The notes below the pieces were generated by a model. The model saw only the letters and a program-made list of their open reading frames with translations, did not search any database and had not been told where the DNA came from. From NCBI RefSeq assembly GCF_000517625.1, contig NZ_CP007056.1, positions 310,001 through 374,000 of the forward strand: a stretch of DNA of 64,000 nt, in the 5' to 3' direction. This DNA comes from Halostagnicola larsenii XH-48 (lineage in GTDB: Archaea; Halobacteriota; Halobacteria; Halobacteriales; Natrialbaceae). A program made the translations under genes and the position numbers. Of the stretch, positions 1 to 64,000 are shown piece after piece. Every line of letters begins with the position of its first letter. Positions within the stretch are counted from its first letter, which is position 1.

Positions 1-609
1 TTCCACTACGACGCGCCCGAAACCGACGGCCGGAACGTCCTGCTCGTCCCCTTTACCGGCGGCTGGCGACTCGACATCCAGTGTCTCGAGGGCGACGATC
101 CGGAGGAACTCAAAAGCGACGAGCGGATGAAAGAATTCATCCGCGACGTGATGGGCGAGGAGTACGTGGACAACCTCAAGTGGGTCTCGACGTACTACTT
201 CCTGCAAGTGATGGCCGACACCTTCGTCGACGACCACCGCCGGGTGCTCCTGGCCGGCGAAGCCGCCCACCTGCTGGCCCCGTTCGGCGCCCGCGGCATG
301 AACTCGGGGATCGCCGACGCCGACGAAGCGGCCTCGGCCATCGCCGTCGCCCTCGGCGCGCGCACCGACGCAGTCGCTCGCGATGAAATCGAACTCTACG
401 CGGCACGACGCGAGACAGCCGCCGAGTACAACCTCAACGCCGCAGGACAGGCCCTCGAATACCTGCAGGGAGAAGATCCGGTGACGGTCCTTCGCAAGGA
501 GGCGGCCGCGTCGCTGGCGGATCATTTCGAAGCGGCGGGCGAGTGGCTCGACGACGCTCCCTACGGCCCGCACGGCTCGCCGCCGATCGTCTCGACCGGC
601 AACTACTGA
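1..609 (+). CDS. FAD-dependent aromatic monooxygenase (PHBH-like), 3' part
   Basis: C-terminal 202 residues of a flavoprotein hydroxylase; the reading frame is open from base 1, so the start lies outside the window. The stretch LLAGEAAHLLAPFGARGMNSGI is the FAD-ribityl binding motif (GD-type, here GE) of the p-hydroxybenzoate hydroxylase fold that follows the substrate domain. Such enzymes add one oxygen to an aromatic ring using NAD(P)H and O2. The substrate cannot be told from this part; MhpA-like and similar hydroxylases share the motif. No partner gene is visible downstream. Confidence 0.8.
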   Translation, partial: FHYDAPETDGRNVLLVPFTGGWRLDIQCLEGDDPEELKSDERMKEFIRDVMGEEYVDNLKWVSTYYFLQVMADTFVDDHRRVLLAGEAAHLLAPFGARGMNSGIADADEAASAIAVALGARTDAVARDEIELYAARRETAAEYNLNAAGQALEYLQGEDPVTVLRKEAAASLADHFEAAGEWLDDAPYGPHGSPPIVSTGNY

Positions 610-831
610 TTCCGCTCTGGTAGACGGCTATCCGGCCTGTCCGAGGAATGTAGTTGGACCCCTCGAGGGAACGATCGTCTAGTCCTGGGAGACAGCGACG
701 GTAGCTCACAGTATCGGTTGTGTCGAAGTTGTTGGTTTTCATGGATAACCGGTGTTTGTTTGGATCGTACAAAAAGCGAAGACAGTGATGGGAACTTTTA
801 TGCCGATTTGTTCTCGCGTTTTACGCGAACG

Positions 832-1404
832 ATGGGAAATCGTCCAAATCGTCGATCCTTTCTCACGCTAACCGGTGTCAGTGCAACGGCTGCTATCGCT
901 GGCTGTTCCGACCTCAACTCCATCTCTCAGGATGGATCAGATGGAGACGACGGGTCGAATGGACCGCTTACGATCCGGGTCCAACCCGACCAGGAGAAAC
1001 TCCAGTCGCTACAGGAGGACCTGCAGGCCGAAGTCGAAGCGGGTGAGACCGAGCAAGCCGAAGCACAGGAGAAACTCGAGGCGCGGCAGACAGAACTAAC
1101 TGAAGAGGCGGCGACCGCGTACGAACAAGCGGCATCGAACGACGATTCGATCTCCGTCGAAGACGCCGAAGCGGAGTACGGTCTCCTTCGCGTCAGCGCA
1201 CCTGCGGATTCGCTGGTCGAAGACCTCCAGAACGGAGAAATTGGGGGAATACTTCCAGCGGCCTATTACGATCAGTACCTCGCCCAACAAGAACGACAGG
1301 AACAACAACAAGAGCTCCAAGAGGAGGTTATGGAGCAACAAGAAAGCGAGAACGAAACGAACGAGTCGAGCGAAACCGGAACAGAAAACGAATCGTCCGA
1401 GTAA
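832..1404 (+). CDS. Secreted lipoprotein with coiled-coil, unknown function
   Basis: 190-residue protein starting at the ATG that puts the Tat motif NRRSFLTLTGVSATAAIAGC at the N terminus (twin Arg, hydrophobic stretch, lipobox AGC), so it is probably an exported lipoprotein. Residues from about 45 on are rich in Gln and Glu and look like an extended coiled coil; the C terminus is a low-complexity acidic tail. The frame is open further upstream but that part lacks haloarchaeal character. I do not recognise a family. It stands alone, with no obvious operon partner. Confidence 0.7.
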   Translation: MGNRPNRRSFLTLTGVSATAAIAGCSDLNSISQDGSDGDDGSNGPLTIRVQPDQEKLQSLQEDLQAEVEAGETEQAEAQEKLEARQTELTEEAATAYEQAASNDDSISVEDAEAEYGLLRVSAPADSLVEDLQNGEIGGILPAAYYDQYLAQQERQEQQQELQEEVMEQQESENETNESSETGTENESSE

Positions 1405-1681
1405 GCGGTCATACGGATACGTGAGGAAGGGGTACTGTGGAGGGAGTTTTTTGGATCCGATCCGACATGGATCGGTCGATCGATTGTGCGAGGGAGATCG
1501 ATCACAGTGTTGATTTTCCCCTCGAGAGGGATCCACACAAATATCGATACCTGGGATGAGACCTAGAATTTAGGCGAGTCTGTCGTATTCGTCACGCCTG
1601 AACGAGTGGCGCTCGAGAAAATATCTGTCGCTAAAATCAGTTCAACTAGTTTTAGGGTCTGGGATTCAAATCCTGTGACAG

Positions 1682-2263
1682 ATGGCCCCCGCAAAGCAGT
1701 ACGATATCAGTGGAATCGAACTCACGGGCGACCGGTACTCGGTCGAACAGAACCTCATCCGGAAGAAATACAAAGCGTTTGACGACGCTGGAAACACCGT
1801 TCTTCGAGGGAAACAGAAAATGTTCAAACTGAAAGAGGAGTTTCCCTTCATCGACGGTCAGGGAAACGATGTTTTCACCGTCAAGGCTGCCGGAATCATC
1901 GATGTCGCGGGCGATTACCTCCTCTCGGATGCACAGACGGACGAAGACATCGTTATTCTCGATAACGATTTCTCCATCTTTCAGGACACGTGGACGATAC
2001 GGGATGCAGACACCGAAGCCGAGCTCGCGACGATCGATTCTCGTGGTGCCGCGGTAACGCTCGCTCGTAACCAACTCCCGTTCGGAAATTGGATTCCACA
2101 CAAGTACGAGATTACCGACAGCAACGGCGGACACGTCGGCTCTATCGAGGGCCACGTTTCGTTCCGCGATAAGTACGATATCACCATCGACGACGCGAGC
2201 TCCGTTCCCAAAGAACCCATCGTCGCCGCCGCGATGGTTATCGATGCGATCCAAAATCAGTAA
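1682..2263 (+). CDS. LURP-one-related (LOR) / YxjI family protein
   Basis: 193 residues with the tubby-like LOR barrel pattern: an N-terminal YDISGIELTGDRY segment, then KKYKAFDDAGN, a middle DTWTIRDADT strand and a C-terminal FRDKYDITID strand followed by one hydrophobic helix (PIVAAAMVIDAI). Family members are cytosolic, phospholipid-scramblase-like folds whose biochemical role in prokaryotes is not settled. The 3' end overlaps the convergent DoxX-like gene by 26 bases. Confidence 0.75.
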   Translation: MAPAKQYDISGIELTGDRYSVEQNLIRKKYKAFDDAGNTVLRGKQKMFKLKEEFPFIDGQGNDVFTVKAAGIIDVAGDYLLSDAQTDEDIVILDNDFSIFQDTWTIRDADTEAELATIDSRGAAVTLARNQLPFGNWIPHKYEITDSNGGHVGSIEGHVSFRDKYDITIDDASSVPKEPIVAAAMVIDAIQNQ

Positions 2264-2702
2264 CGCAATCGCAGCAACGACGCACGTTTCGAGAGGGGAG
2301 CGGCGAGTCGTTAGTCGCGTTCGCTCGAGCGAAAAACGCGATCGCAGCGCCCAGAAGCGTGAGGTTCTGCAGGAACGAGGTGAGCTCTTCCCCGCGTGAC
2401 TCTTCGTCGACCGCCCAGAAGTCGTGCATGAGCGGGGTGACGCCGATAAAGAACGCAGCGATGCTCCCCGCCGAAATTCGGGGGAGCTTCCAGAGTCCGA
2501 TCCCAATACCGCCTCCGAGCAGTAGCCCGCTCGAGGCTGGAACGAGCGTCTCGGCGTTTGGTACGCCTTTCGCATCCGCGTAGGCGATACGTCCGTCGAG
2601 ATTCGTCAGGTTCCGGATCGCGAGCACCACGAGTCCGCTTGCAAAGAGGGCCCGACCGATCAGTGAGGGGGGTCGTTCATCCGAAGTATCTGTTTCAGAC
2701 AT
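2238..2702 (-). CDS. DoxX-family-like membrane protein
   Basis: 154 residues with about four hydrophobic helices (GRALFASGLVVLAIRNL, GLLLGGGIGIGLWKL, GSIAAFFIGVTPLMHDFW, LTLLGAAIAFFA). The order and the helix carrying FWA plus an acidic loop are like the DoxX/SURF4 family, small inner-membrane proteins linked to redox processes. The ATG at 2702 was preferred to the GTG immediately before it. It converges on the LOR gene. Family assignment rests on hydropathy pattern and short motifs only. Confidence 0.65.
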   Translation of the reverse strand: MSETDTSDERPPSLIGRALFASGLVVLAIRNLTNLDGRIAYADAKGVPNAETLVPASSGLLLGGGIGIGLWKLPRISAGSIAAFFIGVTPLMHDFWAVDEESRGEELTSFLQNLTLLGAAIAFFARANATNDSPLPSRNVRRCCDCVTDFGSHR

Positions 2703-2820
2703 CACTAGGCCAGAGCAGCTCGACGGAGTTAATTAGCACTTTCTCCAACGGACATGCCGCTATTTCGGTTGGCCGATCACGTCACCCAGAAGAGCCACAC
2801 CGTGGGGGGCCGAATCGTGC

Positions 2821-3144
2821 TCAAGCCAGACCGAGTCGTTTCCCAACCCAGTGATCTCGAGCGGCCATGACGAGTTCGTGGCCGTCGTCGAACGCGGTCC
2901 GTTCTGCAACGAACTCGTCCCACTCACCGTGGCCAACCGTTTCGAGGGCGTCGGCGCTGTCGGCATCGCTCGGACTGGCTGCGACCAATTCGTCGAACGT
3001 ATCGAAGTCGGTTCGGGCGTCGACGAACGCGTCGTCGAACAGCTCCGCGAGCGGGATTTCCTCGTCCACGTCGTACACGTCGTCGACTGCTGGCAGATCG
3101 TCGTGTTTCTCCGCAGCGTCTTCGAGGTCGATTTCGAGCACCAT
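2821..3144 (-). CDS. Hypothetical acidic protein
   Basis: 107 residues, very acidic over the first two thirds (DVYDVDEEIPLAELFDDAF) with a basic C terminus (ARDHWVGKRLGLA). No domain recognised. It starts with ATG and has haloarchaeal composition and third-position GC, which supports a real gene. Soluble, no signal peptide. It lies between the DoxX-like gene and the recombinase on the same strand, with gaps of over 100 bases on each side. Confidence 0.55.
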   Translation of the reverse strand: MVLEIDLEDAAEKHDDLPAVDDVYDVDEEIPLAELFDDAFVDARTDFDTFDELVAASPSDADSADALETVGHGEWDEFVAERTAFDDGHELVMAARDHWVGKRLGLA

Positions 3145-3248
3145 ATGCGTACGTTAGCCTGAGATCATGTAAAGCCACCTCATTCAGTCAGATGAAAAAC
3201 GCCAACGAGCATCTATCGTAATCTAATAGACTTTCTTATCGACAGATG

Positions 3249-4370
3249 TCATTCCATAACGTCGTCTATCTGTTCTGCGACGTCTTCGGGCTGAATATCG
3301 CTGTAGGCTTCGTGGGTCGTCTCGATTGACTTGTGGCGGAGCGCCGACTGTGCGAGTTCCGAGTTGCCGCTCGCGTAGAGTTCATGGCCGAGTCCGCGCC
3401 GACCGCCGTGGGGCTTTAGGTACTCGCCGTCGATCTCGAGGTTCGCCTCGTCACACAGTCGCTGCATCAGATTTCGCGCTCCGTTTTTCGAAATCGACGG
3501 CGGCGGAACCTCGAACTCGCGGAGGGCCTCGTCGATCGTCCGATCGGTGAGCAGCGTATCGACGCGATCCGACGAGAACTCGGCTTCGAGCGCGCGCCGT
3601 TTCGAGGGATAATGTCCCGTCGGGAATACCGGCCAGTCCGCTGTCGGCGGCTCGAGAACGGTTCGATACCGTTCCAGTGCATCCTTCGCGCGCGAGGGGA
3701 GTCCGACGCGTTCGTACTGCCGGGACTTTCCGAGAACCGTTACTCGCCCGTGGTCGTCCTGCAGTTCGACGTCTTCCCACGTGAGCCCGTCGCGACGGTC
3801 GTCGTGTGGATCCGCGAACGCTTCGGCCCCTCGAAGTCCGGCGAGGGCGAGCAACGTGACGAGCGCACGATCGCGATAGGCCCGCTCGAGGTCGATGTCG
3901 TCCTCGTCGTACGCCCGATCGACGCGCGTGTGGACGAACGAGAGGATCGCCTCTCGCATGTTTTCGTCCCAGAACTGTCGGTCGCGTTTGCCGGTGTCCT
4001 CGGGTAAAAACTCGCGTGCGGCGTCCGTCGCCGCGGGGTTCGTCTCGAGCAGTTGATCCCGAACGCAAAACGAGAGGAACGCGCGGGTGTACATGTAGTA
4101 GTTGTGCGCGGTCGATGCGGCGATTTCGTCCCGAGCGGTTCGGGTTCGAAGTTCCATTCCCCAGTCACGACAGCACGCGATGTCGATTTCGTCGACGCGT
4201 TCGACGCCGTTCGCCTCGAGATAGGTGCGAAACGACTGGTCGCCGGTCTGGAGAACCCACTCGAGGGTGTTTCGAGAGCCGCCCGCAGAGAGACTGGTGA
4301 GATACCGCTCGAGAGCGTCCTCGACGGACGTTCCCCCCGAGGAATCGCCGGTTCCGGATGCTGGAGTCAT
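3249..4370 (-). CDS. Tyrosine recombinase / integrase (XerC/D-like)
   Basis: 373 residues. An N-terminal SAM-like core-binding domain (about residues 20-120, with TLEWVLQTGDQSFRTYLEANG) precedes the catalytic domain. Visible catalytic elements are Arg in LAGLRGAEAF, the HGGRRGLGH box (H-x-x-R), LRHKSIETTHEAY (His, then the nucleophile Tyr). It would cut and rejoin DNA through a 3'-phosphotyrosine link, for integration or dimer resolution. It stands directly before the siderophore island and is transcribed away from it. A palindrome at 4412-4429 lies 42 bases upstream of its start. No tRNA gene or obvious attachment site is seen beside it. Confidence 0.9.
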   Translation of the reverse strand: MTPASGTGDSSGGTSVEDALERYLTSLSAGGSRNTLEWVLQTGDQSFRTYLEANGVERVDEIDIACCRDWGMELRTRTARDEIAASTAHNYYMYTRAFLSFCVRDQLLETNPAATDAAREFLPEDTGKRDRQFWDENMREAILSFVHTRVDRAYDEDDIDLERAYRDRALVTLLALAGLRGAEAFADPHDDRRDGLTWEDVELQDDHGRVTVLGKSRQYERVGLPSRAKDALERYRTVLEPPTADWPVFPTGHYPSKRRALEAEFSSDRVDTLLTDRTIDEALREFEVPPPSISKNGARNLMQRLCDEANLEIDGEYLKPHGGRRGLGHELYASGNSELAQSALRHKSIETTHEAYSDIQPEDVAEQIDDVME

Positions 4371-4411
4371 TCGTATGTGGGGGAGGGCGGCAACCCACCT
4401 AAATCTACTGC

Positions 4412-4429
4412 ACTAAAGTGTTCTTTAGT
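4412..4429. promoter_or_regulatory. Perfect inverted repeat upstream of the integrase gene
   Basis: ACTAAAG-TGTT-CTTTAGT, a 7-bp perfect inverted repeat. It lies just upstream of a possible TATA element for the minus-strand recombinase (around 4396-4406, about 26 bases before its ATG), a position suited to an operator or activator site. The rest of the 310-base divergent gap 4371-4681 holds AT-rich sequence near 4505-4540 and the iron box of the next gene, but no gene. Confidence 0.45.
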
Positions 4430-4662
4430 CCAGTGGTTAGTATGAGATGAGTATTGCCGAATTTACAGGGTCTCGAGGCCACAAACGGAACGATTGTAGA
4501 TTCATAAACTATATAGTGCAATAGTAAACCGATAATCTATCGGAACGAGAGCAGCGAAGAGACGACTGCTTACGGCCCGCGTAACGTACAAACTCGCCCA
4601 AAGTGGCCGCTCGCAAGCAAACAGCCGTCACACTCCCGTCGGTTTCGAAACACTTTTAAATT

Positions 4663-4678
4663 TTTAGGGGAGCCTAAA
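4663..4678. promoter_or_regulatory. Iron box (DtxR/IdeR-like operator) of binding protein 1
   Basis: TTTAGG-GGAG-CCTAAA, a perfect 6-bp inverted repeat with a 4-base centre, ending 3 bases before the ATG at 4682. A TATA-like cttttaaatt (4652-4661) lies about 26 bases before the ATG, so transcription probably starts at the ATG and the box lies between TATA and start, where a bound repressor would block it. Haloarchaeal DtxR-family regulators (Idr, SirR) recognise TTAGG-type palindromes; assignment to iron is inferred from the genes served. Confidence 0.75.
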
Positions 4679-4681
4679 CAC

Positions 4682-5815
4682 ATGGGCAACGACACCTATC
4701 GAACGAGACGACAGCTACTCCGAACAACCGTAGCAGTTGCCGGTGCCGGGATGGTAGCCGGTTGCATAAGCGACGACGGAAACGGCGACGGGGATGGTGA
4801 CGGTGACGGATCGGGCGGGAGCTACGAAGTGACGATGGAGCCCGCCGGAACTCTCGAGTTCGACTCGGTTCCTGAGACCTGGGCCGCAAACAACGGAAGC
4901 TGGGCCGACATGGGTATCGCACTCGGTCAACAGCCCCCGGAAGCCGTCTACCTTACCGGTCGATATCACACGCAGCTGTACGACGAGATCCCCGGAGTGA
5001 GCGTCGATAAGAGCGATATGGATTCACTCTGGGAAGCCGAACTCGACACGGAGGATTTCATCGCACTCGGTGAGGACGTCGACATATTCGTCATGGATCC
5101 GAACTTCCTTCTCGGACGAAGTGACGCGTGGGAAGAGTCTGACATCGAGAAGATCGAAGCGACGGGAACGCCGTTTTTCGGAAACAGCATCTTCTCTCGA
5201 GGCTACGACTGGCACAATTACGAGTACCTGACCCTATACGAGGCATTCGGGAAATTAGCCGAAGTCTTTCAGGAAACGGATCGGTACGATGCGTTCGAGA
5301 CAGTCCACGAGGAGTTCCAAGCCGAACTCGAGGAGATCGTTCCGGCGGAGGACGAACGGCCGTCGGTCGCGATCATGTGGCCCCAACCGCTCGAGGAACC
5401 GACGTCGTTCTCCCCGTATCTCATCGACGAGGGAACGAGTTTCAAACAGTGGCGAGATCTCGGCGTCGAGGACGCCTTCGCGACGACGAACGTCGAGGAT
5501 TTCCACTCCAGCCGTACGGAGGTCGATTACGAGTTGCTGCACGAGATCGATCCCGACATCCTATTGATTCGAGGAAACGAGGCTAAAACGGCAGAAGAGT
5601 TCGACGACACCGTCGTCTCGTTCATGGAAAACCACAGCGTCGCCAGCTCGCTCACCGCGGTCGAAAACGGTGACGTCTACCGCGGTGGACCGCTGTACCA
5701 GGGGCCAATCACGAACCTCGTGCTCACGGAGCGCGCAGCGAATCAGGTGTACGATATCGACCGGGAACTGTTCGATCGCGAGCAGGTCAGCGACATCGTG
5801 AACGGCGATTTCTGA
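4682..5815 (+). CDS. Fe-siderophore-type ABC substrate-binding lipoprotein 1
   Basis: 377 residues. Tat signal with twin Arg (TRRQLLRTTVAVAGAGMVAGC) and a lipobox Cys at about residue 25, then a Gly/Asp linker and a class III periplasmic-binding fold (PF01497 type), ending with VENGDVYRGGPLYQGPITNL, the usual C-terminal lobe motif. It should catch ferric siderophore outside the membrane. It is strongly similar to the protein at 18093-19247 (both have SFSPY, KQWRDLGV, EIDPD, TAVENG), so the two are paralogues. It has its own iron box. No permease or ATPase gene for this type is in the window. Confidence 0.85.
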   Translation: MGNDTYRTRRQLLRTTVAVAGAGMVAGCISDDGNGDGDGDGDGSGGSYEVTMEPAGTLEFDSVPETWAANNGSWADMGIALGQQPPEAVYLTGRYHTQLYDEIPGVSVDKSDMDSLWEAELDTEDFIALGEDVDIFVMDPNFLLGRSDAWEESDIEKIEATGTPFFGNSIFSRGYDWHNYEYLTLYEAFGKLAEVFQETDRYDAFETVHEEFQAELEEIVPAEDERPSVAIMWPQPLEEPTSFSPYLIDEGTSFKQWRDLGVEDAFATTNVEDFHSSRTEVDYELLHEIDPDILLIRGNEAKTAEEFDDTVVSFMENHSVASSLTAVENGDVYRGGPLYQGPITNLVLTERAANQVYDIDRELFDREQVSDIVNGDF

Positions 5816-6084
5816 CGAGCGACAGGGCATCCGATTCACGCGCGAAGGGCGTCAGCACCGACCGATTCAGCGGATGACGGTGGCGTGGGCCGCGGTTTTT
5901 CAAGGCCCGCAGCTTCGTGTTTTCGTTTCAGAGACGGATTCCGTAGGTGGCTTTCGAACACGGAGTACCTACGATTCCCCGAATTGGCGAATACGGTACC
6001 GACGCAAAAAGTCACCATACTCCGTATACAGCGCGTTCGATTCGTTCTCAAAACGAGCCCCTCGGGGTCACAATCCGAGGTGAA

Positions 6085-7647
6085 TCACTCACCCGTGGGT
6101 CGATCGCTGTCAGACATCCGCTCGAGTGGTTCCGTCCCTCCGAGCGAACCGCCGGGCGCGTTGCGGACGAACGACGCCGGCGAGAAATCCTGATAGACCG
6201 TGTCGGTGGGGATCGAATACGGCGACTCCTCGAGCAGTTGATCCAGGATGACGACGTTGCGATACGTTCCGAGTCCGAGGTCCGGAGTTCCGACGCCGTG
6301 GGTGTGCAATCCCGCGTTTTGGACGAACACGGTCCCGTCGAGATCCGTTTTGAGGGTGTACTCGCGAGTGATCTCGAGTCGTCCCCGATCGTCGCGGTGG
6401 ATGCGTTGGTCGATTCCATCCAAAAAGGGTGGCGTCGGCCGGTGATAGCCCGTTCCGAGAATAACGACCGACGGCTCGAAACTGAATGTCGTCTCCGATT
6501 GCCACTGCCTGCAGTCGAGCCGATACCGCCCCGCCTCGGTGCGATCGATATCTCTCACCTCGGTCATCGCGATCAGTCCGACATCCGGTCGATCGCCCCC
6601 GACCGACCGCCGGTAGAGTTCCTCGTAGATCTCGTCGCTAGTGTCGGGATCGATCCCCTTGTACAGGAGTTCCTGCTCGGGAATGAGGTCGTCTCGTACC
6701 GGTTGGGGGAGCTCGGTAACGTACTCGACGTACTCCGGTGCAAAGTGCTGGAGCCCCAGCTTCGAGTACTCCATCGGGAAGAACCCGTCCGAACGCGTCA
6801 CCCAATCGAGTCGGTACTCGTGGTTCGGTTGTCGCGCTAAGAGATCCTGAAAGACCTCGGCTGCGCTCTGGCCGGACCCGATCACGGCGATGGAGTCTAC
6901 GTCCAGCGCGTTCGATCTGTTGTACCGATATCGAGCAGTGTGAAACACCGAGTCGTCCGGGAATCCCCGGAACTCCGCCGGAACGAAGGGCTTGGAACCC
7001 ACTCCGACGACGAGATCGCGCGTCAGGTACGTGAATTGCTCGCGCTCGGTACCCCGTGCGGCGTCTACCGGTTCGTCGACACTGGTGGGTTCGGTTCGGT
7101 TGCCGCCAGCGACGTCCCGATCGGTTCCAGACACCACCTCGTCTTCGGCGGCGACGTCGTCCGGTCGAATCGCCGTCACCTGAAAGTTTGCTGTAGGGTG
7201 GTCGACGGGACGGACATCGATGACGCGACGCGAGAATCGCGGTGACTCGAGCCGTTCGGCTACCCAGCGACAGTACGCGTCGTACTCGCGACGCGGCGTT
7301 TGAAACGTCTCGTAGAAGTAAAACTCGTAGAGCCGATCCGTCTCCTCGAGGTAGTTCAAGTAACTGTAGGGACTCGTGGGATCGGCCAGCGTCACCACGT
7401 CCGCCAGAAACGGGACCTCCAACGTGGCGTCCTCGATGAGCATCCCCTCGTGCCAGGAGAACGACGGCTTCTGCTCGAGGAAGATCGCGTCGAGATCGAT
7501 CTCGTCGTGTCCCTCGATGAGGGCAGCTAACCCGAGATCGAACGGGCCGAGTCCGATTCCAACGATATCGTGAACGTCCTCGGCCCCGCCACTCTCCGTC
7601 CGTTCGGCCTCGGACGATCCGCCGGTGTGGTCACGATCGCTCGTCAC
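6085..7647 (-). CDS. iucD: Diamine N-hydroxylase (IucD/RhbE-like)
   Basis: 520 residues, flavin-dependent N-monooxygenase of the lysine/ornithine hydroxylase family. The FAD motif VGIGLGPFDLGLAAL is at about 29-43, the NADPH motif VIGSGQSAAEVF at about 255-266, and the family segment LGTGYHRPTPPFL is near residue 400. It would hydroxylate the primary amine of 1,3-diaminopropane before acylation, giving the hydroxamate. Family proteins are about 440 residues; the excess comes from an acidic N-terminal extension and an inserted acidic low-complexity loop at about 162-203. Last gene of the five-gene minus operon, overlapping its neighbour by ATGA. The region 5816-6084 downstream holds nothing recognisable. 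Confidence 0.88.
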   Translation of the reverse strand: MTSDRDHTGGSSEAERTESGGAEDVHDIVGIGLGPFDLGLAALIEGHDEIDLDAIFLEQKPSFSWHEGMLIEDATLEVPFLADVVTLADPTSPYSYLNYLEETDRLYEFYFYETFQTPRREYDAYCRWVAERLESPRFSRRVIDVRPVDHPTANFQVTAIRPDDVAAEDEVVSGTDRDVAGGNRTEPTSVDEPVDAARGTEREQFTYLTRDLVVGVGSKPFVPAEFRGFPDDSVFHTARYRYNRSNALDVDSIAVIGSGQSAAEVFQDLLARQPNHEYRLDWVTRSDGFFPMEYSKLGLQHFAPEYVEYVTELPQPVRDDLIPEQELLYKGIDPDTSDEIYEELYRRSVGGDRPDVGLIAMTEVRDIDRTEAGRYRLDCRQWQSETTFSFEPSVVILGTGYHRPTPPFLDGIDQRIHRDDRGRLEITREYTLKTDLDGTVFVQNAGLHTHGVGTPDLGLGTYRNVVILDQLLEESPYSIPTDTVYQDFSPASFVRNAPGGSLGGTEPLERMSDSDRPTGE

Positions 7648-8276
7648 AATCGGCCCACCTCACCGGTACCGCCGTTGACGGTGGGTCCGCCGGATCGCTC
7701 GAACGCCTCCCGGTCACACACCAGCAGCGCCGCGTCCTTGTCCTCGTGGGGGAAATAAAACGTGTCGCGCCGCTCGAACCCGACCGATTCGAAGGTTGCG
7801 ATGGCGGCTTCGTTTCCCGCGTCGGGTTCCGCGACGACGCGCTCGGTTCCGACGTGGCGAAAGGAGAGGTCGACTATTCCTCGCAGGAGGTGCGTCGCGT
7901 ACCCCTGTTGGAGGTACTCCTCGGGTCCGATCAGCAGGTGAACGCCCTGATCGCCGTCCCGAACGTCGTAGTGCTCGGCGAGCGGATCGTCCGCGGGCCA
8001 GTACCGCTCCCAGTAACTCATCGGAACGCCGTCGAGGCGGCCGACGTACGGCGTCAAGTGGTCGTCCGATAGCTTCTGCGCTATCGCCCGACGAAGCTCC
8101 GGGAGCGGTCCCGCCAGGTCCCAGTACGGGCGGACGTGGTCGGTACGAAACCACGCGTGAAGCCGCTCGAGGTCGCGGTTCAGTTCCACGGGGCGAAACG
8201 AGACGGTACGGTCGATTTCTTCGACCGAACGCCTGTACGCGCAGTCTTCGGTAATGAGATGAAACGGATCGGTCAT
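7644..8276 (-). CDS. iucB: Siderophore N-acyltransferase, GNAT (IucB/RhbD-like)
   Basis: 210 residues, AlcB/IucB-type GNAT fold. Typical motifs are LHAWFRTDHVRPYW near residue 40 and MSYWERYWPADDPL near 85, followed by LLIGPEEYLQQGYATHLLR (acyl-CoA pyrophosphate loop) and EPDAGNEAAIATFESVGFER. It would acetylate the hydroxylamine made by the adjacent hydroxylase using an acyl-CoA. Overlaps both neighbours by 4 bases (ATGA), so translation is probably coupled. The acyl chain length used cannot be read from sequence. Confidence 0.87.
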   Translation of the reverse strand: MTDPFHLITEDCAYRRSVEEIDRTVSFRPVELNRDLERLHAWFRTDHVRPYWDLAGPLPELRRAIAQKLSDDHLTPYVGRLDGVPMSYWERYWPADDPLAEHYDVRDGDQGVHLLIGPEEYLQQGYATHLLRGIVDLSFRHVGTERVVAEPDAGNEAAIATFESVGFERRDTFYFPHEDKDAALLVCDREAFERSGGPTVNGGTGEVGRL

Positions 8277-10060
8277 GTTCTGGTCACGATGGGGTTTTCG
8301 ATATCGACGTAGACGGACTGGTTTTCGAGCGATTCCTCGAGTTCGTCGAGTCCCCGAAAGCGCGTCAACAGGTTCCCCTTGCAGGGGATCTGTGACTCCG
8401 TCAGCGAAACGGAGACGAGCTCGGACGACGGCGGTTCAGACACACGAAGCGACTCGAGCGCCGACCGAAGATCATCCAACAGCGCCCGTTCGGGAGCGAG
8501 CCCGGCGACGCCGAGCGCGTTGACGACTCCGAAGGCGTTGTTACAGATGATGTAGTACCGCAGCCGCTCGTCGGCAACCGAGTCCGGACAGATCGTTCCC
8601 GCCCGGTCGCCGACTCCAGGAAGCCACGCATCGACCCGTTCGTAGCGAGATTCGGGGAAATAGTAGCCTTGATTATCACGATAGTAGCCTTCAGCGGGCC
8701 AACCCGCTTCGTTGAGACGGAGCAGCGTGTTCTGCTGGTGTGCCTCCATGCCGACGCCGAGCTCGAAATAGGTCCACAGGATCGGCCGAACGGTGACGGC
8801 GAGGTACTCGCGGAACCACTCGCGGGCGACCGCATCCTCGGGTCGGCCAGTTCGCTCCGCGATATCGCGCACGACTCGAGCGAGCCGGGACGGGCCGTCA
8901 ACGCCGTCCTGACAGAGAGCGACGACCGGCGAGACGTTCGCCGCGTCCGATCCGCGAAACGGGTTTTCTCGGAGGACGGTCTCGAATCCGGATTCCGGCC
9001 CCTCGCCGAGTTCGAGCGTCAACGCGGCGGGGTCTTCGACGACGCGGAACCGCGGCCACATCTCGTGAAGCCGGTCACCGAACTCCGTCTCGAGGAGGTC
9101 CGAGACGGCCACGCCGCGAGCCAGTTCGGGGCGTTTGTTCGTCCGCTCTGCGTTCGTGATCTCGACCGCGAGCGACCCTTTCACCATAAACGGAGCGTCC
9201 GGGCTCCACAGCGTTCGCACCGATGTCGTCGGATAGAAGGTTGGCCCGAACGTCCCCAGGTCGACCAGTTCGTCCGACGACAGCGCTACCTCAACGTGTT
9301 CTTGCGAACGGAGGTGATCGGCCTGCCATGGATGGGTCGGAACGAGAACCCGCCCCTCCTCCATGGCAGCGGTCGCCGCCGGCGGTCGATCGTCGGCAAG
9401 CGCCTGTTGAACCCACTCGCTCGCCGACCCGTCTCGAGCCGACCACTCCGTGACGATGGACGGATCGGCCGCGAAGTACCTGAGCTGGAACGATCCCGCT
9501 AGCTCGGGTGCGTACGTCGGAACGTCGTGAGGCGAAATCCCCTCGCGGCTTTTCGGAGTGGGATGCAGGAGATGCCCGTATAGCAGCGATTGTTCGGCGT
9601 CGCGGAACGTCGTTCCCGGTTCACAGAGCTGCGTTAGGTCGGAACGTTCGCCGACGAATCGTTCGATTGCCGCCCGCGAGACGAGGACACGACGAAGGAG
9701 ATCCGCCCCCGTCGAGGCGTTCTCGCCGTCGGCCGCAAGCGCCAGTTCACGGCAGACGAGCGCGGCGAGCGAACCGGCGTCCAGCGCGGCGAGTGCGTCG
9801 TCGCGGCCGCGGGTGTACACCGGGAGGTCGAACAGGTGTCTGCCCGTCGCCGACTCGTAGCGCAGCGGCGCGAACACCGTCATCCCCTGCTCGTCCAGCG
9901 AGAGACGGACGACGTCGCCCTCGCCGTCGACTGGCGACTCGTTCGCGGCGATAACGTCGCCGTCGTTCGTCTCTCTGAGATAGCAGTTGAGAAACGCGTG
10001 TACGGTCGCCGACTCCGCGTGCTCAGCGGGCGTCGAACAGCCGGCTCCAACCGTGGTCAT
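8273..10060 (-). CDS. iucA: NIS siderophore synthetase, IucA/IucC family (RhbC-like)
   Basis: 595 residues, NRPS-independent siderophore synthetase. Seen are VPTHPWQADHLRSQ (about 240), the adenylation-site segment TTSVRTLWSPDAPFMVKGSL, TNAERTNKR, and the FhuF-like C-terminal half with ELGVGMEAHQQNTLLRLNEAG. These enzymes activate a citrate carboxyl with ATP and join it to an amine or hydroxylamine. Together with the second synthetase at 15947-17914 it would attach two N-acyl-N-hydroxydiamine arms to citrate. ATGA overlaps with both neighbours. Confidence 0.9.
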   Translation of the reverse strand: MTTVGAGCSTPAEHAESATVHAFLNCYLRETNDGDVIAANESPVDGEGDVVRLSLDEQGMTVFAPLRYESATGRHLFDLPVYTRGRDDALAALDAGSLAALVCRELALAADGENASTGADLLRRVLVSRAAIERFVGERSDLTQLCEPGTTFRDAEQSLLYGHLLHPTPKSREGISPHDVPTYAPELAGSFQLRYFAADPSIVTEWSARDGSASEWVQQALADDRPPAATAAMEEGRVLVPTHPWQADHLRSQEHVEVALSSDELVDLGTFGPTFYPTTSVRTLWSPDAPFMVKGSLAVEITNAERTNKRPELARGVAVSDLLETEFGDRLHEMWPRFRVVEDPAALTLELGEGPESGFETVLRENPFRGSDAANVSPVVALCQDGVDGPSRLARVVRDIAERTGRPEDAVAREWFREYLAVTVRPILWTYFELGVGMEAHQQNTLLRLNEAGWPAEGYYRDNQGYYFPESRYERVDAWLPGVGDRAGTICPDSVADERLRYYIICNNAFGVVNALGVAGLAPERALLDDLRSALESLRVSEPPSSELVSVSLTESQIPCKGNLLTRFRGLDELEESLENQSVYVDIENPIVTRT

Positions 10061-11652
10061 CGCTCCACCCCGTCGGTCGAACCGCCAGCGTTTCCGCGCT
10101 CGGTTTCGACCGGCGCGGTTCCGAGCTCCGCCGCCTCGACGGTCGCGGCATGGCGTTGTCCCCGCTCGAGCAACGTCCGAATGTCGTCGACTGTCGTCCG
10201 AGGGTTCAAGAGCGTGAGTTTGAGCGTGACGCGGTCCTCGACCGTAGTGCGGGCGACGATTCCCTCACCTGCGTCGAACAAGAACTCACGAATCTCGCGG
10301 TTCAAGCGGTCGGACCACTCGCCATCGGCGAGTTCTGGATGGTCGTTAGACGGTTGGTACCGAAAGGTGACGACGTTCAGCGTCGGATCGCACACCAGTT
10401 CGTAGGCGTCGTCGGCGCGTACCAGCTCGGCGGTCCGGGTCGCGACCGACAGTGATCGATCGACCAGCGCCTCGAGCCCCTTGCGACCCACCGTCCGGAA
10501 GGCGATGTACGGTTTGAGCGCATCGAAGCGACGGGTCGTCAGCGTCGACTTCTCCACGCGATGCGGGGCGTCGTCGCCGTCGGGGTTGAGGTACGCCGCG
10601 TGACGAGCCATGAGGTCGAAGTCGTCACCCTCGCGCAGGAGAAACGCGCCGCAGGAGATGGGTTGGTAGAACAGCTTGTGAAAGTCGACCGAGAGCGAGT
10701 CCGCTCGTTCGATTCCGGCGATCGCCGATCGGTGTTCGTCACTGACGGCGAGCGCGCCGCCGTAAGCCGCGTCCACGTGGTACCAGAGGTCGTGCTCGGC
10801 CGCGATATCGGCGAGCTCCTCGAGCGGATCGATGCTCCCAAAGTCGGTCGTGCCCGCGGTGGCGAAGAGCGCGAACGGCCGCTCTCCGTTCCGTTTCATC
10901 CGTTCGAGTTGGGTTCGAAGCGCCTCCGGGTCCATTCGATACGTTCGATCCGTCGGCACCGAGACGACGGCGTCCTCTCCCAACCCGAGGTGGGCGGCTC
11001 CCTGGGCGGCCGTGAAGTGCGCGTGCTCCGAGCAGAGCACCCGCATGTCCGTCGCAGCCGGGGGGAGCCCGTTCGCTCGCGCCGACCGGTCGAACCGATC
11101 GGCGACGTAGCGATTGCGAGCGAGCAACAGCCCCTGGAAATTCGACTGCGTGCCGCCGCTGGTCATCACGCCGTCGGCGGCGTCGCCGAGCGAGAACAGG
11201 TCCGCGAGGTCGTCGATCACCCGTTCTTCGATCACGGTCGCTGCCGGCGCCTGATCGAAGGAGTCCATGGATTGGTTGACCGCCGTCAGCAACATCTCCG
11301 CGGCGAGTCCCGGCACCATCGGCGGACACTGGAGGTGGGCGACGCACGCTTCGTCCGACGGCACGACGGAGTTCGCGAGGACGTCGGTCGCGACCTCGTC
11401 GAGAACGACGGAAAGTGGCGCGCCGGTTTCGGGGATCGTCTCCCCGTCGAGGTGATCTCGAAGCGCTCGATACCCTCGTCCCGTGTACGGGTCGTCGGCC
11501 TCTCCAACTGTGGTTACGACTGCCTCTGCCGCTTGCTCTACCGCGCCGAGGTACGCTCGGTTTCCGTCATCGCTGCCCAAGAAGAGTCGGTCCGCGAGAG
11601 CGCGTCCGTTCGACGGTCGATCGTCGCTCGCGGGAGAATATTGCTCGGTCAT
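10057..11652 (-). CDS. ddc: L-2,4-diaminobutyrate decarboxylase (RhbB-like)
   Basis: 531 residues, group II PLP decarboxylase. The PLP Lys is in SLSVDFHKLFYQPISCG; before it come TSGGTQSNFQGLLLARN and HVDAAYGG, the latter carrying the Asp that holds the pyridine nitrogen. It converts L-2,4-diaminobutyrate to 1,3-diaminopropane. Its place between the aminotransferase and NIS genes is that of rhbB; the corresponding Haloferax gene is called bdb. It overlaps both neighbours by 4 bases. Confidence 0.9.
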   Translation of the reverse strand: MTEQYSPASDDRPSNGRALADRLFLGSDDGNRAYLGAVEQAAEAVVTTVGEADDPYTGRGYRALRDHLDGETIPETGAPLSVVLDEVATDVLANSVVPSDEACVAHLQCPPMVPGLAAEMLLTAVNQSMDSFDQAPAATVIEERVIDDLADLFSLGDAADGVMTSGGTQSNFQGLLLARNRYVADRFDRSARANGLPPAATDMRVLCSEHAHFTAAQGAAHLGLGEDAVVSVPTDRTYRMDPEALRTQLERMKRNGERPFALFATAGTTDFGSIDPLEELADIAAEHDLWYHVDAAYGGALAVSDEHRSAIAGIERADSLSVDFHKLFYQPISCGAFLLREGDDFDLMARHAAYLNPDGDDAPHRVEKSTLTTRRFDALKPYIAFRTVGRKGLEALVDRSLSVATRTAELVRADDAYELVCDPTLNVVTFRYQPSNDHPELADGEWSDRLNREIREFLFDAGEGIVARTTVEDRVTLKLTLLNPRTTVDDIRTLLERGQRHAATVEAAELGTAPVETERGNAGGSTDGVER

Positions 11653-13061
11653 CTTCCCCCCGCTGGCGTCACCGTCGCCTCGACAGCCTCGACGAATCGA
11701 GCGGCGATCTCATCGATCTGTTGGGGGGAGACGATAAGCGGCGGCAGGAAGCGGGCGACGGCGGAGTCGCGTCCGCCCGTCTCGATGATCAACCCCCGGT
11801 CGAAACAGGCCGCGGAGACGTCCGACGCGAGTTCGCCGTCGGGCGGGGGAACCTCTCCGTCGCCGACCGCCGTCGGATCGACGAACTCCACGCCGAGCAT
11901 TAACCCGCGCCCACGGACGTCTCCGATCTCCTCGAAGCGGTCGGCAAGTCGGTCCAACCGCTTTCGAAGCCGCATCCCCATTTCGGCCGCGTGATCGTCG
12001 AGATTATCGTCCAAAACGCGTCGCATCGTGACGCGTCCGGCCGCCATCGCGAGCTGATGGCCTCGAAAGGTTCCCGCGTGCGCGCCGGGTTCCCACTCGT
12101 CGAGCGATTCGTCGTAGATGACGACGGCGATCGGAAGCCCGCCGCCGATCGCCTTCGAGCAGGTGATCACGTCCGGAACGATCCCCGCGTGTTCGAACGC
12201 CCACGTCTCTCCGGTCCGCCCCATTCCGGTCTGGATCTCGTCGACGATGAGCGGAACGTCCGCCTCCCGCGTTATCCGGCGGACCTCACGGACCCACTCG
12301 TCCGGTGCGGGATTGACGCCACCCTCACCCTGAACGAGCTCGAGGATCATGCCGGCGGGACTCGCGACGCCACTTTCCGGGTCGGTGAGTACTCGCTCGA
12401 CGAAGTGACTGATCGATCTGTGATCCTCATCGAAACCGAACGGATGTCGATACTGGTCCGGGTAGGGAAGGTGGTGAACGTTCCCGCCCGTTCCCGCGAT
12501 CGACTCTTTCGCGCTCACGTCGCCCATGAGACCGAGGGCACCGCTCGTCATTCCATGGTACCCTCCTTGATACCCGAGAACGCTGTCGTTCCCGGTGGCG
12601 GTTTTGACGAGTTTAAGCGCCGCTTCGACGGCGTCCGTCCCGGCCGGCGAGCAGAACTGCACTTTCGCGCGCTCCGTGAACGCATCCGGGAGGCTCTCGA
12701 ACAGCGTGTCCACGAACGCCTCCTTCTCCGGCGTGGTGATGTCGAGGGTGTGAAGTGGTCGATCCTCTTCGAACAACCGCTCCAGTTCCTCGATCACGGC
12801 CGGATGGTTGTGACCAAGCGCGAGCGTTCCGGCACCAGCGAGACAGTCGAGGTACTCGTTCCCGTCGGCGTCGACGATCTCGAGTCCGTCGGCACTGGCG
12901 ATCGCGAACGGCAGCGACCGCGGATAGGTTCGGGCGTTTGACTCTCGGTCCGCCTGACTCGCTCGCAGTCTCGCATTTGACTGCTCCGCTCTCGGCGCTC
13001 GAGTAGTTGATCGGCTGATCGTTCTGCCAGTGCCGCCGTCGTTCGATTGATTCGGTGGCAT
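11649..13061 (-). CDS. dat: Diaminobutyrate--2-oxoglutarate aminotransferase (RhbA-like)
   Basis: 470 residues, class III PLP aminotransferase. The motif LIVDEIQTGMGRTG and the PLP Lys in ITCSKAIGGGLP are seen, plus FCSPAGTDAVEAALKL near residue 135. It makes L-2,4-diaminobutyrate from aspartate semialdehyde with glutamate as donor. First gene of the operon dat-ddc-iucA-iucB-iucD, with its own promoter carrying two iron boxes. The ATG at 13061 lies 4 bases from the nearer box, consistent with a leaderless mRNA. Confidence 0.9.
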   Translation of the reverse strand: MPPNQSNDGGTGRTISRSTTRAPRAEQSNARLRASQADRESNARTYPRSLPFAIASADGLEIVDADGNEYLDCLAGAGTLALGHNHPAVIEELERLFEEDRPLHTLDITTPEKEAFVDTLFESLPDAFTERAKVQFCSPAGTDAVEAALKLVKTATGNDSVLGYQGGYHGMTSGALGLMGDVSAKESIAGTGGNVHHLPYPDQYRHPFGFDEDHRSISHFVERVLTDPESGVASPAGMILELVQGEGGVNPAPDEWVREVRRITREADVPLIVDEIQTGMGRTGETWAFEHAGIVPDVITCSKAIGGGLPIAVVIYDESLDEWEPGAHAGTFRGHQLAMAAGRVTMRRVLDDNLDDHAAEMGMRLRKRLDRLADRFEEIGDVRGRGLMLGVEFVDPTAVGDGEVPPPDGELASDVSAACFDRGLIIETGGRDSAVARFLPPLIVSPQQIDEIAARFVEAVEATVTPAGGR

Positions 13062-13065
13062 GGGT

Positions 13066-13081
13066 TTTAGGTTAACCTAAA
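13066..13081. promoter_or_regulatory. Iron box proximal to dat
   Basis: TTTAGG-TTAA-CCTAAA, a fully symmetric 16-bp palindrome 4 bases upstream of the dat start on the minus strand. Its position, between a poor TATA-like tttttcaa and the ATG, is the same as for the other boxes of the island. Repression under iron-rich conditions is inferred. Confidence 0.75.
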
Positions 13082-13099
13082 AGTTGAAAAACGTATTGG

Positions 13100-13115
13100 T
13101 TTAGGTAAGCCAAAA
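13100..13115. promoter_or_regulatory. Distal iron box of dat promoter
   Basis: TTTAGG-TAAG-CCAAAA, one mismatch from the consensus, 34 bp upstream of the proximal box. Tandem boxes also occur before the binding-protein gene at 18093, with 36 bp between them, which suggests binding of two repressor units on a similar helical face. Confidence 0.65.
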
Positions 13116-13159
13116 ATATACAGTGTGATCTCGACCACCGGTTCGGGGACGACGGTCCG

Positions 13160-14380
13160 TCAGCTTCCAACGACCGACGGAATACCGCCGTAGGTCGTGT
13201 AAAGTCCACCGGTGACGAGGGCACCCGCGATGATCGGAACGCAGGCGCTGAGCGCGTAGAGCGAGCCGAATCCGATCGCCTCCGCCAGCGGAAGCGACAC
13301 CAGCAACCCGACCGATGCGCCCAGATCGCCGAACGCGTTGTACGTTCCGGTTGCACGCCCCATCCGATCGCTTGCGGTCAAATCCCCCAGCATGGATACC
13401 AGCGGCCCTCCGACACCGCCCTGGCCGGCCCCCAGGAGGAGAACCGACGCGACAAGCACCGGCATCGTCGAGCCGAACGCGAGCAGGAAAACACCGACAG
13501 ACAAACAGCCTAGACAAGACAGGATCACCGGCAATCGGTGAGCGATGAGATCGCTCGCCTTTCCGCCCGCCACCGAAAACACTGACCCGGTGAGGACGCT
13601 GAGACCGATCAGGACGCCGGAGGTACCCTGGGCCCCGATCGTGACCGTTCCGGCGTTTATCACATCGAGAAAGGAGACCAGCGTCGCGAACACGACGCCG
13701 TTGTAGGTGAACAAAAGCGCGAAGTTGGCCCCGCCAGCGATCAACACCGGCGGGCTGAAATCGAGGTTTCCGAGCCCGACGTTCGTCGATCGATCGGCGC
13801 CGTGAGTTTCCGGAATCGCAACCGCGGTTAACAGACACGCCAGTACCGAGAGCGCGGACGCAACCCCGAAGGCGGTGCCAGCGCCGTACACTTCGCCGAC
13901 GATGCCGCCGATGGCCATCCCGGCCGGGAATCCCATCGACGTCCCGCCTCGGACGATGCTCATCGTCTGCCCGCGCGACTCCGGATCGCAGACGTCGGCG
14001 GCGATCGTGTACGCCGCCGCGAGAACGAACGCGCTACCCAGACCCCACAGCACCCGTGCCCCCGTGAACCAGAGAGCGGGGCGTCCGCTCTCGAGGGCGA
14101 TCAGGTACCCGAGCGTGGCGATCGTCTCGAGTCCGACGCCGACGACGAACGGTTTCCGGGTTCCGATCCTGTCGACGACCACTCCCACGGGCGCGTTCGC
14201 GAGGAGCCGCACGATACGATTGGCGCTCAGGATGATCCCGACGACGAACGGAGCGATACCTACGACGGCCCCGAGGTTCGGGAGGATCGGGAAGACGACG
14301 CCGCCGCCAAACCCGAGGAAGAACGTGCTAAGGAGAACCGCGATCACTGCGCTCGGTACGCCGAATCCCCGCGTCCACAT
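13160..14380 (-). CDS. MFS transporter in siderophore locus
   Basis: 406 residues, about 12 hydrophobic helices. The A-like motif between helices 2 and 3 reads NAPVGVVVDRIGTRKP, marking the major facilitator superfamily. It follows the glutamine-synthetase-like gene with a single base between stop and start, so the two form an operon under the iron box at 15745-15760. It may export the finished siderophore, the usual role of MFS proteins in NIS clusters; an RhtX-like importer role is the alternative. Confidence 0.85.
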   Translation of the reverse strand: MWTRGFGVPSAVIAVLLSTFFLGFGGGVVFPILPNLGAVVGIAPFVVGIILSANRIVRLLANAPVGVVVDRIGTRKPFVVGVGLETIATLGYLIALESGRPALWFTGARVLWGLGSAFVLAAAYTIAADVCDPESRGQTMSIVRGGTSMGFPAGMAIGGIVGEVYGAGTAFGVASALSVLACLLTAVAIPETHGADRSTNVGLGNLDFSPPVLIAGGANFALLFTYNGVVFATLVSFLDVINAGTVTIGAQGTSGVLIGLSVLTGSVFSVAGGKASDLIAHRLPVILSCLGCLSVGVFLLAFGSTMPVLVASVLLLGAGQGGVGGPLVSMLGDLTASDRMGRATGTYNAFGDLGASVGLLVSLPLAEAIGFGSLYALSACVPIIAGALVTGGLYTTYGGIPSVVGS

Positions 14381-14381
14381 G

Positions 14382-15722
14382 TCAGTACACGCTCCGAAGG
14401 CGATCGCGTTCCCAGGCGCCGGCGCTGTCGGTGAACTGATCCCAGTGACTCCGCTTGACCTGAAGGTAGGTTTCGAACAGTTCGTCCCCGAGCGCCTCGC
14501 GTAGCACTCGATCGGATTCGAATTCCTCGAGCGCCGCGCCGAGCGTCCTCGGCAGCCGTTCGACCGCTCGCTCCTCGAGTTCGCCGTCGGAGAGCGTCGC
14601 CGGGTCGACGGCGACGGGTTCCGGCGGGGCGATCTCGCGGTCGATTCCGTCGTATCCCGCCGCGAGTATTCCGAGCAGCGCGAGGTAGGGATTCGCCGTA
14701 CAATCGGCCGCCCTGAACTCGATCCGGGTCGCCGTCGCCGGGTCGGAGCCGCCGACTGCGGGGACGCGCACGAGCGCCTCGCGGTTTCCGTGACCCCAAC
14801 AAGCGAATCCGGTTGCGCCGAGTTGGGGGCGAAGCCGGGCGTAGGAGTTGGCTGTCGGCGCCGTCAGCGCCGTCAGCGCGTGTGCATGCGTTAAAACGCC
14901 GCCGATAAAGTGACGAGCGGTCGGGCTCAAGCCGCCGGATTCGCCAGTGTAGAACCGGTTGGCGTCGTCCCACAGCGACAGGTGAATGTGACAGCCGTTC
15001 GTCGAGTGCTCGAACGGTTTCGGGAGAAATGTCGACCCGTAGCCGTGGTCGCGGGCGATGGCGTTGACGGTTTCACGCAAGAGGACGTGTTCGTCGGCCG
15101 AACGGACTCCGGCGGCTCGACCAGTGACGATTTCATGTTTGCCGGCCGCGTACTCCGGGTAGTATTTTTCGACAGGGATGTCTTGGCTCTTCAACGAATC
15201 GATCATCGATAGGATCACTCCGTGGGTTTCTCGCGTGCTCTCGGTGGCGTAGGCACCACGCTCGTCGACCCGATGGACGGTCCCTTCGTCGTCAGTCTCG
15301 AACAGGTGAAACTCGCTCTCGAACGCGGCTTCAGGCGAGAGGCCCTCCCGCTCCATTTTCCGAACGAACGCTCGCAGCGACGATCTCGGGTCGACGGTCC
15401 AGGGCTCTCCGTCCACGGTCTCGATGTCACAGAGCATCGCGCCGGTGCACTCGGCGTAGGGCAGTTCGCGAAACGTCCCGGGATCCGGGCGGAGCCGCAC
15501 CTCACCGGCCGCGTCGAACCGCCCGTTCTTGTCGCGAATCCCGAGTGCGTTGTACGTCTGGACGAGTTGCGAGAGCGTCACCCCGTCTTCGATCGCGGAC
15601 TCGACTTTCGACGCGTCGACCGCATGAGTCCGCACGACCCCGCTCTGAGTAACGAACAACAATCGCACGAGCTGGCAGTCTCCGTTCCGACACCGATCGA
15701 CCGCGGTTGATTCTGTCGTCAT
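14382..15722 (-). CDS. Glutamine synthetase family protein in siderophore locus
   Basis: 446 residues, complete GS fold. A beta-grasp start (VRLLFVTQSGVVRTHAVDA) is followed by metal-site Glu in FESEFHLF (about 134-141) and GKHEIV (195-200), then NGCHIHLSLW (242-251), NSYARLRPQ (292-300) and RIEFRAADCTANPYLALLG (333-351). Housekeeping GlnA has GSGMH where this has TNGCH, so it is probably a gamma-glutamyl or other amide ligase on a different amine, as in PuuA-type enzymes. It is co-transcribed with the MFS gene and iron-boxed, so a role in siderophore making or diaminopropane handling is inferred. Confidence 0.85.
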   Translation of the reverse strand: MTTESTAVDRCRNGDCQLVRLLFVTQSGVVRTHAVDASKVESAIEDGVTLSQLVQTYNALGIRDKNGRFDAAGEVRLRPDPGTFRELPYAECTGAMLCDIETVDGEPWTVDPRSSLRAFVRKMEREGLSPEAAFESEFHLFETDDEGTVHRVDERGAYATESTRETHGVILSMIDSLKSQDIPVEKYYPEYAAGKHEIVTGRAAGVRSADEHVLLRETVNAIARDHGYGSTFLPKPFEHSTNGCHIHLSLWDDANRFYTGESGGLSPTARHFIGGVLTHAHALTALTAPTANSYARLRPQLGATGFACWGHGNREALVRVPAVGGSDPATATRIEFRAADCTANPYLALLGILAAGYDGIDREIAPPEPVAVDPATLSDGELEERAVERLPRTLGAALEEFESDRVLREALGDELFETYLQVKRSHWDQFTDSAGAWERDRLRSVY

Positions 15723-15744
15723 TACGCTTCGAACGATGCATTTC

Positions 15745-15760
15745 TTTAGGCAGACCTAAA
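15745..15760. promoter_or_regulatory. Iron box of GS-like/MFS operon
   Basis: TTTAGG-CAGA-CCTAAA (plus strand), perfect 6-bp arms. It lies 22 bases before the GS-like ATG. A TATA-like gttaattt lies on its far side for minus-strand transcription. An out-of-frame ATG at 15741 lies 3 bases from the box, at the spacing seen for real starts at other boxes. Confidence 0.7.
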
Positions 15761-15856
15761 AATTAACGGTGTTTAAAATATAATGGCAACACACTCCCCC
15801 AAAGAACATCGCCAGACTTGCTGCAGACATCGCCTCGATGGAAACACTTTTTATTT

Positions 15857-15872
15857 TTTAGGTCAGCCTAAA
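15857..15872. promoter_or_regulatory. Iron box of second NIS synthetase
   Basis: TTTAGG-TCAG-CCTAAA, preceded by the TATA-like ctttttattt (15847-15856). It ends 3 bases before an ATG at 15876 that opens a 24-codon leader ORF, and 74 bases before the likely start of the synthetase. Confidence 0.75.
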
Positions 15873-15875
15873 AAT

Positions 15876-15950
15876 ATGCACGGATCGACGTGCCGATCGA
15901 TGGTACCACCGACAGACCGAGTTCACCTAATCGAGGGCGTTCATCGATGA
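15876..15950 (+). CDS. Putative 24-residue leader ORF, coupled to iucC
   Basis: ATG at 15876 opens MHGSTCRSMVPPTDRVHLIE and four more residues, then stops at 15948-15950 overlapping the synthetase ATG (15947) as ATGA. Its ATG is 3 bases after the iron box and about 26 after the TATA element, exactly where leaderless genes in this island start. The mRNA probably begins at this ATG, and the synthetase would be read by termination-reinitiation. Peptide expression is inferred, not shown. Confidence 0.45.
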   Translation: MHGSTCRSMVPPTDRVHLIEGVHR

Positions 15951-17914
15951 ACGCCGCCGACGCGCTCGAGTCAGCACTCGAGCCCGAAATCTGGAGGGAC
16001 GTTAATCGCGACCTGTTTCGAAAGGTCCTCGCGGAATTCATGTACGAGGAGATACTCACTCCGGCTCGGATCGGAACCGTTAGCGCCTCGGAAACGGCGA
16101 CGACCGATGCAACTCCGGGAGCCGACGGGACTGTCGTTCCCGAAGCGAAATCGGAACCGGAATCCAGCGCGGAGCTGCCCTCGTCCGAGAATCAGGAACG
16201 CGATACCTGGATCCGCTACAGGCTCCTGTTGACCGACGGGATCGAATACCAGTTCGACGCCCAACGTCGCCCGCTCGATTCGTATCGAATCAAACCGGGG
16301 TCGATAGAGCGCCGCGAGCGGGGCGAACAATGGCGCTCGGCGACGAGTCCGGTGACGTTCCTTCGGGAGGCCCGCGAGTACATTGGAATCGATCCGACCA
16401 CCGCGGCCCATCTCGTTCGGGAGTACAACAACACGCTCGTGGCGGACGCTCACATCCGGGCGAGAAAAGAGGATCGAGACGATGCCACGCTACTGGATCT
16501 GTCGTACGCGGAACTCGAGGGAGAGATGGAGGGACATCCCTGGTTCACTTACAACAAGGGCCGCGTGGGATTCGGGTACGAGGCGTATCTCGAACACGCC
16601 CCCGAATCCAAGCAGCGGCGGCAACTCCGATGGATCGCCGCGCGCCGAGACCGCGCAACCTTTCAAGCCGTGGACGGACTCGAGCACGACGCGCTCGTAG
16701 AAGAAGAACTCGGAAGCACTGCAACCGAGTTCGCGGACGCATTACTCGATCGGGATCTAGATCCCGCCAACTACGTGTTCCTCCCGGTCCACGACTGGCA
16801 GTGGTCGGACAGCATCGTCCAACTGTTCGCGGCGGACATCGCGACCGACGCGATCGTGCCGCTCGGGCGGGGCCCTGACGAGTACCTGCCACAGCAGTCG
16901 ATTCGAACGTTCTCGAACGTTTCGGCGCCCGAAAAACACCACGTCAAGCTACCGACTCGCGTGTTGAACACCAACGTGTACCGCGGCATCCTCGGCGAAC
17001 AGGCCGAGGCCGCCCCGCGCGTGACGTCGTTCCTCAAATCGGTCCGCGACGGGGATACCTTCCTCCAGGACGAACTGCAACTCCTACTGCCCGGCGAGGT
17101 CGCGAGCGTCAACTACGAACACCCGACGTTTTCGCGGATGGAAGAGGCACCCTACCAGTTCCACGAACTGCTCGGATGCGTCTGGCGAGAGAGCGTCGTC
17201 TCGCTGGTCGACGACGACGAGCGACCGATCACGCTCGCCGCGCTCCTCCACGAGGACTTCGACGGGACGCCGGTCGTCTCGAAGCTAGCCGACCGCGCGG
17301 ACATGAGCGTCGGAGCGTGGCTAGACGAACTGCTCGAGGTGTTGCTCGAGCCGCTTCTTCACTTCCTGTACAAGTACGGGACGGTGTTCATGCCCCACGG
17401 GACGAACGTCGTGTTGATCCTTCGCGACGGCGTTCCCACCCGCATCGCCATCACGGACTTCGTGGACGAAGTCGCGATCTCGGATCGTGATCTGCCGGAG
17501 CTATCGGAACGGCTTCCCGATGCGCTGCGCGACGACGACCGGTACGATCACCACATTCTCCACCAACTGCCGCCGGAGCCGCTGTGTCAACACATCGTCG
17601 GGACGCTTTTCGTGGGTGTCTTTCGCTACATCGCGGACCTACTGGCTCGTCATCGAGGCTACGACGAACGACAGTTCTGGACGCAGGTCCGGTCGGCCGT
17701 CGATACCTATCAGGCGCGGTTTCCGGACCTCGAGGAGCGATTCGACCTGTTCGATCTCTACAAGCCGCGGTTCACCAAGCACTGTCTGAACCGCAACCGT
17801 CTCGTCGACTACGGGTATAAGGACTTTAGCACGCGACCGAAAGTGCGCGGCCACGGGACCGTTTCGAACCCGCTCTACGAGGTGGCCGACGACTCTGCGA
17901 CGGGAGCTGACTGA
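15947..17914 (+). CDS. iucC: NIS siderophore synthetase, IucA/IucC family (RhbF-like)
   Basis: 655 residues from ATG 15947; an in-frame GTG at 15890 would add 19 poorly conserved residues. IucC-type motifs: LPVHDWQWSD (about 276), QQSIRTFSN, HHVKLPTRVLNTNVYRG, and KYGTVFMPHGTNVV with TDFVDE in the C-terminal half. It would join the second hydroxamate arm to the citrate intermediate. Divergent from the rest of the cluster, which is also how it differs from the single-strand rhb operon. An acidic insert at about 46-78 (after ASETA) lengthens the N-terminal domain. Confidence 0.9.
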   Translation: MNAADALESALEPEIWRDVNRDLFRKVLAEFMYEEILTPARIGTVSASETATTDATPGADGTVVPEAKSEPESSAELPSSENQERDTWIRYRLLLTDGIEYQFDAQRRPLDSYRIKPGSIERRERGEQWRSATSPVTFLREAREYIGIDPTTAAHLVREYNNTLVADAHIRARKEDRDDATLLDLSYAELEGEMEGHPWFTYNKGRVGFGYEAYLEHAPESKQRRQLRWIAARRDRATFQAVDGLEHDALVEEELGSTATEFADALLDRDLDPANYVFLPVHDWQWSDSIVQLFAADIATDAIVPLGRGPDEYLPQQSIRTFSNVSAPEKHHVKLPTRVLNTNVYRGILGEQAEAAPRVTSFLKSVRDGDTFLQDELQLLLPGEVASVNYEHPTFSRMEEAPYQFHELLGCVWRESVVSLVDDDERPITLAALLHEDFDGTPVVSKLADRADMSVGAWLDELLEVLLEPLLHFLYKYGTVFMPHGTNVVLILRDGVPTRIAITDFVDEVAISDRDLPELSERLPDALRDDDRYDHHILHQLPPEPLCQHIVGTLFVGVFRYIADLLARHRGYDERQFWTQVRSAVDTYQARFPDLEERFDLFDLYKPRFTKHCLNRNRLVDYGYKDFSTRPKVRGHGTVSNPLYEVADDSATGAD

Positions 17915-18036
17915 TCTTCGTCGCAACGATTCTGTCGACCGTCGACGGTCCGTCGACTCGAGGCGCAGAACAACCGTTTATACGAAGTGAGACACAACTC
18001 GAGCGAGTGAACCGCCTCGAACACCTGTAGATCCTA

Positions 18037-18052
18037 TTTTGGCAAGCCTAAA
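18037..18052. promoter_or_regulatory. Distal iron box of binding protein 2
   Basis: TTTTGG-CAAG-CCTAAA, one mismatch from the consensus, 36 bp upstream of the proximal copy at 18073-18088. Confidence 0.65.
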
Positions 18053-18072
18053 AATCGAAGCAGTTATGACCT

Positions 18073-18088
18073 TTTAGGGGTGCCTAAA
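18073..18088. promoter_or_regulatory. Proximal iron box of binding protein 2
   Basis: TTTAGG-GGTG-CCTAAA, perfect arms, ending 4 bases before the ATG at 18093. With the distal box it should control the two binding-protein genes as one unit. Confidence 0.75.
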
Positions 18089-18092
18089 ATCT

Positions 18093-19247
18093 ATGGCGAG
18101 AGAAAATACGAAAGACGTAGCACCGACCCGACGGGACTGCATGCGGTACGGTGGGACAATCGCTGCCGGTGGATTACTCGCTGGCTGTCTCAGCGGTGAA
18201 GATGGTCCGGGAACGGACTCGACTGAGAACGGTAACGGCTACACCGTCTCGATGGAACCGGTCGGTGAGGTTTCCTTCGGAGAGGTCCCGGAGCGGTGGG
18301 TAGCGTACGATGGCGGCTACGCCGACATGGCGGTCGCACTGGGGCAGGCCGACGGCCTGATGGGCATCGGAAGCGCGGATCGGTACTATACGTACGTGTA
18401 CGACGAACTTCCGGGAGTCGACGTCGATCAGAGCGTTCTCGAGGAGTATCCAGAAGTGCAGACGAAAGAGGAGTTCTACGAACTCGAGGCTGACGTCCAC
18501 CTGTACGATCCGGAGATGCTCATCAACTGGTTCGACTGGGACGACAACGACGTCGACGAGATCGCCCAAACCGTTGGCCCGTTCTACGGGAACCTGATCT
18601 TCCGTCGATCCGACGACTGGCACGACTACGAGTACTATACGCTCTATGAAGCCTTCGAGAAGGTTGCAAATGCGTTCCAACAGACCGATAGGTTCGAGGC
18701 GTTCGAACAGTTCCACGACGAGTTCATCGACTCGATCCAAAGTCGGCTCCCACTAGCGGAAGACCGGCCCGACGTGTTTCTCACCTTCGAGGGCACCGAG
18801 GAACCCGAGACGTTCTCCCCGTACCGGCTCAATGACGACGGAACCAGCAAAAAACAGTGGCGCGACCTCGGCGTGACGGACGCGCTCGCAGGTACGGATA
18901 TCGACAACCTCAGCACGACGAATCGTGGCGAGTTGGACTACGAGAATCTCCTCGAGATCGATCCGGACGTGCTCCTCGTTCGCGGCCACGAACGAAAATC
19001 GCCCGCGGAGTTCCGAGACGTCGTCCTCGCCTACATGGAGGACCATCCGGTAGGGAGCGAACTGACGGCCGTCGAGAACGGCCAGGTGTATCGCGGGGGC
19101 TATCTGCACCAGGGGCCGATACACAACCTGTTTCTGACCGAACGAGCCGCGAAGCAACTCTACCCCGACGAATTCGGTGCGGTAACCGACGATACGGAAC
19201 TGTTCGATCGACAACGGGTCGCGGATATCATCAACGGTGAATTCTGA
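18093..19247 (+). CDS. Fe-siderophore-type ABC substrate-binding lipoprotein 2
   Basis: 384 residues. Tat/lipoprotein signal TRRDCMRYGGTIAAGGLLAGC, then a class III binding-protein fold with SFGEVPERWVAYDGGYADMAVALGQ-like start and C-terminal VENGQVYRGGYLHQGPIHNLF. Paralogue of the protein at 4682-5815. It should present ferric siderophore to an ABC permease that is not encoded here. One base separates it from the third binding protein, so they are co-transcribed from the double iron-box promoter. Confidence 0.86.
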   Translation: MARENTKDVAPTRRDCMRYGGTIAAGGLLAGCLSGEDGPGTDSTENGNGYTVSMEPVGEVSFGEVPERWVAYDGGYADMAVALGQADGLMGIGSADRYYTYVYDELPGVDVDQSVLEEYPEVQTKEEFYELEADVHLYDPEMLINWFDWDDNDVDEIAQTVGPFYGNLIFRRSDDWHDYEYYTLYEAFEKVANAFQQTDRFEAFEQFHDEFIDSIQSRLPLAEDRPDVFLTFEGTEEPETFSPYRLNDDGTSKKQWRDLGVTDALAGTDIDNLSTTNRGELDYENLLEIDPDVLLVRGHERKSPAEFRDVVLAYMEDHPVGSELTAVENGQVYRGGYLHQGPIHNLFLTERAAKQLYPDEFGAVTDDTELFDRQRVADIINGEF

Positions 19248-19248
19248 C

Positions 19249-20433
19249 ATGCCAGCACAAAAGGAGACGGACGCGACCGAAGAACCGACGCGTCGAGACT
19301 ACATGCGATACGGTGGGACGATCGTCGGCGGCGGATTACTCGCCGGTTGTCTGGGAGACGGCGATACCTCGCCCGACACAAACACCGCCGAGGGCTACAC
19401 AGCGACGATAGCACCGGTCGGTGAGGTCACCTTCGACGCACCGCCTAAGTCGATTTTTACCCGACTGACACACCTCGCCGGGATGGCCTTCGCGCTCGGA
19501 CGGGGAAACGACGTCAACGCGATGCACGCACCGGACTACTACGACGCGCTGTGGAACCAGTTCACGCCGCACCTCGAGGGCGTGTCGCTGGATTGGACCG
19601 GCCTGTATTCATCCTGGGAACCGGACAAAGAGCAACTCTACGAACTAAATAGCGATGTCCACCTGGCAGATCCCGCGAGCATGTTCGCGCTCGGGAGCTG
19701 GGATATGGACGATATCGAGGAGATCGCTACCAACATCGGCCCGTGGTTCGGGAACACGTTCAGCGATCGAAACGAGGCCCCGCCGGACGAGTGGGCCGAT
19801 CAGTACCAGTACTACACGCTCTGGGAGCAATTCGAACGGGTCGCACAGGTATTCCGTGCGGAAGAACGGTATCAGGCACTCTCGGAGATCCACACTGACC
19901 TGCTCGAGACTATCGAGTCGGGACTGCCACCGGCTGCTGATCGACCGACCGCAGTACTGGTCGGCATGAGCGATATCGAGAGTATCTACGCCTACACGTT
20001 GAACACTCCTGGATTCCTGACGGCCCACCTCCGACCGCTCGAGCCGGTCGGCGCGTTCGGTGATGAGGTCTCATCCGGCGATACGGTCGACATGGAGGCG
20101 ATGCTGGAAGCGGATCCCGACGTCATCTTCTCGATGGGTGGGATGCACCCGGAGACCGATATGGTCGCGATCCGGGAGAACCTCACCGATCACTCGGTCG
20201 CTCGAGAGATCTCTGCTGTAGAGAATGATCGCGTGTACGCACAGGGCGCACGATATCAGGGGCCGATTTTGAACCTCTTCCAACTCGAAATGACGGCAAA
20301 ACAGCTCTATCCCGACCAATTTGGTACGTGGCCGACCTACGAAACGGGACCCTACCCGGAGATTCCCGTGGACGAACGATTGTTCGATCGCGGGCGGGTA
20401 GCCGACATCGTGAACGGGAATTTCGAGCGATGA
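19249..20433 (+). CDS. Fe-siderophore-type ABC substrate-binding lipoprotein 3
   Basis: 394 residues from ATG 19249. The signal TRRDYMRYGGTIVGGGLLAGC is nearly the same as in protein 2, but the mature part is more divergent (FTRLTHLAGMAFALGRGNDV, YYTLWEQFERVAQVFRAEERY, VENDRVYAQGARYQGPILNLF). It probably arose by duplication and then drifted towards another ligand form. Same operon as protein 2. Confidence 0.85.
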   Translation: MPAQKETDATEEPTRRDYMRYGGTIVGGGLLAGCLGDGDTSPDTNTAEGYTATIAPVGEVTFDAPPKSIFTRLTHLAGMAFALGRGNDVNAMHAPDYYDALWNQFTPHLEGVSLDWTGLYSSWEPDKEQLYELNSDVHLADPASMFALGSWDMDDIEEIATNIGPWFGNTFSDRNEAPPDEWADQYQYYTLWEQFERVAQVFRAEERYQALSEIHTDLLETIESGLPPAADRPTAVLVGMSDIESIYAYTLNTPGFLTAHLRPLEPVGAFGDEVSSGDTVDMEAMLEADPDVIFSMGGMHPETDMVAIRENLTDHSVAREISAVENDRVYAQGARYQGPILNLFQLEMTAKQLYPDQFGTWPTYETGPYPEIPVDERLFDRGRVADIVNGNFER

Positions 20434-20489
20434 ACGAACGGATACGCCCGGACGTCTTGGTGTCGTCTCGAGTGTGACTCCCATGCTGG

Positions 20490-20909
20490 TCAGTCATCCG
20501 ATTCCGACGGCGGAGGGTCGGTTCGACGTGGCGATCCCGTACTGTAGGCCGTATAGAGTATCACCACGGCGATAAAGAAATCAAAGCTGTGCTCGACGAG
20601 GTGATGTATCGGCATCGGAACGACCCCGGAGAGGGTGCCGAATCCGACGAGCGTCCGGATGACCAACAGCGCGAGCGCGATGGTGATGCCGAGGTACGGA
20701 GCGGTCCGCCGTCGCCAGAAGGCGACCAGACTTCCGAGAAACAGGACCGTGGTGCCGAGCGCTGCGAGGATAATAACGCCGAGCAGCAAGACCGAGAAAC
20801 CAGGGTCGAACCAGTTCGCCCCGAACGACGTCGTTCCCAGCGTCGTCCTTCCAATGGCTGCGGGTCCGATTGCCGATTCCGAAGCGAAACGAAACGGGGC
20901 GGCCGCCAT
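20490..20909 (-). CDS. Haloarchaeal four-helix membrane protein, unknown
   Basis: 139 residues with about four hydrophobic helices (FSVLLLGVIILAALGTTVLF, LGITIALALLVIRTLVG, and FFIAVVILYTAY near the end), with His residues in PIHHLVEHSFDF before the last helix that could bind metal. It starts 1 base after the thioredoxin-like gene and ends the SCO1-thioredoxin operon, so a role in respiratory-chain assembly is possible. No family recognised with certainty. Confidence 0.65.
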   Translation of the reverse strand: MAAAPFRFASESAIGPAAIGRTTLGTTSFGANWFDPGFSVLLLGVIILAALGTTVLFLGSLVAFWRRRTAPYLGITIALALLVIRTLVGFGTLSGVVPMPIHHLVEHSFDFFIAVVILYTAYSTGSPRRTDPPPSESDD

Positions 20910-20910
20910 C

Positions 20911-21444
20911 TCAGGCCTCGCTGTGAGTGGATTCGATCCGGTCTACGAGCGTTTCTGTCGATTTTCGACCCGCACCAGACCACGCGACATCGTTGCGTTC
21001 GTCGAGGACGATCGCCGTTGGGATTTCGACGACCTCGAACGCGTCGGTAAGCTGAAGGTCGTTGTCCAACCCGACAGTCCAATTCCCCCCGTGTTCGCGC
21101 CACCACTCGATGACGTCGTCTCGAGCGATCGATTGACCGATCGGCTCGTTCGTAATCGAAATGAACTGTACATCGTTGCTGACGGTCGAGTGGACCTGTG
21201 ACAGTGGTTCCATCATCGATTCACAGGTCCCACACCACGTCGCGAAGAACTCGAGGAACGTCGTGGTGCCGCGTTCCGGTGCGGAGACGGTTCCGGCATC
21301 GCTACCGGGCGCATCGAGCGTTTCGACGGAAACCGGATCCACACCGGTTTGGGTGCCCAAGATGCGACGGTCGCTAACGAACAGTCCGGCACCGCCGACG
21401 AGGCCGAGACTGCCGGCCCCGAGAAGCATGTCGCGCCGCCTCAC
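20911..21444 (-). CDS. Tat-exported thioredoxin/TlpA-like protein
   Basis: 177 residues from a GTG at 21444 that overlaps the stop of the upstream SCO1 gene (GTGA). The Tat-like RRRDMLLGAGSLGLVGGAGLF anchor precedes a thioredoxin fold with active site FATWCGTCESM and the cis-Pro region EVVEIPTAIV. It should act outside the membrane, exchanging thiols with SCO1 or cytochrome-oxidase copper-site cysteines. The frame is open far upstream, but that part is the antisense of SCO1 and not coding. Confidence 0.82.
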   Translation of the reverse strand: MRRRDMLLGAGSLGLVGGAGLFVSDRRILGTQTGVDPVSVETLDAPGSDAGTVSAPERGTTTFLEFFATWCGTCESMMEPLSQVHSTVSNDVQFISITNEPIGQSIARDDVIEWWREHGGNWTVGLDNDLQLTDAFEVVEIPTAIVLDERNDVAWSGAGRKSTETLVDRIESTHSEA

Positions 21445-22175
21445 AAGAATCCTCCGCCGTTCTCGCCGCGGACCGTGGCAAGGTCGTCGAGTATCGTGTT
21501 CGCTCCCGGCATCTTTCTGTACGCGCGTTCGACGTAGCCGTCTTCGTTGGCGAGGATGATAAGCGTCACGTGAACGAACATATCTTTCATCTCGCCATCT
21601 TGGTCGTCCTCGGATTCGCCCGAATGGGCGGCCCCCTCCGTATCTTCGGTGTAGGCGTCCGTTTTTTCGAAGCCGATTCCGAAGGTGTCGTTGACGACTT
21701 CCTGTGCTGTGTCGTGGGATTCGGGACGAAGGAACTGCCAGTTTTCGGCGTCCGGGTCCGCGCCCCGTTCCTCGGAGAACGTCCGCAACCGATCTGCGGT
21801 GTCGTAGGCGGGGTCGAACGTGACGGGCAAGAACGCGACCTCGTCCTCGTAGTCGTTCTTCGCGGCGTCGGATTGAATCTGCGCGAGCGTCGACGTGAGG
21901 GTCGGACACGGCCCGTGACACCGGGTGAAGACGAACGTCATCAGGACGTGTCGGTCACCGACGAACTCGGTCGTGGTCACGTCCCGGTCGTGAAGCGGCG
22001 ACGGCACCGTCACTTCCGGAAGTTCCTGTCCGTAAGCCGGATAGGCGATGTCTTCGCTGTCCCCTCGGCGATCAGGCGAGTCGAGGACGGTGTCGGAATT
22101 ACCGCGATTCAAACAACCGGCCGCGAGGATGGCTCCCGTTGTGCCCAGTGAACCCAGATATGCGCGTCGCTGCAT
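21441..22175 (-). CDS. SCO1/SenC copper chaperone lipoprotein
   Basis: 244 residues. Tat and lipobox signal QRRAYLGSLGTTGAILAAGC, then the SCO1 fold with copper ligands Cys-x3-Cys in FTRCHGPCPT and the distal His in DMFVHVTLIIL. It carries copper to the CuA site of terminal oxidases or acts as a thiol reductase. An acidic, His-poor insert precedes the last His. Start at the ATG that gives the signal peptide; nine more residues are open upstream. First gene of a three-gene minus operon. Confidence 0.88.
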   Translation of the reverse strand: MQRRAYLGSLGTTGAILAAGCLNRGNSDTVLDSPDRRGDSEDIAYPAYGQELPEVTVPSPLHDRDVTTTEFVGDRHVLMTFVFTRCHGPCPTLTSTLAQIQSDAAKNDYEDEVAFLPVTFDPAYDTADRLRTFSEERGADPDAENWQFLRPESHDTAQEVVNDTFGIGFEKTDAYTEDTEGAAHSGESEDDQDGEMKDMFVHVTLIILANEDGYVERAYRKMPGANTILDDLATVRGENGGGFL

Positions 22176-22441
22176 GGCGGATTGTAGGAAGTGAGGACTC
22201 AAAGGCCGAGTGGTTCAATTCCCGAATGCCAAAGCCGCAATGAGTCTCCGGGTACGAACCGTTTCGAGACGATCACGAGCGGTCGACGACCCGATTCTGT
22301 AACACAACCAACTATGTAGCTCGCAGTCTCACCCTCGAGTATGGGCACACCAGATAGGACGCTTATAATTTGCCGACGAGCGAGCGAGACGATCACCATC
22401 GACCGAAGAACACCAGCAAAGACGTTCACGTGGAGGTCTCG

Positions 22442-23770
22442 ATGGTAGATCTCGCAATTTCGATTGCACAGCTCGCGGCTGCGCTTTTTCTGGTCTTCTT
22501 AAACGGCTTCTTCGTCGCGGCGGAGTTCGCCTACGTCCGCATTCGGTCCACAGCAGTCGAACAACTGGCCGCAGAGGGCCGAACCGGGTCGGCAATCCTG
22601 CAAGAAGCCGTCGACAATCTCGACAATTATCTCGCGGTGACCCAGCTCGGAATTACCCTCGCCTCGCTCGGCCTGGGGTGGCTCGGTGAGCCGGCCATCG
22701 CTGCCCTGCTCGAGCCGGTGTTCGAGCCGTTGCTGCCAGAAAGCGTGATCCACATCGTCGCCTTCGCGATCGGCTTTAGCATCATCACATTCCTCCACGT
22801 CGTCTTCGGCGAACTCGCGCCGAAGACGATTTCGATCGCCCAACCCGAGCGGATCGCCTTGCTCGTCTCGCCACCGATGAAACTCTTTTACTATCTGTTC
22901 GTCCCCGGTATCATCGTCTTCAACGGGACTGCGAACCGGTTCACGCGACTGATCGGGATTCCGCCCGCCTCGGAGACGGACGAGACGCTCACAGAAGAGG
23001 AGATCCTAACCGTCCTCAGCCGATCCGGCCACGAGGGTGAAATCGGTGTGACTGAAGTAGAGATGATCGAGCAAGTGTTCACGCTCGACGATACGACCGC
23101 TCTGGACGTGATGGTTCCTCGGCCGGACGTCGAAACCCTCCGGGCAGACCTCTCGCTCCCAGAGATTCGATCACGGATCCTCGAGGCAGATCACACCCGA
23201 TATCCCGTCGTCGATGCCGAAGATTCCGATCAGGTAATCGGATTCATCGACATCAAAGACGTGTTGCGCGCGAGCGAGTCGATCGAGGAGGGGACATCCA
23301 GCACAATAACGGCCGGTGAGATCGCTCGGGAGATTCCGATCGTTCCGGAGACGACATCAATCGCCGATATCCTGGCCCGGTTCCAGCGCGACCGAGGACA
23401 ACTAGCCGTGGTTGTCGACGAGTGGGGGGTATTCGAGGGGCTCGTTACTGTCGAAGATATCGTCGAGCAGATCGTCGGTGATCTTCGCGACGAGTTCGAC
23501 GCCGACGAACCCTCGATCGAGCGCCGCGACGACACCTACATCGTTGACGGGTCCATGTCCGTCTCAGCGGTCGACGAGCATCTCGATGCCGAATTCGAAT
23601 CGGACGACTTCGGCACCATCGGCGGCTTCGTGCTGAACGAACTGGGCCGGGCCCCCGAAGCCGGCGATCGAGTCTCCGTCGATGGCTACACGTTCACAGT
23701 AGCCGATATCGACGGTGCTCGGATAACGTCGCTGCTGGTCCGTCAATCCGACTCCGCAGCGAGCGAGTGA
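22442..23770 (+). CDS. CNNM/CBS/CorC-type membrane protein (HlyC/CorC family)
   Basis: 442 residues from ATG 22442. The DUF21/CNNM membrane domain has about 3-4 helices, with FLNGFFVAAEFAYVRIRST at the N terminus. Two CBS domains follow (MVPRPDVETLRAD to about residue 270, then REIPIVPETTSIADILARF) and a CorC_HlyC C-terminal domain (GGFVLNELGRAPEAGD). Family members are linked to magnesium or other divalent cation export. Single gene. Confidence 0.88.
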   Translation: MVDLAISIAQLAAALFLVFLNGFFVAAEFAYVRIRSTAVEQLAAEGRTGSAILQEAVDNLDNYLAVTQLGITLASLGLGWLGEPAIAALLEPVFEPLLPESVIHIVAFAIGFSIITFLHVVFGELAPKTISIAQPERIALLVSPPMKLFYYLFVPGIIVFNGTANRFTRLIGIPPASETDETLTEEEILTVLSRSGHEGEIGVTEVEMIEQVFTLDDTTALDVMVPRPDVETLRADLSLPEIRSRILEADHTRYPVVDAEDSDQVIGFIDIKDVLRASESIEEGTSSTITAGEIAREIPIVPETTSIADILARFQRDRGQLAVVVDEWGVFEGLVTVEDIVEQIVGDLRDEFDADEPSIERRDDTYIVDGSMSVSAVDEHLDAEFESDDFGTIGGFVLNELGRAPEAGDRVSVDGYTFTVADIDGARITSLLVRQSDSAASE

Positions 23771-23851
23771 TCGGACAGCAGAGCGCAGAGCAGGTACCAG
23801 CGCCGACCGTATAGAAAAAATACTAATATCTTGCTCGAAGAACAAAACACA

Positions 23852-23899
23852 ATGGAGTTCCAAACGACGTACCGATACCCGGTAGTGACCGCTTCGTGA
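23852..23899 (+). CDS. Putative 15-residue leader ORF before arylsulfotransferase gene
   Basis: ATG at 23852 opens MEFQTTYRYPVVTAS and stops at 23897-23899, overlapping the GTG start of the next gene as GTGA. A TATA-like tactaatat at 23821-23829 lies about 26 bases before this ATG, so the mRNA may start there without leader. Same layout as the leader before iucC. Expression is inferred. Confidence 0.4.
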   Translation: MEFQTTYRYPVVTAS

Positions 23900-25320
23900 C
23901 GGACCGGTCGCTCCCTTCGCTGGCGGAGGTGCGATCAGTAGTCTCGCGAAATCGGATTCGTATCGTACTAGTTGCCCTGATCCTGCTCTCTGCTGGCGTC
24001 GTCATCGACGGCGCAACTGGAGATGAGACATCGACGGCGACAGAGGCGGACGTTCCCGAAGCGCCGGAGACGGATAATCACACGGTCGTCACCGAATCCG
24101 GGCGAGCAGGGACGATAACCGTCTACTCGCCCGACGGCGAAGTCGAGTACTACAACAACTCGAGAACGAAGTACTTCGACGCTGATCCGGTCGAAGGTGA
24201 TCCGATGACGATCGAATACACGGCGACGGATACGATCCACTCGGAAGGACCGACGTGTAGTGATCCGCCGTGTGCGCGAAACGTCCTAGAGCGCGTCGAT
24301 CTCGAGGATGAAGATCCCGAGCCCGAAGTCATCTACGAGCGCTACGATTACAAGGAGACCGCCGGCGAGTGGCACGACTCGTCGCGGATCAACGAGACCC
24401 ACGTCGCCATCGCCGATATCGTCGCCGACCAGGTGTTCATCGTGAACACGGAAACGGAAGTCGTCGAGTGGCTCTGGGACGCACAGAGCGACTATCCGGT
24501 CGAAGAAGGCGGGCCGTATCCGGAAGACTGGGCCCACATTAACGACGTCGAGTACATCGACGAGGGCGAACACGAGGGTCGAATCATGGCCAGCCTTCGT
24601 AATCAGGACCAGGTCGTCTTCCTCGATCAGGAGGAGGGACTGGTCGAAGACTGGACGCTCGGAGACGAGAACGACTACGACGTCCAGTACGAACAGCACA
24701 ACCCCGATTACATCCCCGAATCAGAGGGCGGTCCGGCGATCGTCGTCGCCGACTCCGAGAACGGACGCGTACAGGAGTTCCAGCGTGAAAACGGCGAGTG
24801 GAATCGGAGTTGGGAGTGGCAAGACGAGCAGATCCAGTGGCCTCGAGACGCCGACCGACTCCCCAACGGAAACACGCTTATCGCCGACTCCCACGGGAAC
24901 CGCGTCATGGAGGTAAATCAATCGGGCGACATCGTCTGGGAAGTCGAATCGACGCTCCCCTACGCGGCTGAACGCTTAGAGACCGGCGCAGAAAGCGAAG
25001 GTGGTCAAAGCGCGGCTGAACTCGGACTGGAGTCTCGTACAGAAGAGGACGAGAGTGGCGGCGGCGATGACGACTCCGGCGGTGGCGGATTCGGATTCAA
25101 CCCGATCGAATACCTCGGGAACGTCCTCGAGAACGTCCTCCCACACCGCATCTACAACGGCATGTTGTACGCGACGCCGATCTGGATGGGATCGACCGAG
25201 TTCGCCGCGATCGGACTGGGTCTGCTGACCGGATTGGCGTGGGCCGGGATGGAAATCAGGTGGCAACTTCGCGACGTAGGCGTCCGGTTCCGGGTCCCCG
25301 TTTACCGTCGAGGCGACTGA
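23896..25320 (+). CDS. Arylsulfotransferase (ASST)-like membrane protein
   Basis: 474 residues from GTG 23896. One N-terminal hydrophobic helix (IRIVLVALILLSAGVVID), an outside beta-propeller-like domain with repeated units (TVYSPDGEVEYYN, VADQVFIVNTETEVVEWLW, VADSENGRVQEF, LIADSHGNRVMEVN), a Gly/Asp-rich linker near 385, then a C-terminal helix (IGLGLLTGLAWAGM). The propeller matches the arylsulfate sulfotransferase family; the His needed by E. coli AssT could not be placed, so the chemical role is open. Confidence 0.75.
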   Translation: MTDRSLPSLAEVRSVVSRNRIRIVLVALILLSAGVVIDGATGDETSTATEADVPEAPETDNHTVVTESGRAGTITVYSPDGEVEYYNNSRTKYFDADPVEGDPMTIEYTATDTIHSEGPTCSDPPCARNVLERVDLEDEDPEPEVIYERYDYKETAGEWHDSSRINETHVAIADIVADQVFIVNTETEVVEWLWDAQSDYPVEEGGPYPEDWAHINDVEYIDEGEHEGRIMASLRNQDQVVFLDQEEGLVEDWTLGDENDYDVQYEQHNPDYIPESEGGPAIVVADSENGRVQEFQRENGEWNRSWEWQDEQIQWPRDADRLPNGNTLIADSHGNRVMEVNQSGDIVWEVESTLPYAAERLETGAESEGGQSAAELGLESRTEEDESGGGDDDSGGGGFGFNPIEYLGNVLENVLPHRIYNGMLYATPIWMGSTEFAAIGLGLLTGLAWAGMEIRWQLRDVGVRFRVPVYRRGD

Positions 25321-25480
25321 GTCGTCCACCCTCTCATTTAGATGGCACCGTTACGCCAGTAAGTACGTCTGCGGGATGACGTTCGAAGACCAGATTCACT
25401 CGAAAGCGTTTGACGAATAGAGGTTCGGAGCGTACTCTCTGAAGTTGAGTAACGTAGGGTCGTGATTTGACGGATTCCGA

Positions 25481-25822
25481 CTACGCGTTCGGTATCGGGC
25501 TAATCTCGATCGTTCCCCTGCTAAACGCCGTCACATCAAATCCCTCATACGAAAAGGAGAGATTGCCGTTCCTCAGTCCTTCAGCGGCTGTCTCCGTAAA
25601 CAGATCGTCGAGCGCCTCCGTATCAATCACGAAATGGAGCGGGGTAAGTTCACCGGGATCTCTGTCGTCGACAGCGGCTACCACCGCAACTACTGCGAGA
25701 CTCGGTTGATCGCGCCTACTGTCGTACTCCGCCCGGAACGTATCTTCGTCTCCGTCGAACTCGATATCGTTCATCGAGTCGACGATCTCGACAGCACCAA
25801 TCGCTTCTCGAGTGGATTCCAT
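25481..25822 (-). CDS. HalOD1 output-domain protein
   Basis: 113 residues from ATG 25822 (open up to 25876). The span from SLAVVAVVAAVDDRDPGEL through HFVIDTEALDDLF to NLSFSYEGFDVT is the haloarchaeal output domain HalOD1, common at the end of signalling proteins and as a free small protein. It is the second gene after the HTH-10 regulator and may act with it. Confidence 0.75.
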   Translation of the reverse strand: MESTREAIGAVEIVDSMNDIEFDGDEDTFRAEYDSRRDQPSLAVVAVVAAVDDRDPGELTPLHFVIDTEALDDLFTETAAEGLRNGNLSFSYEGFDVTAFSRGTIEISPIPNA

Positions 25823-25900
25823 TACCAGAACGGAGGGGTTCCACCGGGATGACCCTAGATTTTGCTCGCGCAACACACATTTAAGTGGTGTCGATGTCGG

Positions 25901-26551
25901 TCACTCTTGAGTCGTTATAAGCGTACTCGCGACGAGCCGTCGAAGACTGCGTTGTAAACGCGATGAAACCGCCTGTCGACTGATCTCGAGTTCATCGGCA
26001 AGGTCGTCTTGGGTGGCATCTCTCGGCGAGTTGAAGTACCCACGAGAGTAAGCGAGCACCAACGTTGACCGCTGGCCCTCGGTCAAATCGAATTCCCCGT
26101 CTGATTCGAGCGGTGAGAGCGCGTGGAGTTGGGTAAGTTCGATGGGAATCTCGTTTGCACGACAGTACGATTGGAATTCGGAGACATTCTTTTGATCGCT
26201 ACTCCTGACTTCGAACGTCCAGTTTTCCACATCCCCCAGCCCAGAAAGGAGCGTGACTTCAGTGTTGACGATAGCGGTTAGAACGCTTTCGTGGTCGAGG
26301 TTCCAGTCGATCCGGACGAACAGTTGCTCAGCTAACTCATCGATTACTCTAAACTCATCGACGCCTTCATCGGCGCTCAGGTCAGCCTCGAGGTCGCCGA
26401 TGTTCTCCGAGTAAATCCAGAAGTACGGTATGACGGCATCGCTCGTCGGAACGACGCGATCCAGTTCGATGCTGGCGTCTGGTAACTCTTCGAAGATCGT
26501 GTTCAACGGGAATTCGGGTTGATCGACGGTGAACGAGGCTTCGATAGCCAT
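25901..26551 (-). CDS. HTH-10 (Bat-like) transcription regulator
   Basis: 216 residues. The N-terminal bacterio-opsin-activator-type sensing part (about 1-150) is followed by LTEGQRSTLVLAYSRGYFNSPRD and a helix-turn-helix with ATQDDLADELEISRQAVSSRLQRSLRRL, the HTH_10 signature. It regulates unknown genes; the adjoining HalOD1 gene, 78 bases downstream, is probably in the same transcript. Confidence 0.85.
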   Translation of the reverse strand: MAIEASFTVDQPEFPLNTIFEELPDASIELDRVVPTSDAVIPYFWIYSENIGDLEADLSADEGVDEFRVIDELAEQLFVRIDWNLDHESVLTAIVNTEVTLLSGLGDVENWTFEVRSSDQKNVSEFQSYCRANEIPIELTQLHALSPLESDGEFDLTEGQRSTLVLAYSRGYFNSPRDATQDDLADELEISRQAVSSRLQRSLRRLVASTLITTQE

Positions 26552-26802
26552 AGATTCGATTAGCTGCTACCCTCCTTTCGAGTTTCCCGTTGCTGGTGCA
26601 TGGTACGGCAAAACGTTCTCTGGTCAAACGATGATACGTCCGACTATGGCCGGCATCAACTGTAATCGATTCCGACCGAAAGGGCTGGATCGTCTCACGT
26701 TCTGAGACCGTATTCGGTGTGTCCAGACTCGCTTGAAGGCCGCTCGAGAATTCTTCGCGGTCACGAGACGGCCGACCGGACACTCAAGTCGCTCCATCGA
26801 AG

Positions 26803-27327
26803 CTACCAGATCAACAGGTGGCCACCGATCAGGTAGAGTCCGGCGAGGATCGACTGGAATGAGAGCGATCCGAGCGCCGAGAGGACGAGGAATGTCCGGC
26901 CGTTCATCTCGGAGAGACCGGCAGGAATCGTTAGCAAGCCTCTGACGAACAGCATCGAGTTACTCACGGCGACGGCGATCCCGCCCCAGCGATCGAACCA
27001 GCCGTCGAACCGCTCGAGTCGCGATTCCGTGACCGGGAACCACCGTTTCTCGAGAATGTACTCCCGGCCGGCACGGTGGACGAGATAAAACAGGATCACC
27101 TGTCCGATCGTCGTTCCGACGACCGCGATGGCGACGATAGTGATCACCTCCGGAATCGACGATCCGATCAGCGCCAGCGCGGCGGGGACGACGAGTTCGC
27201 TCGGCATGAACCGAAGCATCATCGCCCCCTCGAGGATACAGATTCCGAACAGTACCAGCAAGGCGAGCTCCGACGTCAGCATCGACTCGAGCCAGGTCGG
27301 CATTGCCTCGAGTTGAGGCGGATTCAT
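26803..27327 (-). CDS. DedA-like (VTT/SNARE-associated) membrane protein
   Basis: 174 residues from ATG 27327. The pattern is FMPSELVVPAALALIGSS, then GTTIGQVILFYLVHRAGRE, a soluble loop RWFPVTESRLERFDGWFDRWGG, and SMLFVRGLLTIPAGLSEMN, the conserved DedA features (E/D in the first re-entrant loop, F/Y-x3-R, G-x3-x3-P). DedA proteins move lipids or affect the proton gradient. The frame is open to 27651 but the extra part is not conserved in character. 26552-26802 upstream of it on the map holds nothing. Confidence 0.78.
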   Translation of the reverse strand: MNPPQLEAMPTWLESMLTSELALLVLFGICILEGAMMLRFMPSELVVPAALALIGSSIPEVITIVAIAVVGTTIGQVILFYLVHRAGREYILEKRWFPVTESRLERFDGWFDRWGGIAVAVSNSMLFVRGLLTIPAGLSEMNGRTFLVLSALGSLSFQSILAGLYLIGGHLLIW

Positions 27328-27644
27328 TACTGGTGAATAGATCACCCGAAATGTAAGCGTTATTGATTCGTGGAGGTGCGTGTGGACAGTGCTGTCCGAC
27401 CACAGATGGCAGTATTCTGGAAGCCACCTCGACACTATTCGCCGGTTTAACGAGGAAGTTAGGGACTCCAGCGGCAGTGAAGAGGCGATTGCGTCGACTG
27501 CTCGAGTCTGGATTGCAAATGACCGACACGAAAGTGGCCGACGCGACCTGCCGCTGGGTTGAACGTAGTCGTCGCTGCGGGGATTATTAACACTCACTTC
27601 AGAACCACAATGATTATTATTTTCTCCTTCAATCTTAATAACGC
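27328..27644. other. Gene-free divergent gap with zinc-importer promoter
   Basis: 317 bases between the DedA-like and binding-protein genes, which diverge. An AT-rich tgattattatttt at 27611-27622 lies about 26 bases before the ATG at 27645 and fits a TATA element for a leaderless mRNA. I see no RNA gene or strong palindrome. Confidence 0.5.
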
Positions 27645-28646
27645 ATGCCACAACAGACTCGGCGACGATTCGTGGAGATCGGGTTGGGAGCTGCTGCCAT
27701 CGGCGCGATCGGCGGATGCTTGTCGAATCCGACGGGTAGCGACAGTGAGGAAACAGTCGTCCAGACGTCGTTTTTCGTAGTCGGTGACTTCGCGGACGCC
27801 ATCGCGGGTGACGCTGCGACGGCAGAGACGCTGGTCCCGGTCGGACAGCACGGCCACGGGTGGGAGCCAGGCCCGCAGATCCAGGGAACGGTATCCGAGT
27901 CCGATCTGTTCGTTCGTGTGGCCGAGGGGTTCCAGCCGTGGGCAGACGACCTCGTGGAAACCCTCGAGGACGACGATGCCGACGTTCAGTTCATCACCGC
28001 CGGAGCGGACGTCGACCACCTCGAAGTCGGCCAGGGGCACGATCATGGAAGCGATGGCCACGATCACGAATCAACTCAGTCCACCACCGAGGACGGTCAC
28101 GATCACACCGTCGACGATCCACACTTCTGGCTCGATCCGGCACGCGCAAGAACGGCCGTCGAGACCATCCGCGACGCGTTCGTCGCCGTCGACGGGGCCA
28201 ACGAGGATGCATACGTCGAAAACGCCGAGGAGTACCGGGCCAGGCTCGAGGAACTCGACGAGACGTTCGAATCGACGCTCACGGACGCATCGGGGGACGT
28301 CGTACTCGTCGCCGGCCATAACGCGTACCAGTATCTCGGACACCGCTACGAGTTCGAGATCGAGACGCTGACGGGACTGGCCCCCGACAGTCGGCCGACC
28401 CCGGCGGATATCGAGCGAGCGCAGGAGATCATTGCAGAACACGACCTCGAGTACGTCTGTGCCGACCCGCTAGAATCGCAAACGGCTGCCGAGCAACTCG
28501 TCGAGGAGACGGACGCGACCGATATCCTCCCGCTGACGCCGATACCAGGCCAGACACAGGAGTGGGCTGACGACGGCTGGGGGTACGTCGATATCATGGA
28601 GAAGATCAACCTCGAAACGCTGACGGAGGTACTCGACGGACGATGA
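27645..28646 (+). CDS. Zinc/manganese ABC transporter substrate-binding lipoprotein (ZnuA-like)
   Basis: 333 residues. Tat/lipobox signal TRRRFVEIGLGAAAIGAIGGC, then a cluster A-I metal-binding fold with a His/Asp-rich loop at about 125-152 (GHDHGSDGHDHES, DGHDHTVDDPHFWLDP) that marks zinc-type proteins. His in GQHGHGWEPGP, HFWLDP and AGHNAYQYLG are the expected metal ligands. First gene of a four-gene operon, overlapped by the next gene at ATGA. Zinc is more likely than manganese because of the His-rich loop. Confidence 0.85.
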   Translation: MPQQTRRRFVEIGLGAAAIGAIGGCLSNPTGSDSEETVVQTSFFVVGDFADAIAGDAATAETLVPVGQHGHGWEPGPQIQGTVSESDLFVRVAEGFQPWADDLVETLEDDDADVQFITAGADVDHLEVGQGHDHGSDGHDHESTQSTTEDGHDHTVDDPHFWLDPARARTAVETIRDAFVAVDGANEDAYVENAEEYRARLEELDETFESTLTDASGDVVLVAGHNAYQYLGHRYEFEIETLTGLAPDSRPTPADIERAQEIIAEHDLEYVCADPLESQTAAEQLVEETDATDILPLTPIPGQTQEWADDGWGYVDIMEKINLETLTEVLDGR

Positions 28647-28864
28647 CCGGTTCGTCACCGACCGACTACGAACCGAAGCGGATGGGTTCGCCAACGCCGG
28701 GACCGATCGATCCGTCTCGATCCGAGCTACTGTCAGTCGTCCTCGGGCCGACTGAGCGACTGGTCTGTACGATCTATCCGCCGGACGTGGCCGCTCCCTA
28801 CCGGACGACGACGTGGATCACAGCCTCGGGGAGCGCGTTCGTCGACCTCGAGGGGATGCGATGA
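28643..28864 (+). CDS. Small protein inside zinc-type importer operon, unknown
   Basis: 73 residues. It overlaps the binding-protein stop (ATGA) and the ATPase start (ATGA), so it sits tightly between them and is very probably translated. No membrane helix or Cys/His metal cluster; the region SRSELLSVVLGPTERLVCTIYPPD looks like one folded unit. I do not recognise a family. Confidence 0.6.
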   Translation: MTGSSPTDYEPKRMGSPTPGPIDPSRSELLSVVLGPTERLVCTIYPPDVAAPYRTTTWITASGSAFVDLEGMR

Positions 28865-29619
28865 TGTCCGGCCGAGCGTCCGAACCGATCGTCAGCGTCG
28901 ACGAGGTCACCTTTCGATACGGCGAGCAAGCGGTCCTCGAGGACGTGTCGCTCACCGTCGAACCAGGCGCGTTCCTCGGACTGGTCGGGCCGAACGGAAG
29001 CGGCAAAAGCACGCTAATCGAACTCGTTCTCGGGATCAAACGTCCTGACTCGGGATCAGTGGTTCTCTTCGGCGACCGCGCTCACGAGTTCGACGAGGGC
29101 GAGCAGATCGGGTACGTCGCACAGGATGCTACAGAGACAGCTCAGGAGATGCCGATAACGGTGCGTGAGGTCGTCACGATGGGACGATACCCTCGTCGGC
29201 TCTTCGGCCGGTTCTCGCGAGCGGATCGACGGGCGATCGACGAAGCGCTCGAACGCGTCGGGATCGCGGATCTCGCGTCCCGTCGCATCGGCCGGCTCTC
29301 CGGCGGACAGCGACAACGCGTGTTCATCGCTCGCGCGCTGGCGTCCGAAGCGGACCTCCTGATTCTCGACGAACCGACCGTCGGCGTCGATGCCGAGTCG
29401 CGAGAAGCGTTCTACACGCTTCTAAGTGATCTGAATGCAACCGGACTCACCATCGTCCTCATCGAACACGACATCGGCGTCGTCACCACGCACGTGACGG
29501 ACATCGCCTGTCTCAACCGCAAGCTGTACTTCGACGGTGATCCGAAGGAATTCGTTGAGACGGACGCTCTCGCGCAAGCCTACGGGTCAGACCAGCACGT
29601 TATTCAGCACGATCACTGA
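28861..29619 (+). CDS. znuC: Zinc-type ABC transporter ATP-binding protein (ZnuC-like)
   Basis: 252 residues from ATG 28861. Walker A GPNGSGKST, Q-loop YVAQDATET, signature LSGGQRQRVFIARAL, Walker B LLILDEPTVG and H-loop IEHDIG are all present. It powers import with the permease that follows one base later. The ATG doublet leaves 28864 as an alternative start. Confidence 0.9.
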   Translation: MMSGRASEPIVSVDEVTFRYGEQAVLEDVSLTVEPGAFLGLVGPNGSGKSTLIELVLGIKRPDSGSVVLFGDRAHEFDEGEQIGYVAQDATETAQEMPITVREVVTMGRYPRRLFGRFSRADRRAIDEALERVGIADLASRRIGRLSGGQRQRVFIARALASEADLLILDEPTVGVDAESREAFYTLLSDLNATGLTIVLIEHDIGVVTTHVTDIACLNRKLYFDGDPKEFVETDALAQAYGSDQHVIQHDH

Positions 29620-29620
29620 T

Positions 29621-30679
29621 ATGCTCGATTGGTATACTCTACTTGGTGTGGACGGAACATCCGCCGTCGCCACGATTCAGTTACTCGACCTCCTGTACGG
29701 GGTCTTCGAGTGGTTCCTCGAGGACGCGTACGGCACCATGATGGACCGTCTCGCGGAGATTCTGGGCGTGCGGATGCTCGGATACCCCTACATGCAGCGA
29801 GCCTACCTCGCTGCAGTGTGTATCGCCATCATCGGACCGATCGTCGGAACGTTCCTCGTCCACCGTGAGATGGCGATGATCGGGGATACGCTCTCCCACA
29901 CCGCCTTCGCGGGTGTCGCCGTCGGTCTGTTCATCAATGCGACGTTTTCACTGTCGCTGTCACCGCTGCTCACTGCCTTCGTGGTGGCGGTCATCACGGC
30001 GTTGCTCGTCGAGTTGCTGATCGAATACGCCGATACGTACAGCGATACGTCATTGGCGATTGTATTGACCGGCGGATTCGCGATCGGGAGCATTCTCATC
30101 ACTGCGACAGACGGCGGGATCGCCGTCGGGATCGACGCCTACCTCTTCGGTAGCCTCGCGACCGTTTTGAAGGCGGATACCGGACTGCTGGTCTTCATGA
30201 GTTTGCTGGTCGGCGGAGTCGTTTCGCTGGCGTACCGTCCGCTGGTATACGTCACGTTCGACGCGACGGCTGCCCGCGCAGCGAGGATTCGGGTTCGACG
30301 CTACAAACGACTCATGGTCGTGCTCACAGCGTTCGTCGTCGTGAGTGCGATGCAGATCATGGGCGTCATCTTGGTCGTGGCGATGCTCGTCGTACCGGTT
30401 GCGACCGCGGCACTGGTCGCCCAGAGTTTCAAACAATCTATCGCACTCGCGATACTCGCCGGCGAGTTCGCGGTGATCATCGGTGTAACGGTCTCGTACG
30501 CTTACGATATCGCCGCCGGTGGTTCGATCGTCATCTCGGCAATCGGCGTGTACGCCACCGTGCTTGGGTTGGAAAAGCTGGCTCGCGAAACCCCAATTTC
30601 GACGGTGATGAAATGGGGGCGAAACCACGAGAAACGTGGTGAGGATGGTAGTAAAGCCGGCAGCGGAGAAGAGGACTAA
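29621..30679 (+). CDS. znuB: Zinc-type ABC transporter permease (ZnuB-like)
   Basis: 352 residues, about 8-9 membrane helices of the ABC-3 family. Conserved VHREMAMIGDTLSHTAFAGVAVG is the coupling and metal-path segment near residue 85, and ISAIGVYATVLGL lies close to the end. An N-terminal extension of about 40 residues precedes the usual start of the family. A Lys/Gly/Glu-rich tail is cytoplasmic. Last gene of the operon. Confidence 0.9.
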   Translation: MLDWYTLLGVDGTSAVATIQLLDLLYGVFEWFLEDAYGTMMDRLAEILGVRMLGYPYMQRAYLAAVCIAIIGPIVGTFLVHREMAMIGDTLSHTAFAGVAVGLFINATFSLSLSPLLTAFVVAVITALLVELLIEYADTYSDTSLAIVLTGGFAIGSILITATDGGIAVGIDAYLFGSLATVLKADTGLLVFMSLLVGGVVSLAYRPLVYVTFDATAARAARIRVRRYKRLMVVLTAFVVVSAMQIMGVILVVAMLVVPVATAALVAQSFKQSIALAILAGEFAVIIGVTVSYAYDIAAGGSIVISAIGVYATVLGLEKLARETPISTVMKWGRNHEKRGEDGSKAGSGEED

Positions 30680-30940
30680 GTCGACGCGAGCGCCGCGGCG
30701 ACTCGAAGCGAACCTGTCGCCGACTTCTCGTACTACCTCTCGGCCAGACGTTCGCGAAGACGGCTCTCGTCGCCGGAAAGGGTGAGAAAACAACTCTCAC
30801 CGCCGAAAACGTTGCTACGAAAGGCTGATCGAATTCGGACATGTGTCCCTGATGTACTGTCATACACCACAAACGCTGAGCTGAAAGCACCAACAGGACG
30901 ACCCCAAGGTATGTGTATTCGCCGTCCGAACCGACCGGCG

Positions 30941-31420
30941 ATGGAAGGTGAGCGCGTCGTGTTTCTGTCCATCGCGTTCGCAACCCACGCTCTCGTGGGG
31001 TACGCCCTCGTTCGCGGGTTCACCGACGCGGACGCACGAATCGGGCTCGTCTTCGGCCTCGTTCCCGACGGCGATTTCCTGTTTCCCGCTACGTGGGGCT
31101 GGCCGTTCGTTCACCGCGGGCTCACCCACACACCAGTGTTCGCGCTTACGATCGTCATCGTGGTGTACGCCCTCCGGCGGGATCGGTCGATCACACTCGC
31201 CGTCGCCCTCGCCATCGGATCACATCTCGCGATCGACTCGCTGTCTTCGAAAGGGATCGATTGGGTGTTCCCGCTGGCAGAGACCGCCGGGCCCGGACTC
31301 AGCGTTCATGGGCCGGTTGCAACGATCGTGCTCTGGACCGCGTCGATCGGTCTTCTCGTGGTCCGGACGGACGTTCTCGAGCGGTCATCGGAACGCTCGG
31401 ACCCCGAACCTCGATACTGA
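30941..31420 (+). CDS. YdjM/DUF457-family membrane-bound metal-dependent hydrolase
   Basis: 159 residues from ATG 30941; another in-frame ATG at 30911 adds ten. His and Asp residues in TPVFALTI-flanked FVHRGLTHTP, LVPDGDFLFP and SHLAIDSLSSKGIDWVFPL match the YdjM-type active site in a four- to five-helix membrane protein. Its 3' end overlaps the convergent next gene by 36 bases. Substrate unknown. Confidence 0.78.
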   Translation: MEGERVVFLSIAFATHALVGYALVRGFTDADARIGLVFGLVPDGDFLFPATWGWPFVHRGLTHTPVFALTIVIVVYALRRDRSITLAVALAIGSHLAIDSLSSKGIDWVFPLAETAGPGLSVHGPVATIVLWTASIGLLVVRTDVLERSSERSDPEPRY

Positions 31421-32398
31421 GATGCCGCCGATCACCACGGGCATCCAGTAAATCGCACCCCTGAAAATGAGAACGGCGGCGGTGATAGCCGACGCCCCTA
31501 TTCCGGTGGTCGGAACGAGTAGCGTGACGAACGCCGCATCGATTCCGCCGAGCCCTCCAGGAAGCGGGGCCGCACCGGCGAGGTTCGCGAGTGGAATCAC
31601 GAACAGGAGAACGGCCGGTGAGACGGCGTAGCCGATCGCTTCGAACGCCACAAGCAGCGCGGCCACCTGAAAAAGCCAGCCGACCAGTGAGAGTCCAACA
31701 GCGGAACTGAGACGCCATCGATCAGTTCCCACACGCTCGATATTCGCGAAGAATCGACCCAGTCGTTCTTTGAGGTCTTTCTCGAGGGCGTCTGCGTCGA
31801 AACGGTCGAGGCGACCGAGTCGTGGTGCGACGAGGCCCGGAAGTCGATCGACAAGTACGTGTCTCCATCGCCACAGGAGAACGATAACGGCCACGATGCC
31901 ACCGATCAGCACGACCGCGGAGGCGACGGTATTCTCGAGTTGCTGATTGATGGCGGTCGTGGTCGCATAGTAGCCGATGCCCGCGAGGATGAGCGAGATC
32001 GACGGAACGACGTTGAGTACGTCGACGGTCGCGATGCCGGCGAGACCGGTCTCGTAGCGCGCATCCGACGCCTCGGAGATCAGCAACGCTGCAATGGGTT
32101 CGCCGCCGGCCTGCCCGAACGGCGTAACGTTGTTCGAGAAGACGGCACCGGTGTAGACCAAAAACGCCGTACTGACCGAGACGTGGACGTCGAGCGAGGC
32201 GAGCACCGTCCGAAGCATCAATCCCCAAGCCGCAAGCCAGCAGAGTGCGAGCGCGAACGTCGCGACGACCAACAATGGATCCGCCGAGAGCAGCGAGTCG
32301 ATGATGTTGCGCGCTCCGACGGCAAAGAACAGGACGGCAAAGACCGCAATCGTCCCGATCCCGCCGATAAGGAGTGCACGCCTATTTCGCTCGTCCAT
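31385..32398 (-). CDS. LPG synthase-type TM protein (UPF0104 family)
   Basis: 337 residues, about eight helices. The conserved NNVTPFGQAGGEP (near residue 90) and GGLGGIDAAFVTLL (near 282) are the two re-entrant motifs of the lysylphosphatidylglycerol synthase/UPF0104 flippase-like domain. It lacks the C-terminal aminoacyl-transferase domain. It stands next to the phosphatase-superfamily and glycosyltransferase genes, so a role in lipid-linked surface glycans is possible. Confidence 0.8.
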   Translation of the reverse strand: MDERNRRALLIGGIGTIAVFAVLFFAVGARNIIDSLLSADPLLVVATFALALCWLAAWGLMLRTVLASLDVHVSVSTAFLVYTGAVFSNNVTPFGQAGGEPIAALLISEASDARYETGLAGIATVDVLNVVPSISLILAGIGYYATTTAINQQLENTVASAVVLIGGIVAVIVLLWRWRHVLVDRLPGLVAPRLGRLDRFDADALEKDLKERLGRFFANIERVGTDRWRLSSAVGLSLVGWLFQVAALLVAFEAIGYAVSPAVLLFVIPLANLAGAAPLPGGLGGIDAAFVTLLVPTTGIGASAITAAVLIFRGAIYWMPVVIGGISVSRFGVRAFR

Positions 32399-32513
32399 GC
32401 CTGGTATCGATCCTTAGTGAACTTGAAACGTCTGGTTGGCGTCTGCGGGCAGTTTGCCATCGGTGATCTCGTCTCCAATCGATTTATTTAGATAGGCCCA
32501 ATCGTCTCCGATA

Positions 32514-34082
32514 ATGGAGAATACGTCTGGATCGAACGTCCTCTTCGTCGTGTTGGATACCGTTCGGAAGGACCACCTCGGCCCGTACGGGTACGAACGG
32601 GAGACGACGCCGGAGCTCTCGAGGTTCGCACAGGAGGCGACCGTTTTCGACTCGGCCGTTGCACCCGCGCCGTGGACGCTTCCGGTTCACGCCTCGCTGT
32701 TTACCGGGCGCTATCCGAGCCAGCACGGGGCCGACCAGGGGAGCCCGTACCTCGACGAGACGCCGACGCTCGCGTCGATCCTGTCGGCGACCGGCTACGA
32801 CACGGCATGTTACTCCTCGAACGCCTGGATAACGCCGTACACCGGCCTCACCGACGGGTTCGAACACCAGGACTCGTTCTTCGAGGTGCTTCCCGGAGAC
32901 GTCCTCTCGGGTCCGTTAGCCAGCGCGTGGCAGTCCGTCAACGACAACGAGTACCTCCGCGAGTTGGCGTCGAAACTCGTCCACCTCGGCGCGATGGCCC
33001 ACGCCAAACTCGCGAGCGGCGAAGGATCCGACTCGAAGACCCCGACGGTCATCGACCGGACGAAATCGTTCATCGACGAGAGCGACAGCGATCAGGGCTG
33101 GTTCGCGTTCGTCAACCTGATGGACGCACACCTGCCGTACTACCCGCCCGAGCAGTACCGCAAGGAGTTCGCCCCGGGCGTCGACCCCAGCGAGGTTTGT
33201 CAGAACTCCAAAGAGTACAATTCGGGCGCTCGCGACATCGACGACGAGGAGTGGGAAGACATTCGATCGCTGTACGACGCCGAGATCGCGCACATGGACG
33301 CCGAACTCGGCCGACTGTTCGCCTGGCTTCGCGAAACCGGCCAGTGGGAGGAGACGACCGTCGTCGTCGCTGCCGACCACGGCGAACTCCACGGCGAACA
33401 CGACCTCTACGGACACGAGTTCGCCCTCTACGACGAACTCATCAACGTGCCGCTCATGGTCAAACACCCCGACCTCGAGGCCGACCGGAACGGGTACCTC
33501 GTCGAATTACTCGACTGTTATCACACAGTCCTCGACGCGCTAGACGTCGACCCGACCGCGGTCGAGGCCGACATCGACGGCGATGTTCGCGATTTCGACT
33601 CGACACGATCGCTACTCTCGAGCGAGTACCGGGCGTTCGACGCTTCCGGGGAGACGGACATTGGCCAGGAGGCCGTCCTCGAAAGCGATGACGACTACGC
33701 GTTCGTCGAGTACGCCCAGCCGGTGATCGAACTCCACCACCTCGAAGAGAAAGCGAGCGACGGCGGCATTGAGTTACCCGACGATCACCGCGCGTACTCA
33801 CGGTTGCGGTCGGCCCGAAGCACCGACGCGAAGTACGTTCGCGCCGACCGGATTCCAGACGAAGGGTACCGACTCGACGACGATCCAGACGAAGAAACGT
33901 CGATCGATCCGAACGAAGACAACGTAGTCGCTGAGGCCGAACGGGCACTCTCACGCTTCGAGAAAGCTGCAGGCGGCGCGTGGGACGACCCATCCGACGC
34001 GGATCCCGAGGACGGCGACGGGTTAGCCGAGGCAGACGAAGAAACCCGAGACCGGCTCCGCGAACTCGGTTATCTCGAGTAA
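32514..34082 (+). CDS. Sulfatase-fold (alkaline phosphatase superfamily) enzyme
   Basis: 522 residues. Metal-site Asp is in VVLDTVRKDHLGPYG, and the nucleophile region reads APAPWTLPVHASLFTGRYPSQHG. Sulfatases need Cys or Ser in C/S-x-P-x-R here; this has Thr and no Arg, so a formylglycine sulfatase is unlikely and a Thr-nucleophile phosphodiesterase or phosphotransferase is more likely. The second metal site is AADHGELHGEHDLYGHE. No signal peptide, so cytosolic. Followed by three more surface-glycan genes on the same strand. Confidence 0.82.
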   Translation: MENTSGSNVLFVVLDTVRKDHLGPYGYERETTPELSRFAQEATVFDSAVAPAPWTLPVHASLFTGRYPSQHGADQGSPYLDETPTLASILSATGYDTACYSSNAWITPYTGLTDGFEHQDSFFEVLPGDVLSGPLASAWQSVNDNEYLRELASKLVHLGAMAHAKLASGEGSDSKTPTVIDRTKSFIDESDSDQGWFAFVNLMDAHLPYYPPEQYRKEFAPGVDPSEVCQNSKEYNSGARDIDDEEWEDIRSLYDAEIAHMDAELGRLFAWLRETGQWEETTVVVAADHGELHGEHDLYGHEFALYDELINVPLMVKHPDLEADRNGYLVELLDCYHTVLDALDVDPTAVEADIDGDVRDFDSTRSLLSSEYRAFDASGETDIGQEAVLESDDDYAFVEYAQPVIELHHLEEKASDGGIELPDDHRAYSRLRSARSTDAKYVRADRIPDEGYRLDDDPDEETSIDPNEDNVVAEAERALSRFEKAAGGAWDDPSDADPEDGDGLAEADEETRDRLRELGYLE

Positions 34083-34205
34083 CCGAGTTACGAGCGCATC
34101 CGTTTCCGGCCCATTACCGGTGAGATAGACCAAATCTCTCTTTTTCATTGACAATTCATAGACCAATAAGATTACGTATGCTGGCTCGCAACTGCCTCGC
34201 AAGCG

Positions 34206-35069
34206 ATGGAGGATCAACAGTTCCTCGAGTCTGAATGGGATTATTGCGTCGTGTTGGATGCATGCCGATACGACGTGTTCAGTGAGGTGTACGAAGAGTA
34301 TCTCGAGGGGACGCTAGAAAAACGCTGGAGTACCGGTTCGTCGACGCCGGAGTGGGCGTATCGGACGTTCGACAGTAAACACGACATCGCATATTTTTCG
34401 GGAAATCCGTTTATCAACGATCTGGGGATCCCACTGAACGAACTCAAGTGGGGAGCGAGTTGTGAGTACGAGTGGTCGGCGACGGATCACATTACCAACG
34501 TCTTCGACGTCTGGAAGACTGGGTGGGACGACGACCTCGGAACGGTTCCGCCCGAAAGTCTCGAAGAGGCGTTCCGAACCAACTCGGCGGCCGTTGAAGC
34601 GGCTGATCGGACGGTCCTGCACTATATGCAGCCCCACGCGCCGTATCTCTCTCGGGGCAAAGGACAGAAACTCAAACAGATCCAAAAGGGCATTCGACGA
34701 CAGGAAGAAGCCGAGAACTCGGATGAAGAAGAAGAATCGGGAGCGCTCTCGTCGCTCGGTGACACCATCCGGCCCAAAGTCGAGAGTCGACTCGAGGATA
34801 GCGAGCTCGCACAGAAAGCGGGCCTCTGGCTGGAACTCGACCCCACGGAACTGGTGCGAAACGGTACTCGAGAGGCCGCGCTGGAGCTGTACGAGGAGAA
34901 CCTCCGAATCGCCCTCGAGGCCGTCGCCGACCTCATCTCGGAACTCGATGGAACGGTCGTCGTTACCGCAGACCACGGCGAAGCGTTCGGCGAGCAGGGG
35001 GTCTGGGAACATCACATCGAAACGCACATTCCACCGCTGATGGAGGTACCGTGGCTCGAAGTCGAGTAA
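34206..35069 (+). CDS. Sulfatase-like hydrolase, alkaline phosphatase superfamily, short form
   Basis: 287 residues. DYCVVLDACRYDVF (metal Asp), STGSSTPEW (nucleophile Ser/Thr region) and VVTADHGEAFGEQGVWEHH (second metal site) frame a compact domain; the middle has a charged insert at about 155-190. It is much shorter than the upstream enzyme and may be its partner. It precedes two glycosyltransferases, as in haloarchaeal exopolysaccharide or glycolipid loci. Confidence 0.78.
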   Translation: MEDQQFLESEWDYCVVLDACRYDVFSEVYEEYLEGTLEKRWSTGSSTPEWAYRTFDSKHDIAYFSGNPFINDLGIPLNELKWGASCEYEWSATDHITNVFDVWKTGWDDDLGTVPPESLEEAFRTNSAAVEAADRTVLHYMQPHAPYLSRGKGQKLKQIQKGIRRQEEAENSDEEEESGALSSLGDTIRPKVESRLEDSELAQKAGLWLELDPTELVRNGTREAALELYEENLRIALEAVADLISELDGTVVVTADHGEAFGEQGVWEHHIETHIPPLMEVPWLEVE

Positions 35070-35145
35070 CAATCAGTTGCGCTCGAGTGCCCGAAACAGC
35101 GAACGATTCGGCCCGGTCGTGTCGGTGGGGTCGGGGAGGATCACT

Positions 35146-36150
35146 ATGACCGGAATGAAAATCAGCCACTATTTCGAATTCGAGGATCACGTCACCGGCG
35201 GCATCCGCGAGTCGGTCGCCCACCAGCGGAAGATACTGGATCGGTTGGATCTGCGGTACTCGACCGATCCGACCCTCAACGGCGACGCCTTCCACTGCAA
35301 CCTGATGGGGCCTCGCTCGGTCTGGTATGCGAAACGCGCTCGAGCGCGTGACATCCCCGTCGTCGCACATACCCACGTCACTGCCGAGGACTTCGGTGAC
35401 AGTTTTCGGTTTACCAATGCACTGGCCAAACCCCTGAAACCGTATCTCGAGTGGGCTTACGGATTGGCCGATGCGCTGGTCTGTCCCTCCGAGTACAATC
35501 GGGGCGTGATCGAGGAGTACACTGATACGCCGACGCGAGTGATTTCGAACGGCGTCGACCGACAGAAACTCGAGGGGTTCGAATCCCTCAGATCGGAGTA
35601 TCTCGAGCGGTACGACCTCGAACCGCCCGTCGTCTTTCTCGTCGGCCACGTCATCAAACGGAAAGGCCTCGAGACGTTCGTCGAGTTGGCTCGCCGAATG
35701 CCGGAGCTGGACTTCGCGTGGTTCGGACCGTTGGACCTCTCGTTGAAGGGCCGAGAGACGACACGGCTAATCGAGGGATCGCCAGACAACTGCACGTTCA
35801 CCGACTACATCGACGACATTCGCGGGGCATATGCAGCCGGTGACATCTTCTGTTTCCCGACCCACGAAGAAAACGAGGGGATTGCGCTGCTCGAGGCGAT
35901 GACTGCCGGTAAACCGGTTCTTGTCCGCGATATCGAGACCTTCTCGTGGCTCGAGGACGGAACGGACTGTCTGAAGGTATCGCAGTCGGCCGGCGGATCC
36001 GGCGTGGCGGCGTTCGTCGACGCCCTCGAACGGCTCAAGGACCCGGAACGCAGAGAACTGCTCGGATCGAACGCCGCCGACAGAAGCGAGGCGTTCTCGC
36101 TCGAGTCGGTCGCGAATCAGTACCAGTCGCTGTACGAGGGGGTGGTCTGA
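35146..36150 (+). CDS. Glycosyltransferase family 4
   Basis: 334 residues from ATG 35146; the open frame upstream lacks character. GT-B fold: HGGIRESV-like start (HVTGGIRESVAHQRK), DALVCPSEYNRGVIEEY, acceptor/donor boundary VVFLVGHVIKRKGLETFVELARRMP and the donor-binding E-x7-E in FPTHEENEGIALLEAMTAGKPVL. It transfers a sugar from a nucleotide donor. The next glycosyltransferase starts right after its stop. Confidence 0.85.
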   Translation: MTGMKISHYFEFEDHVTGGIRESVAHQRKILDRLDLRYSTDPTLNGDAFHCNLMGPRSVWYAKRARARDIPVVAHTHVTAEDFGDSFRFTNALAKPLKPYLEWAYGLADALVCPSEYNRGVIEEYTDTPTRVISNGVDRQKLEGFESLRSEYLERYDLEPPVVFLVGHVIKRKGLETFVELARRMPELDFAWFGPLDLSLKGRETTRLIEGSPDNCTFTDYIDDIRGAYAAGDIFCFPTHEENEGIALLEAMTAGKPVLVRDIETFSWLEDGTDCLKVSQSAGGSGVAAFVDALERLKDPERRELLGSNAADRSEAFSLESVANQYQSLYEGVV

Positions 36151-37263
36151 ATGAAGATTGGATTCTTTACGGACAGCTATTTCCCCGAGATAGATGGCGT
36201 AACGTACACGATACAACTCTGGCGCGAGAAACTCGAGGAGATGGGACACGAGGTCTACGTCGTCTATCCGGATGGCGACTACGACCCCGGCGACCGCGAG
36301 GTTCCGGTTCGATCGCTGCCGAACCCCTTCTATGCTGGCTATCGGATCCCCCTGTTCAGGCGGCCGTCGACGCTACCTGATCTCGACATCGTCCACTGTC
36401 ACGGTCCCGCACCAGTTGGCATGCTAGGGCGATACTACGCGCGTAAACACGAGATTCCGACGATCTACACTCATCACACACCGCTCGAGGAGTACTTCCA
36501 CCAGAACGTGAGATTCGAGTCTGTTGCACAGGCACTCTCGAAGTGTTACGTTCCGCTGGAGAACTCCTTCCTCGAGAGCTTCGAAATCGTAACCGCCTCG
36601 ACGGCGAGGATCGAACGCACCGTCAATCACGTCCAGCTTCCGGTGGGGATCGACATGGAGTTCTTCCAGCCAACGGACGAAGTCTGGTATTCATCCGTCG
36701 ACAAACCCGTAATCGGGTACAGCGGGCGACTCAGCATGGAGAAAAACGTCGACGACATTCTTCGAGTCGCCGGGAAGCTCCCCGAATACGAGTTCGTCAT
36801 CGTCGGGGAAGGGCCCTACCGCTCCCGTCTCGAGGCGAACGCACCGGACAACGTCGAACTTCGAGATTTCCTCCCTCGCGAAGAGTTGCCGACGTTTTAC
36901 TCCTCACTCGATGCGTTCGTAACGGCCTCGACGGCAGACACCCTGGGGCTCTCGACGCTCGAGGCCAATGCCTGTGGCACGCCGGTCATCGCCGCCGACG
37001 TTCCGCCGTTCGATCAGACGATCGGTCCCGACAACGGCAGCCGCTTCGAGTACGGGAACATCGCGGAGATGGCCGATACTATCGAGAGCTGTCTCGAGAC
37101 GGACCGAGAAACCAGAACGGCAGTCGAACGCTACGACGTTCGTCGCACGCTAGAGCACCTCGACCATCTGTATCGGAGCATGCAAACCTCGGCAGACGAA
37201 ACGCCGACAGCGGCCGACGAACGGTGGGGGTTCTCGGAAGACTCGCCGGGATCGCTCGACTGA
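36151..37263 (+). CDS. Glycosyltransferase family 4
   Basis: 370 residues. Start MKIGFFTDSYFPEIDGVTYT is the PimB/diglucosyl-diacylglycerol-synthase-like opening. HCHGPAPVGMLGRYYARK, HHTPLEEYF, IGYSGRLSMEKNVDDIL and the donor motif TADTLGLSTLEANACGTPVIA follow. Likely adds hexose to a lipid or glycan. Start codon directly follows the stop of the previous gene (translational coupling). Confidence 0.87.
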   Translation: MKIGFFTDSYFPEIDGVTYTIQLWREKLEEMGHEVYVVYPDGDYDPGDREVPVRSLPNPFYAGYRIPLFRRPSTLPDLDIVHCHGPAPVGMLGRYYARKHEIPTIYTHHTPLEEYFHQNVRFESVAQALSKCYVPLENSFLESFEIVTASTARIERTVNHVQLPVGIDMEFFQPTDEVWYSSVDKPVIGYSGRLSMEKNVDDILRVAGKLPEYEFVIVGEGPYRSRLEANAPDNVELRDFLPREELPTFYSSLDAFVTASTADTLGLSTLEANACGTPVIAADVPPFDQTIGPDNGSRFEYGNIAEMADTIESCLETDRETRTAVERYDVRRTLEHLDHLYRSMQTSADETPTAADERWGFSEDSPGSLD

Positions 37264-37414
37264 CCGCCGAGCGGCCGACTAACGGGAGGGATCGAGCATC
37301 GCTTTTCGATCGACGTTCTTACTCTATTGAGCGGGTTCTATTGCAATCCTCAACAAGTACCAGGACTGGTGAATTCAATCGGCGGGTGTAGAAATAGACT
37401 TATCACCAGGTATC

Positions 37415-37597
37415 ATGAAGTACGGGCATATGTCCGCAGATAACGGTTCGAAGAGGAATGCGGGTGGGGGAATTGCAGTTGGGCTCGGACTCGGAGTCGC
37501 CATCGGTGTCGCGATGGATGAGTTGGCGATGGGGATTGCCCTCGGTCTCGTATTCGGCATCGCTTTCGATTCGGTCTGGTCTCAGAGAGGAGAGTGA
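37415..37597 (+). CDS. Small glycine-zipper membrane protein
   Basis: 60 residues. GGGIAVGLGLGVAIGVAMDE and MGIALGLVFGIAFDSVW form two short hydrophobic Gly-zipper helices. A second ATG six codons on is an alternative start. Small proteins of this type are common in haloarchaea. Function unknown. Confidence 0.6.
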   Translation: MKYGHMSADNGSKRNAGGGIAVGLGLGVAIGVAMDELAMGIALGLVFGIAFDSVWSQRGE

Positions 37598-37656
37598 CAT
37601 CCTCTCCACCGTTTACAGCGGAATGTTCTCCTCACGGAAATTAGCGTCCACCGGTT

Positions 37657-37672
37657 GGATTTCAACAGAGCC
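37657..37672. repeat. 16-bp element, inverted copy at 63145-63160
   Basis: GGATTTCAACAGAGCC here is the exact reverse complement of the 16 bases at 63145-63160. The sequence GGCTCTGTTGAAA resembles the ends of IS6-type insertion sequences as I remember them, but no transposase lies beside either copy. Probably a leftover insertion-sequence end. Confidence 0.4.
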
Positions 37673-37730
37673 ACATGATGCTCCCGTGTAACCGGGTTGT
37701 AACGGCGAGTGGAATCGTTCTCGAACGGTA

Positions 37731-38576
37731 TCAATTGAGCGTGAGGACCGGTATCGAGGTAGTCCGAAGGACTCGTTCCGTGATGCTCCCGAGGAGGTGC
37801 TGATCGATACCCCGCCGACCGTGCGTGCCCATCACGATGAGATCCGCACCCTCAGCGTTCGCGTAGTCGCTGATCTCTCGAGCGACCGATCCCGACTCGA
37901 CGGCGGTCACGACGTCCTCGACGCCCTCCGTTCGTGCCGTCGCTGCGGCTTCCTCCAGCAACTCCTCAGCCGCCGCCTGCCGCTCGGCGTCGTCGCCAAC
38001 GCCGAGTGTCGACTCCTCGAGAACGGTCAGCAGCGAAAGCGTCGCGTTCGTCTGCGTGGCTATCGCCGCCGCGCGTTGTAGCGCCGTCTTCGCGTGATCG
38101 CTGCCGTCGGTTGGAACGAGGATTGTTTCGTAGGGGTAGGTCGTTTCCACGTCGTCGGTCCCGCAGACCGTCAAGACGGGCATCGGTGCCGTGTTAGCCA
38201 CGTGCGCCGCAACGCTTCCGAGGACGTACCGCTCGAGACCATCCCGACCGTGAGTTCCCATCACGATGAGATCGGCGTCGATGCGCGGGGCATACTGGAC
38301 GATCACCTCGCGGGGATTGCCCTGAATGAGTTTCGACGTGACGGTGACGTCGTACGCCGCTGCCCGGTCGCGGGCGTCCGCGAGAACTTCTTCGCCCGTT
38401 TCCTCGAGAACGTCGACGACTTCGGTCCCGAGTCGCGTCTGGCTCGGTTCGTTCGTGTCCGCGACGTACAGAAGCGAGACGGTGCTACCCCGATCGGCAG
38501 CGATCTCGAGGGCGTGATCGAGTGCGGCAGACGAGGGGTCGCTCTCGTCGACGGGAACGAGAATCTGATCGTACAT
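37731..38576 (-). CDS. Tandem universal stress protein (two UspA domains)
   Basis: 281 residues from ATG 38576. Domain 1 (MYDQILVPVDESDPSS to MGTHGRDGLERYVLGSVAAHV) and domain 2 (YETILVPTDGSDHAK to MGTHGRRGIDQHLLGSITERV) both keep the ATP-binding G-x2-G-x9-G-S/T motif. The two halves would pack as an internal dimer. The open frame above 38576 is not part of the gene. Confidence 0.9.
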   Translation of the reverse strand: MYDQILVPVDESDPSSAALDHALEIAADRGSTVSLLYVADTNEPSQTRLGTEVVDVLEETGEEVLADARDRAAAYDVTVTSKLIQGNPREVIVQYAPRIDADLIVMGTHGRDGLERYVLGSVAAHVANTAPMPVLTVCGTDDVETTYPYETILVPTDGSDHAKTALQRAAAIATQTNATLSLLTVLEESTLGVGDDAERQAAAEELLEEAAATARTEGVEDVVTAVESGSVAREISDYANAEGADLIVMGTHGRRGIDQHLLGSITERVLRTTSIPVLTLN

Positions 38577-38772
38577 AGCTACTGTCGCATACGTTCCGGA
38601 TATACTTACAAGTATTTCTGGATATTCGCCAGACACACACCTGCGTCGCTTCCCACCGCACCGACCGATCAACGCAACTGTCCTCGCTCGGTGGCGTCTC
38701 GATTTCGGTGGTGTCGATCCGATTCGTTCGTATTCCGATATCCCTATATAAACGACGGCGAAACCGCCACGT

Positions 38773-39717
38773 ATGCAGAATGCTCGCGTACTCGTGACGG
38801 GTGCAACGGGGTTCATCGGGTCGAACCTCACGAATACGCTCGCCGAGGACAACGAGGTCATCGCGATCGACAACAGCTACCTCGGCACACCCGATAACCT
38901 CGATGCGGGGGTCACCTACGTCGAGGCCGACGTCCGCGACGAGGACCTCCCGACGGACGTCGACGTCGTCTTTCACCTCGCGGCGCTCTCGAGTCGACAA
39001 ATGCTCGAGGACAATCCTCGAGAGGGAGCCGAGGTCAACATCGATGGCTTCGTCAACGTCGTCGAGCAGGCGATGGCAGACGGCTGTCGGACGGTCGTCT
39101 ACGCCTCGACGTCGTCGATTTACGGGAGCCGACAGTCGCCGACGCCCGAGGACACCGAAATCGAGGCGTCGACGGGCTACGACGCGTCGATGCTCGGACG
39201 GGAACGGTACGCCGAGTACTACAACAACTTCTACGACGAACTCACGCTCGCGGGAATGCGGTTTTTCTCCGTCTATCAGGGCTACGGCGGAGCCGAAGCA
39301 CATAAAGGAACGTACGCGAATACGGTCTCGCAGTTCACCGACGACATCGCGAACGGTGATTCACCCGTGTTGTGGGGCGATGGCACGCAGACGCGAGACT
39401 TTACGCACATCGACGACATCGTTCACGGCCTCGAGACGGCCGCCGACCACGAACTCGCGGGAGCGTACAACCTCGGGACCGGCGAGCCCTACTCGTTCAA
39501 CGAGACAGTGGAACTGATCAACGAAAACCTCGGGACGGATATCGAGCCGGTCTACGAGCCGGTTCCGCTCGAGAACTACATCTACCACACCTGCGCCGAC
39601 ATCTCCAAGATTCAGGCGGAAACCGACTGGGAGCCCCGGATCGGCTTCGAGGAAGGTGTCGAACGCGTCTGTGAATCGTACCTTTCTGCGGACCAGCAAC
39701 TACCGAACACGAACTGA
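38773..39717 (+). CDS. NAD-dependent sugar epimerase/dehydratase (extended SDR)
   Basis: 314 residues. Rossmann motif VLVTGATGFIGSNL, HLAAL, and the Ser/Tyr active site ASTSSIYG and GYDASMLGRERYAEYY. The position of the catalytic Lys (Y-x3-K) is Met. The C-terminal half has the sugar-nucleotide part (FTHIDDIVHGL, YNLGTGEPYS). Probably a UDP-sugar epimerase in surface-glycan synthesis. A TATA box (tatata, 38745-38750) lies 26 bases before the ATG, so the mRNA is leaderless. Confidence 0.85.
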   Translation: MQNARVLVTGATGFIGSNLTNTLAEDNEVIAIDNSYLGTPDNLDAGVTYVEADVRDEDLPTDVDVVFHLAALSSRQMLEDNPREGAEVNIDGFVNVVEQAMADGCRTVVYASTSSIYGSRQSPTPEDTEIEASTGYDASMLGRERYAEYYNNFYDELTLAGMRFFSVYQGYGGAEAHKGTYANTVSQFTDDIANGDSPVLWGDGTQTRDFTHIDDIVHGLETAADHELAGAYNLGTGEPYSFNETVELINENLGTDIEPVYEPVPLENYIYHTCADISKIQAETDWEPRIGFEEGVERVCESYLSADQQLPNTN

Positions 39718-39852
39718 TCACGCGATCGGAATCGATCCAGTGCCGTCTCGTCCTCGAGCGGACGACACGCCGATGGCCTCCGTTCGATACTCTCGCCGGA
39801 GCGATGCAAATCAAAGTTGCTATGGTCCCCACACCACGAAGGGGGATATAGA

Positions 39853-40629
39853 ATGGTACACGTCAGCGTCATCGGGTGCGGGAACATGGGTTCGGCCCTC
39901 ATACGGGGCCTCGCCAGAACCGGGACTCACACGGTCACAGCCTGTGACGTCGACCCGCAGGCTCTCGATTCGGTTACGGAATTTTGTTCGAACACGACGA
40001 CGGACCTCGAGACGGCTGCCGAGGCGGAGATCGTCTTCGTCGTCGTCAAGCCGGATATCACCGGAACGGTCGTCGAGGATCTCGATCTCTCTGCGGAGCA
40101 GACGCTCGTCTCTATCGCCGCCGGCGTCTCGACGGACGTGCTCGAGGCGCGGACGGACGCGGCGGTCGTTCGGCTGATGCCGAACCTCGCTGCGGAGTCG
40201 GGGACCATGGCGGGTGCGATTTCCGGCACGGAAATCGGTGAGGATGTCACGTCCGTGCTCGAGGACGTCGGCATCGTCGTCGAGATTCACGAAGAGCAGA
40301 TGGACGTCGCAACCGCGGTCAACGGCAGCGGACCCGCGTTCGTGTTTTACCTGCTAAATGCCGTCAAGCAAGCCGGGATTTCCAGCGGACTCGACCCCGA
40401 AAAGGCGGAAATCCTGGCGGCACAGACGTTCAAGGGGGCCGCGGAGACGGTGCTTCGCGACGAGCGAACCACGGACGAACTCATCGATGCGGTCTGCTCG
40501 CCGAAGGGAACGACGATCGAAGGGATGAACGTTCTCCGGAACAGCAGCGTCGAAGAGACGGTCGCAGAGGCGGTGGCCGCGGCCGAAGAACGATCTAGCG
40601 AACTCGCAGCAGAGGTTGCCAATGAGTGA
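39853..40629 (+). CDS. proC: Pyrroline-5-carboxylate reductase
   Basis: 258 residues from ATG 39853. NAD(P) motif [49 protein letters not shown], and the C-terminal dimer/substrate part [18 protein letters not shown] with CSPKGTT. Last step of proline synthesis. Overlaps proB by 8 bases. Confidence 0.93.
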
Positions 40630-41455
40630 TACGATCGAAATGAACGACGTCGACACCGCACGACGACTCGCAGCCAACGCAGATCGGGCCGTCGTGAAGG
40701 CGGGAACGAACTCGCTGACCGACGAACAGTCGAACCTCGACGACGACAAACTCGACAAACTCGTCGACGACGTTCAGGACCTACGCTCGAGCGGGACGGA
40801 CGTGTTGCTCGTCTCCTCGGGTGCCGTCGGTGCCGGAAAGGGACGAGTCGGCTACGAAAGCGAGACCGTCGAGCAATCACAGGCACTGTCGACCGTCGGT
40901 CAATCCCACCTGATGCATCGGTACACGGAAAGCTTCGACCGCTACGATCAGAAAGTCGCCCAGATACTCATCACCCAGAGCGACCTCGATAATCCGGACC
41001 GGTTCACTAACTTCACGAACACCGTCGAAACGCTCCTCGAGTGGGGTATCGTTCCGATCATCAACGAAAACGACGCCGTCACGACCGAAGAGATACGAAT
41101 CGGCGACAACGACATGCTCTCGTCGTCGATCGCGATCGGTTCCGAGGCCGACCTGCTGGTGACGCTGACCGACGTCGGCGGCGTCTACAGGGAGAATCCG
41201 AAGGACAATCCCGGCGCAGAACGGATCGAGGCGGTCGGGCACAACTACGGGGAGGTACAGGACCTGATCGAAAGCAGTTCCACCGCGTCTTTCGGCGGGA
41301 TACAGACGAAGGTAGCGGGCGCACGGTCAGTGAGCGAACACGGAATCCCCGCCGTCATCGCCAGATCGACCGAGAAGGGTGTCCTCGAGAAAATCGATGC
41401 CGGCAAGCCAGTGGGAACCATATTCATCCCAACGAACGGTGAGACCGATGACTGA
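40622..41455 (+). CDS. proB: Glutamate 5-kinase
   Basis: 277 residues from ATG 40622. AAK fold: [51 protein letters not shown] and [12 protein letters not shown] are all typical. It lacks the PUA domain present in longer bacterial proteins. First step of proline synthesis; overlaps proA by 8 bases. Confidence 0.93.
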
Positions 41456-42752
41456 GAAATCCCCCGAAACGAAGGTCGCGGAGGCACAGACGGCCGCGCT
41501 CGAGCTGGCCAAACGGTCCGGCGAGGAACGTTCCGAAGCAATCATCTCGATCGCCGAGGCGATCGACGACCGACACGACGAGATACTCGATGCTAACGAG
41601 ACGGACGTTCGCGAGGCCGAGGCGCTCCTCGAGGACGGCGAGTACACGCAGGCGCTGGTCGACCGGCTGAAACTCTCGTCGTCGAAACTCGAGGACATTG
41701 CGGAGATGGTCCGAAGCGTCGCCGACCAGGACGATCCGCTCGGGGCGACCCAGACCGCCAGACGCCTCGACGAGGATCTCGAACTGTACAAACGCACCGT
41801 GCCCATCGGGGTCATCGGAACGATCTTCGAATCGAGACCCGACGCGCTCGTCCAGATCGCCGCGCTCAGTCTCAAGTCGGGGAACGCGGTGATTCTCAAA
41901 GGCGGGAGCGAAGCGAGCGAATCGAATCGGATCCTCTTCGAGATCATTCGAGAGGCGACAACCGACATGCCCGACGGCTGGGCACAACTCGTCGAGGCGC
42001 GCGCAGACGTCGACGCCCTGCTCGAGATGGACGACTCGATCGACCTGCTGATGCCCCGCGGGAGTTCACAGTTCGTCAGTTACATCCAGAACAACACGAG
42101 CATTCCCGTGCTCGGCCACACGGAAGGCATCTGTCACGTCTACGTCGACGAGCACGCTGACCAGTCGATGGCGGTGGACATCGCCTACGACGCCAAGGTG
42201 CAGTACCCGGCAGTGTGTAACGCAGTCGAGACGCTGTTGGTCCACGAAGCCGTTGCCGAGGAATTCCTCCCCGAGATGGCCGAGCGATACACCGAAGCCG
42301 GCGTCGAGTTGCGCGGCGACGAACGGTCCCGCGAGATCGTCGATATGGAGCCTGCAACCGCCGAAGATTGGGCGACCGAATACGGCGACCTGATCCTCTC
42401 GATCAACGTCGTCGACTCGCTCGAGTCTGCGATAGAGCACATCACGACCTACGGCTCGAAACACACGGAATCGATCGTCACCGACGATTCTGATCGCGCG
42501 AGCGAGTTCATGCGGAGTCTCGACTCGGCGAGCGTGTTCCACAACGCCTCTACCCGCTTCGCCGACGGCTACCGGTTCGGACTCGGGGCCGAAGTCGGCA
42601 TCAGCACCGGAAAGATCCACGCCAGAGGGCCGGTCGGCCTCGAGGGACTGACCACCTACCAGTACTACCTCGAGGGCGACGGCCACCGCGTCGCGACCTA
42701 CGCCGGGGAGGACGCCAAGCCGTTCGTCCACGAAGAGATAGACGACAGCTAA
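41448..42752 (+). CDS. proA: Gamma-glutamyl phosphate reductase
   Basis: 434 residues from ATG 41448. Aldehyde-dehydrogenase fold with [40 protein letters not shown], and the catalytic Cys in [16 protein letters not shown]. It reduces gamma-glutamyl phosphate to the semialdehyde. Last gene of the proC-proB-proA operon. Confidence 0.93.
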
Positions 42753-42794
42753 TCTGCAAGCGAAAAGATGCGATCCGAATTTTGACAGACCAGT

Positions 42795-43229
42795 TCAGTC
42801 GTCGGCAACAGCGTACGACCTACCTGCGTCGATTTCGAACTTGCCGTCATCGGACGCTTCTCCGCCTATACAACTCTCGGTTCCAGACTCGAGGGCCGTC
42901 ACTTCGACCACGAGGTCGCCCCCGTCGACCGAGACGGCGACGGCGTCGAAGCGTCGTCGGTACTCGGTGGCGTGTTTGCTCGAGGTGTTGATTCGAATCC
43001 GGTCCTCGAGGAGCCCGACCTCGGCCAATTCCTCGACTTTCCGATACGTCGTCGAACTCGGGATCGCACAGCGCTCGGACAGTTCAGTCGCAGTCAGGGG
43101 TTCATCGTGCGTTGCCTCGAGGATGGTCCGACAGTCGGCATCGTTGAGCGCCCCCAGCACCGCCTGGGCATCAGCGGCGTCTTCGATTACGGTGTGTTCT
43201 TGTGTCGCCTGTGAGAGAGTAGTGCTCAT
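42795..43229 (-). CDS. Winged-helix regulator (ArsR-like HTH)
   Basis: 144 residues from ATG 43229. DADCRTILEATHDEPLTATELSERCAIPSSTTYRKVEELAEVGLLE is the wHTH; a small C-terminal domain ends in a short beta-rich region. DNA-binding regulator, targets unknown. It diverges from the HTH-10 gene, with about 150 bases between them. Confidence 0.8.
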   Translation of the reverse strand: MSTTLSQATQEHTVIEDAADAQAVLGALNDADCRTILEATHDEPLTATELSERCAIPSSTTYRKVEELAEVGLLEDRIRINTSSKHATEYRRRFDAVAVSVDGGDLVVEVTALESGTESCIGGEASDDGKFEIDAGRSYAVADD

Positions 43230-43380
43230 TGTCTTACCTACTAGTATCGGCGCTATCGCCACCAATTGAATACCCATAAATACAGGGTATTTTATATAGG
43301 GGTGAGTATCCGGGAGGTGGCGTCGAACCCGAACACGGTCGACGGAGGGTTTAGGGGGGTGGAACCCACAACGGAAGGTA

Positions 43381-44046
43381 ATGGCCTCGGGGATCCGCGC
43401 GGAGGTGAAACTCACCGATCCGGACGGCTGCATTGTAACACAGGCCGCCACGGAGGCAAGCGGAACCGTCCAATCGGTCTCCAAGAGCACGAGTCCGGAA
43501 CAGCCCGAGCGCGTCTCCGAGGAGTTCATGCTGCAGGCGGCGGAGTATCCCGACGAGTTCGAAACTGACACCGAACTATCGCCGGTCTTTTCGTACGGCT
43601 CGAGCGAAGTCTACCGATTCGATCGGGAACTCGGTTGCGGGTGTCCCTGCGAGTGCATCGAACGCCACGGCTCGCCCGTGATCGACGTTCGAGCGAGGGA
43701 GTCTGCGCTGTTTCTCACCTTCCACGCGCCCGATATGGAGGGGTTACAGGCGATCATCGGGGAGTTACAGCGTCGGTACTCGACTCTGGATGTCCAGCGA
43801 CTGCTTCAGTCACAACACGACCGCGCCGAACAGCATCTCGTCTTCGTCGATCGGAGCACGCTCACGGACCGACAAACGGAGGTGCTCGAGACGGCCCACC
43901 GAATGGGGTACTTCGACCACCCGAAACGAGCCAACGCCGGCGAGGTCGCGGACGTACTCGACATTTCCGGGACGACGTTCAGCGAACACCTCGCGGCCGC
44001 ACAGACGAAACTCCTCGATGCGATCGTCGAATACGAACCGGAGTGA
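43381..44046 (+). CDS. HTH-10 (Bat-like) regulator with Cys cluster
   Basis: 221 residues. Residues 75-95 hold a Cys-rich motif (ELGCGCPCECIERHG) that could bind metal or sense redox. The C-terminal half has LTDRQTEVLETAHRMGYFDHPKRANAGEVADVL then DISGTTFSEHLAAAQTKLLDAIV, the HTH_10 helix-turn-helix. A short zinc-finger protein gene follows. The 3' stop is followed by a promoter-like ccctatatgc at 44114. Confidence 0.83.
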   Translation: MASGIRAEVKLTDPDGCIVTQAATEASGTVQSVSKSTSPEQPERVSEEFMLQAAEYPDEFETDTELSPVFSYGSSEVYRFDRELGCGCPCECIERHGSPVIDVRARESALFLTFHAPDMEGLQAIIGELQRRYSTLDVQRLLQSQHDRAEQHLVFVDRSTLTDRQTEVLETAHRMGYFDHPKRANAGEVADVLDISGTTFSEHLAAAQTKLLDAIVEYEPE

Positions 44047-44179
44047 TCGACGATTCTCGAGGGCATTGGTCAAGAAGGCTTCGAGAACTACCGGCGGCTG
44101 GCAGCGAACCGCAACCCTATATGCAATGGGCACGCAGCAATGAACAAAGACCACCGGTTCGAACGAACCGACCATCCTC

Positions 44180-44329
44180 ATGAGTAGATACGAGTTCACC
44201 TGCCCGGAATGCGGACAAGTAATCGAGGTCAACGAGTCTATGCGCGAGGCCACGTTGACCCACGGCTGTCCAGTCTGTAGCGCCGACGTTACGGCCGCCG
44301 ATTTTGCCCCTAATCAGCAAACGAGTTGA
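44180..44329 (+). CDS. Small zinc-ribbon protein (49 residues)
   Basis: ATG 44180 to TGA 44329, 49 residues. Two Cys pairs, FTCPECGQV and THGCPVCSADVT, form a zinc ribbon typical of tiny haloarchaeal proteins (DUF7560-like as remembered) found beside HTH-10 regulators. It is short enough to be missed by a length cut-off. Role unknown; a partner of the neighbouring regulator is likely. Confidence 0.7.
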   Translation: MSRYEFTCPECGQVIEVNESMREATLTHGCPVCSADVTAADFAPNQQTS

Positions 44330-44353
44330 GAGGAGCGAGGCGCGGCGTCTCCG

Positions 44354-44806
44354 TCAGTCCGTTCGATCGATTTCCGTTCGCCGTCCGCTCAGCGACTCGG
44401 GCTCGAGGCGGTACAGTTCGATGTCGAGGTCCTGTTTGTCGTGCGCCCAGATTTCGAAGAGCGGGCGCTTCGCGTCTCCGTACTGGGCGATCTGTTCCGG
44501 CGTCAACGTCGTCGGCGGAATGGACTCGAGGACGCCGATAGCCACGACGCTCCGATAGGTCTCGTCCTGTTCGTCGTAGACGACGAGGCGAGCAGCCGGC
44601 GAGGAATCGAGAAACTGTCGTTTTTCGCTTTCCGGCGTCGATACGAGCCGCAGATAGACGACGCGATCGGTATCGTCGTACCCGTATGAAATAGGAATCG
44701 CGTAGGGGTCGTCCTCGCGCGCGAGCGACAGTACCCCCGTCTCGTGAGCGCCGAGGAAGGCATCGATCGCCTCGTCGGTCATTGCAGTCTCCTGGTCGAT
44801 TGCCAT
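44354..44806 (-). CDS. Pyridoxamine 5'-phosphate oxidase-like flavin-binding protein
   Basis: 150 residues from ATG 44806. Pattern DEAIDAFLGAHETGVLSLAREDDPYAIPISYGYDD, then VYLRLVSTPESEKRQFLD, AARLVVYDEQD and SVVAIGVLESI, the small split-barrel FMN-binding fold. No N-terminal region for PLP synthesis, so it is a general flavin or F420-type member. Confidence 0.82.
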   Translation of the reverse strand: MAIDQETAMTDEAIDAFLGAHETGVLSLAREDDPYAIPISYGYDDTDRVVYLRLVSTPESEKRQFLDSSPAARLVVYDEQDETYRSVVAIGVLESIPPTTLTPEQIAQYGDAKRPLFEIWAHDKQDLDIELYRLEPESLSGRRTEIDRTD

Positions 44807-44982
44807 CGTTTCAGTACGATGGGCAAGGGGGAACACGCTCTTTATAGTTGCCATCGCGCGGGCAGGACCGATGCAACGAAATTGATTGGCATTCGTAATA
44901 CCAAGAACGGCACCCCTGTCGAAATTCGACCGAACAAGTTCGTCCCAAATATCATCCACCTGCGTTCCCAACCGGGAGACGA

Positions 44983-45315
44983 ATGAGCGACCGCACGAAT
45001 AGATCCCCGACACCCACCGAATGCGCCACGCTCGAGACGCTCGAAGGAGAACCACACGCGCGAGTATTCGAGAACGAGCCGCGAACGGTTCGACTGACGC
45101 TGGACGAAGGCGAACGGCTTCCGGCACATACCCATCCCGATCGCCAGGTCGTCTTCCATCTGCTCGAGGGACGGATGGCCGTCACGGTCGGCGAGGACCG
45201 CCACGAACTACGCGCGGGTGAACTACTCCGGTTCGACGGGGAGCAAGACGTTTCGCCGAAAGCGCTCGAGAAGAGTGTCGCAATCGTCGTGCTCGCCCAG
45301 CACGCAAACGGCTAG
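44983..45315 (+). CDS. Cupin-domain protein
   Basis: 110 residues, single cupin: LPAHTHPDRQVVFHLLEGRMAVTVGEDRHELRAGELLRFDGEQD has the first cupin motif (H-x-H...E...G) and the second (P/F..H-like, altered). Metal-binding small barrel, substrate unknown. Short distances on both sides, no operon partner. Confidence 0.82.
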   Translation: MSDRTNRSPTPTECATLETLEGEPHARVFENEPRTVRLTLDEGERLPAHTHPDRQVVFHLLEGRMAVTVGEDRHELRAGELLRFDGEQDVSPKALEKSVAIVVLAQHANG

Positions 45316-45442
45316 TCTCGGACACGGTTCACGATTTCATCGCTACTCGAGGGCCGGTGTGAGCCATCGCGATTTTGGGCCGGCAACTGCGGACCTCCAC
45401 CGGATCGGGAGCGTCCACGGTTACCCTATCAACCAGCCCGAT

Positions 45443-45805
45443 TCAATCCGAGTCCTGTTTCGCGTCCTCGATCATCGCCGCGAGTTTCTCGTCCGCGATC
45501 GATTTGAACAGGTCCTCGGAAAGCCCTCGCTGTACGTCGACGGTGAGCATCGCGTCGCAATCGTCGACGATTTCGGGAGCCCACGTTCCCTCCGCAAGCT
45601 TCGATTCGTCAGTGACGATAGCCTCGCCGTCTTCGATATCGATGAAGGCGGTGACGGTGTTCCACAGATCGACGCGCGCCGTCGACGCCTCTTCGTACAG
45701 GCCCGACAGTTGCGTGTCCCGGATCGGTTTGGACTCGACCGCCTCGCGCAGATCCTCGAGTGCAACGGCGTACTCTTCGGATTCGATCGACTCGTCGTTC
45801 GTCAT
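45443..45805 (-). CDS. Hypothetical acidic protein
   Basis: 120 residues from ATG 45805. Acidic and soluble, with EEYAVALEDLREAVESKP and a likely helical C terminus (LSEDLFKSIADEKLAAMIEDAK). The central stretch ARVDLWNTVTAFIDIEDGEAIV looks like a small alpha/beta fold. No family recognised. Confidence 0.6.
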   Translation of the reverse strand: MTNDESIESEEYAVALEDLREAVESKPIRDTQLSGLYEEASTARVDLWNTVTAFIDIEDGEAIVTDESKLAEGTWAPEIVDDCDAMLTVDVQRGLSEDLFKSIADEKLAAMIEDAKQDSD

Positions 45806-46039
45806 CGGCTCCACCACCAGATTGACGATCTGAGACGCATACAAGTACGCGTTGGGTTAGCGACCCAAACGTAAGTACCTCGCCTTTAGCCGTGAGCGAG
45901 TATGGTAGGGTGCTTCGGCCGCACGAATTGGCAGATCTTCCAGCGTGAGGAGACAGAAAGTACGGAGTTCCCACTAGAATCGTCCAACGGACGTTCGTAT
46001 TTCCACACTAATTTGTATCCGTCGTCCCGATGAGTCGGT

Positions 46040-47104
46040 ATGGAACCTCTCGAAATTAGTGGTCGGATACTGGCAGGGATCCTGCTCATCGGGTTGAACG
46101 CGTTCTTCGTCGCCATCGAGTTCGCGCTGACCCGCGCTCGCCAGTACCCCGAGTCGGAGTTCGACACGCCGTCGCTCCAACTCGCCTGGGACATGACCGA
46201 CAACCTCGAGTTTTACCTGACGACGTGTCAGGTGTGGATCTCGGGGACGAGTATCGCATTGGGTATCGTCGCCGAACCCGGGCTTGCGGCGATATTCGAG
46301 CCGATATTCGAAGACACAAGGCTGGCATCGATCGGCGCCGGCTCGTTGCTCGGGTTCTTGCTCATCAACCTGGTTCACCTGACCCACGGCGAGCAAACGC
46401 CGACGTACCTCGGCGTCGAACGGTCGAAACAGGTCTGTAAGTACGGTGCGCGGCCGCTGTACTGGTTCGCCAAGGTTCTCGCTCCGGTGATCAAGTTCGG
46501 CGACCTGATCGCGAAGGGGACGCTCCGACTCTTCGGCATCGAGATGACCGGTGCGTGGCGCGAAACCGAACGGGACGTCATCGAATCTCGAGCGGACCTG
46601 CGAAACCGACTCGGGGCGGTCCTCGAGGAGGGCGACCTTCCCGACGAACGTCGCGAGGAAGTGATGAACGCACTCGAGATCGGTGAACAGACAATCAGTG
46701 AGGTGATGGTTCCCCCCGAGGATATCGTCGCGCTGTCGACAGCCGACGACGCAGAGACGAACTTCCAGCGGATGGAAGACCGCCCGCAGACCCGCTACCC
46801 GCTGGTCGGCGACGACCTGACCGACTTTCAAGGAATCGTCTACACGCCGGTGCTGGTCAGACACCGCGAGAAACTAACTGACGAACTCGATTTCGCCGAG
46901 TTGGCGGCACCGCCGATGACGCTCTCACCCGATACGGACGTCAGCGACGCGATTGACCAGTTCCAGACCGAAAGCCAAGAACTCGCGCTGGTGATCGAAG
47001 ACGGCGATGTCGTCGGGCTCGTAACCGTGACGGACCTGCTCGAGGTGATCATGGGAGATATCGAGGATCCGCTCGATGCAGAGCACGTCGGGTCACTAGA
47101 CTAG
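46040..47104 (+). CDS. CNNM/CBS-domain membrane protein
   Basis: 354 residues. DUF21/CNNM membrane domain (LIGLNAFFVAIEFALTRARQYPE, helices to about 150) followed by two CBS domains (EVMVPPEDIVALSTADDAET and APPMTLSPDTDVSDAIDQF). No CorC_HlyC C-terminal domain, unlike the gene at 22442. Possible divalent-cation transporter. Confidence 0.85.
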   Translation: MEPLEISGRILAGILLIGLNAFFVAIEFALTRARQYPESEFDTPSLQLAWDMTDNLEFYLTTCQVWISGTSIALGIVAEPGLAAIFEPIFEDTRLASIGAGSLLGFLLINLVHLTHGEQTPTYLGVERSKQVCKYGARPLYWFAKVLAPVIKFGDLIAKGTLRLFGIEMTGAWRETERDVIESRADLRNRLGAVLEEGDLPDERREEVMNALEIGEQTISEVMVPPEDIVALSTADDAETNFQRMEDRPQTRYPLVGDDLTDFQGIVYTPVLVRHREKLTDELDFAELAAPPMTLSPDTDVSDAIDQFQTESQELALVIEDGDVVGLVTVTDLLEVIMGDIEDPLDAEHVGSLD

Positions 47105-47167
47105 CCCGACCGGTCCGAATCGGGTTTGGGCCGTCCCTTTTTCCCGTTTGCTACCCAACATGTGAAC

Positions 47168-47626
47168 GTGTACGACGATATCTTAGTCCCGACAGATGGA
47201 AGCGATGCGAGCGATGCGGCAGTCGCACACGCGATCAGTATCGCGAAACCGCACGGGGCGACGGTCCACTTCCTGCACGTGATCGACATCGGGACCGAGA
47301 TGTCGGCGTCCGGGCTCGGAACGATCGCGCCGGAACTCACGGAAACGCTCGAGCAAGAGGGAACCGATGCACTCGAGAGCGCCCAGGAACGAGCCGAAGC
47401 GGCCGGTGTGCAACACGAACGGACCATGCTCGAGGGAACCCCACAGGAGGCAATCACCGACTACAGCAGTGACCACTCCGTGGATCTCATCGTAATGGGT
47501 CAGAGCGGTCGCTCGGGACTCAAAGAGCACATCATCGGCAGTTCGACGGACCGCGTTATCCGATCCGGCGAAGCCCCGGTACTCGTCGCACACGCGGAGC
47601 GTACAGAATCGGGAGACGGAAAGTAA
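47168..47626 (+). CDS. Universal stress protein (UspA)
   Basis: 152 residues starting at GTG 47168 (another GTG at 47162). DDILVPTDGSDASDAA and the ATP motif VMGQSGRSGLKEHIIGSSTDRVI are present. Single domain. The accessory zone begins after it. Confidence 0.87.
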   Translation: MYDDILVPTDGSDASDAAVAHAISIAKPHGATVHFLHVIDIGTEMSASGLGTIAPELTETLEQEGTDALESAQERAEAAGVQHERTMLEGTPQEAITDYSSDHSVDLIVMGQSGRSGLKEHIIGSSTDRVIRSGEAPVLVAHAERTESGDGK

Positions 47627-47792
47627 ACTACCCCTCTCTACTCGTTTGCCTTCGGCTCATTCCTTGAGGACGCAGCTTTCCCCGTGGTGGCGGTTTCGGC
47701 CTCCTCCCTGCATGGACGTTGCGCAGTTCACGACGGCGATTCACAGGTGGGTGTTGCTCTCATCCTCGCTACTTCGGTCGGCCTTCAAAGGT

Positions 47793-47809
47793 TGATAATA
47801 AATATAATT
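47793..47809. other. AT-rich block upstream of iteron-like repeats
   Basis: tgataataaatataatt, 17 bases with a single G and no C in otherwise mixed sequence. It lies about 100 bases before the three TGTTCAGGGCAAA repeats and may be an unwinding element. The whole stretch 47627-48137 has no recognisable gene. Confidence 0.35.
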
Positions 47810-47908
47810 CAGGCATCCCGGCCCGTGACAATCTCCCTTCCCCAACACAAATTCAGAAAGTCGGTTCTTAACCGGTATAATTGCCACTATCAGCCGTATA
47901 GTCGGATT

Positions 47909-47995
47909 TGTTCAGGGCAAAATTCCCGTTCAGGTCAGATGTTTGAGTATTGTTCAGGGCAAAAACGCAGTACGGAAGCGATGTTCAGGGCAAAT
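47909..47995. repeat. Three direct repeats TGTTCAGGGCAAA (iteron-like)
   Basis: Exact 13-base copies at 47909-47921, 47951-47963 and 47983-47995, with a partial copy (gttcagg, 47928-47934). Spacings of 42 and 32 bases are multiples of about one helical turn. They lie 140-230 bases upstream of a primase-polymerase gene, a layout of plasmid replication origins. Origin function is inferred. Confidence 0.5.
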
Positions 47996-48194
47996 ACTCA
48001 CCCAAAACCAACTAGTATACAATGGGTTGCACCCGTTGGACAGGGTTGCGGACAGCCTCTCGGCCTATGACATGTTTATCAGCATACTGATGGGTGGTAT
48101 GCGACTAGATGGACGCGCAGTACGAGGCGGATCACTGATGTCTGAAAGTACAGTTTCGGCGCTTCTCGAGCAGTTATGAAAGCGTGACCAGTGG

Positions 48195-49391
48195 GTGTGC
48201 TGGCGAGAAGAATCTCGAGATGGGAAGCCGACTAAGATCCCAGTGACACCGGGGAGTGGTGAGTTTGCGTCCTCGACGGATCCGACCACATGGGCGTCAG
48301 CCGAGACGGCGCTCGAGTATGCCGACTCGAGAGAGGCGGATGGCATTGGGTTCGTGTTTACCGACGACGATCCCATCGTTGGCGTCGACTTGGATGACTG
48401 CCGAGATCCGGAAACTGGGGACGTCGACGACCGAGCGCGGGATATTATCGAGCGACTCGATTCCTATACGGAGATCTCACCCTCGGGAACTGGCTTCCAT
48501 GTGCTCATCGAGGGTAAGCTCCCGGACGGACGGAATCGACGTGGAAGTATCGAACTGTACGACACTGCTCGGTTTTTCACCGTGACCGGTGATTCCCTCG
48601 AGGAGACGCCTAACCATGTATCCCGTCGACAGGATGCACTCGAGGCGATTCACCGAGAGTACGTCCAGAACACCGATACTGACGCGAAATCCGAATCCGA
48701 GAATCGTGGCACGACTAACGAGCAGATATCGACGAACACGGCAGTCGAGATCGACGTTGACCTCGAGGACGAGGAGTTGCTCGAGAAGGCGCGAAATGCG
48801 TCGAACGGTGAGAAGTTCGAGCGGTTATGGCGCGGTTCAACCGCCGGCTACGAGAGCCAGTCAGAGGCTGATATGGCGCTGTGCTGTTTACTGTCGTTCT
48901 GGACTGGTGGCGATCACACACGAGTGGATCGGCTCTTCCGCCAGTCTGGCCTTCTCCGGGAAAAGTGGGACGACGTCCACTATGGGGATGGCTCGACGTA
49001 CGGCGAGAAGACCATCGAACGAGCGGTAGCGAACACCTCCGAGTTCTACGATCCGGACGCTCGAGAGGACTCGAGCGAACCGAGTTCCAAAGAGAGCGAG
49101 TCGTCGACCGCCGAGAACCGTGATGAGCCAGCACAGAATCATGCGTATCTAGTCGAGAAAAATCGACTGTTGTCTGACCGCGTCGACGACCTCGAGGCAA
49201 CACTCGAGGAGAGAGACGACCGTATCGCCGAACTCGAGGCAACCAACGAAAGGCTCCGAGAGCAACTCAGTGATTACCAGGAGGAACTTGAGCGGCGTGA
49301 GGACTCTTCGGATCCCGAGATGGATGGGACTCCTGATCAAGACGACTCAATCTGGACGCGTGCACGGCGGTTCGTCGGGGATGACAACTGA
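48195..49391 (+). CDS. NrS-1-type primase-polymerase, N terminus cut by a stop codon
   Basis: 398 residues from GTG 48195. DDDPIVGVDLDDC and SYTEISPSGTGFHVLIEG carry the archaeo-eukaryotic primase metal and His residues; a helix-bundle domain of the phage NrS-1 polymerase type follows (about 215-275, CCLLSFWTGGDHTRVDRLF), then a coiled-coil tail. The natural start is probably ATG 48138: its frame runs through MSESTVSALLEQL, hits TGA at 48177-48179, then resumes with KRDQWVCWREE, the expected family start. So either the gene is damaged or it restarts at GTG 48195. Confidence 0.7.
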   Translation: MCWREESRDGKPTKIPVTPGSGEFASSTDPTTWASAETALEYADSREADGIGFVFTDDDPIVGVDLDDCRDPETGDVDDRARDIIERLDSYTEISPSGTGFHVLIEGKLPDGRNRRGSIELYDTARFFTVTGDSLEETPNHVSRRQDALEAIHREYVQNTDTDAKSESENRGTTNEQISTNTAVEIDVDLEDEELLEKARNASNGEKFERLWRGSTAGYESQSEADMALCCLLSFWTGGDHTRVDRLFRQSGLLREKWDDVHYGDGSTYGEKTIERAVANTSEFYDPDAREDSSEPSSKESESSTAENRDEPAQNHAYLVEKNRLLSDRVDDLEATLEERDDRIAELEATNERLREQLSDYQEELERREDSSDPEMDGTPDQDDSIWTRARRFVGDDN

Positions 49392-49670
49392 GTCTTGTAG
49401 AGGTGTCATAGAACGATCCACGTAGGGTTCTTTTCGCGCTATCCGGACTGAACTATCTGTTCACTACAGATGCGAATTGCTCACCGCAGATTCTACAAGC
49501 TGAGTGAGATATTTCGATACTCGTGCGAAATCTGCGCCCTGTATCTCGCACAGCAGTCCTAGAGGAATGCGGTCTATCGGCCTGATTAGTACCGGTCTAT
49601 CGACGTACAGCCATTTCTGAAAAATCGCCATTACAACCGTTATTTCTACCGATGAAGACTGGTATTTGGT

Positions 49671-50186
49671 TCACTCACACCGCTGAACAGCCGTTATGAG
49701 TTGGCTTTTTGGAAGCCACTCGTAAGAGAGGGTGGGAAGGTCATTTCGGTTGTGAAACTGTTGGTAGTGGTCTTGAAGACGATTCTCTGACCGCTCGTGG
49801 CGGTCGGTATCGGCCCCTGTATTTTCAATCCCCTTCTCGAGTGAATTGATTTTGTGTGCGAGTCCCATCAGCGGCCCGGCCGCTGCGGACTCTTTGAAGA
49901 GAATTCCGTCATCGGTCTCTCTGGAGATGCATCCAACGAACATTGTGGGTGTGGCTCTGTCCGTGACTTCAACCTTCTCGTCGGCCAACCAATCTGGCAG
50001 TTGAATGAAAATATCATCGGTACCAAGGAGTCCCAACAATTGCCATAGTTGCCGGGTTTTCTGTTCATTGAGACGCCCCCGTTCCCGGGCATCTTCCAGA
50101 GAGATATCGTACTCAGCGAGGGTATCTGGATGCCACGCACGGGCAAATGAGTCATAGTCGGCGTATTTGGTAATCAGATCAGTCAC
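49671..50186 (-). CDS. Hypothetical protein, accessory region
   Basis: 171 residues from GTG 50186. A TATA-like aacatattaatatt lies near 50209-50221, about 26 bases upstream, which supports a leaderless GTG start. Helical C terminus (HKINSLEKGIENTG, ENRLQDHYQQFHNRN). Lower GC than the core genes. No family recognised. Between this and the next gene (50187-50528) I see no gene. Confidence 0.5.
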   Translation of the reverse strand: MTDLITKYADYDSFARAWHPDTLAEYDISLEDARERGRLNEQKTRQLWQLLGLLGTDDIFIQLPDWLADEKVEVTDRATPTMFVGCISRETDDGILFKESAAAGPLMGLAHKINSLEKGIENTGADTDRHERSENRLQDHYQQFHNRNDLPTLSYEWLPKSQLITAVQRCE

Positions 50187-50528
50187 TCCGACATAAGAGG
50201 GGGTGCAAACATATTAATATTCCACCGATCTTGACAGCTGTTCTGATCAGTGACTGCGGATACCGGAGTCGTCATGCTGCATGCATGCTCTGGATCTTGC
50301 AGGCCCTTTGTGACAACCATTGTCGGAACTGGCAACCAGTCCGGTCACTTTGTTATCTGTACTTACCGAATCAACATCTCCATGACTCTCTCGGGCCCAT
50401 TTTTCAAGCGTGACCAGTACAAAATTACGGCAATCACACATGCGTACTGTTCGATGTTCTCCAGTACATGACACTCAGATTATGCTGTCACCATACCTGC
50501 TTATGGAGCGAGGGGATGTCTCTCCTCT

Positions 50529-51248
50529 ATGACCGATCCGAGTAGCGACGAGTTCGACCCAACAGCACCAGACCAACGGGAAATCGGCCGCGAAATGGTC
50601 GAGGACAGTACGGGACTTGGTTCGGTGATGGCCCACGCCTATCGCGGAGAGATAGACCGAGTGGGGACGTGGCGGCAGCGCCTCGACGAGACGACGACGT
50701 GGGCGGTGACGCTGATGGCGGCAATCTTGACGTGGGCGTTTTCGAGTGCTGATAACCCACACTATATCTTGCTAATCGGGATCGTTGTCGTCACCATCTT
50801 TCTGGGCATCGAAGCACGGCGGTACCGGGACTACGATGTCTTTCGCTCTCGTGCTCGAGTCATCCAAGAGAACCTGTTCGCAAACGCCCTTGATCCGTCC
50901 CAAGGCACTGAAAGCCACGACTGGCGGGCGGAACTGAGCAGGGATTATCGCAAGCCGACGCTGAAAGTCTCGGTATACGAAGCACTCGCAAACCGGCTCC
51001 GGCGTGTGTACCTTGCTCTGCTCAGTGTCCTCTTGGGCGCGTGGGTCTTCAGGATTACAGCGTTCGCGCCGCGCCAAGACTGGCTGACAACCGCTGGGAT
51101 CGCCCGTTTCCCTGGGATTGCTGTGATTGCCGTTGTGGGCGTGTTCTACGTCGCACTGCTGGGCGTCACCTTCTGGCCCCGTGAACGCCATGCCAAGGGT
51201 GAATTCCGTGAAGGAGACCCGGACGACTGGAAAGAGACAGACGGATAA
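50529..51248 (+). CDS. DUF2270 membrane protein
   Basis: 239 residues. DEFDPTAPDQREIGREMVEDSTGLGSVMAHAYRGEIDRV... then helices TTTWAVTLMAAILTWAFSS, YILLIGIVVVTIFLGIEARRYRDYDVFRSR and VIAVVGVFYVALLGV match DUF2270. About four helices and a long cytosolic stretch. Function unknown. The 318 bases after it hold only a TATA-like gaatatag near 51535 for the next gene. Confidence 0.78.
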   Translation: MTDPSSDEFDPTAPDQREIGREMVEDSTGLGSVMAHAYRGEIDRVGTWRQRLDETTTWAVTLMAAILTWAFSSADNPHYILLIGIVVVTIFLGIEARRYRDYDVFRSRARVIQENLFANALDPSQGTESHDWRAELSRDYRKPTLKVSVYEALANRLRRVYLALLSVLLGAWVFRITAFAPRQDWLTTAGIARFPGIAVIAVVGVFYVALLGVTFWPRERHAKGEFREGDPDDWKETDG

Positions 51249-51566
51249 ATCCGTTCTCTGTGCTGTCCGATTCGGGAATTCCGAACACGGGTGATGTGGA
51301 CGGGTTTCTGGCACCCTCAGCAGATGCTGTTTTTCGGGGGATGGGATGACTGAGACCCCGTAGGCTCGTGATTTGATGCCCAAGGCTATTGTCGCAACGG
51401 CCCGGCGGCGTGAGGGAGTGCCCGTCATCCATTGTCCGCTTCGATGTCCGAGTGCTTGCGCGGTGCACTGCTGAGCGTCCAAGCAGACCATATTCCGTAT
51501 CAGGAATGTTCCCACTACCTCGGTGGTGGAGCGGAATATAGAGGGCTGCAGTACCTACTAGTAGTG

Positions 51567-51773
51567 ATGGCCGAATCAGAAGTGACCTGCTGGGAGTACG
51601 AGACGTTTCGCCCACCGCGCGATGAGACCCAAAAAGAAGCAGAGGATCCGAAAGCAGAGTTGAATCAACTCGGTGCAGAGGGCTGGGAGTTTGTGGAGAC
51701 GATCGCCTACGAGGGAGGCGGCACCAAGTACCTCGTTTTCAAGCGACCTGTCCAATCGGGTGAGCCAGTATGA
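51567..51773 (+). CDS. DUF4177-family small protein
   Basis: 68 residues from ATG 51567. WEYETF near the start, then ELNQLGAEGWEFVETIAYEGGGTKYLVFKR, the DUF4177 pattern. Its stop overlaps the next gene's ATG (ATGA), so the two are translated together. A palindrome ctactagtag sits just before the start (51556-51565). Confidence 0.75.
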   Translation: MAESEVTCWEYETFRPPRDETQKEAEDPKAELNQLGAEGWEFVETIAYEGGGTKYLVFKRPVQSGEPV

Positions 51774-52786
51774 CTGACGAGACCGACATCAGTACGGCTA
51801 ACACGATGCGTGAGCGCTCGGGCGAGAGTCGGATTAAACTCTGGTTGCTGCTGCGTGCGAACCGCCTTCTCGTCTCCAGCATCCTGACCAGTGCCGTGTT
51901 CGTCGCATTTATCATCGCCGTCGCTGTCCTCGATCCATCGTTTTCACGGCAAATCGAGTCCGGCGACATGATCGACACGATGTTCTCGACGATGATCACG
52001 GTCATCGTGACTGGGACGACACTCGTCGTCACGATCGGTCAGCTCGTCCTCTCCCAGGAGAATGGCCCGCTCGGCGATCAACGCGAGCGTATGGCCAGTT
52101 CAATGGATTTCCGGGATTATACTGAAGAATTAATCGGATCTCCAAGTCCTACCGATCCATCCGAATTCCTCCGGCAGATCATCGGAATCACGGCACAACG
52201 GACTACAGCTCTTCGAGAGTCCATTGGCAAGAATGATGACGAGGACCTCCGAGAAGAGGTCGATGAATTTGCTGAAAGCGTCACTGGGAACGCTGACACG
52301 GTACGTGACCAACTCGAGGGTGCGCAGTTCGGCTCGTTCGATGTGTTATTCGCCGCATTGAATTTTAATTATAGCTGGAAAATCTTCCAAGTTGAACGTC
52401 TCGCGAACGAATACGAAGAGAGTCTCAACGAGGAAGAACACGGCTTGCTTGATGATCTCAAAACAGCGCTGTCTCTGTTTGGTCCGGCGCGCGAACACGT
52501 CAAGACGCTGTACTTCCAGTGGGCGCTCATCAACTTGTCTCAGATGATTCTCTATGCTGCAGTCCCGGCATTGGCCGTTGCGGGTATCATGGTCGGAATC
52601 GTCGATGCGGGGACGTTCCCGGGAAGCACACTCGGTTTTAATCACATCATCCTCGTCGTGGGCGGTGCGTTTGCGGTGACGCTCGTTCCATTCATGCTGT
52701 TCGTCTCGTACGTCCTTCGCATCGTCACCATAGCGAAACGGACACTTGCCATCGAGCCGCTGATCCTCCGCGAATCACAACGCTAA
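51770..52786 (+). CDS. Haloarchaeal four-helix membrane protein, unknown
   Basis: 338 residues. Two N-terminal helices (LLVSSILTSAVFVAFIIAVAV, TMFSTMITVIVTGTTLVVTIGQ), a long soluble part with acidic helices, then two C-terminal helices (ILYAAVPALAVAGIMVGIV, LVVGGAFAVTLVPFMLFVSYVL). No family recognised with certainty. Coupled to the DUF4177 gene by ATGA. Confidence 0.65.
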   Translation: MTDETDISTANTMRERSGESRIKLWLLLRANRLLVSSILTSAVFVAFIIAVAVLDPSFSRQIESGDMIDTMFSTMITVIVTGTTLVVTIGQLVLSQENGPLGDQRERMASSMDFRDYTEELIGSPSPTDPSEFLRQIIGITAQRTTALRESIGKNDDEDLREEVDEFAESVTGNADTVRDQLEGAQFGSFDVLFAALNFNYSWKIFQVERLANEYEESLNEEEHGLLDDLKTALSLFGPAREHVKTLYFQWALINLSQMILYAAVPALAVAGIMVGIVDAGTFPGSTLGFNHIILVVGGAFAVTLVPFMLFVSYVLRIVTIAKRTLAIEPLILRESQR

Positions 52787-53546
52787 GATTCGACGCAGAA
52801 CTCAAACCTCAGACACGGTTGGATGTGGACGCTTCGTGAGGGACTGAGGTTAGTCACTCTCAGAACGGGCGTCGATTGCTCGCGTCCCGCCACAGTTCCA
52901 ATACCGTTCTCCGCGAGGAAATCGACACAGGCACTGTTGAATGCCTTTGGGAAATTCCCCAACCCCATTGAAGCCTCTAACATCGAAAATATAGCCCCCA
53001 AACGATTCGTCGCCCCTAATCCACTGGAATGACCGATGGACATTCTATATCTCGCACGCCATTATTGGCAGGTATTAGGTAGTTCAATCGCTGAATGATA
53101 TGTGCTTCCCCTGTACTTACCGTTTGTCAGGTAGCCACGGGGAAGTATGAGAACTGTTTTCTGACACTCTGAAGTCTTATTCCAAACTCTCCGCCGAGTT
53201 TATCGACCCCCCGAAGGGGTGAGGCGTTCAGAAATGACTGCAATCGCCCAAGCAGGTGACCAACGCACTACGTGGTTGGACGAACCAAACGTGGAGTGTC
53301 GGCATGATCCGGTTCTAGCAACACTTGGTTCTCTGAATCTCCGATCGACTACTCGAGGCTGCCGTCAAAAACATTGAGCAAGCCGTGAGGTTCTGATACC
53401 ACTGATCTCACGCGTCTAAACAAGCCCCACCCTCTGTATTCAGCATATAGCACTCTACCTCTCTGAGCGTGAGTAGGAGCTTTTCCAACGTTAGTAACGA
53501 TAGTAACACACTTAACGTTACTATCTTCTGCCGCTGTCCTTCTCTA
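52787..53546. other. Gene-poor stretch, possible insertion remnants
   Basis: 760 bases. The minus strand has an 86-codon open frame (52783-53043) and the plus strand a 47-codon one (53234-53377), but neither has a recognised domain or a promoter. Composition is lower in GC than the core. It ends with the regulatory palindrome of the EamA gene. Confidence 0.35.
53499..53525. promoter_or_regulatory. Perfect 9-bp inverted repeat over the EamA promoter
   Basis: GATAGTAAC at 53499-53507 and GTTACTATC at 53517-53525, centre to centre 18 bp. The right arm covers the expected TATA position, about 26 bases before the ATG at 53547. A further related half (gttagtaac) lies directly before it. Probably an operator; the regulator is not known. 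Confidence 0.55.
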
Positions 53547-54479
53547 ATGGCAAGCTGGCTGGACGCAATAGGTGAAATGAGAGATTCAATACCGTTCGTG
53601 TCTAAACATACTCGAGCCGTTCTTGAAGCGTTGCTTGTAACCTTCTTGTGGTCGTCTTCCTATGTTCTCATCAAAATCGGGTTGGAAGAGATACCTGCGT
53701 TGACTTTCGCAGGACTGAGGTACGGAATAGCGGCAATCGTACTACTTCCGCTCTTTCTGCACAATGGAGGGTACCAGTCCGTTCGTAGACTTGATGGGAG
53801 AGACCTTGGTGTGCTTCTCCTACTCGGAGTTGTCATGTACGCTGTTACCCAGGGAGCGCAATTCGTCGCGCTTCAGTACCTAAAGGCGGCCACGGTTAGT
53901 CTGTTTCTGACGTTTACTCCCGTCGTCGTGGCTATCTTGAGCGTTCCGTTGCTTGGAGAACACGCATCGGGTCGTCAATGGGCATGGATGGGACTACTGT
54001 TTGTCGGCGTGACGATCTATTTCTACCCATTCGATTTCGGGACTCTCGTCCTGATTGGATCCGGCATTATGATGATCGGACTTCTTTCAAACTCTTTCGC
54101 TTCAATTCTCGGACGAGACGCCAACCGTGATGGAACGTTGTCTGCGGTCGCAGTGACGGCGGTCAGCATGGGTTTCGGGTCAGCTATCCTTCTCGGAACC
54201 GGCGTAGCGGTACAGGGATTACCGCCATTAAGCCTCCAGAGCTGGCTAATTATCCTCTGGTTAGCAGTCGTCAATACAGCCTTTGCGTTCACACTCTGGA
54301 ATCGGACGTTGCAGACACTTTCTGCCACTGAATCAAGCGTAATCAATAACACAATGCTGGCTCAGGTGGCCATCTTAGGGTGGATATTTCTCGGTGAAAC
54401 CCTGACTCTGACCGACATCATTGGCCTGACGGTGGTCATGATCGGTGCCTTGCTCGTTCAGATGACCGGTAGAAAGTAG
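53547..54479 (+). CDS. EamA/DMT-family transporter
   Basis: 310 residues from ATG 53547, about ten helices in two EamA repeats (FLWSSSYVLIKIGLEEIPALTFAGLRY and TAFAFTLWNRTLQTLSATESSVINNTMLAQVAILGWIFLGE). Likely exporter of a small metabolite. Lower GC than core genes, suggesting transfer. Confidence 0.87.
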   Translation: MASWLDAIGEMRDSIPFVSKHTRAVLEALLVTFLWSSSYVLIKIGLEEIPALTFAGLRYGIAAIVLLPLFLHNGGYQSVRRLDGRDLGVLLLLGVVMYAVTQGAQFVALQYLKAATVSLFLTFTPVVVAILSVPLLGEHASGRQWAWMGLLFVGVTIYFYPFDFGTLVLIGSGIMMIGLLSNSFASILGRDANRDGTLSAVAVTAVSMGFGSAILLGTGVAVQGLPPLSLQSWLIILWLAVVNTAFAFTLWNRTLQTLSATESSVINNTMLAQVAILGWIFLGETLTLTDIIGLTVVMIGALLVQMTGRK

Positions 54480-54524
54480 CGAGAGTAACGGACTATTTTT
54501 ACCAACTACGCCGTGTGGTCAACC

Positions 54525-55301
54525 ATGAGTAGCAAACCTCCCGTGAGCAACCGAGTTCACATTTTTCCTATTGGGTTCGAGTACGCTCGATTGAAGGAGC
54601 CGATCTATCAATGGAAGGCAGATATTGTCGTCCCTATTGAATATCGAGATAGCGATCATGAGGTTGCCTTCATTCAGACGTTTTTAGAGGAGTTAGAGAG
54701 CAACGAACGTCTTGATGTTGATCGGCGTTCCTGCGATATTTTCGATCTGTATGACACGCTCGGGACGATCTCGAAAGCGATTACTGACTACTCGGATGAG
54801 GAGGTTTTCGTCAATCTCTCCGCCGGCAGTAAGATAACTGCAATCGCTGGGATGATTGCGTGTATGGCGACTGGAGCGCGACCGATCTATGCGCGCCCGT
54901 CGTATGGGCCAGACGCATCTCAAGTACCTGAGAAGCCACTACATGACGAAATAGCGGAAGTGTTCGAACTGCCAAGGTATCCTATCGAACGACCGTCTGA
55001 TATTCATATCTCCTTCTTGGATTTTATTGAGAGAGAGACTACTGAGATCACGCAGGGGCGCTATCGGGGTGTTAGCAAGAAGGAGCTAATCGAATACGGG
55101 ATCGATGAGCAATCTCCCTTTTTCATTGAGTCCGAAACTAAGACCGAGAAGGGATACTATCGATTACTGGATCGCCACGTCATCAAACCCCTACGGGAGC
55201 AGGGATACATTGAAACTGAGAAAGTTGGACGGAAAAAATATGTCTCATTGTCAGATAACGGCCAGAACGTGCTTCGGGCGTTCAAACACGTCGTGGATTA
55301 G
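54525..55301 (+). CDS. CARF-like wHTH regulator (HFX_2341/DUF6293 family)
   Basis: 258 residues. The N-terminal Rossmann-like domain has VHIFPIGFEYARLKEP, the ligand loop FVNLSAGSKITAIAGMIACM and ARPIYARP, as in CARF-related regulators. The C-terminal winged helix runs from about 180 (KKELIEYGIDEQSPFF...YYRLLDRHVIKPLREQGYIETEKVG). It could sense a nucleotide ligand. ATG 54525 has a TATA-like actattttta about 26 bases upstream (leaderless). No CRISPR genes nearby. Confidence 0.78.
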   Translation: MSSKPPVSNRVHIFPIGFEYARLKEPIYQWKADIVVPIEYRDSDHEVAFIQTFLEELESNERLDVDRRSCDIFDLYDTLGTISKAITDYSDEEVFVNLSAGSKITAIAGMIACMATGARPIYARPSYGPDASQVPEKPLHDEIAEVFELPRYPIERPSDIHISFLDFIERETTEITQGRYRGVSKKELIEYGIDEQSPFFIESETKTEKGYYRLLDRHVIKPLREQGYIETEKVGRKKYVSLSDNGQNVLRAFKHVVD

Positions 55302-55470
55302 GACTAATCACGAATCTCTGCTTTCAGGGATCGTACGAACGTACTGTACTCGCACGCTGTATGCAGCACGCCGTTTGTATCAACCACGGAGAGTTTCAAC
55401 AGAGTCTCTTACTTTCTATTCTTCAACTATATCTCGGAAACCTTATCACCTAATAGGAAATAATTCCGAT

Positions 55471-55764
55471 ATGTACGATTTGACTGCGTTCCAGCGCGAC
55501 GTCCTGTATATGATCGCCGGTCAAGACGAGCCCCATGGGCTGGCAATCAAGGACGAACTCGAAGAGTACTACGAGACCGAAATCCATCACGGGCGGCTGT
55601 ATCCCAACCTCGACGAGGTCGTCGACAAGGGTCTCGTCGAGAAAGGCGAACTCGATAAACGGACGAACTACTATACGATCACGGCCCGCGGTCAGCGCGA
55701 ACTCGAAGCGCGACGCGAGTGGGAGAATCAGTACGTCGAGTCGCTCACCTCGAGCGCCGAGTAG
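55471..55764 (+). CDS. PadR-family transcription regulator
   Basis: 97 residues from ATG 55471. LTAFQRDVLYMIAGQDEPHGLAIKDELEEYYETEIHHGRLYPNLDEVVDKGLVEKGELDKRTNYYTITARG is a PadR winged helix with the usual YPNL motif. No C-terminal dimer domain beyond a short helix. Probably self-regulating; a short palindrome ggaaataattcc is at 55456-55467. Confidence 0.87.
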   Translation: MYDLTAFQRDVLYMIAGQDEPHGLAIKDELEEYYETEIHHGRLYPNLDEVVDKGLVEKGELDKRTNYYTITARGQRELEARREWENQYVESLTSSAE

Positions 55765-56000
55765 CTACTTTGGCCGGCCATCGACGGGCGGATCCTGGGT
55801 CCCAGTCCTCATCTCGTTCCGCGTGGCAATCGGCCATCTCAAGGGGACGTTGCACCTCTGTACACGGTGTAGTCCCGATGGGACCACTACGTACTGGACA
55901 CGGAATCTCGACGATCATCTCGTTGCTCGCTCCCAGTCCGGATAGACTGACCGCAACACTCTCTACTGATTCGCTGTAAACTGTAAACACTCAACTCCCC

Positions 56001-56516
56001 ATGTCGCGCACATCAAACCGAGCCAACGGCGACGTCATCCGCGACTTCCTCTCAGTCGCAGAACTCCTCGAAGAGCCACAGCTGGCCCAACTGTACGCGT
56101 ATATCACCCGCGAGGGGGAAGCAACCGTTCAAGAACTCATGGACGCTCTCGAGCTCGCGCAGGGCACAGCCTACACCTACGTGAACCGGCTGGTCGACGC
56201 CGGCGTCATTGAATCGACCACCGACGAGCAACCCCGGACGTACGCCGCTCGCGAAATCGACCTGACCGTCACGGCCGCTGACGGCGCTCGCAAATACACG
56301 ATCACGCCAGCACTCATCGGTACATGTCAACATTGGTATTGCAGCCAACCGAATGGGGAACCCACGAATCCGAGCCGAATCTCGCGCTACATCCGCACTA
56401 TCTATGCAGCAGGTCCGCTGAAAACCATCACTGAGAAGGCTTCACTAAGACCACTCAGTTTCCAGCCAATGTGCGGAGACCTCCGGTCAATAGCAACCGC
56501 AAACCGCGAAAAGTGA
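56001..56516 (+). pseudogene. wHTH regulator with replaced C terminus
   Basis: Residues 1-100 (ISRGDV-like start through LLEEPQLAQLYAYITREGEATVQELMDALELAQGTAYTYVNRLVDAGVIEST) are a plasmid-type haloarchaeal winged helix, as I remember the family. From about residue 108 (after TITPALI) the reading turns into unrelated sequence rich in Ser, Pro and Arg, where family members carry on with a helical domain. So the 3' part was lost or shifted. Confidence 0.55.
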
Positions 56517-56536
56517 TTGCACCACAGGTGGCGTTG

Positions 56537-57775
56537 TTACTTGGCCAGTGCCTTTCCTTCCAATTTCTCGACCTCCTCGAGGGCAGCATTCGCATTGACA
56601 AGCCCGGATCCTTGCTGATCGGGCCCAAGTCCGATGTTTTCTGCGGATGCGGTGAGGAGTTCGCGGATTTCATCGTTAGAGAGGCCATGTGCGGCCAGCA
56701 ACGCTGCCGAACCCGTCACGTGCGGTGTCGCCATCGAGGTTCCCTCCATGACTCCATACTGATTTCCAGGCATCGTCGATAACACGAGAGTACCAGGAGC
56801 GGTCAGGTTCACTTCGGGGCCCGTGTTCGAAAACGATGCGAGCGAATCGTCTTTCGCGATCGCACTTACACCAATCACTTCATCGAGGTCCGCAGGGTAG
56901 TCCACATGCGGGTGACCGTCATTCCCAGTCGCTGCAACGAGCAGGAGCCCCTCCTCGTGAGCGAACCTGACAGCCTCGGTCTGTGTCTGCGTTGTCTCTG
57001 GTTCGCCCACGCTGAGATTGGCGACATCGTAGCCTTTTCGTGTCGCATGTATGATACCAGCAGCTATGTCCGCATCGGTTCCAGTTCCTTGGTTATCGAG
57101 CACCTTCACCGGATGGAGCGTCGCGGATGGACTCACGCCGACGACTCCAAAGTCGTTATCGACTGCCGCAATCGTCCCCGACACGTGCGTACCGTGGCCG
57201 TCGTCATCGGCCCACGCTTCATCGCTCTCGATTGTGGTCTCAACGAAGGCAACACCCTCGCCGATGTTGGCATGTAGGTCTTCGTGCGTGGGGTCGATAC
57301 CGGTATCGATGACCGCAACGTGGGTACCACACCCGGTCTCGCCTCGTTCGTGCGCCGCCAGAGCACCAATTCGTTCGATACCCCAGGGCTTCCATTGCTC
57401 GGCTTCGAGATCCTCTTGTATTTGGTTGTCAGGGTCAGTGTCAGGGAGATCGAGGCTCCGCTCGATGTTCTCTTCGACGAATCGAATATCCTCATGGTCA
57501 CCGAGGACACTGAGATCGCTCTCTGTAACTTCGACTGTGGTGATATCCAGAGCCTCGAACTCGTGGTGGACTTCTACCGCGATATCTCTCGCATGCGCTC
57601 TTCCTGCCTCGGTCTCGTGACCGACGTTGTATTGAGCCGTCGTCTCTGCATCCTGTGCTGCAGTCGTTCCGATGCTTCCAAGCATTGCACCTGCAATTCC
57701 CGCGGTGGCAGCTGCTCGGAGATATGATCGTCGTCCAATGCGTGTCTCGAGTCGCGTTTCAGGTGGTTTGTTCAT
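56537..57775 (-). CDS. Tat-secreted subtilisin-like protease (halolysin type, short)
   Basis: 412 residues from ATG 57775. Tat signal GRRSYLRAAATAGIAGAMLG, a propeptide to about 110, and an S8 domain with the Asp in VAVIDTGIDPTHED, His in DGHGTHVSGTIAAVDND, Asn in ATGNDGH and Ser in GTSMATPHVTGSAAL. It lacks the C-terminal PKD-like extension of classic halolysins. A Cys in GETGCGTHVA is unusual. Secreted protein degradation. Confidence 0.9.
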   Translation of the reverse strand: MNKPPETRLETRIGRRSYLRAAATAGIAGAMLGSIGTTAAQDAETTAQYNVGHETEAGRAHARDIAVEVHHEFEALDITTVEVTESDLSVLGDHEDIRFVEENIERSLDLPDTDPDNQIQEDLEAEQWKPWGIERIGALAAHERGETGCGTHVAVIDTGIDPTHEDLHANIGEGVAFVETTIESDEAWADDDGHGTHVSGTIAAVDNDFGVVGVSPSATLHPVKVLDNQGTGTDADIAAGIIHATRKGYDVANLSVGEPETTQTQTEAVRFAHEEGLLLVAATGNDGHPHVDYPADLDEVIGVSAIAKDDSLASFSNTGPEVNLTAPGTLVLSTMPGNQYGVMEGTSMATPHVTGSAALLAAHGLSNDEIRELLTASAENIGLGPDQQGSGLVNANAALEEVEKLEGKALAK

Positions 57776-58829
57776 AGACGAACCACTCGCTATGCCCATC
57801 GATTCTGCATTAGTTCAAACACATCTACATGTCCCATAGGAGATAGTTAGTGTCTATAGGGAGTGTTAAATCCAACAAAAATTGCAACATACGAGTGAGA
57901 TTGCGGGGAGTATCATCATGCTCATGGCAATCATAACAACGGCCTAATACCATCGGGTCTACTCACGCGACTGAATCGGACTCATTGAGCGATTACAGTT
58001 CTAATTCACTAGATCGGTCACTCAAGGGTAAGGTCGTTCCAACCGGCGACGTGGATGCGTAGTGACGCCGTACCCGCTGGTTAGCCGATTTTCACACTGC
58101 ACGGTCACTGAGTGAGTCTGCTGATTGCGGATCCCTGATTCACAACGTGGGACGACCATATCTCGATTTGATTTAACTACACTCCTCGCGGAGTTTCTCT
58201 GCTCGCCGGGCAATCTGGTTGAGGAACGGAAGGCGTTGTTGGTGCTAGGTTTCGTAGGCGACATGATCGAGACACTCATGATGAGATTGTACGTGTGGAA
58301 GCTGCTGCTGTCGGTTTACCGCATGCTATATCATGGATTGAGCCGGGCCGACCGGACGAGTTGGTGTACTTCCGGTTACCCTCTCAAGACGGTTCAAGCA
58401 CCCCTGTCTCCTCGAGCACGGAGAGGTGGTGGACCGCCGTCGTCCCGTCCATCCCTATGCCGCGGCGAGTTCGCAGACGCGTACATCGGGCCCGGGTTAG
58501 CTCCCACACGATACGAAGTCGGGGATGCTCCCGAGGACGCCGATAAGCGATATACACCAGGTGGGCAACCGCCGTAATATAGGCGCCTCCGACGTGTCTG
58601 GGTTGACAAGCTCCGGTCCGACCGGTCGGGCGGGAGCCTTCCGCCCCGGACGCAAGCCGCCACTTACCCGTATGGAAGAGACGGTTGAGTTCCCCACCCA
58701 GGAGACGACGTCTTCCCCACCGGCTCAATCTTCCATCCGACTGGTTAAATAGAACTTCAATGCCATCAAACGCGCTTTGTGCCAGAAAGGCTCACATCTA
58801 ATTTATCAACGGGGAACTAAGGGGAAGTG
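57776..58829. other. Long gene-poor region with decayed gene pieces
   Basis: About 1050 bases without an intact gene. Frames carry short conserved-looking bits, such as VEAAAVGLPHAISWIEPGR (plus strand, about 58296-58352) and a wHTH relic on the minus strand. GC varies. Likely remains of transferred DNA. Confidence 0.45.
58384..58728 (-). pseudogene. Frameshifted winged-helix regulator remnant
   Basis: On the minus strand, DGTTAVHHLSVLEETGVLEPS (end of a wHTH) is in one frame, while the preceding recognition part reads as VRVCELAAA in another frame, so an insertion or deletion split the gene. The N-terminal part is not recognisable. Not expected to be functional. Confidence 0.4.
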
Positions 58830-59462
58830 ATGACGAACGATTCAACAGACAACTTTCAACCGACCGATGCAGTACAGGCACTGTCAGAGATTGAAGGCTA
58901 CAGTGAGACACTCACTGCGCGTGCGTTCGGGTTGACCCTCATGACGTTTGCGTTCGCTATTGCTGGCATTCCAATATCATATTCGGTTGCCGATCCATGG
59001 CTTGCCAGCCATGAGTACGGCTCCTACTTACTGACAATCCTTTGGCTGCCTTGGATTGCTGGAGCCGTCATTCATACTTTGATAATTTGGTCAACTCACT
59101 CAATTACACTTGGCGAGGATCCGAATAGCGGAGCTGGTGGAGCTTTGGGTTTTGGACTCACAGTTCTCTATTTTCTGATCTCCGCAGGCGTTTATACCGT
59201 ACTCGGTTCAACGACTATATCCCCTATCATAATGGGTATTTCAGGGGGGATCTTCACGATCTTCCTTGGACTGATCTTCTACATCCTATACCGAGCCGAT
59301 TGGGTCCTGCTCCCACTGATTGCAGCAGGTGTGTTCATCATCATTGCAAACTTGCTGCTTCGTACCATCTCCATTACGGAAATTGGCGCAGGATTCTCGA
59401 CCGGATTCATTCAAGGAGCTACGTATTTCATCACTGGTTGGGTAATGGTACTTCGAGGATAA
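58830..59462 (+). CDS. Six-helix membrane protein, unknown
   Basis: 210 residues from ATG 58830 (GTG at 58827 just before). About six helices: LTLMTFAFAIAGIPISY, LLTILWLPWIAGAVIHTLII, FGLTVLYFLISAGVYTVLG, SPIIMGISGGIFTIFLGLIF, LPLIAAGVFIIIANLL, FIQGATYFITGWVMVL. Lower GC than the core. Three bases before the small regulator gene, so the pair is an operon; it may be what that regulator controls. Confidence 0.7.
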   Translation: MTNDSTDNFQPTDAVQALSEIEGYSETLTARAFGLTLMTFAFAIAGIPISYSVADPWLASHEYGSYLLTILWLPWIAGAVIHTLIIWSTHSITLGEDPNSGAGGALGFGLTVLYFLISAGVYTVLGSTTISPIIMGISGGIFTIFLGLIFYILYRADWVLLPLIAAGVFIIIANLLLRTISITEIGAGFSTGFIQGATYFITGWVMVLRG

Positions 59463-59465
59463 ACG

Positions 59466-59762
59466 ATGGAGCTTTCTGAGGATCTCTCACTAATTCATCA
59501 ACCTACCCGGTTACGGATCATGGGTTTTCTCTACCGATATCGGGATGTCTCATACACCCGTATCCGTAATCAGTTAGATCTCACTGATGGAAACCTTGCC
59601 ACTCATACAGAGAAACTTGAAGACGCCGGGTATCTTGAAAACCGTCGTGCATGGGCTTCAGACGGGTTCGAAACACGCTTTCGAATCAGTCCAAGTGGTA
59701 TCTCCGCCTTCCAACGGTATCTTGAAGAAATGCGGGAATTTTTCGATGAAGTTGACAATTAA
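59466..59762 (+). CDS. Small winged-helix regulator
   Basis: 98 residues: SLIHQPTRLRIMGFLYRYRDVSYTRIRNQLDLTDGNLATHTEKLEDAGYLENR is an ArsR/MarR-type wHTH of the HTH_27 kind, followed by a C-terminal helix. Paired with the upstream membrane protein gene. Confidence 0.82.
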   Translation: MELSEDLSLIHQPTRLRIMGFLYRYRDVSYTRIRNQLDLTDGNLATHTEKLEDAGYLENRRAWASDGFETRFRISPSGISAFQRYLEEMREFFDEVDN

Positions 59763-59781
59763 AGTGTCTAACTCTACCCTA

Positions 59782-59976
59782 TCAGTCGTGGGTAGCTGAC
59801 GTAGCGGTGGTTAGTCGGTGACGTTCCGGATCGTCACACGACCAGCCGAGTGCGGCGACCTCCCTACAATTCGGACACTTGTAGATCGGAATCACGTCCA
59901 ACCCGCGCTGGGACAGCGATCCGTCTCTCGGACCCTGTATCCACACTCGGCACAGTGAGAGCGTGCTATCGCTCAC
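59782..59976 (-). pseudogene. Zinc-ribbon protein, frame-broken
   Basis: The minus strand has IYKCPNCREVAALGWSCDDPERHRL (second Cys pair) in one frame and HCAECGYRVRETDRCPSAG (first Cys pair) in another, overlapping around 59925. A single frame would need an insertion or deletion. Such proteins occur beside the OB-fold gene on haloarchaeal plasmids as I remember them. Confidence 0.35.
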
Positions 59977-60662
59977 CCGGCTTCACGCGGTGTCGATTAC
60001 TCCCACACTTCTGTAGTGAACTCCTCGAGCACGAAGAGCGGATCCAAGCTCGAGAGGCAGAACTCGAGTTGATCAGTGCCCAAGCCGAACTCGGTGGACA
60101 GGACGACCGGGCACGGCGGACGCGGGAAGTCGTCGAGCAGTGTGGTCGTGACGAACCAGACATCGTGGACCCTCGAGCGCGGCTGTCACAGGACGATCTC
60201 GCAGCAGTCAACCAACAGGCGATGCGGATCAGCGAGCGTATCGACGGCGGCTGGTCGCGGGCAGTCATCGCGAAGCGGTTGGCCGAGAAAGTAGAGGATG
60301 GGATGGCGGTGACGACGGCAGTTCTCGAGACGCTCGAGGAGGTGAAGGCCGAGTCAGGGACGATCGTCCCGATCGCGGATATCGCGGAGGTCCCGGTCGG
60401 AGAGGTGACGGTCGAAGGTGAAGTCGTCGAGCTCTGGACGCCTTCCTCCTCGAACATCCAGCAAGTCGGGCTCCTCGAGGACGAGAGCGGGCGGACGAAG
60501 TTCACGATCTGGCAGCGGTCGAATCAGACGATGGTTCGCGAAGGACAGACGGTCAGGTTCCGGGCGGCAGCGAAGAGCTGGTACCAGGGGCGATGCTCGC
60601 TCGCCTTGACGGGCTGGTCGCGTATCGAGTTCCCGGAACGCGGCCGGTGGTGGGACGAATAA
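59955..60662 (+). CDS. OB-fold DNA-binding protein (RPA-like, plasmid type)
   Basis: 235 residues if GTG 59955 is used; the open frame extends to 59850 and the true start is uncertain. Helical N-terminal part (ELLEHEERIQAREAELELISAQAEL), a middle domain, then an OB fold at about 145-225 (EGEVVELWTPSSSNIQQVGLLEDESGRTKFTIW, WYQGRCSLALTGWSRI). It would bind single-stranded DNA in replication or repair. Confidence 0.72.
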   Translation: MRACYRSPGFTRCRLLPHFCSELLEHEERIQAREAELELISAQAELGGQDDRARRTREVVEQCGRDEPDIVDPRARLSQDDLAAVNQQAMRISERIDGGWSRAVIAKRLAEKVEDGMAVTTAVLETLEEVKAESGTIVPIADIAEVPVGEVTVEGEVVELWTPSSSNIQQVGLLEDESGRTKFTIWQRSNQTMVREGQTVRFRAAAKSWYQGRCSLALTGWSRIEFPERGRWWDE

Positions 60663-60863
60663 CTGGGGAAGTGCCCCCTTTTTTGCTGTGGGCCAGACCG
60701 ACCCAGGCCCCGCCACCCCACCCTCCGCTCCGTGCTCGCTGCGCTGCGCGCGCAGCCACGACCGTGGACTACAATACTTCGCGCAGCAGGATTCTCGAGA
60801 GGCACTCGAGTCGCTCGGTGGGTTTGTTGGACGCCCGAAGGGGCGCGGAGCGAGGTAGTTGAC

Positions 60864-61163
60864 ATGCCAGTACAAGTTGCAGTGTCGGTGACGGACGTCG
60901 TATCAGACACAGATAGCTGTCCCGAGTGTGGGGCGGACGAACTCCGGTACGAACCACTGCTCGACTATGGAGGAAGGTACGACATCACTGCAGGGCTCAC
61001 ATGTGATGCGTGCACCTGGTCGAAGCGGTGTTCCGAACGGTACCCTGACTGCGGTGTGACGACACTCGTCAGCACCGACAGTGACACTCGAGACGAAAAA
61101 ACGTGTGCGGCGTGCGAGTGGACAGGGTCGCTACGAGACGTGTCCATACACGGAGAGTCGTAG
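60864..61163 (+). CDS. Cys-rich zinc-ribbon-like protein
   Basis: 99 residues from ATG 60864. DSCPECGADELRYEP, LTCDACTWSKRC and KTCAACEWTGS give three C-x2-C pairs plus further Cys, so two zinc ribbons are likely. Found close to the OB-fold gene on plasmid-type islands. Function unknown. Confidence 0.6.
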   Translation: MPVQVAVSVTDVVSDTDSCPECGADELRYEPLLDYGGRYDITAGLTCDACTWSKRCSERYPDCGVTTLVSTDSDTRDEKTCAACEWTGSLRDVSIHGES

Positions 61164-61348
61164 CGTCGCTCGCGAGGGCTCACGACTAGGTGGCAGTGGG
61201 TTCGGCTGTAGTGCCCGATCAGCCACTTCCCACCGCCCCACCCACCTCCACGTTCCGGGTTGTTCACTCCGTTCACAACTGGGCTTTCGCCACCGCACGA
61301 AAGCATCTTGACCACACATTTATCATGCTGTGCTACCATAGTATTACT

Positions 61349-61678
61349 ATGAAATACGCCAATGTCAGCGTCAAGTTTCCCGAAGAACTTGATCAAGAAC
61401 TTGAACAGTTCCTCGAAGAGACGGGCGTCTACACGAACAAGAGCGAGTTCATCAAGGAGTCCGTCCGTCGCCACCTGATAGAACTGAACAATGAGCCTGC
61501 AATCGCAGCGCTCCGCGTCGAACAATTATTCGCTCGCGCCGAGCAGGAACCGGTGAACGATGACGAACTACACGCTCGGCTCGACGACTTACGTGAACGT
61601 GTCGACGAGGAGGACGTCGCCAGCGCAGTCGAGGCCGCTCGCAAAGAAACTGCCGACGAGTACGCCGATCACGCGTGA
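61349..61678 (+). CDS. Ribbon-helix-helix antitoxin (VapB-like)
   Basis: 109 residues from ATG 61349. KYANVSVKFPEELDQELEQFLEETGVYTNKSEFIKESVRRHLIEL is an RHH DNA-binding fold; the acidic helical C terminus would wrap the toxin. Overlaps the PIN gene as GTGA. Expected to repress its own operon. Confidence 0.83.
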   Translation: MKYANVSVKFPEELDQELEQFLEETGVYTNKSEFIKESVRRHLIELNNEPAIAALRVEQLFARAEQEPVNDDELHARLDDLRERVDEEDVASAVEAARKETADEYADHA

Positions 61679-62142
61679 AGATCCTTGATACGAATCTCTG
61701 GGTTTTCGGTACGCTAGAAACGAATGATCGGGCAACCCGGTTACTCGACGAAATTGAACAAGGGGAGACCGTATCAGCGATCAACGCCTACATGGTACAG
61801 GAAGCGCTCAACGCGTTCGACCGGACACCCGGATTGACTGCGACTGAACGAGACGAATTGAAGACGCTCTTTCTCACCCGACTCACCAGAATGACCGGGC
61901 TTATTGAAGCGCCCTCGAGTCGGGACGTAGCCGACTCACTACTTGATGAAAAGCGAGCCAACACTCAGATCAAACTGTTGGCCAGAATCACAGGAGTCCA
62001 ACCAAAAGATATCCCGATCGCCGTCCTAGCATTCGAGCATCGAGATCGGGAACCGACGATTCTTACTAACGATGCCGACTTCGCCACGTTCTTGCCAACT
62101 GAGTACAACCTTCCAGAACTCACACTCATGCATATTGACTGA
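61675..62142 (+). CDS. vapC: PIN-domain toxin (VapC-like)
   Basis: 155 residues from GTG 61675. PIN ribonuclease: ILDTNLWVFG (first Asp), NAYMVQEALNAFDR (Glu), and the C-terminal Asp in ILTNDADFATFLP. It would cut RNA when freed from the antitoxin. Its 3' end overlaps the HEPN fragment by 17 bases. Confidence 0.83.
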   Translation: MKILDTNLWVFGTLETNDRATRLLDEIEQGETVSAINAYMVQEALNAFDRTPGLTATERDELKTLFLTRLTRMTGLIEAPSSRDVADSLLDEKRANTQIKLLARITGVQPKDIPIAVLAFEHRDREPTILTNDADFATFLPTEYNLPELTLMHID

Positions 62143-62365
62143 AAGCACTACACTCACTCCGCAGTCGATTCCCACGCCCAATAACTGTGTAGTGACCGTT
62201 TCGATCAAGTAGGAAGCTAGCGGCGTCGAGAAGTCGGCATGCCTTCCGCAGTTGAAGGACATCTGGATCGGAGACGTACTCGAGGCCAACCTCCGGATTC
62301 TCTGGCCTGCGCTGAAATGCGTCTTCAGCGTTCGCCAGCGCCTCCTCGAGTTCCGTCGAAGTCAT
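62126..62365 (-). pseudogene. Truncated HEPN-domain protein
   Basis: 79 residues. EALANAEDAFQRRPENPEVGLEYVSDPDVLQLRKACRLLDAASFLLDRNGHYTVI matches the N-terminal half of haloarchaeal HEPN partners of MNT proteins. The remainder, which should carry the R-x4-H RNase motif, is missing: after HYTVI it reads GRGNRLRSECSAFSQYA and stops. The cut lies at the vapC end, so vapBC arrival may have removed it. Confidence 0.6.
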
Positions 62366-63015
62366 TCCGTCACCCCGAAAATGTCGCGTCTCACTCGCCG
62401 AAGCGTCTCGCTCTCGAGAAGCGGGATACCCTCTTGGAAAATCGGTTGGAGGTCCGCTCCCCGATTGCGCGCACTCTCGGGTGACTCGACGAATACCTCG
62501 AACTCGTATCGATCACCGTCGATCTGTTCTTCTTCGAGCTCCCGAACGATGTCTGAGATGATTCGCCGTGCGGATACCACCTCCGTGTCGGAGACGAGGA
62601 CGAACACGTCAATATCGCTCGCACGGTCAGCCTCACCGCGCGCGACACTCCCAAAACAGAGGATCCCAACGACCGAAGATAGTTGATCGTTGATTTCCTC
62701 GAGAAATTGCTTCACCGGTTCTCGAAACTCCGATTGCGGAATCTCGAGAATTGGATCGTCAGCGTCGTGTAGCCGCTGCTCGTCGATTCGATAGAGCGTC
62801 CGATTGCCTGTGTCGCGCCTAACTAGCAACTCCATCGCCACAAGCAGTGAGAGTGCCTTCGATACGCTCGGTCCTCCATACCCGGTCAGTCGTTGTAAAT
62901 CTCGATTCGAAAACTCTTCGGATGGGTTGCGAGCGAGTATCTCGAGCGTATCATCCATCGCCGCGTACCGGAAGACTTGCTCGTCCGGAAGGGGTAATCG
63001 TACTTCGACGTTCAT
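62362..63015 (-). CDS. wHTH-MNT nucleotidyltransferase
   Basis: 217 residues. N-terminal winged helix (FSNRDLQRLTGYGGPSVSKALSLLVAMELL), then a minimal nucleotidyltransferase domain with GSVARGEADRASDIDVFVLV (GS-x9-DxD). In MNT-HEPN systems it adds AMP to the HEPN toxin. It overlaps the truncated HEPN gene by ATGA. Confidence 0.83.
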   Translation of the reverse strand: MNVEVRLPLPDEQVFRYAAMDDTLEILARNPSEEFSNRDLQRLTGYGGPSVSKALSLLVAMELLVRRDTGNRTLYRIDEQRLHDADDPILEIPQSEFREPVKQFLEEINDQLSSVVGILCFGSVARGEADRASDIDVFVLVSDTEVVSARRIISDIVRELEEEQIDGDRYEFEVFVESPESARNRGADLQPIFQEGIPLLESETLRRVRRDIFGVTE

Positions 63016-63144
63016 ACGTTATATTAGATGTAATGCGTTATCCGACATATAATGATTCCTCCAAGCATTGCGGGTCAGACAAGAAACCAAATAGCGAGGT
63101 GAGACACTCTAGAGTTCAAAGATTCAATTCACAGTAAAATATCT

Positions 63145-63160
63145 GGCTCTGTTGAAATCC
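63145..63160. repeat. 16-bp element, inverted copy at 37657-37672
   Basis: GGCTCTGTTGAAATCC, exact reverse complement of the copy at 37657-37672. See that entry; possibly a leftover insertion-sequence end. Confidence 0.4.
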
Positions 63161-63263
63161 TATTAGCCAGACACTATCTGCAGTGAAACAGCCGGTAAGT
63201 AGGTATGCATAGTTATCAAGAGGGATCCGATGAGTACGCCAAACGAGTCCTTTTTCGTCGCCT

Positions 63264-63593
<330 letters not shown>

Positions 63594-63606
63594 CCGAGCC
63601 CCAACG

Positions 63607-63645
<39 letters not shown>

Positions 63646-63659
63646 CGAGATTTCCCAGT

Positions 63660-64000
63660 TCAAGCGCGCGTCGGCGACGGCGTCGACAGCGAACTCGTGA
63701 GGTAACTGACGAGGACGATGAGCACGCCGGCGACTGGTGCCGCGATGATTACCGCATCCAGCCCGTAGGGACTCCCGAAAACCGTATCCCAGGAGATTGC
63801 AAGCACAGCACCGGTGACCATCCCGACGAGACCGCCGATCTTGGTCAGACGCTCTCGCATCAGGAAAATCGCGAGTAGCGGCGGCGTGATCGCAGCCCCA
63901 TAGGCCGTGTACGAGTACATCTGGATCTCGAGAATCGTCGGGAAATACTGCCCCAGGACGAACGCAAAGATACCGAGGACGACCACGAACGCGCGGGTCA
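63660..64000 (-). CDS. Sodium:solute symporter family protein, C-terminal part
   Basis: At least 113 residues, frame open to the window edge, so the start lies beyond. Helices VVLGIFAFVLGQYFPTILEI, AAITPPLLAIFLMRERLT, GLVGMVTGAVLAISWDTVFG and AVIIAAPVAGVLIVLVSYL are of the SSS family C-terminal half. Substrate unknown. Confidence 0.72.
   Translation of the reverse strand, partial: TRAFVVVLGIFAFVLGQYFPTILEIQMYSYTAYGAAITPPLLAIFLMRERLTKIGGLVGMVTGAVLAISWDTVFGSPYGLDAVIIAAPVAGVLIVLVSYLTSSLSTPSPTRA

Follow-up and report, generated by a model that had tools for sequence, protein, structure and literature searches.

A GlnA2-type member of the glutamine synthetase family, predicted to be iron-controlled, tracks one subfamily of IucC-type synthetases in haloarchaeal siderophore loci

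A 64 kb window of the Halostagnicola larsenii XH-48 genome (the window being the whole stretch of DNA analyzed, 64,000 nucleotides) carries, at 14382-15722 on the minus strand, a gene for a member of the glutamine synthetase (GS) family that is, judged from its residues, not a glutamine synthetase. The gene sits in an NIS siderophore locus, and in a sample of haloarchaeal genomes its close relatives occur together with IucC-type synthetases, evolving in step with one subfamily of them, termed IucC-prime below. We give an even chance to the reading that the protein is a GlnA2-type, ATP-dependent glutamate-diamine ligase that is made at low iron and feeds siderophore assembly through IucC-prime. 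This function would apparently be unreported for a known enzyme family, and a GS-family ligase would add a new type of step to the well-studied NIS class of pathways.

The open reading frame is intact, starts with ATG and encodes 446 amino acids with the Pfam domains Gln-synt_C (332 residues matched) and Gln-synt_N_2, which bears out the description of a complete GS-family enzyme in an earlier sequence-only reading of this DNA. The protein reaches 721 bits (model positions 2-438 of 438) against NF045547, the NCBI equivalog model for GlnA2, gamma-glutamylputrescine synthetase, whose curated cut-off is 650 bits, and it fails the GlnA equivalog TIGR00653 with 283.4 bits against a cut-off of 429.15. 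Its ammonium site is gone (D50S, Y179A and E327G in Salmonella GS numbering). The source genome has only two GS-family genes, and the second, a GlnA-type gene on contig C1 with 34% identity to the window protein, retains the ammonium-site D, Y and E. A housekeeping GS, which the sequence-only reading had also set aside, was rejected on the scores, the residues and this identity. The metal ligands E129, E131, E212, E220, H269 and E357 are retained, as are the arginines R321, R339, R344, R355 and R359; the pattern is that of NF045547, in which metal and glutamate residues are kept and Y179 is replaced by a small residue. The motif TNGCHIH, which stands in place of (N)GSGMHxH, had been singled out as a departure from the GSGMHVH of GlnA; the difference is real, but it is a feature of the GlnA2 family and not of this locus. 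Nor is the enzyme of an unknown kind: NCBI models it as GlnA2, relatives bear the name glnA2, gamma-glutamylputrescine synthetase, in RefSeq plasmid records, and one relative from a haloarchaeon has been assayed (PMC8394153). The prediction that best fits the model match, the residues and the tree is probably that of a ligase joining glutamate to a diamine. The proposal that glutamate or another carboxylate is joined to a diamine thus holds in its first part; the retained glutamate-contacting residues E131, H269, R321 and R359 make citrate or a different carboxylate a less likely substrate.

Members of this family over or near the NF045547 cut-off were found in 35 of 391 genomes drawn evenly across the class; a contig-set scan gave only five close loci, and a whole-genome search was more productive. 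Their tree splits into two clades, one of 28 genes in siderophore or iron-transport loci (support 100/98) and one of 14 genes outside such loci (15 with L101). This split of the family in haloarchaea is new here. The siderophore clade, present in 23 of the 391 genomes, is what a search for the same subfamily beside siderophore genes, suggested earlier, has yielded; most of its members share the TNGCHIH motif, and the window gene lies inside an 18-gene clade with genes of the GlnA-2 type (support 100/99). The second clade looks catabolic from its neighbors, which in several cases are genes for an M20 hydrolase, an amidohydrolase, an amino acid permease and an aminotransferase. Five of its loci (L070, L093, L102, L178 and L181) hold these genes with a DUF6885 protein, an apparently undescribed cluster for amine or amino acid catabolism to which the same model gives the name gamma-glutamylputrescine synthetase. 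The automatic name is therefore suggested to hide two clades with different roles.

The surroundings of the window gene were correctly read as a siderophore locus, combining IucA- and IucC-type synthetases with genes for amine supply and modification. One nucleotide past the GS stop codon begins a gene for an MFS transporter (13160-14380, minus; PF07690), presumed to be an exporter, and this GS-MFS pair recurs in L068/L003, L071/L004 and L006. Behind it, all on the minus strand, follow dat (11649-13061; diaminobutyrate--2-oxoglutarate transaminase, TIGR00709 over cut-off), ddc (10057-11652; PF00282), iucA (8273-10060; an IucA-type NIS synthetase, PF04183 and PF06276), iucB (7644-8276; an IucB-type GNAT N-acetyltransferase, PF13523) and iucD (6085-7647; an IucD-type N-hydroxylase, PF13434). 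The ddc product, an L-2,4-diaminobutyrate decarboxylase that gives 1,3-diaminopropane, has DABADecarRhbB as its best model, at 424 bits and under the cut-off of that model. Divergent from the GS gene across 167 nt lies iucC (15890-17914, plus; its start may be the ATG at 15947), encoding an IucC-type NIS synthetase (PF04183 and PF06276) that the IucC tree places in the GS-linked subfamily. Both NIS synthetases of the source genome reside in this locus. Around it are three siderophore-type substrate-binding proteins (PF01497, all on the plus strand), one of the siderophore/iron ABC type at 18093-19247, a second at 19237-20433 and a third at 4682-5815; the first and third have iron boxes, at 18074-18087 and 4664-4677. 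Two further features were observed here. The window IucD has an acidic, linker-like insertion of some 30 residues at about residues 163-200, where its relatives align in two pieces, and a phage-integrase-family gene at 3249-4370 adjoins the locus, in keeping with a mobile island.

Iron control of the window GS is well supported as a prediction from iron boxes and from a transcriptional parallel in Haloferax mediterranei. Boxes of the DtxR type were sought as the palindrome TTAGGN4CCTAA, with the reversed pattern as control. The perfect box TTAGGCAGACCTAA (15746-15759) lies 24 nt upstream of the GS start, TTAGGTCAGCCTAA (15858-15871) lies in front of the divergent iucC, and the perfect box TTAGGTTAACCTAA (13067-13080) precedes dat. 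All five perfect boxes of the window fall in the siderophore locus, where 0.04 would be expected in 64 kb from base composition; genome-wide (4.13 Mb) there are 18 against about 2.3 expected, and the control pattern occurs once. Another eight perfect boxes crowd into 19 kb about 30 kb beyond the window end (G000:C2:403385-422183), probably a second iron-uptake locus. The MFS gene has no box of its own in front of it, which agrees with the claim that it shares the iron-box promoter of the GS gene. A single promoter for the whole cluster was rejected: with a box of its own in front of dat, the genes dat-iucD probably form one iron-regulated unit and GS-MFS another, each driven separately. Among the relatives, a perfect box stands upstream of 25 of the 28 siderophore-clade GS genes or their operons (the exceptions are L080, L092 and L095), where the assignment to an operon is interpretive for L079_9, L082, L084, L087_7, L091_10 and L100, whose first gene encodes a binding protein or a GNAT protein, versus 0 of the 14 genes of the other clade. 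In H. mediterranei RNA-seq under denitrifying conditions, which is not an iron titration, GlnA3 (log2 -5.37), a neighboring iron-binding SBP (-4.25) and GlnA2 (-4.05) fall together with siderophore genes, which are down by log2 6.0 to 7.1 (PMC11218638). What glnA2/glnA3 do was unclear to the authors, who suggested that SirR might repress the iron genes (PMC11218638). From this joint fall and the boxes of the relatives we infer that glnA2/glnA3 and their relatives belong to the iron regulon, a point that the paper itself does not make (PMC11218638).

The GS gene is tied to IucC-type synthetases. These occur in 86 of the 391 genomes, and the siderophore-clade GS in 23 of those 86 versus none of the other 305 (Fisher p 5.7e-17, a value that is optimistic because the sampled genomes are related). 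The 23 genomes span five families (f1, f3, f4, f6 and f7), and in 20 of them no more than about 10 kb separates the GS gene from an IucA or IucC gene; in G183 the synthetases lie elsewhere, and the GS genes are accompanied by genes for a binding protein and a MATE transporter. The association is strongest with IucC-prime, a subfamily of 19 genes with support 100 in the IucC tree: the GS is found in 16 of 20 genomes with IucC-prime versus 7 of 66 without. Pairwise distances of GS and IucC-prime correlate with r = 0.94 over 17 loci, and in the 12 of them where IucA is present too, GS follows IucC (r 0.96) more closely than IucA (r 0.78). The two genes apparently moved together between families, since the locus of a same-genus relative (L075) clusters with family f3 loci in both trees. 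The partnership is not obligatory. IucC-prime can work without the GS, as four genomes (G209, G241, G307 and G266) have it and no GS. The statement that related NIS loci need no GS is upheld by the 63 of 86 IucC-bearing genomes without the siderophore-clade gene and by the H. volcanii operon (PMC7407949); because that operon and the four IucC-prime genomes do without it, the GS is not universally needed.

The loci that contain the GS gene vary in composition. A full hydroxamate set accompanies it in the window, L071, L005, L081, L087 and L091. In L072-L074 the GS occurs with dat, ddc, iucA, IucC, a third NIS synthetase and an ABC exporter and with no iucB or iucD; L075 is similar, with a distant IucD relative elsewhere in its genome. 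L089, L096 and L097 have GS, dat and NIS synthetases and no ddc. In L068, L006, L092 and L095 a divergent iucC-GS pair, with or without MFS, has no other iuc genes nearby; at least three of these genomes have iucA with dat and ddc elsewhere. Searched genome-wide, IucD is absent from eight GS-bearing genomes (G189, G190, G204, G212, G250, G253, G263 and G379) and a ddc match from three (G189, G190 and G212). By comparison, iucD is present in 14 of 14 sampled NIS loci without the siderophore-clade GS (absence in 8 of 23 versus 0 of 14, p 0.015), as is ddc. Because the GS occurs without iucD and without ddc, it has no fixed link to hydroxamate chemistry, and its link to diaminopropane is not strict either.

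Three gene sets in these loci deserve mention in their own right. The third NIS synthetase (L072:1602-3626, also L069, L073, L074, L075 and L089) is divergent and forms a six-gene clade with support 98; its loci have a fused ABC exporter in most cases and lack IucB and IucD in nearly all, probably constituting a non-hydroxamate haloarchaeal siderophore cluster. A cassette of amidase, GNAT, GS, MOSC protein and HpcH/HpaI aldolase genes adjoins iuc genes in L180 (8538-14143; Haloferax larsenii pHl5678-2), L082 and L084. In nine loci (L072:15482-16225 and relatives) the siderophore GS has an RraA-like aldolase-family gene nearby, which might provide an unusual hydroxy acid.

How the enzyme would act can be outlined from its family and its neighbors. 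Low iron would lift a DtxR-family repressor, and GS and MFS would be made together. The GS, its amine ligase activity inferred from the relative assayed in the literature, would activate the gamma-carboxylate of glutamate and couple it to a primary amine bulkier than a true GS accepts; the simplest candidates are 1,3-diaminopropane and 2,4-diaminobutyrate, made by the neighboring ddc and dat. The gamma-glutamyl-diamine would then most likely serve the partner synthetase of the IucC-prime subfamily as a building block or a blocked intermediate, and the product would leave through the coupled MFS transporter. Against a part in assembly stands the complete hydroxamate route in the window, which in principle needs no GS. 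So do the four genomes with IucC-prime and no GS, the distance between GS genes and synthetases in G183, and the assignment of the only assayed relative to putrescine catabolism.

The main rival is diamine homeostasis, which we regard as rather unlikely. Under it, dat and ddc overload the iron-starved cell with diaminopropane, and the GS renders the excess, or diamine recovered from siderophore breakdown, harmless by capping it with a gamma-glutamyl group; the capped compound adds nothing to the siderophore and may be exported by the MFS or MATE transporter. This accords with the putrescine ligase activity of GlnA-2 and the growth of H. mediterranei on putrescine (PMC8394153), with a bacterial relative that aids survival at toxic polyamine levels (PMC8998196), with the transporter gene directly after the GS gene and with the catabolic-looking neighbors of the sister clade. 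However, ddc is present in all 14 sampled siderophore loci without the GS, so a surplus does not demand the enzyme, and three genomes have the GS with no ddc match; a PuuD homologue is also missing. Since the GS gene follows the IucC subfamily and not ddc, and the PuuD step is lacking, a role in assembly is the most likely, though only modestly ahead of disposal.

It is improbable that the glutamyl unit is a protecting group, with the GS blocking one amine of diaminopropane while IucD and IucB modify the other and a later hydrolase removes the glutamate. In its favor, the iuc cluster of Haloferax larsenii and its kin contains, next to the GS, a GNAT acetyltransferase gene and an amidase gene in divergent orientation, but eight genomes have the GS without iucD, most iucD-bearing loci have no GS, and no amidase lies near the window gene. 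Least probable of all is an ordinary catabolic GS for polyamine nitrogen that reached the locus by accident and acquired its iron box there. This fits the NF045547 family name and the literature role of GlnA-2 (PMC8394153) and is contradicted by the strict nesting of the GS in IucC-bearing genomes (p about 6e-17), the iron boxes conserved upstream of 25 of the 28 genes or their operons and the apparent joint movement of GS and IucC-prime between families (L075 and the f3 loci).

If the assembly reading is right, an iron-controlled GS evolving in step with one synthetase across many haloarchaea points to a step that has gone unrecognized in how archaea acquire iron. The findings also offer an explanation for the published puzzle that the H. 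mediterranei genes glnA2 and glnA3 fall with the siderophore genes. A further step, which we put forward tentatively and somewhat short of an even chance, is that the GS supplies gamma-glutamyl-diamine to a dedicated IucC-type synthetase for undescribed glutamate-bearing archaeal siderophores, including non-hydroxamate ones made without IucD; on that view the H. mediterranei GlnA-2 and GlnA-3 would serve iron acquisition rather than putrescine catabolism. Both the role and the two-clade question are testable in genetically tractable Haloferax species.

Several known systems invite comparison. In the staphyloferrin B, achromobactin and vibrioferrin pathways, NIS synthetases use citrate together with diamino acids or amino alcohols to make carboxylate siderophores, and the vibrioferrin pathway has one extra amide ligase outside the NIS family, PvsA; we know of no GS-family ligase in any of the three. 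The relatives with three NIS synthetases and no hydroxylase resemble these pathways in outline only. A literature search returned no paper on GS in NIS siderophore clusters, and a wider one yielded nothing relevant beyond the H. mediterranei and Streptomyces papers; the literature covered contains no archaeal siderophore structure, the schizokinen of H. volcanii being a prediction.

The bacterial gamma-glutamylpolyamine synthetases (E. coli PuuA, Streptomyces GlnA2/GlnA3 and PauA7) share with the window protein the GS fold, the lost ammonium site and the gamma-glutamyl amide chemistry expected of it. Its identity to PuuA is only 26%, and in contrast to these enzymes its context is iron and not polyamine or nitrogen metabolism. 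A PuuA-style catabolic operon around the gene was rejected: the window has no puuB/C/D-like neighbors of the GS, and the PuuD family (PF07722, E 1e-15), whose gamma-glutamyl-GABA hydrolase activity Puu-type catabolism requires for its completion, is absent from the source genome and from 33 of the 35 GS-bearing genomes.

The schizokinen-type operon of H. volcanii (HVO_B0041-B0046) has dat, ddc, iucA, iucB, iucD and iucC in common with the window and is iron-regulated, as the window locus is predicted to be. It consists of six genes and no GS (PMC7407949), and a control search of H. volcanii gave no GS match over the cut-off. The window locus differs in adding the GS-MFS pair and in an IucC subfamily unlike most haloarchaeal ones.

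The closest assayed relative of the window protein, by tree and residues, is GlnA-2 of H. mediterranei (HFX_1688 / E6P09_11460), which showed glutamate-putrescine ligase activity only (PMC8394153). It was assigned to putrescine catabolism in an organism that grows on putrescine (PMC8394153), and a glnA-2 mutant was affected in growth on nitrogen. Reported for GlnA-2 are Y179 changed to Ala, D50 and E327 missing, and C375 at the adenylylation position. Apparent orthologues in the sample (L079_7, L087_8 and L091_9) were matched by these residues (A179, and exactly C375 in L079_7) and by gene order, which in L079 runs MATE, GS, binding protein, GS, as in the published GlnA-2/GlnA-3 layout. The settings of the two genes differ. 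In H. mediterranei, GlnA-2 is grouped with GlnA-3 and with MATE and binding-protein genes at a distance from the iuc operon; the window gene has iuc genes on both sides, is coupled to an MFS gene and diverges from the gene of an IucC-type synthetase. The window protein falls in the same 18-gene clade as the three orthologues, with which it shares 56-59% identity, and like GlnA-2 it has Y179A, no D50 or E327 and the TNGCH motif, with an iron box upstream in the L079, L087 and L091 relatives as well.
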